A stretch of DNA of 64,000 bases from Dioscorea cayenensis subsp. rotundata (Eukaryota; Streptophyta; Magnoliopsida; Dioscoreales; Dioscoreaceae). Location: the NCBI RefSeq assembly GCF_009730915.1, contig NW_024086870.1:62001-126000 (forward strand), in the 5' to 3' direction. A program made the position numbers and the translations under genes. The notes below the pieces were generated by a model. It was not told where the DNA came from. It saw only the letters and a program-made list of their open reading frames with translations, and did no database searches. Shown here in pieces: positions 1 through 64,000 of the stretch; position 1 is the stretch's first letter, and each line of letters starts with the position of its first letter.

Positions 1-548
1 GGGTCTGTTCCTGCATGGATTATTGGTGATTCTTTCCTCATTTTTTTTCCTCATATCGCAATGAAGAGATAAGAGTTTTAGTCTGTGCATTTGATGTGAA
101 ATTGTTTTGACGGTCTTTCATAGAGAGATGATCATGAGGCACAAGAAAAGATTTTATCACTTCAAAGATAGGGTCTGTTCTTGCACGGATTACCTACCGA
201 TAATTCTTCGGTGAATTCTTTTTTTTCTTTTTCAATTGCAATGCAGAGATAATTTAATTCTGTACATTAAGTGTGAAGTTTTCCAGCAGTAATAGAGAGA
301 TCGTTGTGAATTTGGTCAGTAGTTTACTGTAAAATGTTGCACCGATACGAACTTTGCTTGAGAAATCATGATAATATTAAAAAGAATGGACAGAGGTGTA
401 CAATGAAAGCAAGAAGCTCAAAGAGGCAAAATTGAAATCCTGAAAACTCATCTGGGAATAACCATGAAGAAAGAATAAATTATCACCTGTGCAGGAGAAA
501 ACAGTAGATTTTTCTTGTGTTCATTGAATTCGGCAGAGAGCATGAAAT
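1..548. repeat. Diverged tandem duplication downstream of the minus-strand gene
   Basis: Two related segments lie head to tail, about 1-150 and 172-310. Both open with GGGTCTGTTC, then share a T-rich tract, a GCAATGNAGAGATAA-like stretch and TAGAGAGATNNT. The period is about 170 bp. The segment lies beyond the stop codon (549-551) of the minus-strand gene, so it may be its 3' UTR or flank. I see no convincing coding exon here. Confidence 0.5.
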
Positions 549-1597
549 TTACTGGATAACACACTGACATTTTCTGTAGCCTTGGTGTTCAAACTCATCA
601 TCGGACGCAATCTCATCACTGCAGAGAAACAAGTTCTTGTTAAGATCATTGTAGATAGTTTGATTAAATGCACCATATTAATTGAAACAAAATGACATTG
701 GAAAAAATTGTTCGAAGTCACAACTGCACAACAATGTTCTATTCCAACTATCAATGATTCATTGGACATTGCTCTATTCTTCATCTATGATCAACAATGA
801 CACAGTTTCTTCAATGTAGGATATGCTTGCAAGCAAGATAAAGTACGAAATTGCAATGAGTTAAAAGAATAGCTTATTTCAGAAATATTGTAGTCTTTAT
901 CAGACAATGGTCTTAATCCAACCTAAAATTCATCTTCAATTGTATGATTTGTATCTGTATGTATTAATCTTTGTCATCGATATCACAGAATCTTCGTTGA
1001 CACAATACAAAGCCATACACGAGCAGTAAAATCAGAGAAACTAGAAACATACCTGACTTCAAACTCCCTTATCTGAGCAAGCTCTCTCCCACATCCATCT
1101 GTCCAATGGACTTTCCTCCTTTCAGCACAACAAGGCTCATCACTTTGTGCATTATCAATTGTACCATCAACCATCACAGAGCAATCTGCAGATGCCTTCT
1201 TGAGACTACTCTTTCGGCAAACTTTCTGTTTATCCTCCTCAGCAACTTCACTACTATCAACATCGATCTCAACATTATTAGAAGCCGAGGATGAATCTGT
1301 TAGAGCTTCAGATTGCTGAACCGGACCAGTGGCTTCAGAAGGCAATTGTCCATTATTTTGAGATGATGCACGTCCGAAGCATATGAAGGAAGAGCATCCA
1401 TTGGATGCTTGTTTCTTCCTCGAAGCCAGCTGATTATCAGACTCAACTTCTCGGTCGACTAATCTGTAGTGATTCCACGGTGAAACTCTCATGGATCTTT
1501 CTTCATGTTTCTGACCAAGAAACAGAAGGCTAAGCCCCTTGCTATAGCCTGTTGCCGAAGAAGAGAAGAATCCACCTCCCTCAACGGCCAATAGCAT
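549..1597 (-). CDS. Conserved plant protein of unknown function, 204 aa, two exons
   Basis: Exons are 1597-1053 and 618-549, and the intron has a GTATGT donor and a CTGCAG acceptor. Joining them gives a 204-residue protein that starts MLLAVEGGGFFSSSATGYSK and ends with an acidic stretch followed by YRKCQCVIQ. I recognise this pattern from plant proteins of unknown function: a conserved EGGGFFSSSATGYSKGL start, a WNHYRLV motif, a basic RRKVHWTD patch, and a Cys-rich C-terminal tail. No catalytic domain is visible. The ATG at 1597 is chosen because a splice acceptor (AG at 1604-1603) lies six bases before it. An upstream in-frame GTG at 1603 falls in the intron. A probable 5' UTR intron runs from a GTTTGG donor (2267) to that acceptor. 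The function is unknown. Confidence 0.8.
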
Positions 1598-3501
1598 TGC
1601 CACTGCTCATCCAACAATAATCCCTTCACAAGGGTTAGCATTCACAAGACTGACATATCAAACAGCTTCATCTCTCAATCTGGCATTACCTTCAGAAGCA
1701 ATCAATGGAACAGCTTCAGATTTCAACCTCATGAATGGCATCAGATCAATCAGATCAAAGACAAGAAGTAAAGCAATTTAGGTATCATTTTTTCAGTTTC
1801 TTTCTTACTTTACATTGATGACAAATCACTATGTTCATCTAACCTGGAAAGGCATACAAAGATATGATTTTTTTTTCAGAAAAAAACACAAAAAAGTAAA
1901 ACTTTTTTCCAGAGGAGATCAACAATGCAACAGCATTGCCACTGGTCACTGAACAAAGACACGAAATAAAGCCATTTCAGCATCAATGTTCTCCTTCTTT
2001 TTCATACTTTTCATTGAATGACAAATCACTATGCTCATCTGATATGGAAAAGCATCAAAAACAAGAATTTTCTCAGAAAAATAACAAAAAAGTAACCTTT
2101 TTTCTTCCCAGAAGAGGAGATCAACAATGACCAGCCACATTCTTTCTCTGAATCAGCCAAAGCAAGCAAGAATCAGAAGAAATCAATAACAAAGCAAACA
2201 ACGAGCCAAAGAACATGAGATCGAATAAAAATAGAAACGAGAAATCGAGCGAGAGCGAGAACCAAACCTCTGGATCTGAGAAGAGATTGGCTCGTTGAGC
2301 GCCGGAGAATGGAGAATCGGAGGGGGAGGAGACGATTCACGGTGTCTTTCTATCCTTCGTATTTTACATATCACCCCCTAAAAAAGTGTTAAATTATTCA
2401 TGACCCATCATTAAGCTTTTATTATATAAAATTACAATTTTGTTTGTCCACATTCACCAACATACTTGCCATTTTAATATTAATTTATTAATTTTTGTGT
2501 TTTATTTAGATGTTTATTTTTTTTACAGTCTTCCCAAATGTTTTAAAAAATAAATATGTAAAAAAAAAATCCGAGTTAGAGACTATTAGGAGACATGAAA
2601 GAAAAGGATAACTATTGGATTTCCTAATTTCAAAGGGGTTATCAGCAAATATGCTGGTAGACGAATCTTGATGTAAGAGTTGACGGCTTTGATTCGGGGA
2701 ATGATGAGGGATGTGCCACGCATCATGTCTACCGATTGCATGCGGCCGTTTTAATGATGATGAATTATATATATGTATAAGTTTATTTATCAATCTTTTA
2801 AAATAAAATATATTTTAATTATTTATTGAGTGGATTGAGTTGAATACCATTAATTTTTTTTTTTAAAGAAAGATATATGTTTTTTTTATTATTACTAAAT
2901 TTGGATTTCAATCCTGCCTCGTGATCATACGCCATCATCTCACAAACTAAAAGCAATAACACCAACCATCGATGTCGGCAAGCTGATTTTCAACCGTCCG
3001 ATATCCCCCATCCATCATATCAACGGTCCATATCAATCCATCCGTGTAGGCTCCACCTTCTGCCACGTGTCTGCTTTTCGATACGGCAATTTTAGAGAAG
3101 TGTTTGCATATATGTCCTTGTAAAATAATAAATTTCCCAATGACTCTCTTTTCACAACAATAACATTTACTATTTTTTTTTTCCATAAAGTTGAACTAGT
3201 AAATTTTTACAAAGATAACCCCACATTTCTGTTTACATTCATATATTTTAGTTTCTATTCCCTGGAGATATTAATGTCAATTTTTAAAAATATTTATAGT
3301 TTACAACATTTATGTGTTTGGGTGTTTTAATTTAATTATTTATGAGGGTGTATTATAAAAGATTAATAATTTTGGAAATAAAGAACGAGGTCCTTACTCC
3401 TTAGAAACCCCTTCTCCTTTCTTTTGTTTCAGAGAGAGGCTCGCGTGAGATTTGGGGGATTAGGGTTTGGTTCTCGAGGATCCATTGGAGAAGGGATTGA
3501 G
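1598..3501. promoter_or_regulatory. Head-to-head spacer with 5' UTR intron and shared promoter region
   Basis: From 1603 to 2267 lies the probable 5' UTR intron of the minus-strand gene. It contains a diverged tandem copy (about 1780-1930 and 1977-2130) sharing GACAAATCACTATG, CTCAGAAAAA-like and GAGATCAACAATG words. From 2268 to about 2370 is its probable first UTR exon. The rest, to about 3420, is AT-rich intergenic DNA between two divergent genes. CAACCGTCCGAT (2991) and ATCAACGGTCCA (3019) form a loose inverted pair. No TATA box could be assigned with confidence. Confidence 0.4.
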
Positions 3502-6330
3502 ATGTCGAAGAAGAGGAAATCGGAGGCGAGTAGGCTCGATGAGATCGATCGGACGATGTACTCGGCCTTCTCTAGCGCCGCCAACTCGCTTTCACAGCTC
3601 TACACGCAGGCCATGCACCATCAGAAGCTCTCCTTCCAAGCCGGCGAACGCCATGCGTTGGTTCGTATCTTTGCTCTCTCATTTGATCCTGATACTTTAT
3701 TTGGGTTCTCTTTTTGAGATTTTTTCTATGTTCTGGTTGATTCTTGTGTTGTCTGGCCAGCTAAAGGTATGATTTTTATCATTATTGTGAAATTATATTA
3801 GATAAATTAGGTTTAAATTTGAGAATTAGAGTTTAAGATGAATTTTGTGGGAAAACTAAAATTGGATGTTTGAGGAGAATTAAAATGGAAAACTTACATA
3901 TCTTCAACCAAAATGATATCATGATTATAACATTTCCTTAGTATTTTCCTATCTACTCACAATTTTGTATGGTAAAATTTATTGAAAAGAGAGCCAAGTA
4001 TGAGTCCACAAAGAATGCATGGCTTGTTACTGATTTGATTCTTGATTAACCTCCACTTAGAAGTTATGAGAAGCAAACCAAATTCTGGGTTATCATTGAA
4101 GTTAATTGAAAAGTTATCCACTGGTTTACTACATCTTATCTAGTTTTTGTCTTATATACTGTAATGTTTCTTCTATCGATGTGCATTTATATATTAGCTC
4201 TGTTTTTTTTTTTTTTATTATGTTGAAGTGTAATAGATTTGTCGTGACACCACGGTCCCTGTGATTTTCATTCCTTAAATCCTTTCTGTACATTTATACC
4301 ATGCAGTAAACTAACTCGTCACATGTCTATGATAAACAAGGGCATGTGCTAATGAAACATGAGTTTAAACATGAACTGTGGATGCCTTTTATTTAGTTGT
4401 GATTTTCTATGAATTTTTTATACTATCTACCTGCTCTGTACGTGCTTACCACATTCCCTTTGCAAATTTAATTTCTTCTACTTTCCTGATTTTGGGATTC
4501 TTTGTTTCTTGTATTAATTTGGTCAAGATTCCTCTTATTAAGGATAATCTTTATTTTGATATGGTCAAAAAGGAAATATTTCTTATAATTTTGAAGCATC
4601 AAGAGATGATTTGATGCTCAATTTTTAAAAAAACAATAGTAAGAAGGCAGATGTCTAATCTAGAACTTGCCTATGGGATGGAAGGAGTAATGTACCTGCT
4701 TTGATGTGGTAAGCATTAATTATGATCCTTGGTGAGGCCATTCAACAAATTTCAATTGGTGCATTTTGTTTATGTTTTCTTTAGTGTATATGTGAATGCA
4801 TCCATAACTTTGTTGGGAATAATTAAAGGATTTAAAGCCAATGGAGTGCTTTCCGTTATTTAGATGGAACTCGTTTCATTTCTTCAGCTATAACTTGTCT
4901 CCTTGTTATCAAAGATGATCTTCTATTAATAATTTTCATGCATATTGTTATCTCTAGTTGTCCATAGTAGGATTTTGTTTTACGTAGTTGGAGAGGTTTT
5001 AGAGGCTGATTTTGGGAGGTGTTGGTTGTTATTGTGATTGGTCATTGGGTCTTATATTTATTCGTGGTTGTTCATTGGGTCTGATTTTGGGAGGCTTGGT
5101 TGTGCTTGTTTTATGTGTGCTTCCTGAAAAAATTGATTCAACAAGAAGGTAAGTGGTTTATGAGCTCATTTAAGACTTCTTTTTGAAGTAACAAAAAACT
5201 TTGAAGGTACTTTTGTTTGGGGCAGGGACCATTTTTGTGGAATGTATTTTTGAAATTCCATATGCTTATGATCAAGATTTGATAGTTTTAGTTGCTTAGA
5301 GAAAATCAATCTATGGAAGGATAGTGGTAAGATTGCAGTTGTTTTCTGTGATTGGAAATAAAGCTTTATTACTTTTACTTTTATGTACTGATTGATCTTG
5401 TTTAATCATTTATCATATTTATCTTCATTAACTTGCTTCACTGATGGACCTAATAATGTATTGCAAAAGTCTATTCAGTGGTATGTTAGGTTTCTATGAT
5501 GCCATATACTATTTATGCACCCATGCAGGAGAAGTTTTATCAGTGGATTTTGAGGCAGCACGAGGAAGGATCAAGAGTCACTGTAGCTGATATAGTCACT
5601 CATATGCAGGTCCATTGACTCTTCCACTTCATAGAATCTAGCATCTTATTCCCTCTGTGTTTTTTCAAATTCTTCCACCTTGCAGAATCTTATGTTCTTT
5701 CTTTCTTTGTTATCACCTTTTGTTTGCTGTCATATAAACTATCCCATTCTGTTTCTACTATGCCTTAAGGTGGCTACCATTGACTTTTATTGTCATGATC
5801 ATGAATATGCACCTTCTTGTTATGTGCATCAATTTGGGATTTTCTTTCAAGTCAAGGAGCAAATGCTTTTGAGTAATGTTTCTTCAAATTTCTGCTGGTA
5901 GATAGATTGATCAATTTTAATGTAAAATTTGGCGGTAATCATGCAGAATGAGATTACATACGGAGGGGATGATGTATCCTTGTCGCCGAGATTGCCACCC
6001 CAACACCAGCCCCCTCAAAGCACGCCGCAATATACAAACACAAGTGGCTACTCCTTACCGAGCGTAGGACTTTCCCTGCGGACCAGTCTTTCTGATCAAA
6101 CAAAGAACATGGTTTTCTCAAATGCACTCTCGAGCCCTGTTCGGCGAAGCCTTCAGCCCTATCATCTTGCCCAGTCTGGTGAACACCTGGATGGTGTTCT
6201 GCCGCCTGGAAATGGAACTAGGAACCAAGAACCCTACTCTTCCGGGCAAACACGGGAGCACACTTCTTTTGGTTTGACTGATACATCGATGGATATGCAT
6301 TCAGATAGCCCAATCCGTGAACCATATTGA
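3502..6330 (+). CDS. Small basic N-terminus plant protein of unknown function, 207 aa, three exons
   Basis: Exons are 3502-3660, 5529-5609 and 5947-6330. The junctions keep phase, with donors GTTCGT and GTCCAT and acceptors ATGCAG and ATGCAG. The protein starts MSKKRKSEASRLDEIDRT, where KKRK is a likely nuclear localisation signal. A predicted helical block follows (residues about 15-80: SAANSLSQLYTQAM, then EKFYQWILRQHEEGSRVT). The last two thirds are a disordered Pro/Ser/Gln-rich tail ending SPIREPY. The first 80 residues look conserved across plants, but I cannot assign a function. The ATG at 3502 is preferred over upstream frames because it begins the conserved part. The first intron is 1.87 kb. 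The 3' flank carries a 39-bp TG microsatellite. Confidence 0.8.
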
Positions 6331-6562
6331 TTGAATGGCAATGATCAACTGGTTTGGTGTTGAAATGAACCAAAGGAAGGCCTTCAATGGAGAGACTATG
6401 AAGAAGTTCTATGAATATGAGTGTTTATAGATCTCTAGATATCCTTCTGTGTTCTTATTTTGTTGAATTATCTGCCTTTTATATGTTTCTTGTGAGTTGT
6501 GGCTCATTTTGAAATGAATTATTGCAGATATGATTTGCAGTCTGAGATTTCATTCCCAATTC

Positions 6563-6605
<43 letters not shown>

Positions 6606-8881
6606 CCAATCAATTTAAAGGTTCTTTTGTGAGATGTGTTTTTCTAGGGTTATAATTTATAAACCATTTTTAGTCCTTGTTTGTTGTAACTTGAGTATGT
6701 TCAAAGTCATCCATGAGATCTTCTTTTTCAAAGGATTTTTAGGGTTAGGGCACATTTGAAGCTTATCCAAAATTTGTTTCCATTTTCCTTTTTCCAAAGT
6801 TCTTACCCCTTTCATCTCGTTATTTTCAGTTTTTTACTATTTGAATTATTTACTTCTTTTTTTGCTTTTACTTGATTCCTAAGGTGTGACACAACAAGGA
6901 GTAGAATGGTAAAACTAATTTGAACGCAATGAACCAATGGTTCTTGTCCCACCTTTATTAATGGATTGAAAATACTTTGATTTAAATATTATATCCCAAA
7001 AAATAAATAATAATTCAACTTAAAAAACCAAAATTAAAAATTTTACAAATATTAAATCAAATTAAGTATTAATTAATTAATTAATTAATTAAAAACATGA
7101 ATGTGAGAGAGAGGGCCCACTTCCATGCAGAGTTAAGTGAATGGGTTGGAGCTCACCTCACCAGCTCTTCATCATTTAAAAATGATTGGGGCCCACCTCA
7201 TCACCCCCCCTCATTTGTCCGTCTCCCACGGCCCCAATTATTGCGTGCCCCTCGCACGTGCGGCCTCACCTCCACCTCACTCTCTCTCTCTCTCTCTCCC
7301 CCCACACTCCACTAATCCATCTTTCTCCTCTTTCAATATATCATTCAATCACAATTAACACTATATTTTCCTAAAATTATATTTTCTTATTCAAACAAAT
7401 TGTCCAAAATATAATAATAGATAAGAAAATAAAGAAAACCACATGGGAGCCCAAAAATTTTGAGTCCCTCATGGTTCTAATTTGATATATATAAATTCGT
7501 TAAAAAAATATAAATAAAAATGAAAATATTTTCATAATATTACAATAAAAAAATATTTATTATGTGGAAAAAAAGAAAAGAAAAAAAAAAGACATTCCCA
7601 TTATTCACACCCACATATATTAATATATACATAGAAAGATACTTGAAAGCAAGCCATTATACCAGTGCATATAATGGGAAAATAAAAGGAGAAGAGATAC
7701 GAACCGTGCGATCAACATCAAACGGTTGTGATGACGAGGTTTCAGCGACAACGGAACGACATGTCGGTGCTATTTGGACCCGAAAACGGGACCATCTTCT
7801 TCAGAGTGTGAGTTCCGTTCCACGTCACGCTTGCTCCTGGACACCCGCATGTGTTTCCTCCCACCTCACGGGCCCCACCACCCTCTCCACCCATTATATA
7901 ATTCCACTGCACCTTGGATTACCCTTTCCCTTTCTTCGCACCCAAAAACAAACCCATCTTTTTAACCCACCAGAACACGACAACCATAATATACTTTTAT
8001 ACGTCTTCATATAATCTAAGCTGTAAGGTTTCTTTGACCGGGTGTCTTTTTCGGTGCGTTTACATAGTGACAACACCCTCGGGGGTTGCGGAAGAACGGG
8101 GACCAGATGCCACGTCATCAGGGATTTTTTTTGGCTATATTATGAACGCACGGGTGGTGCTTTATAGTTTCATAAAACCCCTTCTTTTTTTTTTCTTTTT
8201 CTTTCATTCTGGTCCTCATTTTCTTGACACATTCGGCTACGTAAAAAAAAAAAAACATTATCTGTAATAATAACATATAAATTTGGAAGTCTCGATGTCG
8301 AATAAGTTGAAGTTCTCAGAGGGTTCATTTGTAATTTTGAGAAAATCTAAGGATTTATTGGTACTTGAGGCTTTAAAATCAGATCTAACTGTAGATGAGG
8401 CGACGAAAACCACCCGCTAGATTCACCACTACTGTGCGATGACGTCATTTTGTCCCACTTAAATTTACCAAAATACTCTTTAACTCATGCGACTGAGTAC
8501 TCAAATTATAGGGGTGTTTCTGGGTATGTCATCACATTACATCCAGTTTCTTGGCTGAATCGTTCGCTCCACCGTTGGATAAAAAACTCCAGCGATCTAG
8601 ACCGTTGGATTTATGATTAATTAATAAATTTAATATAAAGTAAATAGTTTGGCCACATGTAGTGGGGCCCACTCCCAGCTGGAGCTTGTTATCGGAGCTC
8701 CACTTACTCTATCAAAACCCGACTCCGATAAATACCTTCCACTCCTCCTCACTACCAACCTTTTGGCTCTCTAGTCTCCCCCTTCTCTCTCTTTCTCTCT
8801 CTCTCTCTCTCTGTGACTGAGCTCGCTAATGGCCGCTGGTTCCAACGAACTCTAGAAACCCTAACCCTAAACCTAGCCGCC
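6331..8881 (+). promoter_or_regulatory. 3' flank of the preceding gene and BRI1 upstream region
   Basis: A (TG)n microsatellite is at 6566-6604. From about 6900 the DNA is AT-rich, with a (TTAA)n run at 7070-7091 and CT-rich tracts at 7278-7300 and 8783-8812; the last probably lies in the BRI1 leader. Core BZR1-type elements CGTG(T/C)G or their complement occur at 7253-7262 (palindrome CGCACGTGCG, which holds two sites and a G-box), 7705-7710 and 8147-8152. Two exact ACCGTTGGAT copies lie at 8571-8580 and 8601-8610. GATAAATA near 8727 is a possible TATA-like element about 30 bases before a likely start site. There is no coding gene here. Confidence 0.45.
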
Positions 8882-11800
8882 ATGGACGTTCTTCTGATCC
8901 TCCTCGTCCTACTCCCTCTACAGCTAAGTTTCAGTGCTCTACAACCAGACATCAAGCTCTTGATCTCCTTCAAGAGCTCGCTCCCTAACCCTCAGACCCT
9001 CCCGACCTGGAGCTCCAATGGAGACCCTTGCGCTTCCTTCTCCGGTGTCACCTGCATCTCTGGCCGTGTTGCTGTCGTGGACCTCACCGGCGTCGCTCTC
9101 ACCTCCGACTTCCACGCTGTCACCAGCTATCTTCTTGCGTTGGATAACCTCCAGAGCTTGTTCCTCAAGTCAACGAACCTCACCGGAACTCTCGCCGGCG
9201 GTCGCTGCAGCGGGGGCCAGCTCGCCGTACTGGATCTATCCGAGAATGGCCTGAAGAGCTCTCTCGCCGACCTGCTTTCTTTTGCTGCTTCCTGCTCGAG
9301 CTTAACGCTCCTGAATCTCTCCACCAACTTTATCACCGGCGGCGGGAAGGGCATCGCCGGCGCCGGCGCCGGTACTTCCTTCGAGACACTCGACCTCTCA
9401 TTCAACCAAATCTCCGATGTGGAAGACCTGCATCAGCTTCTCTCGCTCCCCGGCATCCTGCGTCTCAACCTCACCGGCAACGGCCTTTCCGGCCAAATCC
9501 CGGCGATCACCAACGGCTCCTCTCTCCAGCATCTCGATCTCTCGTCGAACAATCTCTACGGTGAGATCGGTGCCGGAGTTTTCGCCGGCTGCCGGAGTCT
9601 TTTGTCCCTCAACCTTTCTTCCAACCACTTCACTGGTACGCTTCCCGCCGACCTCTCCTCTTGCTACTCTCTCACCTCTCTCAGCCTCTCTAATAACAAC
9701 TTCTCCGGCGAGATCCCCGTCGAAACTCTAACCTCCCTGCCGGACCTCATAACCCTCGAGTTCGCCTTCAATAACCTCTCCGGCAAGCTCCCTGACACTC
9801 TCTCAAAGCTCACCAAGCTCGAGCTCCTCGATCTCAGCTCCAATGGCTTCTTTGGTTCCATCCCCTCCGGCCTTTGCCAGTCCCCGGCGACCAGCTTGAG
9901 AGAGCTGTACCTCCAGAACAACATCTTCACTGGCCTCGTCCCTCCATCCCTAAGCAACTGCTCCATGCTTGTCTCTCTCGATCTCAGCTTCAACTATCTC
10001 CACGGTGCCATCCCGGCATCTCTGGGCTCATTATCTCGCCTGCGGGACCTGATCATGTGGCAGAACCTCCTCTCCGGCGAGATCCCCAGCGAGCTCACCC
10101 TCGCCCAGAGCTTAGAGAACCTCATCCTTGACAACAATGGCCTCCAGGGTACCATCCCTGAAGGTCTCGTGAACTGCTCCAACTTGAACTGGATCTCCCT
10201 CTCAAGCAACAAGCTAAGCGGCCCGATCCCTTCGTGGCTCGGTCGTCTCTCCAACCTTGCCATTCTCAAGCTGGGCAACAACTCTTTCTCCGGTCCGATC
10301 CCGCCGGAGCTTGGAGATTGCAAGAGCTTGATCTGGCTTGACCTCAACAGCAACTCCTTGAACGGCACCATTCCGGCCACTCTCTCCAAGCAGTCCGGCA
10401 ACATCGCCGTCGGTCTGGTGACCGGAAAGCGATACGTTTATCTCAAGAACGATGGTAGCACTGAGTGCCATGGCGCCGGCAACCTCCTGGAGTTTGCCGG
10501 CATTCGCCCTGACCAACTCAGCCGTCTCCCCAGCCGTCGGTTTTGCAACTTCACAAGGGTCTACATGGGCAACACTCGCTACACCTTCAAAAACAATGGC
10601 TCCATGATCTTCCTGGATCTCTCCTACAACCAGCTCTCCGGCGAAATCCCCAGGCCACTCGGTTCCATGTACTATCTCATGATCCTCAACCTCGGCCACA
10701 ACTTGCTCTCCGGCAGCATCCCTCCGGCCTTAGGCGGGTTGCGTTACGTTGCCGTGCTTGACCTCTCCCATAACTTGCTTGAAGGCCCCATCCCTAGTAC
10801 GTTCTCTGGTCTCGCCATGCTCTCTGAGATCGATCTTTCAAATAACCAGCTCAATGGCTCCATCCCTCAGCTTGGCCAGCTCGCCACATTCCCTCGGTAC
10901 CGGTATGAGAACAACTCTGGTCTCTGTGGCTTCCCCTTGCCTTCTTGTGACGATGGGCCGAGTAGTGGGGACAACGGCCAGCGCCGCAAGTCTCACCGAT
11001 GGCAGGCCTCTCTTGCTGGCAGCATTGCCATGGGATTGCTCTTCTCTTTGTTCTGTATTCTTGGACTGATCCTCGTTTTCTTTGAGAGCAAGAAGAGAAG
11101 ACAGAGGAGGAAAGATATCAGCAATGTCAGCACCCGGGATGTCGATAGTCGCTCACATTCTGGCACCGCTACCACTGCCTGGAAACTTACCGCCACCAAG
11201 GATGCCATGAACATTAATCTCTCCACCTTTGACAAGCCTCTTCGAAAGCTCACCTTTGCTGATCTCCTTGAAGCCACCAATGGCTTCCACAATGATAGCC
11301 TCATTGGTTCCGGTGGCTTTGGAGATGTCTACAAAGCTCAGCTTAAAGATGGCAGTGTGGTTGCCATCAAGAAACTCATTCACATCAGTGGTCAGGGTGA
11401 TAGGGAGTTCACAGCAGAGATGGAAACCATTGGAAAGATTAAGCATCGCAATCTTGTTCCATTGCTTGGTTACTGCAGGGTTGGTGAAGAGCGTCTATTA
11501 GTTTATGAATACATGAAGTATGGAAGCTTAGAAGATGTTCTCCGGGACCGAAGAAGAGCAGGAATCAAGTTAAACTGGGCTGCGAGGAGGAAAATCGCCA
11601 TTGGTGCGGCCAGAGGTCTTGCATTCCTCCACCACAACTGCTTCCCTCATATAATTCACAGGGATATGAAGTCGAGCAATGTGCTCCTTGATGACAATCT
11701 TGAAGCCAGGGTCTCTGATTTTGGTATGGCGAGGATGATGAATGCAGTGGACACTCACCTTAGTGTATCTACTCTCGCTGGCACACCCGGCTATGTCCCG

Positions 11801-12217
11801 CCGGAGTACTACCAGAGTTTCCGATGCACAACCAAAGGTGATGTTTACAGTTATGGAGTTGTTCTGCTGGAGCTTCTCACAGGGAAGCAACCAACTGACT
11901 CATCGGATTTTGGGGACAACAACTTGGTAGGGTGGGTGAAACAACACTCCAAGCTGAGAATAATTGATGTGTTTGATCCTGAACTCCTCAAGGAGGATCC
12001 ATCTCTGGAGTTGGAGCTCCTGGAACATCTAAAAATTGCATGTTCATGCTTAGATGACAGGCCTATGCGCAGACCCACAATGCTCAAGGTCATGGCAATG
12101 TTCAAGGAGATTCAAGCTGGTTCCACAGTTGATTCCACGCCTTCGGCCACCACCACTGAAGGCACCACAACCTTCACAGTGGTGGACATGAAGATGAATG
12201 GAGGGTTAAAAGTTTGA
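8882..12217 (+). CDS. BRI1: Brassinosteroid receptor kinase BRI1, 1111 aa, intronless
   Basis: This is a plasma-membrane leucine-rich repeat receptor kinase that binds brassinosteroid and signals with a SERK co-receptor. A signal peptide (residues about 1-19) is followed by an N-terminal Cys pair (C50, C58) and a long LRR array. The array is broken by the non-LRR island at about residues 504-572, which in BRI1 forms the hormone pocket. A transmembrane helix (about 711-735) is followed by a basic stop and a kinase domain: [11 protein letters not shown] loop near 808, VAIKK lysine near 830, HRDMKSSN catalytic loop near 926, SDFGMARM near 945, and a [20 protein letters not shown] activation segment. 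The length fits monocot BRI1 rather than the roughly 1,190 residues of Arabidopsis. The ATG at 8882 is chosen because it opens the signal peptide; the reading frame extends upstream only through a GTG. All key kinase residues are present, so the gene looks intact. Paralogous BRL genes are less likely given the length and island sequence. Confidence 0.93.
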
Positions 12218-15200
12218 AATTGCTAACAATGTGGGATGAAGAAGATGATGATTGTAATGATGATGATGATGATGATGATTGCTATTCTTTTTCACAGGGA
12301 CGAGACCACGCCATTGATCCAGAGCTCTTCCTTCTTCCACGGTACAACAAGAAAATTTTCTCCAGTTCTAGTTTTATCAATGAATGTATTATATTTCCTT
12401 TATATAAATCCCCAGCTATTTTCCATACATGCACCTTAGTAAGAGGAGAGTTGTTGCTGCTACTAGTGCTACTACTACTACTGCTACTGCCACTACTACC
12501 TTATCTGTTTGTACATACAAACTGTTGCAATAACTTGGTTTTTGGTTATTTAATCTCACTTTTTTCTTTGCTGTTTTTCTCATCATACCAAAACAACAAA
12601 ACAAAGCATCTAGCTTAGCTAGCTCCAGACTTTGCCATTGGTATCAGTCACAGCATATATATTATGATCACTGATCTGGCTCTGGTTTGGTTCTGATTGC
12701 TTGCACGAGTAGTAGAAAGCCACGTACAGTGAAAACCCCTCAATTCCAGGCTATTGAAGTTATCCAGGTACACATTATTATAGCTTTCTTGAGCTACTCA
12801 CTAGTCAAAGGTTCCCCCATTCTCTTGTCATCTTTCTGCATATCTTATTCCTGTGCCACATGATCCTGCTTCCCATCTCTTTTAAATATATATATATATA
12901 TATAATATCTTTTGCCACAGATCTTAGCTTTATTTAAATATTGAGGTACAGATTACTCTATAACTTAATTTATTAGTTGATGGCACACTTTTATATATGG
13001 TTTATTTTTGGATCCAAAGTTAGATGAATCACAGAAATAAATTAGGTCAAGTGGGTAATTAAATTCAAGTACTAAAGTACTCTACTTTTTTTTAAGTGGT
13101 GCCACAAAAGAGACTTAAATGTGTATAGTTTATGGCTTAATTAGCAAGTCAATCAGTCAAAAGGAGTATAATTATGGTATAATTATGTCTTGATTAAGAA
13201 GGATAATGGAGTTGGTGATGTTGCAATGAGATGAAGGGTGGGTCACACACACACTAGACCATATATATATATAGTGAATGAAACATGGCCACTAGCAAGA
13301 GTTCTTTTCTTTTCTTTTTTTCTTTGTTTCTTTGTTTCTTCTCTAATGTTGTGGATATAAAGAGTGAGTGGGATAATAATGGGAATTCCAATGTAGCAAG
13401 ATGGCAACTCATTAGGGCATCATGGAAATGTTTCTTGTGTTCAAAAGGCTTCCCATTATTGGGTGTGGTTGGAGAGAAACCAAGTACATGTTATTATTCA
13501 TAATATTTCATTTGTTTTTTGGAAAATTAATTTTTGTATCTTCTTTAATAAATCTTTCAAAGATTTTGATATATGTACATATTATATAGAAGAATATTCT
13601 TTGTATAGGAAAAATTTTGAATTTGAATTTAATTTTTTTTAAAGTACATATATGTGCAGAAAGATCTTTTTATTTTATATGGTCTAAAAGATGGTTAGAG
13701 AGAAAAAAAAAAAATATGTAAAGAAAAAAACAGAGAATGGAATAGGAGAGGAAAAGGAAATGGGGGGATTGATGGAGATGGGATGGGTTTGTGGTTGGAA
13801 AAGAGGCATCCATGCATAGCTTTCATTGTGCTCGTGTGGGATGACACGTGGGCCTCACTAATTACGTGGGTTTAGGGTTTTGCCCCCTTCTCCCCACACC
13901 ACCTTCTTCAATTTGGACAACTCCATGTCACCCTCCTCCCCCTTATCCCCCCTCTCTCTCTCTCTTCTCATTCCTTATCTTTTTTCTCTCTTTCTTTCTT
14001 TTCCTTTTTCTTTTATAACAATAATATACATATATAATATGATTATTTTATACCTATATACATGCATATATACTATTCTTTATCAACCAATCATTTGTCT
14101 TTGATTCTCATGAACAGTCAATCTAGTAATAAATATATTAAGTTATATGCTTTACTTAGTATTTCATGCATCTTTCTCCATCTAGTTGTAATTTTGGTAA
14201 ATTTTGTGATCAATAATTGATGGAAGTTATTATGGATGATATGATATGCAGTTCCTACTAAATTTCTGATAGAGTGTGTGTGTATATATATGGCAGCAAT
14301 TCTTATTTCATAGAAAAAAAGAAAAAAATATATTTTTTTTCCTTTCTATTTTTGAGAATTTACATATATCCGAAAATGCATCAGGATGTATGCACTCCCA
14401 TAATTTATACTTTACATGTATATTTTTTTTATAAAATTTTAATTTTTCCATATATTCATTTTTTAGACACATAATTAAATGGGTTAATTGGTTTTAGTTA
14501 TATATAACAGTTGTGATTGATTCAATCATTGTGCAAATTTGATTGGACAGTTTAGATCAAATTGTTATGCATCTTTTTTTACTGTGCCATTTTATCAAAT
14601 GGTTTTAATTTATTATTTTTCATAAGTACAGTAACATAAATGAAAAATATGATTATAATCGTTGGTTGGATGAAAATCTAACAATTGAAACCAAAGGTCA
14701 TTAGTTGAAATCTACATTTGTGCGTGAATAACACACCCTTTTTATATATAATTTTGTATTTTTATAAAAGTATATCTGCAGTTTTTCTTTATAAACAACA
14801 AAAATCAAGTGGAAATGTTAACATCCTACCAAACATCTTAAATGCAATCACTCTCAAGTCTCAACAACAAATGATGCACGTCTCATTGCATGCCTTCTTT
14901 GAATTCATCTTTGTTTTTTCTATGAACATCATTTATTCCTTTTTTTGCATACATTAATAAAGTATTTTTTTTATAAAATTAAATCTTTAGAAGCAAATAA
15001 TATTCATGTATTATGCACAAGGATTTTTAATAAAACTACTATTTAATTAGAACATTTTCTTAAACTCTATCTAAATTTATTCTTTAGATTTCGCATCATT
15101 AATTTTTTTATGAAAAAAAAATGATTAAACATTCATTTTACATAATAAAAAAAAAGTTTCACAATTTGAAAATAAAACACCAACTTTTTCCACATAATTT

Positions 15201-16929
15201 CCATCTTCCACTTTGGAATTCAAGTTACTTTTGTATTAAAAGCTCTCCCTTTCTATCTTTTTCCATCTCTTTCAATATTCTTACAACAATGTGAATAATC
15301 AATAAACCAAACCAATGTTTATTAAAGTGAAATAATTAATAGATAAATAAATGAGTGCATGAATTAATGCAGATAGAAGAGAGGGACATGCATTAGAGTA
15401 CATGAAGCTCAGAAGAAGATGAAGAAATAAGCTTCAATATTATAAACTAAACTTAAAAATAAAAAAAATAAAAAACACTTGGTTAATTGTTTCTATTCTT
15501 CACATTAATTAAGTACATGTGTACGATTGCATGGTATACACGTGTGATACAGACACAAGGGTTGTTGTGCATGCACGTGCGACCATATATTATCACTACT
15601 TAATACTTATGAAGATGACACTGGACTAGTACATGCTATATATATTTATATTTAATTATATTAATTTTTTTATTAATCTATTAATGTATTATTGTTGGCT
15701 GATTAATGAAAGAAGGAAGAAGGTTCATTAGGGGTAGGAATCATGGCTATTAATTTTATTTTAAAGTTCACATGACATAGCTATTCTTATAATATTTTGA
15801 TAAAATAAATTGGATCCTTATAAAACTATATATATATATATATAGAAAGAAACAAAATTTTGAAAAAGAATGAGAAGTTGATGTCAAAGAAACAGTGCTA
15901 ATAAGAGGGAGAAAAAAAATAAAGAGAAAGATGAGAGGTTTTGTCTTTGATGTTGTGATTAATTAATTGAAAGAAAAGAACATGTGGAGATCCAGCAATG
16001 GAAATTAAGACTAGTCATGAACCTAAATGGGTCCACTGTCTTTGCATTCAAGACAAGATCTTTGTGGGTTGGACTCAGTTGGCTTGACAGACTAGCTAGT
16101 ATGTGTGTGTGTGTGTGTGTGTGTGGGTTCTATATATTGGAAATGGGACTCACTTTCATATATTTATATATTCATATATATAGATATATACATTTCATCA
16201 TATTATTAATTGTGAGTAATGATGCCTGGCTATTAATTGTTTGTTTTTCATCATTTTCTTGTCTTTTCTTTCTAGTTGTTAAGGTTTGATCATTATTATT
16301 ATTATTATTTTATATATGTATGCAATGCATGCAAAGTACTTTATTTATTAATTTATTAACTAATGTTACCATGAATAAGATTTGAAATGGCAAGTTGATA
16401 ATTAATTAAGTTAACAAAGAGAAAAAGTTGCATATGTTGTGAAGGTGCATGCACAAGAAATTAACAAAAAGGTTTGGTCTAATGCTTTGCTTTTCTTTGA
16501 ATCAAAGGACCAAAAGAATCATAAGCACTATATATATATAAACAAGCAAATAGAAAAAGAAAGATGAGTGCATTGAGTGGAGGGAATTAATATTAGAGGT
16601 TCATGGAAGTGCATGTGATTAACTTAGTTAATAAGATATATAAGTCTGTGTGGTTTGTATATATATATATATTCAAAGCATGAGAGACAAAGAAACATGG
16701 AGGAGACATGGAGGAGGCTTTTTATTTCTTTATTTTTCTCTTCTTTGTTTAGTTGGGAGACAAGGGAGCGCTCTTTCAGGCTCAACCTTCTTTCTCCAAC
16801 ATATGCTTCTTTTACTCTCACATATATATATATATATATATACATATACATATGCATATGCATAGAGATATTAGTTTCAAGCTTGGTTTTCAGACTATAA
16901 TAATGTGTATGTGTGTGTATTTTAAGTCA

Positions 16930-16980
<51 letters not shown>

Positions 16981-18780
16981 GAGAGAGGGAGAGATATGAT
17001 CATGTTCATAAGGTACTATTATGAGGTTCTAACTTCTATCAAGAGAGAAAGTGAGTGATTTCAAAGTATTGTTCATGACTATGCATAGATATCCATGCAT
17101 GCATGTGTGTGTGTGGTCATAAAAATAAATAAATAAAAAATAAAATAAACTTTGATTTATGAGTACAATAGATAGTTTTATTTGTTCAAAGAGAGAGGGA
17201 GTTTTCAAGGTTTGGCTTATGAGTATAAATATTCTCCTTTTGTTGTTATCAATGAAAGAAAGAGTGTGTGCTTGTGTGTTTGTGGTTTCATGCCTTTAGT
17301 TTATGAGTCCATATATCTATCTTTTCTGATTTTTAATATATATATATATATATATATTTGAGAGAGAGAGAGGACTTTTTTGGGTGAAGTGTGGATCAAG
17401 CTTTGGTTTATGAGCATGTAATTGTTTATTAAATAAGAGACATGAGAAAAGTTCAATTCTTAAAGAACACATTTGCTTATTTAAGATTACTAGTGAGAGA
17501 GATTCAAACAAGATAACACTGGCAAAAGCTAGCAAGATTCTATTATATATATATTATTTTTCTTGATGCTTGTTCCCTGTTTGCTCTCTATATATATATT
17601 TTTTTCCTTTTACTTTCTTGATGCTTAAATCTATTGATTAATTAAAAAATAATAATTAATTTCTTTTTGTCAAATATAATACAATCCTCATCATATTCAA
17701 ATTTTGAATTTTCAAAACCTTGCCATTTACTATTATTTTTAATGGTTTTTTTTTTTAATTGTGAAATCCTCAAGTGAAAACTCATAAAAAAAGAATATTT
17801 CTCACAAATAAATGGAAATGTGATCAATGTGATTATGTATAACATGAAAATAACAAGAATATAGAAAGGAACATGTCATGTGGTGTACCAACCATAAGAG
17901 AAAGAAAGAGAAATAAGTTAAGTAACAAAGAAAGAAAGAAAGAAAGATGTACATATTCATCCATTGAAATCCATCCATCCTATTCATCCATTCAATCCCT
18001 ATCCATTAATAAGAAGGTGCATGTTCTCATCTTTGCACTATTGTCCACTTCCAACAACCACCTTCACCCCACCACCACATGCCCTTAATTCTTTCACTAT
18101 TCCTCTCCTTCTCAAAAATCCAATTCAATTCAATTCAATTCAATTCAATTTATTTGATTTGAATTCAACATTAAATCACATCCCGAATACGTATACGATA
18201 ACATAAATTATATGTACCGAGTTGTTATTTCTGTTATATGCAAGTACAAAAAAGTCGGGGAGTTATTTTCGAGTTCTATACAAATACGAAAAAAAAAAAG
18301 AAATGTACAGAGTGGTATATCCAACCAACTTTGAATGTACATCAATTTAAAGAACAAGTTTTGAAACAACATCACATTGACCAACAACCACCGACACCAT
18401 GCATGCATGGCACCTTCACTTTCTTTCACCATTAATTGAGAACACGAGTGCTGTTAATTAATTATCATATACACTAGGTACAACAACTAAAAATGCTAGA
18501 TATGAAGCTCATTCTCATTCAATATATATAAATATATATATATATATATTGATTGAAGGATATGAAAATAATAATTGGAAAGATTTAATGGTAGTTAAGA
18601 AGTGATATGTCTTCTTCATTTATGGATATAAACAGGATGCTTACCAGAGTGATAGACTGTAACAAGCACATTGATGGTGTCATAGAGGTAGAGCTATTTA
18701 AAACTGATGAGATTCAACCACTGGCATGAATTGTGAATGAAGAAAGCAACCAAATTATGTACTGTAGCACATTGATGATT
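12218..18780. other. Gene-poor spacer rich in microsatellites
   Basis: After BRI1 come a (GAT)n run (12258-12281) and ACT/GCT triplets (12468-12500), probably in the 3' UTR. The remaining 6 kb is AT-rich with many simple repeats: (TA)n at 12887-12903, 13261-13274 and 15828-15843; (TG)n at 16102-16126 and 16933-16975 (the latter running into GA-rich sequence); (AT)n at 16822-16841 and 17337-17357; (GAAA)n at 17927-17946; a (CAATT)n run at 18120-18151; and (TA)n at 18525-18550. Several short open frames cross these repeats, but none has protein-like composition. I find no RNA gene or transposase here. Confidence 0.5.
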
Positions 18781-21700
18781 GCTGAATACCTGCAGAAATT
18801 TTGGATGATCAGTTTATGACTTTTCTTTCAGGAAATGATTGTGTGCAAGATTGCTTTGTGTGACATTTGATCAACCTGAGTTTTTCCGGGCCGGGGGCCG
18901 GGGGCCGGGCCCAACGTCTGCCTGCGTATCGGACAATTTCTGACATGGGTTGAGCCGGTTTATAATTCTGACAGTACAGAAACTTTTGATGAGTTGTTAT
19001 TGGCCTCATATTGGGAATGGCAGATGCATTAATCAAAATTTTCCTTTCGCTTTTTACCTTTTGAAGGAACCTGAAAAAACCCATCATTGAGATTCTTTGA
19101 GAACAGAATTGCAAGCCTTTGAGTTCTGCTGATAGGCCTACAATCAAACAAGAAATCAATCAATGTTGTTAGTTCTTATCATTTGATTGACAAAACAATA
19201 AAAGCAATGCAGATTCAAACATTTGCATGTTTTCAACTTTCAGTAAAATTTCAGAAAAACTAAAACAGAATTATAAGGAGTGTGTACTTATGAATTATTA
19301 GCATTTTAAGCATTCAAACACTCTATGATTATTCTAAGCAAATATGCACTGTAGCTCTAAGGCTTGAAGGGATAAGAAACAATTGATGCACCAAAGTCCA
19401 TGTTAATGGCAATGAGTGTATCACAATCTATCAAGATGACAAGACAGATGTGACTCAGAATGAGAGTGCAGAAATAACTCCTGTCATTCAATGGAATGCT
19501 CATCTAGGAAAAAGAACTGCTTGCATGACCACAGAAGCATTAGAAAGGCGGGAGACAGCGAATATTTCCGCATTTGTGACATTTGTCCAGCAGCCATTTA
19601 ATCCAACATCGATAGGTGAAGGAAGCTTCACTCTTGCTTCTTTTGCTTGTCCTTTAGGATCTCCCGTTGAATTGTCATCTCATTAGAAATGCAAACACAT
19701 GAGCTACAGTGGATGCATCAAAATCAAAACATGATTCTCATTTTTTCTTTTTAATGCTTATCCACATATTCCCTCATGCCAGTCCTCACAATCAAGCACT
19801 TTCAAAGTGTTGTTGGCCTGAATATTGAGCTTACTCTACATCCTCAGAAACCAGGATTTATCTCTCATTGTAAATCCAATTGATCTTCTCTTGTGTATAT
19901 ACCAATCATTGCAAATCAAAGCAATCTTAGAAAAAGGTTTGCTTATAAGCAGGCCTTCACCTTTCATGTGGTGATAGAGGAGGCAGACACTATGTTAAAA
20001 TTATGTAAAATGCCCTGTGAATGTTATTCACAAATGTGATTATGTAAAAATAATACACTCGATGTACAGCATTATGTTTCTCTTTCAAGAGAACAACCAT
20101 TCAATGGTGTAAACAAATCATGTCAAGATACTCCGCACCCGATGATGAGATTCAAAACTCTCCCTTAATACACTAACAGCCAAAATCTCCACAAAGTCAT
20201 TCACCATGAAAATTTTACCTCATAAAACCAACATATAGGTTTAAGAATTCTTCTCACACATGTACTGTAATAAGATGGCATTGTCTCACAGACATATGAG
20301 TGAAACTGAGAAAGCAGGTTAAGTAAGTGGAACAAGAGCAGCCAGGTGAGTTTAAAGATAAAGAACTAGGATTTGTTAGGAAAAGATGTACAAATATCAA
20401 ACTAAGAAAATAAATATTAAATAAACCTCAAGTATTAGTATTGCCATTTCATAATGGAAAATTTGCTTGTTGATACTGTCATTTGAAACTAGTGTTCATA
20501 CTTCATGATATTGATAAAGCATTTATCAGTCACATTGACACATTAATCTCCAAAAATTCATATAGCCGCCTAAAACAAGGATTAGTTAGGGAAACCATGT
20601 CCACAAAATCAGAGGATTATCTCCATTATCAAATCCTGTTATTGATAACACAGCAGTTCATATTGACATTTAAAGCATGATTCTCTCTGAAGGGTAATGC
20701 TTAGTTTTGCATAATATTCACTCAGAAATTCTATAAATTATCACCCTTTTGTAAAAATTTTGTAAAGTCACCAGCGGTTTTACTTGCATTAACTGTCATT
20801 TCTTACTTCAAAAGACATGAATGCAATTGTAGACCTACTACCAGAAGCACTAAAACAACTGTCTTCTATGAGTTGATATTGGCCAGAACAAACAAAAGAA
20901 AAAAAATGAAAAGGAGACTACTTGAAAAATAGATCTCTTGGAGACATTCAGCCTCCCTCTGAACAGCTTTGTCAGTTATTCTCCTCAAAGAACCTCACTA
21001 GGAGTTACAGCAAGCGCACTACCAGCTCTTGAGCTCTCTTAAATTCTGTGTTATACTCTGAAAAGGGCGAACTATAACAGACGGAAAGGGGGAGCCAATA
21101 ATGGCTCTAGTGGCAAATTTCATTACAAAAGTCACTCACATTCGAGAACAACTTTCTGAGGATTCATTCAATGACATTAGATCAGGAATTATAATTTCTT
21201 TATCTTACCAAAAACTCTGAGTCAATGCCAGACAAGAACTCTAAAACTATTAATGTTCAATATTGAAATCAAAGAATTATTATCCAAGATATTAAAGAGT
21301 TTTGGACTAAAAGAAGGTTAAAACATGTCCTTCAACTCTGCTTGCAGCATAGTTAATATAATCAATAAGCAATCCCTTGAATTGATGCCTTTAATTCAGA
21401 CAATACGCAGCCTAAAATAGTTTTTTAGTGATAGAATTTTGAGACATGCAGATCATTCTTAAAGTAACTTTACAATCTTCACAAGGTGTTAGTATTCAAG
21501 CCTCAAGTCTTTGATACACTCATTCTACTGTCATGACAAACAAGAACTAATAAAATTCCAAAAGCTGATTCATATAGAACAGCAAGAGAAAAATATATAT
21601 ATATTTTGCCACACAAACAAGAACTATATGAGCTTGGTACTTTGACCATAGCACAGAGAGTCAATGACTCACCTTAAAGTTACCGAAATCCCACAAAAAT

Positions 21701-22345
21701 TTAGGCATCACAGAAACATTAAGCAAAGGAATACTAAGAAATATTCTTACATATATTTAGCAAGTGAAACTCAAACAAAGACCACCCTGCACTCAGTAAA
21801 GCTTATGAAAAAAATCTCTAAGAGCTAGTGAACAGCTTCCAATAATGCTTTCCTACCTGGATTACTAATAAAATCAACAAAAAGATTCAATCTTTTGTTT
21901 AATAATCATCATAAATGTGCATAAAAATTAGAAAGCACAAATCTTTAAATAGATGGTACCTCCACTACCACAAAAAGGATAAACCCAAGGCCCATCTGTG
22001 CTCGTTTGATAGAAAAACAAATAGTATTCTCATCAATGACCATGATATTAATCAAAAGATCAAACCACTAAATGACAAAACAGAAACAATTTTCTTCTTA
22101 TTAATGATCATGGTAATGATGCATAAAAACAATAAACACAAACACAATATATTTAATATCCCACTTATTTGAAGGAATCAAACAATCGCCAAGTATAATC
22201 AAAGCGAATATGAAAAGCTTCGTGAGTGCTAACTCACAGAGATTAGCAACGCAGAGGTCGTGGATCGTAGCATCCGCCACTGCGGCGCCGATGAAGAAAG
22301 GGCGACAAGACTGCGACGACAAGAGCGCAAATGTCTCATTAGCAT
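18781..22345 (-). other. Tentative spliced minus-strand unit with a possible mitochondrial targeting exon
   Basis: A first exon at 22345-22238 encodes 36 residues, MLMRHLRSCRRSLVALSSSA and on. It is rich in Arg, Ser and Leu with no acidic residue, as in mitochondrial presequences, and ends at a strong GTGAGT donor. Further downstream on the minus strand several exon-like pieces can be seen. One near 21740-21680 reads IPLLNVSVMPKFLWDFGNFK before GTGAGT. One near 19680-19505 reads DPKGQAKEARVKLPSPIDVG and continues. One near 19141-19055 follows TTGATTGTAG and reads GLSAELKGLQFCSQRISMMG. I cannot join them in one consistent frame or recognise a family. The unit may be a divergent gene partner of the PPR gene, a long non-coding RNA, or chance. 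The limits given are approximate. Confidence 0.3.
18888..18909 (+). other. Potential G-quadruplex, GGGCC-type repeat
   Basis: Four G-runs of 3, 5, 5 and 3 bases are separated by CC in an otherwise AT-rich region. This satisfies the usual four-run G-quadruplex pattern with two-base loops. A GGGGGCC repeat in such surroundings is unusual. It overlaps the tentative minus-strand unit. Confidence 0.6.
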
Positions 22346-22725
22346 TAGAAGAAGAAGAACAAACGAGGGGTGTTTTGTAGAACAATATTAAGAGTGGTGT
22401 TTTTACAAAAAATTAAAAAATAAAAAATAATAATTATTATACAATTCAAATAACAATCTTTTGTATATTAATGAAAACCAAACAATTTCATCAATTTTTT
22501 TCATACAAAATCAGAATTGAATTTATACGCCCATTAAATATTAATATTAAAATTGATTTTCTTCACTCAGTTGAGAGTATATATATGTAAATATTAATAT
22601 TTTGTGGGGACTTGTATTTAATTATGTTTTTTCTTAGGGGTATATGTGCAAGCTTTTTATGGATATAATGTAAAACTCGTGCTCGAAGGCCATGGTGAAG
22701 AACACTATCAGAGATCAAATGCTGC

Positions 22726-24363
22726 ATGGGCTCTCGCCATGGATCCACGCTCAAACTCGCAAACCTCTTCTCCAACGCCTCCAAAAGAGAACCCTCGCCA
22801 TTGCTCGCCGTGTCTCTCACAAAGCGCATCACGGAGCTTGGTAGACATGGCCAAGTGGACAGAGCCCATCACCTGTTCGTCCAAATGCCGCAGAGAACCC
22901 AAGTCTCCTGGAATGCCATGCTCTCCATCCTCATTGACTCCGGACGGTTAGCTTCCGCACTTGAACTATTTGATGAAATGCCTAAGAAGAATTCAACTTC
23001 ATATACATCCATGATCACCGGCCTTTCGAGAGCCGGCTTCGTCTCGAGAGCATGGCAACTCTTTGATACCATCCCGCTATCTGTTCAGAATGTGTTCTCT
23101 TGGACATCCATGATTACTTGTTATGCTTACAATAGTGAGCCTTTGCAAGCCTTAATTTTTTTTGCAAGATGCTATGCGGAGTTTTTCGAGCTAAAGATTT
23201 TGCCCAATTCGCACACTTTTAGTGTTTTGCTCAAGTCATGTGTGTCTATCCAATCTCTGCATGCAGCAATGCAAGTCCAGACTTTGTCAGTAAAGGTTCT
23301 TGAGGAGGACTCTGAAAGTTCGACCTTTGTGCAGAACTCTCTGATCGATGTGCATGCCAAATTAGGCAATTTGGTTGATGCCGAAAAAGTGTTTGATAGG
23401 ATGAAATTCAAGGATCTTGGTTCCTGGAATACGATAATGGATGCATACACTCATCACTTGTTGGTCAACAAAGCTTTAAGTGTCTTTAACAGCATGACAT
23501 CGAAGGACACTCTTTCGTGGAACATTATAATGGCTGGGTTATCGAACAATCACCGCGCTGAAGAAGCTCTGAAGCTCTTCATCTGCTTATTAAGGTCGGA
23601 AGATGATTCAATGCCTAATGCATCAACATATACTATCATCCTAACTGCTACTACTACCATGACAATGCTGGAATTCGGAAAACAAGTTCATGCAAGCACT
23701 GTAAAAATTGGCTTGTATAATAGCAACGTCTTTGTATGCAACTCTTTGCTTAGTATGTATTCAAACTGCGGCATTGTAGAATTAACCGAACGAGTGTTCA
23801 AGGAGATGCATCACAAGGACATTGTCTCATGGAATTCAGTGATACAAGGACTGGGGCAGAATGGATGCAGCAAAAGAGCTTTGGAGATTGCTGAACAAGC
23901 ATTATCTGCTAACAAATTCAATCACAATACTTTTACTGCAATTCTGACGAGTTGCAGCCATGGAGGGTTGGTTGATGAGGGATTGAAATACTTCAACTCA
24001 ATGAGTGAAATCTATGGAATTGAACAGGGATTGGATCAATATGTTTGTATGGTTGACATGCTTGGGAGAGCTGGAAAGGTGGAAATAGCACTGGAAATGC
24101 TCTGTAAAATGCCTTTCAGAGCAAACAGTGTTGCATGGGAAACACTTCTGAGTGCTTGTGTGATTCATGGTAATGTGAATGTTGGAAGAATTGCAGCAAA
24201 AGAACTTGAAATTTTGAAACCTGGTAATGCTAGAAGTTATTATGCATTGGCAAGTGTTTATCAGAAAGCAGGCAAAGCAGAGGAATCAAAGAGAGTTCTT
24301 GATTTGATTTGGAACAAGGAGTTGAGGAAAAACTCTGGTTTTTCTTGGGTTGTTGAGGCATGA
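22726..24363 (+). CDS. PLS-type pentatricopeptide repeat protein, 545 aa, intronless
   Basis: This is a PPR protein, presumably organellar, where such proteins bind single-stranded RNA and direct editing, splicing or stability. Repeats begin near residue 30 and continue to about residue 450, with typical signatures: VSWNAMLSILIDSGRLASAL, TSYTSMITGLSRAGF, GSWNTIMDAYTHH, LSWNIIMAGLSNN, VFVCNSLLSMYSNCG and IVSWNSVIQGLGQNG. The variable spacing indicates P, L and S motifs. The end (PFRANSVAWETLLSACVIHG to KNSGFSWVVEA) is an E/E+-like domain. The protein stops there with no DYW deaminase domain. The ATG at 22726 is the first in frame. A clear targeting peptide is not obvious at this start. The gene is complete, with no frameshift seen. 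The RNA target cannot be read from the sequence. Confidence 0.9.
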   Translation: MGSRHGSTLKLANLFSNASKREPSPLLAVSLTKRITELGRHGQVDRAHHLFVQMPQRTQVSWNAMLSILIDSGRLASALELFDEMPKKNSTSYTSMITGLSRAGFVSRAWQLFDTIPLSVQNVFSWTSMITCYAYNSEPLQALIFFARCYAEFFELKILPNSHTFSVLLKSCVSIQSLHAAMQVQTLSVKVLEEDSESSTFVQNSLIDVHAKLGNLVDAEKVFDRMKFKDLGSWNTIMDAYTHHLLVNKALSVFNSMTSKDTLSWNIIMAGLSNNHRAEEALKLFICLLRSEDDSMPNASTYTIILTATTTMTMLEFGKQVHASTVKIGLYNSNVFVCNSLLSMYSNCGIVELTERVFKEMHHKDIVSWNSVIQGLGQNGCSKRALEIAEQALSANKFNHNTFTAILTSCSHGGLVDEGLKYFNSMSEIYGIEQGLDQYVCMVDMLGRAGKVEIALEMLCKMPFRANSVAWETLLSACVIHGNVNVGRIAAKELEILKPGNARSYYALASVYQKAGKAEESKRVLDLIWNKELRKNSGFSWVVEA

Positions 24364-25032
24364 GAATTATGATCACTTGTGCTTGAGTTTTGTGATTTAT
24401 TATTATAACTTTTGTTGTAATTTGGTTATACTTATTAGAAATTCATTGCCATTTATGGCAGAAACCCACTGTGTGTGTATGTGTTTTTTTTAATAGTTTA
24501 CACTCTTGCGTTAAGGAAGATGTTTTTTTTAATAGAATCTGTCATTTATATTAATTTTAAAAAATTTTATGATTTTACTTCATGCAGCAAAGAACTATTC
24601 AAAGTTCAAACTATAACTTTAATATACTTTACCATAAAAAAAAATTTCTAAAAGCTTGTTTAATGAACAAGATATGAACGTATAGGACTTAAGGACTGAA
24701 TATAAGTATGAAAAACTCATTCCCTAAAAAGACTGAATATAAGTATGAAAAACTCATTCCCTATGTTGGGTTATTATAAAAAATAATTTTATAGATTAAC
24801 ATACAATTTATATCATATCCTAACATTATTTGATTCGCTTCAAAAGTAAAATATGATAACAAAAACTATTTAATAGCTTATATAGTACGTAAAATACATA
24901 TATTTGTTAATTTTTAAAAATTTTAAAATAAAAAAATTTAATATTACATTTCTCTCCTATGTCAAATTCAGATGTGACTTACCCACATTCTAAAAAAAAT
25001 AACAAAATAAAATTAAGAAAAAAACATAAATA

Positions 25033-25072
<40 letters not shown>

Positions 25073-25438
25073 TGCAACGTTCGTATCAACCGTTCGATTT
25101 TAATCGAACGGTTCAGCACTACCATGTGAACAGTATCTCTGTACATTATTTTTATAAGCACAGTGAAAAGTGGGATGTATAGTATTTTAATCTAAACCAT
25201 CCAATCAATCTCAGCACAGTAACTAAAACAATCTCAACCGTCCAATACCGTTTCTACAAACCCAAAAACCAAAAACTAAACCCAAACTAAACTAATCAAC
25301 CCACCCCTAAACCATAATTTCGTCTCACTCCTGCGGACGAACATCCCATGGATTCTGTTGAGCTTTCATGGAATATGTCAAAGTTAGGTGAAGAAATGTG
25401 AAAACTTATAATCCTTTAAATAGCGTAAAATTTACGCA

Positions 25439-25485
<47 letters not shown>

Positions 25486-26082
25486 GGAAAAAACAAAGCC
25501 TTTTTTTTTTAGAATAAATTTGTTACTTTAGTAAAAAAGAATCAAAATACCTTTTCAAAATCAAAAATAAAAATAAAACTATAATGGTGTCAAAGCCGGT
25601 GACAGTAACACCGGCTATCTCTTTCTACATAATTCCCGTTGCTTGCCGTCTCATCTTGCGGCCCGGGCAGCTGCCCGTTGCCCCAAGCCCATCCCAAAAC
25701 GTAAGCCCCAGCATCATCTCCTATTATTAACCGTCCGATCTGATACGTGTCACTTAATCCACGTCCCATAGTAAAGATACTATTATATCTCTGTATATAT
25801 ATAAATATATATTTCAACACTACATAAAAAATATCTCCGTCGAACTCTTTGGTCGGCTTCACACCATCGGGGATTGGAAATTGGGGATTTAGGGTTCCAG
25901 TTCTACGATTCGCCCTCAATTCCGATCGATTCTTGCGAGAATTATCTCGAAATGATCGGATTTGATGGTCAGGAGCATGTTTTTAGTCGATTAGCGTTTG
26001 ATTCCGACGATTGATTTCGAGATCGGTAGAGGTATTGAGAGGGAGTTCTTCAGTCGCTGGAGGTTAGGGTTTCTTGTCGGAG
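24364..26082. promoter_or_regulatory. Intergenic spacer and upstream region of the zinc-finger gene
   Basis: A 33-bp unit starting GACTGAATATAAGTATG occurs twice in direct orientation (24694 and 24731). (TA)n lies at 25036-25069 and (AT)n at 25441-25482. Between them is AACCGTTCGAT with its exact inverse 4 bases away (25088-25113). Closer to the gene are an 8-bp-arm inverted repeat AGCCGGTG...CACCGGCT (25594-25616), the perfect palindrome CGGGCAGCTGCCCG (25664-25677) and CCGTCCGATC (25731). The leader probably starts near 25850. Confidence 0.45.
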
Positions 26083-26568
26083 ATGGAGCAGGAGAGCCAG
26101 AAGAGAGATGTTGAGGAGACGGAGTTCCAGGCACCGAGCATGCCCATCAGCTGCGCGAACAAGTGTGGCTTCTTCGGTAATCCGGCGACGAACAACCTAT
26201 GTTCCAAGTGCTATAAAGATGCCTTCTTGACCAAAACCATGGCGTCGATCGAGACCCTGATGGCATCTCCAGCCGCAGAGCCTGAGAAGACCGACGAGAT
26301 ACCGGATACGGATGATAAAGTTGAGAGCTTTGAAGGGAGTTCGGTGGGAGAGGCGAGTGGTTCGGCGAAGAAGCCGGGGAACCGGTGTGGCTTTTGCAGC
26401 AAGAAGGTGGGGCTGATGGGGTTCAAGTGCCGCTGCGGCGATTTGTTCTGCTCCTCCCACCGCTACTCGGATAAGCACAATTGCGTCTTTGATTACAGGG
26501 GCGCTGGCCGGGAAGCTATCGCGAAGGCAAACCCTGTGGTGAAGGCCGACAAAGTGGAGAAGATTTGA
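26083..26568 (+). CDS. Stress-associated A20/AN1 zinc-finger protein, 161 aa
   Basis: This is a plant SAP protein. Members raise tolerance to abiotic stress, and some act as E3 ubiquitin ligases or bind ubiquitin through A20. The A20 finger spans about residues 20-45 (CANKCGFFGNPATNNLCSKC gives Cys-x3-Cys-x11-Cys-x2-Cys). A linker of about 60 acidic/Ser residues follows. The AN1 finger covers about residues 102-140 (CGFCSKKVGLMGFKC, CGDLFCSSHRYSD, HNC) with all expected Cys and His. The end is rich in Lys/Val. The ATG at 26083 begins MEQESQKRDVEE; a TTG three codons upstream is not a plausible start. The coding part has no intron, as is common for the family, and is GC-rich relative to its surroundings. 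All metal ligands are present. Confidence 0.93.
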   Translation: MEQESQKRDVEETEFQAPSMPISCANKCGFFGNPATNNLCSKCYKDAFLTKTMASIETLMASPAAEPEKTDEIPDTDDKVESFEGSSVGEASGSAKKPGNRCGFCSKKVGLMGFKCRCGDLFCSSHRYSDKHNCVFDYRGAGREAIAKANPVVKADKVEKI

Positions 26569-28346
26569 TGCATGGTTTCTGAATAAACTTGGTATGTGAT
26601 TGCAAACTTCATTGCATTGACATTGGTATTGGTATTGGTATTGGCATTGCCATTGGCATTGGCGTTGGCATTGGAAATGATGATGATTTATGGGAATAAT
26701 TTCGTAGCTGTTTATGCGCTTGCTTTGATTGGATTTGTGCTGGGCTTATTATTGTACAGGTTGACTGTTGTTTAGAATTTTCGGTGTTGGAGTTCTTCCT
26801 TATCTTGTATTGCAATATGCATTGTCTGCTGTACTTTGGCTCTATTAATTAAATTATTGTTATATACTGCTGCTTTGATTCTTATTCTCGCCTTTGTATG
26901 TAGATGATTTGTTGAAAATAGTGGCTGTGCTATGATATGCTTTTATCTATTTTGTATCAATGTGTGTTTAAGTTTCTTAGTTATGTCTGGTTGTTTATGT
27001 GAAGAGATTACAGTTGTTCCTTTGTTTGCAATTTGTGGCTATCTAAATATGCATTTCATAGTATTCGATAACAATGCTACAGATAGAAAATGGAACTTGA
27101 TGCAATCTGCCTTTTTGGGTTTTGGGATTTGGCAAAGGTTGTAGAGATTTAACACAGTTCATTCTTTGTTTTGGAATGATGCATTGAATGAGAACAAATG
27201 ACACTATGATAACATTATGACAAAAGCAATCTCACTACACATTTTGTTGTTTCCAGCTCTGAATCCTCCACATTTGTAGGAAACCAAAGGCTGATTTCAA
27301 TTAATTTGTTTTGTCCTTTTCCAAAGCAACATCATTCCAAGAATCAATCCATCACTCCAAAACAAACAATGAACTGAGTTAAACCTCTACTACCTTCACC
27401 AAATCCTTGTGCCCAATTAGTGAAAGCAAGCCTTTGGTTTCTTTTTGATGTGGAGTTTAGAGCTGGAAAAGGTAAAATGTGTAGGCTAATTGTATTGAAG
27501 CATTTGCTTATGAGCAGATATTATTGCCTTTGCATCGCGTTTTGTTCTGTTATTTAAGTGGTGCTCGCTCTGTTGAGCGAGGAGAGAATAGTTGTTGAAT
27601 AACTAATGCTTCTATCTTCGGCATGTGCAAGATTCGTTATCTTTTGTGAGATAAATAGAAGGCACGTTAACAATATAGAAGCTAGAAAATAGAATGTGAT
27701 ATGTCAGGTTCTAACTTGTAATGTTACAAAGTTACTGCATAACAAATAATTAGTGGCTTATTGGCTTCAAGTTAATCCAAGGTAAGTGATGCAAATGGTG
27801 ATAGTATTCATTTGACTCACCTTTATAGTTTTCTAGTTGGGAACATTATTGGTGAGGATTGATAGTTTGTTGGTGAGGATAGGTAGGTTGTTAATACTAA
27901 ATTGATGTATTATAAATTCAAATAAGCCTGCAGACTAGTCTTTCCTCACCACATGCATAATTATATTAGTTTCATTATTTTATGGTATTTGGTCAACGTG
28001 TTTCACGGAAGCTTTTGTGTTCTTGAAGAAACTACATTTTGCTGCTTTTGGCTTGTATGTTTGTTGCGAAAGGCTGACCTTTTGGTTGATAAGGTTTTCT
28101 CCTCTTTAACCAGTGATGGTAATTACCGCAATTTCTCCTGTTGAAATGAGGTAAAAGGATTATTATTTATTACAAAGGAAAAAAAAACTTTTAAATTGTC
28201 TCTTTGATGGACATAACTGTCCATAAGCCATTACTTGAAGTTCATTCATATCAGAACTAACTTTTTTCCTTGCGTGGGTTTGAGTGTGGTTCAGTTGTGT
28301 TGTTTTATTTTGATTTAAAAATATCTAGAGCTAGCGACTCAACAAA
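26569..28346. other. 3' flank of the zinc-finger gene with a foldback repeat
   Basis: An imperfect ATTGGT/ATTGGC hexamer array at about 26615-26668 lies in the probable 3' UTR. Two 63-bp arms, 27125-27187 and 27344-27406, are inverse copies that differ at 8 positions by my alignment, with a 156-bp spacer. No coding gene was recognised. The remainder is unremarkable AT-rich DNA. Confidence 0.5.
27125..27406. repeat. Long-arm foldback element (possible MITE or hairpin RNA source)
   Basis: The left arm starts GGATTTGGCAAAGG and the right arm ends CCTTCACCAAATCC. They are inverse copies over 63 bp, about 87 percent identical by eye. The outer sequences do not show an evident target duplication. 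A transcript would fold into a long imperfect hairpin. It could be a relic of a non-autonomous DNA transposon. Confidence 0.6.
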
Positions 28347-28417
28347 GCACCAGTGGTCTAGTGGTAGAATAGTACCCTGCCACGGTACAGACCCGGGTTC
28401 GATTCCCGGCTGGTGCA
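28347..28417 (+). tRNA. tRNA-Gly, anticodon GCC
   Basis: The 71-base gene has an acceptor stem GCACCAG pairing with CTGGTGC plus discriminator A. The D arm holds an A box (TGGTCTAGTGGTAGA). The anticodon stem GTACC/GGTAC encloses CTGCCAC, so the anticodon is GCC. The T arm is CCGGGTTCGATTCCCGG. There is no intron and no encoded CCA. A run of eleven T (28424-28434) directly downstream serves as RNA polymerase III terminator. It looks fully functional. Confidence 0.97.
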
Positions 28418-28423
28418 CTCAAA

Positions 28424-28434
28424 TTTTTTTTTTT
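28424..28434 (+). terminator. RNA polymerase III T-run terminator of tRNA-Gly
   Basis: An uninterrupted run of T begins seven bases after the last tRNA base, the normal end signal for polymerase III. Confidence 0.85.
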
Positions 28435-28508
28435 AACCTTTCTAAACATTAATCTTTTAGTGTGGATGTTCTTGTTTCAGTTGTTAGAATTTAATTTTTA
28501 TTTGGTAT

Positions 28509-28822
28509 TATAATACCCAAATTGATCCCTCTATTTTTTACTCTCTTTCGTTTTGGTCTTTCTATACAGGTCTTTCTATACAAAAATGCGCTCCATTAAT
28601 CTCTTTACTTTTTAAAATTGATCTGATTTAGTTCTTCTATTTTTAATTTTTTTTTATCGCCCCTCTAATTTTAAAAAAAACAACCAATAATTGATCTATT
28701 TTAGAATAAAAAAACTAAGTAGAATCATTTTTAAGAGTAGAGAGACTATTTTGGAGCATTTTTTAATAGACGAACCAAAAAAGAAGGAAAAAAAAAATAG
28801 AAGGACCAATTCATGTATTATA
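28509..28822. mobile_element. MITE with long terminal inverted repeats
   Basis: The ends are inverse copies. The left reads TATAATACCCAAATTG then ATCCCTCTATTTTTT; the complement of the right reads TATAATACATGAATTGG then TCCTTCTATTTTTT. The similarity continues inward past 60 bases with gaps. There is no coding capacity. It sits about 90 bp from the tRNA gene. The family is uncertain because no clean target duplication was found. Confidence 0.5.
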
Positions 28823-30973
28823 TTTTTTTATTTTTATAATGATGAGAGGAGATAAATACAAATGTTTGGCAAAATTAAGGCAGGTATGCATGCATACAAA
28901 TCAGGAATTGATGATTCATTTTTAGAGTTTTACATCCTATCCGCAAACATATTGATATGATTAATCATTTCATTTATTAAATTTTTATTTTTTTTTTAAA
29001 AAAGGAAGTAAAACATTATGGAGATTTGTCATTTGTTAGACAAGTTAGTTGGGTTAGGTGCAGCTAGTCCACAAGTTTTTAATTTTTTTTTTTTATGTAA
29101 AAAATTGTTGTGGCCTACTTGGTCCCACCTAACCAGCTAACATAAAAAGCTACAGTACGTGCACTATCCTCACACCCAACTACCTCTTGACTGTGTCATC
29201 AATATGAATCCTTAGGTCCCCACTTGCTCACCATGCACCTTTAATAACTTGTTTAATCCTAACCATTCATTTTAACACTAATAACTTGTTTAATCCTAAC
29301 CATTCATTTTAACAATAATGAATATGTTCCTTATTGATAACAACATATTAATGAACTTATACACATTAAAAAAATATATTGTAATTTTTTTAGCTTTATT
29401 ATCTTGTTACATACCATTTTGTTTAAACACAAACTGTGATTTGATTTATGTAATATAAAAATATATTTGAAAATCAGTTGGTAATCTAAACATATTACTG
29501 TATTGTAACTAGTATTGTTTATGGCAATTTTAAATTATAATAGTGAAATATTATAAAAAAATCACATCAATTTCTAAAAATTTGTTTGTTTTGGATAACT
29601 GGGTGAAGCTTAGCGTTGACTAAGTTTTTTGAATAATTTTGTTCTTATAATATACTAAATTTCAAATATAATTTAAAACCATAATTAATACAATAATAAA
29701 GCACACATTGTTTAGGTAAGATAGTACTGTTCTTTTTATTTGGTTGGTTTTTAATTGATTTTAGATATTTTCACTTGCTATGGACATAAATTGACATTGA
29801 AACCAATACATGTCTCTGTCTTATTTGTGACATCAATCATCTTTAATGTACTACACACTTTCATGGTTTTGGATTACATGTGGTGTTACAAAACACAAAA
29901 AAGAAGATTTTTTTTTTTAATTTTTTATTTTTCAATTTGTCAAAAAATTAAGTTCCAAATATAAATTATGGTAACATAGTTCTTAAAAATAAAAATTGTC
30001 ATTAAAATATTTGTAACTTTGCCAGTAAATCCAAATTCTCCTGATTAAAAAATTAAATCAAGATTGTGAGGGTATTTTGGTAAATAACTATTAAAGGACA
30101 AGCAACCATCTATTGACCGACATTGGGTGATAAGATATGAACGGTCAGGATTGTTTTATCCTCTCGTTAGACAAATAGAGACATTGGAGATCATTAAATC
30201 GCAACCGTTGTTTTGTACTGTGGATCTTAACATGTGCCTCACGTGACATCCTGCAAAATCAGTTTGGCGCCTTTTTATCAGGTACTTCAAATATCGAACT
30301 TCAAAAAAAGACCCTTATTTAATAATAATAATAATAATAATAATAATTTAAACAATGAGATTTACATAAATATTAATTTTAAAATAAAAAATATTATTTT
30401 TAAATTAGAAGTTCATTTATCAATTAAAAAAGATGACGAAAATGACACATTATTCCATACCGACACTACCCTGATATATATATATATATATTATTAATTT
30501 TATTAAAAATAAATAAATATTTTAACTAATAAAAACAAATACTAAATAAAATTTCAACTTAATCATAGTGTAATAGTTGAAGGGTCACCAATCACCATCA
30601 TTCCCTTCATATCTACGCACAATTGTTGAATGGTCGTGATCATCGACATGCCCCATGAGCAATTCTCAGCCGTTCGTTTGATGTTCTTAATTCCTAATAA
30701 AACCATGAAAAATAACAAAAATTGTTTTGTAAAAATATATATATATACAGATATTAAAGTGAGTCACAAAAGTGGGTCACAAATCTGGTCTCTGTAGCGG
30801 TTGCTATATTTAAACTCAAGGTTCGGTTGAGTGTTGGTGGGCCCCACGCACTGTCTCACACTCTCACTGGGCTTCTCCGCTTTTTAAGAGGCCTGTAATT
30901 TTTTGTTTTCATTTTTTATTTTTTTGCTTTCGTTTTCCGTTTTCTTTTTCCAGTTTTCATTTTCTATTTCTTG

Positions 30974-31009
<36 letters not shown>

Positions 31010-31875
31010 GGTGTTCTCTTTTCTTATTGCGTTTCGGTTGTTCTCGGGGCGGCGGTGAGGGGGGGAGTTGGGTTGGAGGAAGCGGTTGCTAGGGCATTGC
31101 TATCTTTCTTTTGGTAAGCTCTGGATCTAAGCGATTTCATGGTTGTTTGATGAGTATTTTTGGTTTTGTGTTGCTGCATTGGGTTGTAATGCTGTGTGAG
31201 GTTGAGCTGTGGATTTGTGTGTGTTTTTTTCTTTGTGATATTTTTTGAGGTGTTTTTTTTTTTGGGTTGTTTTGGCGTGGGAGTTTCTTTGTGACTGAGG
31301 ATTTTTGTTTAATTTTTGAGTTTTTATTGATTGCGTTTGGTTTTGATGTTGTGGATGCGAGTGTTTTAGTATGTTTTTGAGCTGATTTTTTGAGGTTTTT
31401 TTGGTTGAATTATGCTGGATTTTGCTCGTATAAGGCTTGGATGAATCTTTGAAGTGTGGTTTCTGGTGTAGGGTCAGCGGTTCCGTGGAGCTTAGTGAGA
31501 TCTAGGGTTCTGTACTTATTTTTGGCTTTCTCTTTGTTTGGTTGCTTGGTTTGGAGGCAAGTAGATGAACTGTGGAGTTATGTTAAGTCTTTTTCCCGGC
31601 TTTTTCTGATTATTTTGCACTTTTTCCTTTTTTTAATTTATAAATTGGTTAATCCAGGACCTGGTAGAATCTTGTTCTGTTACTTATGTTCTCCTCTAAT
31701 TTGTGGGACAATATTTGTGCTTTAATTATATTGGTATGTTAAAATTAGTGGAAATGGTTTTTATTTTTGTTGAATCGCTTTGGATTTGGTTATAGTGATT
31801 AGATATATGGATTCACGGCGCTGCAGGTCCTGAGCTTGAATATTTGGAGGTTTTCAGAATCGGCTGAGCTTAGCC
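28823..31875. promoter_or_regulatory. Intergenic spacer, IQD upstream region and 5' UTR
   Basis: A 37-bp unit starting TAATAACTTGTTTAATCC is repeated in tandem twice (29242-29315). (AAT)n is at 30320-30347. Motifs AACGGTC (30140), AACCGTTG (30203) and GCCGTTCG (30669) occur upstream of the IQD leader. A (CT)n tract at 30977-31010 lies in the probable leader. A 5' UTR intron is likely from a GTAAGC donor (31114) to the CTGCAG acceptor ending at 31826, so the leader exon rejoins 49 bases before the start codon. Confidence 0.5.
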
Positions 31876-34800
31876 ATGGGGAAATCTCCTGGAAAATGGA
31901 TCAAAACACTGCTCTTTGGAAAGAAAACGGCCAGATCTCAGTCATCTAAAGGAAGAGATGTTTTGGTTTGTATTTTGGTTCTTTTCAGAAGTATCAAATC
32001 AGGCTTTGTTTATAATACCCTCTTGTAGTTGTCTTGGTGCCACAAGGATTTTGTAGTTTTCATGGATTGGTGTCTTACTATACTGCTTTTGCATGGCTTA
32101 TTAGTGGTTTTATTGAGGTCTTGAAGTTGGGTTGTGGCCTGTTGATATCTGGTGTCCTCATTTGCATGTGCACATGTGTATCCTCGGGTCCAACCTGTCA
32201 GGCCGCATTCCCGCATTTTATTTATACTGATCACGGCATCTTAGCAACAATGCATTCAGGTCCCACACCAAATGGTCATCACCAGTTCTCAATTTTAGAC
32301 CTTGATCATTGCACCTTGTGAATGATACATCTATGTCTATTGCATTGATTTCTAATTCTAAATAGTACCCCCTGTTTCTCTAGGAAGTGATGCTGTCAGC
32401 ATATGCACAAAAGATATATTTATACAAAATTTAGGGCTTGGCTTTTCCTCTGCTGTCTCTCATGATTTTGTGTGCTTGTGAAGTTGAAGAAAAATTTATG
32501 CTTTAGTTGGTTTTTAAATTATAAACAAGAATAGTGATGTGATGGTTTCTATTATATTTTTTCCGACCTGCAATGTGACAGCTCTGTTGGTTTCTTTGGC
32601 GCAGTGTGCAACTGTTGCACGAATTCAGTTTTCTGGCTTGTTGCTGCATGTCTCTGTAATTGCACACTTTCACTACTTTACTTGACAAAGCTTGCATATT
32701 TGGGCATACTTTGATTTGCATAATATGTTGACTAGGCAACACAGAAGCAGTCACTTAAGATGCTGTTTGATATCTATCACCTTTGGTTGTGAAATTTTGA
32801 TATATTAGTCTTGCTTGATGTAAACTTTCTTGAGGCTATTCTTGATTTTAGGTTATCTTGCAGTTCCTCTTTCATAACTGACTTAGTGAAGAATATAATA
32901 TACCATTAACATGTTCCATACAACTTCGCAAGCTCTAACTATAAGTGCAATTCTTTCTTGAAGAAAGCTGGATCTGTAGCTAAAGAAGCGTCTCTAGCTC
33001 TGAATTCTCCTGTGATTTCTGAACCAGTGCTTATTAGCACTGATAGAAGAGGAATCACTGAAGAAATTGGCAAAGGCGTGCCTTCAAATGTAGCTAATGA
33101 TGGGGTAGTTGTAACGGCGCCACATCAAGACACAGATATACCAGGAGTACTGGCACCATCTGCTGTAAATGATCCTGAAAGACTCAAGGAAGAGCAAGCT
33201 GCTATAAAGGCACAAGCAGCGTTTAGGGGATATCTGGTAATTTCTCATTGTTGTTATGTAGTATAAAGGAAATTTAATTTATATCAAAACCAACTCGACC
33301 ACATCAAAATCTGTATTTTATATACAGCACATTGAACTTCTACTTTGTTGTTGAATTATTTTTATCATTGATTTGTGTTTCTAGATAATCTTCTTTTATA
33401 TGCTTCATTGTCATTAATAATAAGATGATTACAATCTAACATGAGCTTATCTGTGGCCATGACACACTACTTGTCATGCACTATACTTATGTCTTGGAGA
33501 ATTTGGAAAATGATCATCTCTGCCTGAGAATCTTAATTTTAGCATATTAATTGTTACCTGTCAACTGCCAACTGCCAACTGCCAACTTATGACAAAACAA
33601 AAGTAACTAGCTGATTTTGGCAAAATTTTATGCATAGGCACGCAGGGCATTTCGTGCACTGAAAGGCATTATAAGGCTGCAGGCTCTTGTTCGTGGGCAT
33701 TTGGTGAGGAGACAGGCTATTGCCACCTTACGTGCTATCCAGGCTATTGTGAAGTTGCAAGCTCATGTTCGAGGCCGGAATGCCAGGCATGCTAATATTG
33801 GCTTTGAAGTCAATGCAAAATATTGTCAGGCAAAAGATGTGGTAAGCATCATGAACTTGGGGTGGGACCTAGAATTCATTTTGCCATACTATTCTTTTTG
33901 ATATATTCACTTCAGAAAAATTGAAGTTATGCTTGTCATCTTGAATCATATTGTTACAAGAGAGTTGTATGCTTTTAAACATACTTTTTATCTGTAAAGT
34001 CATTGAATGAAGTGTGTTTGGAGCTAAATTTGGGAAATTGTTCAGCCTGTGGAAAGAAATTGAATGCTGCCCAAGGAGAAAGGGATTCATACTTGAATTA
34101 TGTTTTCGATTTTTCGTTTTCCTAGCTGTTGCTCATGTGTTAAAATCAAACATGCTCTGCTTCTAGCTCTCTTTGTGTTTTTCTCCTCATTTAGGGAGAA
34201 TTTTTTAGGGTTGTGCCAATTTTATTAACATTTTTATGCATAAAATCATATTTAGACCACTGTTGAAGTATGAAAATTCTTGTCTTGAATGTAAATGTTG
34301 AGTTTGTCATGCTGTAAATATGTATCACCTTCTACCGTGACTGAATTAGATTGGTAACATTTTACTTCATTGCTTACCAGGTCGCTAAGTCTGATGGTGC
34401 TTGGAAGGAAAAACTAATGACTAATGTGTTTGTTTGCAAGGTATGTCTTATTTGCTGCTAAAGATGGTCTCCATAAGGTTTTATACATAAGTTCTGAGGC
34501 TCATGCTTGACATAGCCTATGTTGTCAGAAGTTTCTTGGATGATAATTAATAAATGATCTCCTTTTTTTTTCAGCATTTCCTGTTTTTCTTAACATTCCT
34601 TTTCGCTAATCTACTTTTTCGCTAATCTACTTTTTCACTTTCTTAGCTTCTATCTCCAACATCTAGTGCGACGCCTCTGCAAATACAGTATAGTCAAGGA
34701 GAACCCAATTCAACCTTAATATGGCTGGAGAGATGGACATTATATGCTATCTGGAAACCAGTCTCCAGACCCAAAAAAACTCTTGATTCGAAACCTCAGG

Positions 34801-36302
34801 CAAAGAAGGGCAATTATGCAATGGAAACTGAATCAGGCAGACCTAAGCGTGTTTCACGGAAGAGTTCAAATGCTACTATTGAATCTGCGCCAGCCAGTGA
34901 TCTGGAGAAACCCAAACGGAACCCAAGGAAGGTTTCTTCCTCTGCTGTTGATTCAGTGCAAGAGCATCCTCAGAGTGAGCTGGAAAAGGTGAAGCGTAAC
35001 TTGAGGAAGGTATCTAATCTCGCAGCAGAGGCTTCTGATCGGCTAGACGAGACTGAGAAACCTGCTCGGAATGTGAGAAAAGCATCAACCACTCCTGAAA
35101 TTCTAGAGCAAACAGTAGAGGAGTCTTCCCAGAAGCCGAAGAAAGATATTTCACCTGTTTCAGAGCCACAACCTGATATTGAAATCACACAGAAACATGT
35201 GACAGAAGAGGCACCAGTTGATGCGGCCACCGATAGCTCTCCAGCTGTTGAAGTAAATCAACATCATAGTGATGATAAAGATGTTGACTTTTCTGAAATG
35301 AACAATGATATAAGCGCTCAGGATGAGCAAACTTGTGGTGAGAACCACAAAGGCAGCAAACGAAGGGCCTCACTCTCAGCCAAGCTGGAGCATGCAGAGA
35401 ATGGTTCACCCAATGCTCCCACATTGCCAAGCTATATGGCATCTACTGAATCTGCAAAAGCTAAATTACGGGGGCAGAGTTCACCCAGGTTTAGCTCTGA
35501 ATCAGTTGAGAAAAATGGCTTCACTCGCCGTCATTCTCTTCCATCTTCAACCAATGGGAAGTTGAGCTCACACTCACCGCGCACACAAAGACTAGTTCAA
35601 GCTGGTGCAAAGGGCTGCATTAAAAACGACAAATCTCTATTGTCATCTAGGGATGCACACGGTATGAATCCCTAATATTCTTAAGCCATTTCAGTATGTT
35701 TCCTTCCTTATTAAAGGTTTTTGCTTCCTTTATTGGTTCCTGCTTGGCTTGAGAGATTGCCACCTTCTTTTCTTTGGCTATTACCCTTGGAAAACCTTAG
35801 CAGCTTATAGCAGTTGATTTCTATACAAAAAATGTTATTAGATCAATGCTACGAGTTCTATATTGGATCATGCTAGGTTTTAGGTGGATATATTAAAGGT
35901 TCAGTCTGACAATTTCAAATATAGGGCATGTCATTTAGCTTGTCAGATCAGATGCATGTGGATCCAAGCCTGTTGGAATTACTTTGGATTAATATTTATT
36001 TTTTTCATATAACCAAGTGGATCCAAGTCTGTTGTTTGAAATCTTATTACCTTGAAACTACTCCTTTGGCCATGAGTATTTTAGCAATGTGGTGATTTAA
36101 ACTGAGATCTTGGACGTGCACTCAATGATCTTACTGGCCAACCAGGTCCTTTTTGTGCTCTCCCAAGAAAGCTGAAGTGAATGAGTTATCATCTCTAATA
36201 TTATTGGCATTCAATTTCTACAGTAGAACCTTGTTAACATGCATTTTTCCATGAACCTTTCAATTTGCAGATCGACCCATACAAGTGGAATGGCGGCGGT
36301 GA
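31876..36302 (+). CDS. IQ67-domain (IQD) calmodulin-binding scaffold protein, 557 aa, six exons
   Basis: IQD proteins bind calmodulin and associate with microtubules, membranes or nuclei, shaping cells. Exons are 31876-31965, 32964-33236, 33638-33841, 34381-34440, 34647-35661 and 36271-36302. All junctions have GT-AG borders and keep phase, giving 557 residues. The N-terminus MGKSPGKWIKTLLFGKK is typical of the IQD28-32 group. The IQ67 domain spans about residues 107-175, with successive helices AAIKAQAAFRGYL|ARRAF, IIRLQALVRGHLVRRQA and IQAIVKLQAHVRGRNAR; the family's conserved intron splits the first IQ motif. The long basic/Ser-rich C-terminal region holds repeated GRPKRVSRKSS and PKRNPRKVSS-like motifs. 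The last ten codons, DRPIQVEWRR-stop, match the usual IQD end and confirm the tiny sixth exon. The closest relative is probably IQD31-like, which is an inference. Confidence 0.9.
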
Positions 36303-37450
36303 GTTAGTGCAGATGAGAATTTCTTGTTGTTCCTCAAAGCAGAATGGCTGCAAATTACTCTCTGGGAAAAGATGAGAGATCGAGAAGCTTGCTTCGACGT
36401 CAGGTTCAGATTTGTGGTTTGCTTGCATCATAGAATCTGTTGTTTATTTGTGTTGTAAAGTTCCTGTGTGATTCCGGTGTGTGGTGTGCTTGATTCCTTT
36501 GTTTATCTTAACATTACTTTCATGCTGTGCGTGTATAGATGCCAGCACTTTGTATTTGGTCAGGTTTCCATTCAAACCAGTTGTTTTGCTCTTGAATGTT
36601 CTCTGTTTTCTTTAGAAATTGTGTTGATCGATGAAACAAACCTGCTATTTATTATGATTGTGATGCTAATATAATGCTTTAAGATTTGTTTTTTTTACAT
36701 CTTGCAAAGTAGGCACAGAGGCTCAACCATGAACACTGAAATGGATCAGATGTATTACTGATGTTTTTTGGTGGTTGTTTAACTAATGCTATATTTGTAC
36801 TGAATAATTTATCAAGTTACCTGATTGAGTGCTCATCTTACAAATTTTTAACTTCTTCTTTATTTAAATTTACTTTTGGCCAACAACACAATAATTCAAG
36901 AAAAAAAAAGAAGAACTTGATGTACTTGCAGCTGAAAACAAAAACTTAGGCTCGAATGAACAAAAGAAAAAAAAAAAAAACCCTCATAAAAATACTATTT
37001 GTTTCACATTATTGTTTGCTTGCATACCTCTTCTCTTCAGAGATACTCCCAACTTTAAATAACTTTCAAAATAACATTTTCACCTAATTTTTTTCCCGCT
37101 GTAAACAAACAAAACTCTGTTTTTATCATGAGAAATGTAGATGATGAAAACAAGTGCGCATATGGACCTATGGTGGCTTTACAGGAGTACACATAAGCAA
37201 ATGTAATTTTGTATTTTGTGGCCATTATATAAATAATTACTCACAAATATGCTAAATTATATTCTTAATCAGTTAATCAGAGTACACAATATACTTTTTC
37301 CAACAAATTAGTACGCTTATCGGATCCGGATCTTACCTCTAACAGGTGGAAACCCGATACCCGATAACCTTCTCGGATTGAAGGCAAGGTCCAAGCCCTC
37401 AACCCAAAAGCGGGCTTTCATTCTTTCTTCGTGGCGGGAAGGGAAACGAG
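36303..37450. other. IQD 3' UTR and spacer
   Basis: The IQD 3' UTR probably extends to about 36730. The rest is AT-rich with A-runs (36900-36980). GGATCCGGATC (37322) lies shortly before the likely start of the next transcript. No gene or clear mobile element is seen. Confidence 0.4.
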
Positions 37451-39454
37451 ATGGGAAACGAGGTCGAGGAGGGAGAGTCGTTGATCTCCGAGGTCGCCGA
37501 GAAGCCGGCCGAAAACCCTAACCCTAGATCGGTGAAGACAAAAGTCCCGGAGGTGGAGGTCCACTTGTTCAGGAGCGGCAAAGGCCCTATCGATGTCTTC
37601 CGATCGGGTCTCAGCGGCTGGGAACAGAACCAGCTCGAGGTCCAGGACATCCTTGACAAGTATGGATTCAAATCGTTGTACGCCTTCAATACTTCGTCCG
37701 GCCGTGGCGTCCCGATCCGGTTCAACGCTAGGAACGGCCGCTCGATCCTCACTTACACTGATGGATCGGTGATCTACGTTGATGGTGAACCAAAGGTGAT
37801 TCCTTTTCGTTTTTAGGGGGTTTTTGCTTCGATTAATGCGTTCGATGGGTTGCTGAAATTTAGTGCCTTTGCGTTGATTTTGAACATTTGACGGCCTCTT
37901 TGATTCGGCAATGTTTATACTGAAAAATTGTTCGTGGTTATTATTATTGTCACCATCTTAATTTAAAATTTAAGGGCCTTGAATTGTTTGAGGTTTTGGG
38001 AGCAATTAAATTAGTTGACTATTTCTGTGATTTAGCATTGATTATACTAGAAATGTATGTGATTATTGTTTCGTCTTCATGGAATTTGATTTTACATATT
38101 TGACTCATTGGATGAACTATGTGATATTGTGCCTTTGAATTGTTTGGTTTATCACTCAAGGGAGTTAATTCTATATAAATTTTGATTACTTTGAAGCTCT
38201 CTGGTTCATTTTTGCATATACTGAAACATGTAAATTGTTGCCCTAATGACACCATTGTTATGCATAAACTGATTGTCTTTATTATTTGTTGTTGTTCAAG
38301 TAAAAGTTTTTGCTTTCTTGGATGCATTAGGCAATGGAACACCTTATGAAAAATTAAGATTTAATTTGAAAGCTAACTTGAAGTATATTGCTTTTTACTT
38401 TATTTTGTTTCCATTCCTATATTTGATGTATAGAATCCATGAAATGGAATGACAGAGTTTATTCTACCCAAAGATTGGAATAACTATCTGAATCGTAAGA
38501 ATTATCCTTGTGATAATTTGGCTTGCAAAATTTGTTTTTTAGAATAAATATGCTGCATTGTGGATTCATCCTAGTATAAAATAGCATCAGGATTAGTCTC
38601 ACAAGCACTAGAGTTTCAATAAAGGTGACCATGGCAATGTTTATTAGGTGGATCAAAGGGTAGATATCAGAAATAACTGGCACATTAAAAATGTGAACAC
38701 TGTTTTTGGACTTGAGTGACAGCTATCAGAGATGCCAACCATAATTTCTTTCCATCACTTGTGTAACTATGTGCATTTTCTTTTACCAAGCATCTCTTCT
38801 GGCATTGCCAATATGTATTATTTCCTTCAATGAATCCTGTTACTGTTACCATGCTTGCTATTGGATTTTAAATCATAAGTTTATTTTTTTGGAGATAAAA
38901 AAGAAGTACAAACTAGATCTTGCATTGATTGAATATGAAACAAGAGTTCTTGGATTCTGCACTCTGGTCTCTCTTCACTGTCTACAGCTGTACACCTTGT
39001 TTTCTTGATGGAAGTTGATTGTTAGGAGGTAGCCAGGTGGGATTATTTGTCATTCTCTGAGATCTCCACCTAATATTAGCAATTTAGTGTGCATGAGATC
39101 AAGGATCAAATACTGTCCTAAAGGTGCTCATTCAGTTTTATGCCATTTTTTGTTTCCTTGCTTGCACAAGTCTTGGCGTGATAGAGACTGTTTTCATGGA
39201 AAGTGCAAAGAGATGAATTTATGCTTTGAAAACAATTGCAGGATTCTATGGTGAAACCTGTCACGAAGATTTTCATTGGTGTGGCTGTGCTAACTCTTCT
39301 GATAGCTGTGCTTGTGAAGGAAACTCCACAGTGGTTCAAGAATTCATGGTTTAAAAATGCAAAGTTCCCTCCCTGGGTTCTTGCTTGTGCTGTCATAGTT
39401 TTCACTCGAATGAGGAAGAGAACCAAAGATATGTTGAAGAAATTCGGTTGGTGA
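37451..39454 (+). CDS. Plant-specific membrane protein of unknown function, 185 aa, two exons
   Basis: Exons are 37451-37795 and 39242-39454, with a 1.45-kb GT-AG intron in phase 0. The soluble N-terminal part begins MGNEVEEGESLISEV and contains a conserved-looking block (about residues 37-115: VEVHLFRSGKGPIDVFRSGL, GWEQNQLEVQDILDKYGF, SGRGVPIRFNARNGRS, YTDGSVIYVDGEPK). Two hydrophobic segments follow (about 125-140 and 158-172), and a basic tail TRMRKRTKDMLKKFGW ends the protein. This arrangement suggests a tail-anchored or hairpin membrane protein. I recognise it only as a widespread plant protein and assign no function. It converges with the NDUFAF7 gene, with 449 bases between the two stop codons. 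Confidence 0.85.
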
Positions 39455-39688
39455 TTGATCTTGTTGAGCCGTTTCTGTCTTGCAATTTTATTAAAAGCTT
39501 ATATGCAAACTTACTCACATATTCACTGTGTGTGGAGCCAGACCCTGTTTTTTATGTACAAGAGTGTTCTCTGAAATAAACAATTGCAAGAGATTCATTT
39601 TGTGCATTCTGAATGTTATTGCTGTGTTTTATTTGCCTTAAGGTTCTTGCTTTTAACTTCATAGGCATCTTGCGTATATCCCCAAAAA

Positions 39689-39731
<43 letters not shown>

Positions 39732-39903
39732 TCAGATGGATAAATTATTGAAAGATGCAGAAATAGAATTTTCTTTTATATTTCTTTGATAAAATCAAGA
39801 AAATAAAAACAAAAACCAATAATTAATCTTCTTGTTTAAAGTACAACATCTTGAAATGCAGACAAAGTGGCTGAGCGATCCAAAATTGTCAGTTTGTTTA
39901 CTT
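39455..39903. repeat. Convergent 3' spacer with a TAA microsatellite
   Basis: This spacer holds the 3' ends of two convergent genes. It contains a (TAA)13 run at 39691-39729 and nothing else of note. Confidence 0.6.
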
Positions 39904-43566
<3,663 letters not shown>

Positions 43567-44061
43567 GGCAATGGCCGCTCTTGGAACTGAGAACCAGCGA
43601 AGAGAAGAAGCTCTTCCTGGAGCTATGCGCTCTTTCGGGTTTCGGATCCTTCTCCCCTGGACCCGTTAACCCATTTTAAGAGGCTATTCGTGTAAATTGC
43701 TCCAAACTTCATGTTATTTTTGTAAATAAAATGTTTCTGAGGGTGTTTTAACAATTTACCCCGTCTTCTATGCAAAAAAAAAACACGCTATATATTTGAA
43801 AAATAATATTACATCTTTCCAATGGTGTTTTCACAAATTAACCAAAACTTATGTTACCTTTGCAGAACACCCCTCAGATCTATAAAAAATAATATTAAGT
43901 TTTTCGAGGGTGTTTTAGTCTATATATACACCCCCGCCCCAATTCTTAACTGCCATCTTGTTTCTCCACTTCACCGCTTACTTGAATTTCTAGGGTTTCG
44001 GAGGCGAGTCTCGTTGGAGATCAAGGTTGAAGCAAATCTTCTGAAAGTTTGTCCGCATCGA
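43567..44061. promoter_or_regulatory. Bidirectional promoter between NDUFAF7 and AFC3
   Basis: Only 495 bases separate the two start codons of divergent genes. The spacer contains repeated GAGGGTGTTTTAACAATT-like and GGTGTTTTCACAAATT words (43738 and 43823), and a TATATATAC stretch near 43920 that could serve the plus-strand kinase. No other feature was seen. Confidence 0.5.
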
Positions 44062-47000
44062 ATGGAGTATCCACGGACGAGGAAGCGAGCACGGCTAGCG
44101 TGGGACGTTGCTCCTGAAGAACGAGAGGTCATCTCTTGCTTCGCGATAGCTTGTGGAGTTTAGGCGATGGTTTTGTTGGAGATGAGCGGGGAGTGGGGAG
44201 GGGTTGCTAGGGTTTAGGTTTTGATTGTGGTGGATGCTGAAACGTCTGCAACTTGGCTGTCGCTTTGGTGTTTGTAGGCTTTCCGGGATGATGCGGCTAC
44301 TACCGGTCGTGGTGCGTCGCCGCCGTTGAGGGATGATGATCGTGATGGCCATTATGTGTTCGATCTTGGAGAGAATCTCACGCCACGATGTAAGATCCCT
44401 TCTTTTATACACTTTGATATTTTTGAATTGAATGAAAATGAGAATTTTTTTGTTTCCATGTTTTGCTCGCCTTGGATGCTATCAATAAGCTAGACTTGGG
44501 AAATCTCATTCACATGAGTTTCATGACTAACAATTTTACAACATCCATAGTAATGTAGGGTTTATGGAGCAATGTGGCGTTTCTTAAGTTCCAGAGAAAT
44601 AAAAATATTTCTATTCGTTCTTTTATATTAGATCCATGTTGCGAAATAGTCTGTGTTGAAGAGTAATGCTCCTTATACCAGCTAGGTTTACTAAATTGGC
44701 TTCCCAAATAAATGTTGTGATTTAAATCACCCTACGATGTACGTTGTGCATCCTGAGCAAAAAGTATTGGTTATTATTCATTTGGGAAGTTAATTTGATA
44801 AATGTATTTGACACGAATAACATTGCTATTTATGTAGAATCCTTTGTTATGTCCATTTTCGACATTGATTTTGCTTATTTTCTGCCGTTTAAAAACTCAA
44901 TCCTTTTGAGATGTTGTGCTCAATTTCATTGGGTAGGCTTGTCGGTTTTTAATTGTGTTTCATTCTTCAATCATGCAGATAAAATACTTAGCAAGATTGG
45001 TGAAGGTGTGTTCTCAGCTGGTATTGGAAAGTATTTTCTAGTTTGTTGTTTCCATTTGTTGGCAATTGCTTAGTATTGTAGGCACTTTTGGTCGTGTTTT
45101 GGAATGCTGGGATCGTGAAGCTCGTGAGTATGTGGCTATCAAGGTCGTGAGGAGCATACGCAAATATCGAGCGGCGGCAATGATTGAAATTGATGTCCTT
45201 GAATATCTTGCTAAAAATGATGCAAATGGATCACGGTCTGTATATGTTATACAATATTACTTGTCATAATGATAATATCACACTGATGCCGTCATCATGG
45301 TACACTCTTCTGTTTGTCTACTTATGCAGATGTGTCCAAATCCGGAGGTGGTTTGACTACCGGAATCACATTTGCATTGTAAGTACATAATAGATGGCTT
45401 TTTTCCTTCTCATGTTTAAATGTGTGTTGCATTGTGTAGAGTATGCAGCCTACTTTAATTAAGAAGGTTTTAAGAGTGTTGTTTCCTTTACATGCTTGAC
45501 TTTCTTGGATCAAGTTGTTGCTATCAGGTTGCTTGTCTGTGTTCTTTCCTCGTTTTGATAACATCAACGTTAACCGTTGCTTTTGATGAAAGGAAAATAT
45601 GTTGGTTTTGTGCATTTTATTTGTATTTGGAAATTCCATTTACTTTCCATAAAATTTGTGCTTTGTTTCTTAGGCTTGGTTGATCATTGTGTTTTGGTGA
45701 GCATTACCTATACCCATTTTATTTGACACAAAGCCAGAGTCTATGATTCCATTGACAAAGTGCATCATTCTCTTGCTGATATTATATTGTGTGATCTGTA
45801 TTTTTCCCATGTTTATCAGCTGGAGCTATGTAGAGCTAGATGAGTCAATTAAAATGTAGGTGTGCAGGGTTTCAGGGATTGGATTTCCCCAGATCTGTTA
45901 ATGATCTCCAGAAGGGTTTGTTTATGATGATCTAAAACATTTTTTTGGATGAACTTTTAATGGTGTTATCAGGTTTGTGAGAAGCTTGGACCAAGTTTGT
46001 ATGATTTTCTAAAGAGAAATAAATACTGCCCTTTTCCTGTGGAACTTGTCCGGGAGTTTGGACGTCAGCTATTGGAATCTGTAGCATGTGTGTCAATCAT
46101 TCTCAGTTTCTGTTGGCCTTCTCTATTTTGTCTTTTCCTAACCAATCTTGCAGATTTTCTTTTCTGGTTATCATGTGAAGGGGCCAATTTTACCGGTTTT
46201 TTTAATATCTGTTTGTTGTATTTTAACGTAGATATGCATGATTTACGCCTTATTCACACTGACCTGAAGCCAGAGAACATACTCCTTGTGTCCTCTGAGT
46301 ATGTTAAGGTTCCAAATAATAAGGTATTTGTCTCCTGCATTTTTGTTGAAATCATGCAATTTTTCACACTACGCAGACTTAGCAGTTTGAAATGCTTGGG
46401 ATGGTACAGAAAAACATACTGGATGAGATGCACTTCAGGTGCTTGCCAAAGTCAAGTGCCATAAAGCTGATTGATTTTGGTAGTACTGTCTTTGATAATC
46501 AAGAACATAGCTCAATTGTTTCAACAAGGCATTACAGGGCACCTGAGATTATTTTAGGTAAATTAGTTTTTTAGAAAAGAAAGAATGTTCATTTCTCACT
46601 CTCTTGTCTGAGATGCAGGGTCATGGGTAAGTTTAATCCGCTGTGAGCTGGGTTCATAAGGAGTACCCTCTGTCTTGAGATCTATGCTATATGATAGCTG
46701 AACTTTAATATTCAAGACATTAGGGTTATAGACTAGACCAAGTTGGACTATTTCAAACTTTTCTAACAATGACACTTAGTGCTTTGTGTTATTGATTTTC
46801 GTCTTGTTTGATCATGTTATGACTTTAGCATCTTGTCATAGTATTGATTATATTAGGTGCTATAAACTGATTAAGACTATTTAGTGATGCATATGTTATC
46901 ATTCACTGAAGCTGTGAAGCTTTTGTTTGATTTGTATGATGTCATTAGTCTAAAAAGCTCGTGTTCTCTCTACTCTTGCCTTTTTGATGTTTTTGTTTTC

Positions 47001-49100
47001 TTTTCATTCAGGCACTCTTCTTTGTTAGTAGTTTTTTCTTTTTCTTTTTTCTTTTTTTTTTTTTGTAAAATAGGTGTTATTGTGTTAGTTTTACTCCAGG
47101 CGTATGTTGGCTTGAATTAGATATTTAGCTTTTGACATCAAGGCATGTGTAGTATATGTATTCTAGTCATGAATACTGCTATCTGCATGTGTGGTGTATT
47201 GTGTCATCAATATCTGAATTTGCTAATTTCAGGCTTAGGATGGAGTTATCCTTGTGATCTCTGGAGCACTGGCTGCATAATTGTTGAGCTCTGTTCAGTG
47301 AGTTTGAATTGTAAATGTAAGCTGGGTAAATTAGAGAACTCAATTGTTTATTAAACCCAAATTTGTTACAGGGGGAAGCACTGTTCCAGACACATGAAAA
47401 TCTGGAGCATTTGGCGATGATGGAGAGGGTTCTGGGGCCAATACCTGAGCATATGATTCGTAAAGCCAAGTAATATTTCCTTGTTGTAGGCTTAAAAATC
47501 TAGCTTTATATCTGTAGTAGTTTTACTGGTCTTCTTAGGAGTGAGTAGACTTTGTTCTGCAATATCACATCTGGTCATTGATTCCTTAATCTTAATGTTT
47601 CTCCATAAGAAATGCTCAATTCTTTTATTTATCTTGGTATATGACATACCTGGCTTTAATGCTTCTGTCTGCATATTGATTTTTTGTGTTTGTAGTTCCT
47701 CAGCATCAAAGTACTTTAGAAGAGGTGCAAGGTTGAATTGGCCAGAAGGTGCAGTTTCAAGAGAAAGTATCAGGGCTGTAAGAAAGCTAGACCGTCTCAA
47801 GGCATGCCCAATGTCTTCAATTTAAACATACGAGTTACATTTTAGCTTAATATTTACATTCATTTTGGTTGCGCTATGATCATATTTGACTTCATGTATG
47901 CATTTGCGAATTCAAAATCAATTCTTTTAGTTGGATTGTCCATAGCGAGTCTCTTGAAATAGGATCACATGATTTAGTGCTAGAATTACAGTATCTTGCA
48001 CCAATCACTGCCATAGTTAATAGATGACTGATAACGATATGAAATTCACTTAGGTAGTGTTTGTTTAAAGGGATTTGGAGTTACATGTAACTCCAAATCC
48101 CTTGTCTTTTTAAAATCCGGTGTTTGTTTTGATGTATTTCATTTTTCATGTGGTTTTGAAATCCCATCATTGAGGGATTTTGGTTTACGGTCAAAATGAC
48201 CGTAAAACCAAATCCCGGGAGTTCAAAACCAGTATATATGCATATGTATATATATATATATATACATATACAGAAATCTATATGTATATATATACACATA
48301 TACATATACACATACATATGCATATATATACACATACACATACACATATACATATACACATACACATATATACACATATACGTATATGTACACATATACA
48401 TATACATACATACATATACATACATACATAAATCTATACATATACACATACACATATACATATATACACATATATGTATGCACATACATATACATACATA
48501 TATTTATATATACATACATGTATGTATATACATTCCCTAGATATACCTATATATAGTATGTTTACATATATAAATACACATATATATGTATATATATAAA
48601 TATATATATATATATGCATATACGCAGACATATCCATACACTTATACACATGTTTTCCAATTCCAGATTTATAAATCATTCCAAACAAACATAAAATCTT
48701 ATAATACAGTAATTCCAGTTACATCCAACCAAACACAAGATTTGACTGCACTGTATTTTGAAAGCCAAGTATTTCCAGTTACATTGTAACTAGAAATCCA
48801 CTGCATTTAGAATTACATCCAACCAAACGCTACCTTAGTTTCTCACACTGAGTTAGATAACACCTTGGCTTATTCAATTCTTTGAGATGGTTATGTATGC
48901 CTGTGTAACCTCACACTATCTTGGTGACGTCTGATTTGGTCAATTCACATTTTCCATTGCAGGATTTAGTTTACCGGCACGCGGATCATTCAAGGGCTTC
49001 ATTAGCTGATCTACTATCCGGGCTTCTGAAATATGAACCATCAGAACGACTGACGGCCCGTGATGCCCTCAACCACCCATTCTTTAGAAATCCAACCTGA
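44062..49100 (+). CDS. AFC3: LAMMER (CLK-type) dual-specificity kinase AFC3-like, 398 aa, twelve exons
   Basis: LAMMER kinases phosphorylate SR splicing factors in the nucleus. Exons are 44062-44127, 44278-44389, 44979-45005, 45082-45235, 45330-45378, 45973-46087, 46232-46323, 46383-46557, 47233-47297, 47372-47469, 47696-47801 and 48963-49100; they join in phase. The N-terminus has a basic [11 protein letters not shown] patch, then [15 protein letters not shown]. Kinase parts are the IGEGTFGRV loop (about 66-74), VAIK lysine (K89), catalytic loop HTDLKPEN (183-190; Thr replaces Arg as usual in LAMMER kinases), DFGSTV (236), [12 protein letters not shown], and the family signature EHLAMMER (297-304). 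It ends NHPFFRNPT. Sequence and length fit AFC3 better than AFC1 or AFC2. The exon 11 donor reads AAG|GCATGC, so intron 11 would be of GC-AG type. Exon 8 starts with an unusual [13 protein letters not shown] segment, the least certain junction. Confidence 0.9.
48053..48834. mobile_element. Tourist/PIF-Harbinger-like MITE in AFC3 intron 11
   Basis: The terminal inverted repeats are GGTAGTGTTTGTTT (left) and the complement of the right end, GGTAGCGTTTGGTT. A TTA target duplication flanks both ends (48050-48052 and 48835-48837), which is the mark of Tourist/PIF-Harbinger elements. Subterminal words ACTCCAAATCCCTTG and GGTTGGATGTAA also recur in inverse copies. The element is 782 bp and non-coding. 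Its middle (about 48236-48640) has turned into an ATAC/ATAT microsatellite. Confidence 0.75.
48236..48640. repeat. Compound (CATA)n/(TA)n microsatellite inside the MITE
   Basis: About 400 bases of CATATA, CACATA and TACATA units create open frames on both strands that have no biological meaning. Confidence 0.85.
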
Positions 49101-50713
49101 GTACCTTACCAAAGGCGGTGACATTGTAACAAGAGCAGCAACCCCACCCTGTGAAGGGTGTTGATGATGATGAGCGAAAGGGGTGAAATCAAGATAACTT
49201 ATGGAGACCCCTTGCGCTCTTAGAGGAAGGCATACCAGTGCACCGAATTTCTTTACTCCAATGCCACGCGGTAGTATGTGAGTTTGGCCAAAGTTCTTAC
49301 TGTTTTAGTAGCGTTGTAGAGCAGCAAGGCAAGTACTCTTCTGTAAATAACATTTGAACTGCTGTTTTTTATGCATGCTCAGGCAGTCATGATGGAGTTA
49401 CAGAGAGTTACTGAATTTTTTCCCCTGCGTCATCCAGTTACTGTTATGGTCGTGTGGTTTTTGAAAGGAGCATGACCAAATTTTAATTTGATTAATTCTT
49501 TAGTTGCATGTGCTACTAACCAAACCAGAACCAAATGCTCAACCAAAACTCTATATTTAAATGTGTGTTCGGTTGTGGTTTAACTTATGCTATCTAATTA
49601 TTATATTAAATAATTAATATTATTAATTTAAAAAAACACTTTTTTTCTCTCAAGTCTGATTTTCGAACATATGTATGGAAAAGACGTGAAGACAGTGGGT
49701 GACCAAAAGAGTGAGCGAAAGCAAAAGAAAGAGTGAGTGGAGGTGTTCATTTCGGCGGTAGTAGAGTTTGAATTAAACTCATTTTTAGTATTTTATAGTG
49801 GGAGAAGTAAACCAATCTATAAAATCTCACTTCTTTTCACTTCTAAAGTCTTTTTTGAATTTATATAAAATTTCGATTAACATTTAAATTCTCCGGTTCT
49901 ATTCACTTCCTGACAAATGAAAACAATAACTACTGGAAGTGATATCACTTTCCTCAACTACAAGAAAGCGGCACTTCTCCCATTTTTCCACTACCGCCCA
50001 GTACCTCTGAAATAATTCCTGATGTGGCGTTTATTATGGGGAAAATGAAGTAAAGCGGGGGAAATGTTACTCCGTTAAAGTGGAAAAAAATGATATCACT
50101 GATGTTTATTTGTAAGAAAGTGAAAATGAAACTAAAAAGTTCGACTATTGGGTTAATTTTTATGAGTACATAAATAGAATTGGAAAATAAGAGAAAGTAT
50201 AGGGGAGTTGGTTTTTATAGAATGAGTTACTTTCCTCCACTTCAATTTGAAGTAAAAGAAGTTATATTTCTCCCACATAACATTAGAAGTAGGGAAACTC
50301 AAATCATTTCACTTATTAAGAGTATTCATTTCAAGGGAAATGATCTGAAGTGGGGAAGCGAGGGAAGTGTCACTTCTCTAAAATGGGAAGAAGTGATATC
50401 ACTTTCAGTATTTATAGTGTTCATTTGTCAGAAAGTGAGAATAGAACTGAAGGATTTAGGTATTGGGTAAATGACTTTGGAAGTGAAACGAAATGAGTTT
50501 TTATAAATTAGCTTACTTCCCTCCACTTCTAGAAAAAAAATAAAAAAAATACTATAATGGATTTAATTCAAAATCCACTTCGATCTAAAATGAGAAAAGT
50601 ATCACTTCTGGCACTTTAGCAAAAAATTAAGTGGGGAAAATCAGACCACTTTCCTTCCCTAAATGTCCCGTTCCTAAACGAAATAGTGTATAAACGTGGC
50701 CACTTTATATATA

Positions 50714-50759
<46 letters not shown>
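49101..50759. repeat. AFC3 3' flank with nested direct and inverted GATATC-containing repeats
   Basis: The AFC3 3' UTR probably ends near 49500. From about 49740 to 50610 a family of related segments lies in both orientations. Segments near 50080-50160 and 50385-50475 are direct copies (TGATATCACT, TTTGTNAGAAAGTGA, ATTGGGT). The segment at 49860-49960 is their inverse. The stretch at 49750-49840 is inverse to 50505-50605. This looks like one or more foldback MITEs. A (TA)n run at 50716-50762 adjoins the Mutator-like element. Confidence 0.5.

Positions 50760-50768
<9 letters not shown>
50760..50768 (+). repeat. Left 9-bp target site duplication TATAATTAA
   Basis: The nine bases are identical to 60313-60321 and directly abut the element's left end, GTGGAAATTGCC. 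The left copy partly merges with the TA microsatellite, so chance cannot be wholly excluded, but the AATTAA part is outside the simple repeat. Confidence 0.75.
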
Positions 50769-51208
50769 GTGGAAATTGCCAAAAAAACCCTCTAAGTTTG
50801 TAAAATTGTCAAAAACACCCCGTTAGTTTTGCAATCCCTAAAAACCCCCTCCTTTTAAACTCTATGTTTTTCAAACCCCCAAAGCCTGTAACGGATGTGA
50901 ACGGAGTGAGTTTCAAATTTTATGGACGAAAATGCCCTTGCATGGGGAGTCGCGTGGGTCAGCACCATCTCGGCGGTTTGAGAGGAAGTGGGGTGGATTT
51001 TGCAGAGGTAACCCCAAGAGGCAATTTATTGAGCCGCTTTACTTGCTTTTTCTCAACTCGCGTCTTCGACTTTTCCATTTCGAGTTGTCTCCGAAGTTGT
51101 CTCTACTGCTGAGCCTCAGTAATCTGAGCTTTTTCCCTTTCCACTCGAGTATCTCGAAGGAGAAGTCCCCCATGAACTAGTTGGCATTTCATCGATTTGC
51201 AATCTAAG

Positions 51209-51699
51209 GTATCGAGTATGGTTTTATGTTAACTGCCTGCTACAAAAGAAAGATTTTTTTCGGTTTTTGTTTTGTGCTCCTGCTTTTTGTTGGAAGATAT
51301 CGAAGTCTGCAGGGGATTTCTACTGGGGTTTTTGTTAGTCCATGAGGGAGATTTCTCGGTGGGGTTTTGTTTTGTTTTGCATTTTTCAGTATGTATACAC
51401 TATCGAAATAGTTTTTTTCGATTGTTATGATTTGTGTAATATTTATAATGTACATTTCCCTTTCGTTTGATATGGTTGCGCTTTTACAAACGAGGTTGAC
51501 TTTTTAAGAAATGAGATGTTACAGCTTAAAATTTGTTGTCTCTGCTTTAAGTATTCTCGTCTCTACTTTAAAAAAATGGGTCTCTGCTTAACATTTTATA
51601 TCACTCGCTTTAATAACCGAGAGTTTACTGCTTAAAACCTTATATTTCCGCTTAAACTTTTGTCAATACTGCATGTTGAATGTGTTGTTATTGTCGCAG
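51209..51699 (+). other. Probable 5' intron of the MULE ULP-like gene, GCTTTAA repeat array
   Basis: Bordered by GTATCG and GTCGCAG. From 51525 to 51670 it contains about six degenerate units of 20-22 bp, each with a CTCTGCTTTAA-like core. Confidence 0.5.
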
Positions 51700-52543
51700 T
51701 TTGTGATTATGGCGATCAACCCTAGTTAATGGGTGATTCTATTTGACACCTAGTTATGGAGACCTTAGTCGAATTGAAAGATAACACTGACCCTCTATTA
51801 GGGAGATTATTCGAAGGACACCGTCATACGGATTCATCGAGTCGAAAGTTATATACCAAAAGAGGACCCTTCTTGATTCTCTTTTGCAAAGTGCGATGGT
51901 CGCATCAATAAATTCGGGATCGGGGAAAGCCTCATGAGTTTCGAGACCTCGAGATGTGGCCCTCGTTCTTGGTATGCGTTGTGATGGCGAGCGCTATCAT
52001 CTTCGTAAGAAGAAAACCCAGTCGACATTCGAAGGGAGGTATCTATCAAAAACCCTACGATAGACAGGAGACTCCATCAAGAGCATTCTGCAGTACAACT
52101 TGTTCGACGGGAGGGAGAAGAAGATAATTTTGTCAAACTCGATGGTGCACCTCATGGGTACGATCCCTCTTCCCAAAATACATCATGCTTTCGGTTCCGA
52201 GCTGGATCGTTGATTATATCGATGATCTACCGTACCATGGGGCGATCACGCATGTAGGCGCGAGCGGCTACGAAGTGGCTTATGGAGGATATTCCACAAG
52301 CGGTAGCTCGAGTGCAAGATAGATGCACGGAAGAACACCAACATGGTACGATTAAGGGTTGCTCGGTCGCGCTTAACGTCCGGTTTTACGAGTCGACCGG
52401 AGCGGGGAAGAAAGTCCGTTCGCAAGATCCCAAGGATGTCGTGCTACGGTGAAAAGTATTTCACCTGAAGCAAGCGACGGTGAGAAACCGACTTGTCATC
52501 GCTCGATGGAAAAAGAGGTAATAAATCATGGACGATGTTTAAC

Positions 52544-52750
52544 GTAAGCCTTTAATGTTTAAACATATTATTTAGGGTTTAACTTTCAGTATTTACCGCT
52601 TTAAAACTTATTTATACTCGGTTTAAATATTTTGTTCTCCGCTTTAAATATATTCTATAACGTTTAAATATATAAACACTCGTTTAAATATAGTTTTTAT
52701 AGTTTAAAATGAATGATTTTCTTTGAAATTGTTTGGTTTACATATGTTAG
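52544..52750 (+). other. MULE intron made of GTTTAAA units
   Basis: A GTAAGC donor and an ATGTTAG acceptor enclose about eight units of 19-22 bp with cores GCTTTAAA, GTTTAAAT or GTTTAAAC. An alternative donor, GTAATA, lies at 52518. Confidence 0.55.
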
Positions 52751-54047
52751 TTTTTCGAAATGGTTCCCGTGAATCGTCGAAGAAAAAATATTTATCGGGG
52801 CCAACCGACCGGATGGATGCTATCGCTCCCGAACCACTTGCTCGGCAGGGGATGAGAGGGTAGCTCTCATCGCTGCTGCCGCTCGGCCTGCTCTCCTACT
52901 TCCGACCACCATCGCCGCGACGCATTCCTCGACGCCGAAGAAGCCCTCCCCTACCCCGGCAGATTGCAACAACCCCCCCTACCACGACAACAACGCGGTC
53001 CCCGATCATGGCGTCCCCACGACCATGGCGACCCTCCGACCGTGGCGTGCCCACCCGGCGATATTAGGCGAAGATGTTACTGCAACTCTTACGCAGGCGT
53101 GCGATATTGACGATCGAGTTTCCTGACGTCGATCGTGTTGAGGCAGCTGGAAGGACGTTCACAATCGATCGCGCCATCCCTCCAACGAATCGAGCACCCG
53201 GGACGAACGAGGTGTCGACTGACAACGCATTTGCGACATCATAGGGAGGGTCGTTTCCAAGACGGCCACATTCGAAGAGACTTGCGAAAAAGAGGAGAAC
53301 AATCCGCCTCCGTCTCCACCGCCGTACCGACGATGAAACAATATCAACACCATCGTGGCGATCGATGTCGCATCGAGTCTCGTCGCCGTTTATGACATGG
53401 CCATGACGGTGGAGGACATTGTAGATGATGTGGCCGCTTGCCATGGGTTGAGAAAGGTCGTTAACTCTCTTCTTAATGAAATCCCGACCCGGTGGAACCC
53501 GATCTACGAGATGCAGTATCAAAGATGGACACAATTCCCTCAAGATCAAGAACAAGCTAAGGCGTGTGTCTCCCAATAATGCTTTCGTTATCGCTGGGCC
53601 ACGGTTGAGAAGATCGTTGAATCACTGTCGCGGCCGTGGCCGTGATCGACAAATGAACGCATCGAGCAGGACACAATCCCACCCACAACAAGAACCATGT
53701 AAAGATGTGTCATGCGGTTGATCGTTGCCGTCAGTCGTCCCTCAGATCGGAGCGGACACAATCCCATAACAAGAACAACCATGTAAGGATGTGTCTGCAG
53801 TTGATGTTGTCGCCGTCGTCCCCGCATCGAAGGAAGATGCTCGCCGGTGCCGAACACGTGAAGGCTCAACGGCAGTGCCCCATGAAGACCCCGACAGAGC
53901 AACGAGAGAGATGATCAAGGCCAATCAACAATGGGACCAAACGGCTCGAAAAGCTTTTATTCGAAGAAGAAAAATGGGTGACTGCCTCGTTTTAACAAAT
54001 ACTGAGCGGGAGTTGATGAGATTTTCCTCAACTCGCTCTATGGATGG

Positions 54048-54252
54048 GTAAGTCTAAAGTTTTTTATGATAGTGTTTAAAGTTTTTTTATTATAGTGTTT
54101 AACGATTTTCTAATAGTGTTTAATGTCTTTATGTTATCATTTAATTTGTCTACTTAACGCTTAATTATATATAATATCATTTAACAATTGATAATATCAT
54201 TTAAATATTTATAATATGGTCTTATTATATCTCATATCGTTTAACCTCGAAG
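54048..54252 (+). other. MULE intron made of GTTTAA units
   Basis: A GTAAGT donor and a TCGAAG acceptor enclose about nine units of roughly 20 bp, each with a TAGTGTTTAA or TATCATTTAA core. Confidence 0.6.
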
Positions 54253-54989
54253 ACTTTGTCGTGTGGAAGAATGACGTATCGACTACTACCCGGGACAAAT
54301 TATACACACTGCTTGAGAGGAAGGAGATGGTCACGGATGATGTGATGGACGCTTTTCAGTATGCATAATACAAAAAGTCGCTGAGCAAAGAGCCATATCT
54401 TTACAAGAAGCGCCTCCATCACCTGACCGCTATACTGCTTTATGTCAAACAGGGACGACGCGCATGAAACAATTATGGCTATGGTCGGGATGCTGTACGC
54501 AACTCGCGATGAAGTTCAAATTGTTATCCTCCCGATAATCATGAATGACCACTTCCATGTCGTCGTCCTTGACAATGATAAACAAGAATACATGCATTAT
54601 TCTTTGTGTCCGGGGTATGATAAAGACGCGTTGGACATGGTAAGTTCTTTAATTATGTCCGATTAATAGTGTTTGGTATTTAATCAGTATTCTAATCTCA
54701 ACTTGCATATCTCGACAGTGAATCTATTCGACAATCGTGTCGATATGGAGTTCGGTGAGTCGGCGACTGACAGTACCCACTGCTGCACGACATGGAAACC
54801 CCGAGCCAAAAACAAGGAAGCGTCGATTGCATGCCGCTCACGCCATGCGGTTTATCGAGCAATTACTTTAGGGTGAGAAGTTACGGCTACACGAGCAGAC
54901 GTTCCTTACCTCATATTAAGGTATGTTACCCGCATACTTAAGGAGGGGAGGGCAACCGGCGTCCATGAGAAAGGGGGATCATCACAGCA

Positions 54990-55320
54990 GTGTTAAATTT
55001 TTGTTTTTGAAGAACATGTCTTGTATATCTCAATGTCAATTTTGTTTTTCGAATGTAAACTCGACAAATTCAATTCATTGTTTTTTTGTTTCCGAAGAAC
55101 ATGACTTGTATATCTCAATGTAAATTTTGTTTGTTTTCAATTGTAAAGCAGGTTAAATTCCATTCAGTTTTATTTCATTGTTTAATTTATGTTCTAATTG
55201 TGTACATTTCAGTTTCATTGTTTAAATATACCATATATCGTTTAAACATCAATTTGAAATATTTTAAATTACAGTGTATCCGTTTAAAATAACACTGTCT
55301 CTGTTTAAATAAATGCTTTC
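54990..55320 (+). repeat. Convergent intergenic part of the MULE: 88-bp tandem copy and GTTTAAA array
   Basis: AAGAACATG followed by CTTGTATATCTCAATGT occurs at about 55010 and 55098 (period 88). GTTTAAA-type units follow from 55145 to 55320 in plus orientation. This lies between the ends of the two convergent MULE genes. Confidence 0.55.
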
Positions 55321-55919
55321 ATTAGAAAGTTGCCCATCAATACACAATGTTTCTCTTTAGAAGTCGGCTTATTTACAATGCCTAGTCGGTGACAGTTTCA
55401 TTGCAAGATCTCACGATTGTGACCGGATCCATGGCGGCGAGTTGTAATGTAACTCGCGGACATCAAACGCTTGCGACTCGATCCTCTTTTCGCTCTAGGG
55501 ACGGCCGCCGCCTTTCGTCACAAAGCGGTCGCAAACGAAGCTCGGGATTTTCCGCCCTCAAGGCGTATCGTCATCGCGGGTATGGGGGAATATAGCTTTC
55601 CTTATATGTCAATTTGTAATTGTCGACGGTGAAGTAGCCGCTAATAAATCGATGAACGTTGGTGTCTGTCTGCATTATTGCAGCGCAAGCGTGTTTGCAA
55701 GGGATACCATAAACTTGCCACCTTCGATATGAAGAAGTTCTGATGGCAAGATCTACAGAGTTGCTGCACTGGTCGATCACTTTGTCACAACGACCAACAC
55801 GAAGATTTCGGCTATCCTCAATAATGATCTCTACCTTCGAATGTATGTCTGGGCATAAGTAGGTCTCCTATATGTTCGCTTGCTCACGCCGGTTACATAA
55901 CATGCGCATCAACTTGAAC

Positions 55920-56100
55920 CTGGCAAATAAGGTTAAACAAAGATAGTGATGGTTAAATAATTCGTAAACATGTTTAAACATTATTGTAAATATTTAAACG
56001 AAAGGATTAATATTTAAAGTCAGACAAGTCGAATTAAACAAAGATTGAGAATATTTAAAGGGTAACACTAAATGTTAAGTGTAAATCAACATTCGCAGAC
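55920..56100 (-). other. Transposase intron with inverse GTTTAAA units
   Basis: On the minus strand a GTCTGC donor and a TTGCCAG acceptor enclose GTTTAAT, TTTAAAT and GTTTAAC cores spaced about 20 bp, in minus orientation like the gene. Confidence 0.5.
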
Positions 56101-57358
56101 CTTATGGAGTCGACCATTTTCGTCACCGGTAAATGACGAGCTTCCTTGATCCAAGCATTGAACGACTCCGCGACATTTGAATACATCTCACCCCAACGTG
56201 TGATGAGCTTCGGATTTATTAATCAACCAGTGATGAGCTTCGGGTGATGTGGCATGCAGTTCATTCACGGTATCATCGAAATCTTTAGCCGTAGATGCCC
56301 ACGCAATGCGGAAGCATATAGACCAGCACTCCTCCCTCAATGCCTTCTCAAGTCTGACATTGGCTTTCATAAAATTGGCCTCCAAATGTCGAAGACAGTA
56401 TGCATGTGGCGAAGAAGGGAAGACTCTCGCAATTGTGTTCACAAGGCCCTTGGACCTGTCCGACACGAAGGTAATTATCTCATGATAATCTCCTTCCTCG
56501 TATAAAGCATTGCCTAACTTAGATATGAACCAAGTCCAATTGCCATCGGTCTCGTTGTCGACTATACCGAAGGCGACGTGGAAAAAACCATTGTTTCCAT
56601 CTTTCCCTGGGGCACCCAGTAGTATACCCCGATATTTTCCAAGGAGGTGGGTACCATCGAGAAAAGCAGTGCCCCACGCAAGCCCTTTTTGAATCCCACA
56701 ATACACGCTACGAAAGAAAAGAATGCACGTTTAAAACTATCACCGTCTCTTTCCACGATCGCTAGCACTGCCAGGGATTTGTCTCGACCACCTTATCCAC
56801 ATACCAAAGCAAGCATCAGTAGTCGGAGATGTCACTCGCTGTCGAGGACCACCCGGCATGCTCTTTTCCCAACCAAGCTCGCTTGTATGGTATGTGGACA
56901 CCATGTTCCCGCAACATGTCCTTCCGAATGTCGATGGCCTTGCATAAGAGTCGGTCTTTGAGCTTCGAATCACTCGTACGCTAACCCATTTTTTGCGCGC
57001 TTTGGATGTGACGCGAACCTATGCCACCAACGCAAGTGTGTGACGGGTTGATTGTCTTGATTCTAAAAGTATGTTTGTTATACTCTTTTGATGCATGAAG
57101 ACGGCAACGACAACCATCGGCAGCGCATTCCACGATCACCTCGATGTTTTTCGTTCTTTATGAATTTGAAGTCAAAATTCCGTTTGATTACATGATTTCG
57201 AAGTACATCCCTAAAATGTTCGACACCGTCAAAACGTTGTCCAATATCCAACGACAGCACTTCAAAATGATCCGGCGAGGAAGGAAGACATCCCAGCACG
57301 TCAGGGGCACCATGGGGATGAGCAGGGAGCACTCGCGAATCCCGAATTCCCCATGACA

Positions 57359-57612
57359 CTTCGATCAAATGAAAAGATCAATATGTTAAGCGGAGAATAT
57401 AATGTTTAAGTGATAATGATAATATTTAAAGCGTTAAATTAAATACTTAAGCGATTCATCAGATAATGTAAAGCGACTAGTACAAGATGTTAACGATGAT
57501 GAGACATATTTAAACATTAATGAACCCATACTAACTGGATCAAATAAAAGAGAAGGAACTTCTGACGAGTAAAAACTCGTTTTCATTAGGATTCAGCGAT
57601 GGCACATCTTAC
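57359..57612 (-). other. Transposase intron between PB1-like and MuDR parts with inverse units
   Basis: Donor GTAAGA and acceptor TCGAAG on the minus strand enclose CGCTTAA and CTTTAAAT cores in minus orientation (57385-57500). Confidence 0.55.
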
Positions 57613-58139
57613 GTCTCGACAACAAGATCAACTACAGCACATTTGAAGATGGAGTACACGTGACACATCCACTGGAAGTCGACATCGTTTTCTATTGGAC
57701 AAACCGTTTTATATCCATCCGGTGTGATAAACTTAACCACGATAAGAGAAACTTGAGACCCCATCGCTCACATATCTCATCTAACACCAACTCCCAAGAA
57801 GTCCGAGCCGTGAACATTAGCACTCTTTCCCTCCCCGATTGAATCTAGCAATACCACAAAAACTCTCCATAATATATCGGTCGAAAAACCAAATCGATCA
57901 AAACCAAATGAAATGAAGAACAAAAAAATAAGGCGAAGAAGAAGAAGAAGAAGAAGATGTAAACAACAAACAACGATCGGATAAGGGCGAACAAAAAGTG
58001 CATGCGATTGTATGCATAGAGGTTAGACTAGAGCGTGATGTGATTGGGCGGTATTTTTTTCCTCCATCCCAAGGGCAAAAAGGGAAATATATATCATCTG
58101 TCGCGATGAAGACATATTGTCATCGCTCGACATGAGTAT

Positions 58140-58625
58140 CTGTTTAAAGCGTCGAAAGCTTTTTTTATGTTTAAACAAATACATATAGTGTTTAAAAATA
58201 ACGGTTACTGTTTAAATAAAAGTCTATATCATGTAAATAATACGTAAAACCGTTTAAATATAGTGATTTAACTGTTTAAAATATATGTTATTGTTTAAAT
58301 TGAATGCTTTCACTGACATCGCGTTGAAGATGGGTACCTCCTGGGTCACTGTTTAAACATTTTTATGTATTTTCTTAAACACCGTTGTCATTGTTTAAAG
58401 AGTAAATTGATTATTGTTTAACTTTTTGTATTGTTTACAATGTCGTTCTTTGTTTCCCAAATTGTTTTTACTATGTCTATGTTTAAATTTCACAAGTTAT
58501 CTCAAGGAGACACTCAAATAGGTTTGTTTGTTTAAAATATTTTAAAGCGCTTTACTATGGAGAATCGATTAAATATCATAAGTTCACATTCAAATAAACT
58601 TGTTTCGTTTAAAATAAAACATTTA
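58140..58625 (+). repeat. Longest GTTTAAA array in the MULE
   Basis: At least twelve units with a GTTTAAA or GTTTAAAT core, spaced mostly 19-23 bp (58140-58450 and again 58500-58625), in plus orientation. It appears to be part of an internally duplicated segment related to 55145-55960. Confidence 0.7.
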
Positions 58626-58847
58626 CAGACATTTACAACGTCTTCTCGGACCTTGGGACACTCACGACTCGACCCTCGTAGAAGCGAAACAAGTGTGCAT
58701 ACATTCGAATGCTCACGGCGGTTGCATAACATACGCATCAACTTGAACCCTGACAGCGTAGAACATTAAAAAGGTTAAACAAACACATTCATGAAAAAGC
58801 GTCTATTAATCAATGTGTCGTGGTCGACTTAGCGAAGATCACGATAG

Positions 58848-59305
58848 TTAAACACGAAAGTAATAGTTGTCTATCTGACGTAAGGTTCTTAAGCGGTAAC
58901 AAAAAGTCTCAGTGATAAATATCAACTCCGTCTTAAAGGATGTTTCCTTATCTCCCTCCTCTAGAGAATCCTCATGATCACGCATAAGTGAAAACTTTCT
59001 TTTCGACCCAGTCGAAATGGCCGCTAATTGCTTGCCGTCATCCATCGCTGGAGAATCCTCTGCATTCGAGCGATTATGCGAGTATTTCGACTTGGGCGGG
59101 GAAAAAGATAGTTTAACTTGTTCGTGATTACTGGTGATTGATTCTCAAGATAAGGAGGATCACAAGACATCCTTTCGAGATAGAGTTGATCTTGAACTTT
59201 CAGTCGACTCCAGCGAATATCATACTGCGGGGAAGTAGATGACGAGGAGGAAGAGGAGGAGGAGGAGGAGGAGGAGGATGAGGACGACGAGGAGTGGTTG
59301 TCCAT
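58848..59305 (-). CDS. Ser-rich minus-strand open frames in the MULE, unidentified
   Basis: One frame (59305-59024) starts MDNHS, runs through about twenty Ser encoded by an AGG/AGA-type purine repeat on the plus strand, and continues TSPQYDIRWSRLKVQDQLYL. The adjacent frame (about 59105-58848) reads SKYSHNRSNAEDSPAMDDGK and KRKFSLMRDHEDSLEEGDKE, an acidic/basic linker-like composition. Together they may be a linker of the transposase gene, connected with the duplicated PB1-like segment further upstream, or a separate small MULE protein. I recognise no family. A frame shift near 59100 separates the two parts. Confidence 0.35.
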
Positions 59306-59441
59306 GGGAAGGGTTCTTCCTTGTTATTTATGGTGTGAAGTCCATGAGCGGTGACGCTCGTATCCAGAAAAAAAGTTAAGCGATGCGATGGGACCGAAAG
59401 CGTTGGCTGATGACGAGCAGGTGTTCGGATATTTATGTTAT

Positions 59442-59481
59442 CGTGCGTAAGAATTAATGCGATCATTAATTCTTATGCACG
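59442..59481. repeat. Near-perfect 18-bp-arm hairpin
   Basis: CGTGCGTAAGAATTAATG and its inverse, with one mismatch (a G-T wobble in RNA), are separated by CGAT. It lies upstream of the Ser-rich frame on the minus strand. It could be a terminator-like or regulatory hairpin, or a relic of another small insertion. Confidence 0.7.
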
Positions 59482-59739
59482 GGATCTCATAACCTTACAC
59501 TGTCGCGTGCCACTGCGATAATTCGGATCAAAGCGAAAAAGATCACCGTTTCTAGCGAGACTTTGAGAATTTACGTGTTAATATGAATAGTTATACATGT
59601 AAAGATAAAGTTAAAGCGGAGATGACAATTATTAAACATATTGGTAATATATTTAAAGCAGGATAATAGCAAATAGTTAAACGAGTATTTAAAAATATAC
59701 AAATAGATAACCATAAAGCGAGAAGAACTTTACTAACTG

Positions 59740-60180
59740 AAATGAACTCGTTTTCAAAGCGGAGACAACGATGGCACATGCTTTGTCTCGACTGATAAAA
59801 TCGACTACAACTCATTTGAAGATGGAGTGCACTTGACCAATCCGATGGAAATCAACTTCATTTTCTGTTGGAGAAACCGATTTATATATTTGGGTATGAT
59901 AAACTTCACCCGGACTACTGCAAATGAGATTTGCCCTATAATAAAGCACCGCGGAATGGTCAAACTGATAGCAACGAAGAGATTCTCACCGTATTATGAA
60001 ACCGACAAAACTGAAGTCGAACAAATCAAATGAGGAGAAATGAGGAGAAGAACAAGATGTACTGCAACTTCTAGGCATTGTCTATCGAAACCAAAGCGAA
60101 AAACCGCTGAAAAGGTTGAGCATGATGTGATTTGACGCTTTTCTTTTCCCACTATTTTTCGAGGGCAAAAATAGGATTTC
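59740..60180 (-). repeat. Duplicated PB1-like 5' region of the MULE transposase
   Basis: This segment is a diverged copy of about 57550-58090. Shared words include AACTCGTTTTCA, CGATGGCACAT, TTTGAAGATGGAGT, TTCTNTTGGA and GCGTGATGTGATT. Both copies can encode a VKFI-P...ENDVDF/ENEVDF stretch on the minus strand. The splice donor GTAAGA of the inner copy is replaced by AAAGCA here. Confidence 0.65.
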
Positions 60181-60312
60181 ACAACATTGACCCATTTGAA
60201 GTGAACGGTAGAGGGTAAAAGGGAAGTTAAACACTAACGGAAGGGCTGTCCGGGGTGTGTAAAAGTAGGAGGGGGGTTTTTGGGAAGTTTTGAAAATTAC
60301 AGTAATTTTCCC

Positions 60313-60321
60313 TATAATTAA
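60313..60321 (+). repeat. Right 9-bp target site duplication TATAATTAA
   Basis: Identical to 50760-50768 and directly adjacent to the element's right end AATTTTCCC. It lies 77 bases before the FRIGIDA-like start codon. Confidence 0.8.
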
Positions 60322-60398
60322 AGCTATAAAATTATGTATATAATCATCTTGATATAGTGGCACTGGCCGCATTGGCCTAAACCGAAAACCAAAAACCA

Positions 60399-63300
60399 AT
60401 GTCGGGGGAGCTAGTCTCCGGCGAAAGTCTCCAGAAATCCTTCAATGAGCTCGAATCCCAGCAAGCCCTAATCTCCAATTGCACTTCCTTATGGAAATCC
60501 CTCTCCATTCACTTCTCCGCGCTGAAAAAGTCCCTCTCCGATCGCTCCCACGCCATCGATTCCAAGCTTAAAACTCTCGATGCCAGCACCCAGGAATCCC
60601 TCGCATCCCTTGACCTTCGTGAATCCTCCCTCTCCGATCGCGAGGCCGCTGCCGCCGCCCGTATACGAGAACTCCAGCTTTCCGCCCTTGCTGACATTGA
60701 AAATCCCAATTCGAAGCAGCCTGACGATGTGCCAGGCATCCTCCGATGGTACTCCCGTCGCATGGACTCTTCTGGGATTTGGCGCTTCATGGTGTCTCGC
60801 CGCAAGGACCTGGCTCTTCTCCGGAAGGAGATCTCTGATGCTGTGTCGGAATCCGTCGACCCGGCTCGGTTGGTACTCGACGCTGTGAATGATTTCATGG
60901 AGAAGAAGATGAGAGAGAAGGGAGGCCCTGATCGGTGCTGGGCGCTGGGAATGCTGATTCGTGTTTTGTATGATTTTGACGCCGGGAATGCGCTGAAGGT
61001 ATCTGGGAGTATCCGTGAGAGGGCGGCGAAGGTCGTGGAGAGGTGGAAGGAGGAGGCGAAGGAGGAGGGAGGAATGATTGGAGGGCCGGAGGCGCAGATA
61101 CTCTTGCAGCTGGTGGTGGTTTTTGGGTTGCAGTCCAAATTTGAGCAGGAGTTTTTGAAGAAGTTGGTGCTTCACCATGCTTCCAGGAAGGAAATGCCCA
61201 AACTCGCTACTTATTTAGGTTTTGGGGAAAAATTGGCAGGTGACATTGTTATTCTTTACATTTTTCAGTATCTTAGTTCTTGATTTTCTCAAAGATTTCA
61301 TAGTTTTGTTGTTACTTCTGATAACAAGTTCTTGTTTACTGCTGTCAATTGCTCCTGTTTTAGATAAGCAAGTTAGATATCACTCTTGGACGCTTTATTA
61401 AGGATATATACCATTTAGTGACTTTCCCTTGTAAAAAGATTGTCTTTATACTTTGTTTTGAGATGTTCTTGTAATTTACTATGTTGTTAATCAGTTTGAA
61501 GATGTTGCCTTAGGATCTGGATGTTTGAACTCAGTTAGCAGTTGCAAAACAATGAAATGGCAGTGATTAGGAATTAGTTGAATTCTTCTTAGTCAATGTT
61601 TTATATATGTCGTTTTAAGGGTACGTAGTGTGTTCTTTTGAAGTGCCATTGGAAGTGATTTTTAGTTGTTACTGGGGAAGGACAATGGGGTGTTACAACA
61701 TCATAGTAAAGATTTTCATAATTACAGTGAATTGTTTGGCTCCTGTTGGTTCATGATAGTAGTCTGATATCTGATTAGTTCTAATACGAAAAGGTTCTTC
61801 ACAGGCTTTTCGGTTGGAAAAATTTTCAGGCTGGATGGCCCATGGCTTCTTTATTTTCGTCTTAATGTTTTGGGCTCTCTAAAAGATGTGTTAGTGAATT
61901 GGAGTCCGTATAAACAAGATTACGAGACATTGTTGTTACATGCTTGTTTGATTTGCTTGTCGGGGGTGCATGCTAATTTTGCACTAGGGCTTCCTGAATT
62001 TAACCGACAGACCTTTGGATTTCTTTTATAACTAATTTTTGTTGTGATAAACTATAGAGAGAAGTATATTCATGTGACTTGCATTGTGACTTATAAAATT
62101 TGAATCAGTAACCAGACCATTTAGAGAATTATACCCTTTTTGAGTGTTGAATCACTATTGGTAAGGGTAATGCAGTGAGAAAGCATATTGTAGGTATGGA
62201 TCACACAAATCAAAATTAACACATACACCTAAGGTAAATAAAGATTTGCTTGAAGGATTCAGTGTGTTTATCTCTTATTCCTATTAAGATGTACCTCAAG
62301 AAACCTAATGTCATTTTAAAACACTCGTTTGATCCATTTGCTGTTGTAGCTTTTCTTTATATGGAATAACTGTTTTGTACCATCATCAAACATTTGATTA
62401 AGATGCTTGCACACCTGCAGATATTATTGATGAGTTGGGGAAGACTGGGAAGGAGCTTGAGGCTATCTACTTTGCTTATGAGTCTGGTTTCACTGACAAA
62501 TTTTCTCCAGTCCCTCTCTTGAAGTCCTATGTTCAAAGCTCAAGGAAGAATGCCGCATCCATATTGAAGAATGGGAATCGCTCCCCCGCTGCTACGGTAT
62601 GCCAATGTGAACGTATTGATTGTGCTCCTTATTTTGCATCATGAAATAGCACAAAATTACTAATGCCACATATAGTGCAGTTGGTAGCATTATGCTTCTT
62701 ATAATTGTATATCAAATCCTCTTCGGTATGGGACAATGTCCTTGTGATGGTCATCCATACTTCTCCAAATTTCTGTCTTTGTTTCAAAAATCTTTTGATT
62801 TATTATGGAATGTTGTAAGTTAGTGAGAAGGTTTTGCTTGCCTATCCTTGGTCATAAGTTCAATCACCTCGGTCCATACTAAGAGGAAACATCTAATCCT
62901 ACTTATTCATAGGAAGAGTCAATCACAATGGAGTTGAATGCCCTCAAGTCAGTCATCAAGTGCGTTGAAACTTACAAGCTAGAATCAAAGTTCACTATCA
63001 ATGGTCTGAAGAAGCGTGTCGCTCAGCTAGAAAAAACCAAGGCTGACAAGAAGAAGACGTCAACACCAAACAAGTCTCATATGAAGAGAACAAGACCTGG
63101 TGGTCCTCCTGCTCCTTTTCGGCCAACCAAAGCAAGCAGGACCTTGAATACATCATACCCTTCACTTAATCAGCGTCCACCCATTCCACCTCAAGTCGGA
63201 GGATCTCGCCATTCCTTCAAATATTCTGAACAGGGAGGCTTTGATGGACCAAGTTCTGGATCTCACAGATGGAGTCCCAACCCAGTTTCACAACCATATC

Positions 63301-63431
63301 ATGTTCCTGAAGACATCATTGGAGCTCGAGGCAATATAGCATATAGTGGATTATCGTCAAGCTATGGTGGTGTCGACTATGCTCCTTCTCACGCAACCAC
63401 CACTCCCCAGCCTCATCAGTATACTAGGTAA
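60399..63431 (+). CDS. FRIGIDA-like protein (FRL3/4 type), 511 aa, three exons
   Basis: The Frigida superfamily includes FRI, which activates the flowering repressor FLC in Arabidopsis; relatives FRL3-5 have less clear nuclear roles. Exons are 60399-61239, 62421-62596 and 62913-63431, all GT-AG and in phase. Residues 1-100 form a probable coiled coil (SFNELESQQALISNCTSLWK; LASLDLRESSLSDREAAAAA). The family core follows: DVPGILRWYSRRMDSSGIWR, DPARLVLDAVNDFM, RCWALGMLIRVLYDF, EAQILLQLVVVFGL, then ELEAIYFAYESGFTDKFSPV and LLKSYVQSSRKNA. The Pro/Ser/Tyr-rich C-terminal tail (TSYPSLNQRPPIPPQVGG to TPQPHQYTR) is typical of the FRL4 type. The stop TAA overlaps a possible donor (AGGTAACA), so a longer isoform is conceivable. 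The Mutator-like element ends only 86 bp upstream. Confidence 0.92.
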
Positions 63432-64000
63432 CATTTCTTATTTGTCCTCTTTAACTAGTCTTCCTTAGAAACAGTAAAATCTCTAGAATCACTGATCTTA
63501 GAGAATACATGTTTTTGGACTTCTCCAGTCTTTTTATGATGTTGTTCAGTGAATTATTTTCTCAGTTATTGGTTGTCGTTTCTTAAATCTTGAAAGTCAA
63601 AGTTCTTATTCAACTATTACACAATGAAAGCAACACCAACATTACATGTTGTTCCTTGCTTTGTCCTGGCAAATGAGAAACGGTTGACTATATATCAATT
63701 GTTTGATCTCCGAATAATATATCAAGTGAAATAAACTTTAGGGACCCCATTTACTTGAACTTGTTATTCATTATTTTATTTCTATATTAGCTATTTATCA
63801 GAATAATCTTATAGGTATAGTTACAATGCCTTTTGTTTTTCCTACAAACATCAAGTTTAAGGATATTTTATGATAACATGAGCTTCCAATTCAATGGATG
63901 AACCCACTCTAAAACAATTTATTACTTTCTGGACCATTCCTTGTCTTTAAGTATCATCTGTGGTTTGACTTGATAATTTATGTATTGGCCTCCATTCATA
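63432..64000 (+). other. 3' flank of the FRIGIDA-like gene
   Basis: AT-rich sequence with no coding exon or repeat that I can support. It probably contains the 3' UTR in its first 200-300 bases. Confidence 0.4.

Follow-up and report, generated by a model that had tools for sequence, protein, structure and literature searches.

The window (the whole stretch of 64,000 nucleotides from Dioscorea cayenensis subsp. rotundata analysed here) contains a MULE copy with blocks of a repeated GTTTAA core, and it is likely, judging from the sequence, that these blocks are family-specific putative target arrays for the element's own DUF1985/PMD and Ulp1-like protein (51.7-55.0 kb), of the VANC/Kaonashi type. 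This target-array reading draws on the match of three features (a MULE transposase, a DUF1985/PMD-Ulp1-like gene and the motif layout) to VANDAL/VANC and, by analogy, the element looks like a further example of the anti-silencing system known from Arabidopsis. Copies of the AT-rich core are spaced by roughly two helical turns and, within an array, mostly share one orientation; they occupy non-coding DNA and hardly ever exons. A related family keeps the positions, the spacing (multiples of about 20 bp) and the orientation, but swaps the core to TGTGTA.

The limits given for the element in the first-pass annotation (50769-60312) are exact, with a perfect 9-bp duplication, TATAATTAA, flanking them (Table 1). 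Among 27 loci examined, both ends were recognised in eight, and the target duplication is perfect in seven of these, the exception (L012) having five mismatches. The two element ends are degenerate terminal inverted repeats (49/74 identical), as in VANDAL-type MULEs, and the matches to PF10551 (MULE), PF03108 (MuDR DNA-binding) and PF04434 (SWIM), all over cut-off, identify a MULE transposase. In its third exon we also spotted, by eye, what we take to be a CCHC-like knuckle. The decayed duplicate of the transposase gene is visible in the majority sequence, where 57506-57743 matches 59673-59915 (76%) and 55875-55922 matches 58704-58751 (90%). This majority was taken from an alignment of 21 rows (the window copy and 20 others fetched from among 40 scored, with 1715 first-look candidates), and the aligned copies are mostly dead.

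Table 1. Features of the element in the window (for arrays, the strand is that of the core; majority, 21-copy majority sequence).
Feature	Position	Strand	Remarks
Whole MULE copy, coding parts decayed	50769..60312 (9544 bp)	.	flanked by a perfect 9-bp target duplication; full-length relatives
Target-site duplication TATAATTAA, left	50760..50768	.	
Target-site duplication TATAATTAA, right	60313..60321	.	
Array, putative 5' leader intron	51524..51670	+	7 cores in majority
DUF1985/PMD-coding exon of the VANC/Kaonashi-like gene	51700..52544	+	broken in window copy; frames in majority
Array, putative ULP-gene intron 1	52545..52740	+	GTAAG at expected donor in 2/20 rows shown, so border uncertain
Variable middle exon, internal repeats	52760..54048	+	majority frame open; 84-bp repeat 53664-53822
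Array, putative ULP-gene intron 2	54049..54245	+	GTAAG donor in 18/20 rows shown
Ulp1 (C48)-like exon, first half	54246..54640	+	majority frame; Pfam C48 13.0 bits (cut-off 20.7, not reached)
Ulp1 (C48)-like exon, second half with stop (~54993)	54720..54993	+	majority; Pfam C48 23.1 bits, cut-off 20.7
Array, spacer 3' of ULP stop, non-intronic	55145..55320	+	
Transposase exon 3: SWIM finger, presumed CCHC-like knuckle	55385..55920	-	SWIM 40.7 bits on majority
Array, putative transposase intron 2	55921..56070	-	
Transposase exon 2: MuDR DNA-binding and MULE domains	56075..57377	-	PF03108, PF10551
Array, putative transposase intron 1	57385..57562	-	
Transposase exon 1	57563..57875	-	majority frame open; PB1 20.5 bits, below cut-off 23.6
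Long array upstream of transposase gene	58135..58630	+	
Decayed transposase-gene duplicate, including array-bearing introns	58640..60170	-	majority self-match
Array, intron 1 of transposase duplicate	59580..59700	-	

In an open relative of the DUF1985/PMD exon (L017:8125-8970, minus strand), PMD scores 44.9 bits (cut-off 34.9) and DUF1985 scores 35.2 bits, which clears its cut-off of 35.1 by 0.1 bit only. Across the genome, DUF1985 is over cut-off at 127 of 150 scored loci (a hand count, from 455 first-look candidates). The Ulp1 halves reach C48 scores of 14.7 and 18.2 bits in single copies, below the cut-off of 20.7. DUF287, a domain present in VANC, was not found at E 0.1 in the pieces of the gene covered by the Pfam scan. 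The sole Pfam match in the middle exon, a weak one to DUF1380, was disregarded, and an AlphaFold model of the isolated DUF1985 piece (mean pLDDT 38) was set aside.

The eight blocks had been proposed to be non-random and rich in a directional core, and this was borne out. The sense core G[CT]TTAA lies above dinucleotide shuffles in all eight (in 1000 shuffles the observed count was never reached for five blocks, and was reached 4, 5 and 5 times for the other three), and it is undercounted, since the expression is blind to the GCTTTAA variant. Within blocks, the TTAA-to-TTAA distance peaks at 20-22 bp, and the sense cores of the 21 rows are mostly spaced at 20-21 bp; the abstract of Sasaki 2022 is said to name helical periodicity. 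The arrays are also present in the other family copies: per kb of the 21 rows (skipping pieces below half the expected length and keeping the poorly aligned L011, L024, L026 and L028), the sense core occurs 23.56 times in the seven arrays, 0.51 in coding pieces and 0.52 in other non-coding DNA, and the antisense core 5.69, 0.30 and 0.67 times, respectively. In the window beyond the element, the core is found at 0.55/kb on the plus strand and 0.35/kb on the minus strand.

The intron-like placement of the arrays and their presence in a ULP-bearing MULE, both described in the first-pass annotation, are supported, with intron status derived from frame ends, donors and homology. Five blocks are putative introns; the block at 55145-55320 comes after the ULP stop and that at 58140-58625 is upstream of the transposase, so that neither is an intron, and the block at 59580-59700 sits in the decayed duplicate and is no independent array. 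The claim that the core follows transcription holds inside genes (all four arrays that lie within the ULP gene or directly behind it are on the plus strand, and both of those in transposase introns on the minus strand), but breaks down in the promoter block 58140-58625, which has 13 cores on the plus strand and three on the minus, though the adjoining transposase gene is on the minus strand.

The same arrays are carried by relatives without the element's own genes. Two such loci, both with perfect 9-bp target duplications, have 27 sense against 1 antisense cores (L032) and 34 against 2 (L034), and the element's proteins matched nowhere in either locus.

In a related element of this genome (L038+L039), the five intron intervals that correspond to the GTTTAA ones contain TGTGTA, sense to each gene and with distances that are multiples of about 20 bp. 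These intervals (1097 bp, with the bounds of three of the five drawn after the arrays had been seen) hold 23 of its 29 TGTGTA, and 3562 bp of exon pieces hold one. The strand of the motif tracks that of the gene (14/1 versus 1/13, Fisher p 2.9e-6). Another locus (L037) has the first two of the five TGTGTA arrays, and a Ulp1 exon was not found within its 3.3 kb. TGTGTA occurs per kb 3.64 times in L038+L039, 2.74 in L037, 0.61 in L035, 0.52 in the window element and 0.66 in the window outside it. GTTTAA is also somewhat denser in L037 (1.52 per kb) and L038+L039 (1.13) than in the window outside the element (0.68), and is not arrayed there. A third DUF1985 locus, L035, has neither a GTTTAA nor a TGTGTA array, not even in the interval that follows the DUF1985 exon. 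Tandem Repeats Finder reported nothing on this locus, which is weak evidence against an array of a third motif, since the program recovered only one of three TGTGTA arrays on L038; on L036, it gave 20-bp rows at GTTTAA arrays.

In Arabidopsis, VANDAL/VANC anti-silencing motifs are described as being in one orientation, dense in non-coding parts and family-specific (PMC5735166, PMC13317346), those of VANDAL21/VANDAL6 being AT-rich and located in introns and in non-coding DNA between genes and at the termini (PMC5735166). VANC6 targets carry other motifs, and Ulp1 is present in some VANC genes (PMC5735166, PMC13317346). According to a 2026 review, specific motifs are recognised by KIU-carrying VANDALs, citing Sasaki 2022 (PMC13317346). 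The first-pass annotation, which knew of no such description for Kaonashi MULEs, had overlooked this literature (PMC5735166, PMC10398659, PMC13317346). The element resembles the VANDAL21/VANDAL6 and VANC21/VANC6 systems in its MULE transposase, its DUF1985 gene and its AT-rich, one-orientation, dense non-coding motifs, which differ between related families; unlike them, it has GTTTAA (and its relative TGTGTA), and its gene adds an Ulp1-like part. A MULE with a DUF1985/PMD and Ulp1-like gene is also what is reported for Kaonashi (KIU) non-TIR MULEs and Ulp1-bearing eudicot VANCs.

On the target-array reading, the element's protein would bind the arrays and, once bound, would strip DNA methylation from the element and from its non-autonomous kin; the loss of methylation would permit expression and transposition. 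The arrays would be confined to introns and spacers because coding constraint bars them from exons, and arrays and protein would change together. Alternatively, the arrays could be binding sites of the transposase, like the subterminal repeats of other DNA transposons, for transposition or transposase-driven demethylation. MURA hypomethylates the TIRs of non-autonomous copies (PMC10398659), and the gene-less relatives, which keep the arrays, would need transposase in trans. Nevertheless, we regard this as improbable: the arrays are scattered over 8 kb in introns and not at the ends, and the motif is wholly changed between the GTTTAA and TGTGTA families, though their main transposase exon is 64% and exon 3 61% identical; identity is about 50% in the DUF1985/PMD part and 39-46% in the Ulp1 pieces, yet transposase exon 1 is also at 46%. 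Within the GTTTAA family, mean DNA identity is 0.77 for the PMD exon and 0.93 for transposase exon 2, a comparison against transposase sites that is biased because the MULE domain served to pick the copies and the rows include misaligned ones. Other non-transposase parts are as diverged within this family as the PMD exon.

Somewhat less probable still is a neutral AT-rich minisatellite that slippage expands wherever no coding constraint acts and that no protein binds. Slippage accounts for local linker similarity, and in recent copies the core is hardly better conserved than the linkers (0.908 versus 0.889; p 0.014 overall, with A positions alone clear), which is expected of mostly dead copies but lends no support to the target-array reading. 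Against L031, the core is conserved at 112/117 and linkers at 318/399 positions, a contrast that may be inflated because periodic cores steer the alignment. However, the blocks have only the core in common, and slippage alone cannot carry one core to unlinked blocks, as found in seven arrays with differing, largely block-specific linkers (identity 0.44 within blocks, 0.37 between blocks and 0.33 for shuffled letters). Additionally, the core is tied to about 20 bp (counting overlapping triples, three cores at a 19-22 bp period give 16,076 genome-wide matches and at 29-32 bp 37, with backwards controls of 33 and 52, respectively), and in the other family the whole set of cores gives way to TGTGTA.

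The first-pass annotation had suggested that a single minisatellite, perhaps introner-like or splicing-related, gave rise to all introns of the element or homogenised them. The five putative introns do hold arrays in sense orientation, T-rich sense strands suit plant introns, and introners likewise place a repeated sequence in many introns, but we rejected this origin as very improbable, given the block-specific linkers, the arrays in the 3' spacer, the promoter and gene-less relatives (so that, unlike introners, they are not intron-bounded), the other motif in the same intron intervals of L038+L039, and the L035 interval that has neither.

Sense-strand orientation is found in ten intron arrays, in two families with unrelated motifs (GTTTAA and TGTGTA). 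It is conceivable, though rather unlikely, that this is a rule and not an inherited old orientation, with arrays having a second job on RNA or during splicing, or with directional anti-silencing through the transcribed element.

The target-array reading points to a system of the anti-silencing type in a further plant genome, where two or more motif classes coexist and the pattern is matched thousands of times. A motif swapped at the same positions, spacing and strand makes a clean pair for following co-change of a DUF1985 protein and its putative DNA target, and the GTTTAA/TGTGTA pair could help to locate the motif-reading residues.

The MULE copy in the window is flanked on both sides by a perfect 9-bp target duplication. 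In the majority frames of 21 aligned rows (the window and 20 fetched copies), one gene on the plus strand runs from a DUF1985/PMD exon through a variable middle exon to an Ulp1-like end, and on the minus strand lies the gene for a MULE transposase, interrupted by two inferred introns. In the N-terminal exon of L017, an open relative and the only open copy scanned, PMD scores 44.9 bits, over its cut-off, and DUF1985 passes narrowly (35.2 bits against 35.1); the Ulp1 halves score weaker than this exon. A decayed second transposase copy, with 76-81% identity in exon 1 and promoter, could be a former third gene. VANC proteins have been described with variable repeat regions; repeats observed between the DUF1985 and Ulp1 parts, or after them, are tabulated.

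Coordinates of the features (window positions unless a locus is named)
Feature	Position	Remark
Window element	50769-60312	
84-bp repeat	53664-53822	between DUF1985 and Ulp1 parts
Array 3' of ULP stop	55145-55320	non-intronic
Array upstream of transposase gene	58135-58630	non-intronic; core on opposite strand
Decayed transposase copy	58640-60170	
Frigida-like frame	60381-61283	starts ~70 bp past right end; element directly adjoins this host gene, which points to a plant host
GCTTTAA/GCTTAA cores	51524-59700	
Odd inter-copy variation	52745-52780; 54236-54262	beside intron ends
E/K-rich peptide repeats	L038+L039 joined, 3886-4551	between or after DUF1985 and Ulp1 parts
L032, relative with no hit to the element's proteins	323-2053	1731 bp; left end 80.8% identical to the window element's family over 193 bp
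L032 GC-rich stretch	about 890-1490	arrays either side
L034, relative with no hit to the element's proteins	179-2601, reverse strand	2423 bp; 80.9% identity to that family across 199 bp at the left end

The first-pass annotation had described blocks built on a GTTTAAA/GCTTTAA core as introns and spacers derived from one ~20-bp minisatellite. Each block is indeed richer in core than dinucleotide shuffles and, over the 21 rows (the fetched copies being 20 of 40 scored), the sense core reaches 23.56 per kb in arrays, against 0.51 in coding and 0.52 in other non-coding pieces. The distance between neighbouring cores is mostly 20 bp (156 pairs) or 21 bp (111 pairs) and peaks again at 40-42. Throughout the 584-Mb genome, with overlapping triples counted, three cores at a 19-22 bp period match 16,076 times (33 for the backwards pattern) and at 29-32 bp only 37 times (backwards, 52), hence core and period belong together. 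The primary paper on Ulp1-bearing (Kaonashi) VANCs reportedly emphasizes motif, density and helical periodicity. Many cores that are GTTTAA in other copies appear as GCTTTAA or GCTTAA in the window and in copies L013, L016 and L025; this affects several blocks, with similar linkers, and could mean that the motif changed in concert or that the assembly carries a systematic error. The odd variation beside intron ends consists of small C/T/G shifts, unlike simple CpG decay, and is possibly due to basecalling errors in methylated repeats.

The single origin does not hold, since the blocks share the core and the remainder is largely local: arrays are locally regular in the majority sequence, and identity among 31 linkers from seven blocks is 0.44 within and 0.37 between blocks (0.33 for shuffled letters), a difference that label shuffles reach with a frequency of 0.0005. 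Local expansion, repeated around a single selected word, fits this better than the dispersal of one sequence to all blocks. Nor are the arrays tied to introns, since two are non-intronic and the core also fills relatives in which transposase and DUF1985/Ulp1 pieces found zero matches (L029, L032, L033, L034). L032 and L034, both with perfect target duplications (9 bp in L032), contain similar GC-rich stretches flanked by GTTTAA arrays and a similar open frame; they look like Pack-MULEs, the GC-rich stretch resembling a captured gene fragment. L029 matches the window element's family at its left (70.9% over 172 bp) and right ends (79.5% over 78 bp), and its left flank reads N.

By hand count, 127 of 150 scored DUF1985 loci exceed the cut-off, among 455 candidates in the genome. 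Four were retrieved: L036 belongs to the GTTTAA family, and L037 and L038 to another, with a DUF1985/PMD part 46-50% identical in protein to that of the window element. Both carry TGTGTA at ~20-bp spacing or multiples: one array precedes the start codon, another follows the DUF1985 exon, and L038 has a further array ahead of its Ulp1 exon. The fourth, L035, shows neither array; Tandem Repeats Finder, which overlooks two of the three L038 arrays, reports no repeat there. The minus-strand arrays predicted from the window element for both transposase introns are present in L039, the 5 kb adjoining L038, where TGTGTA recurs on that strand at multiples of about 20 bp. In the joined locus all plus-strand TGTGTA but one lie in the ULP half, strand follows gene (p 2.9e-6), and 23 of 29 occurrences fall in five intron intervals and one in exon pieces, three of the five interval bounds having been set after the arrays had been seen.

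According to PMC5735166, Arabidopsis VANC21 binds YAGTATTAY, a motif that recurs densely and in a single orientation across non-coding VANDAL21 DNA, introns included; these motif-bearing parts lose DNA methylation upon VANC expression, and VANC6 targets elements bearing other motifs. Anti-silencing and RNA-directed methylation converge on non-coding tandem repeats (PMC10398659), and some VANC genes bear Ulp1 (Kaonashi) and act on their own group's motifs (2026 review, PMC13317346). In its main sequence features the window element matches such a system, except that DUF287 was not found in the gene pieces scanned, and therefore we read its arrays, most likely, as predicted docking sites for its own DUF1985-Ulp1 protein, which would bind them and bring about demethylation over the array-bearing element. 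Two observations count against docking: the narrow DUF1985 match, and a core kept only slightly better than linkers across recent copies (0.908 vs 0.889). A further relative, L031, retains GTTTAA beside diverged linkers (core 112/117 identical, linker 318/399), in an alignment that the periodic cores themselves guide. Possibly the transposase binds the arrays instead; its exon 1, at 46% between the two families, is no closer than the DUF1985 parts, but such binding must account for a wholly different motif where the main transposase exon, at 64% protein identity, is closer than those parts.

In a thin check of the open-licence literature, none of the papers listed paired GTTTAA or TGTGTA with VANDAL or Mutator-like; the search found the Arabidopsis VANDAL/VANC work and the 2026 review. 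The kind of system is already known and the window element probably adds another member to it, with two motif classes inside one genome forming an informative pair.
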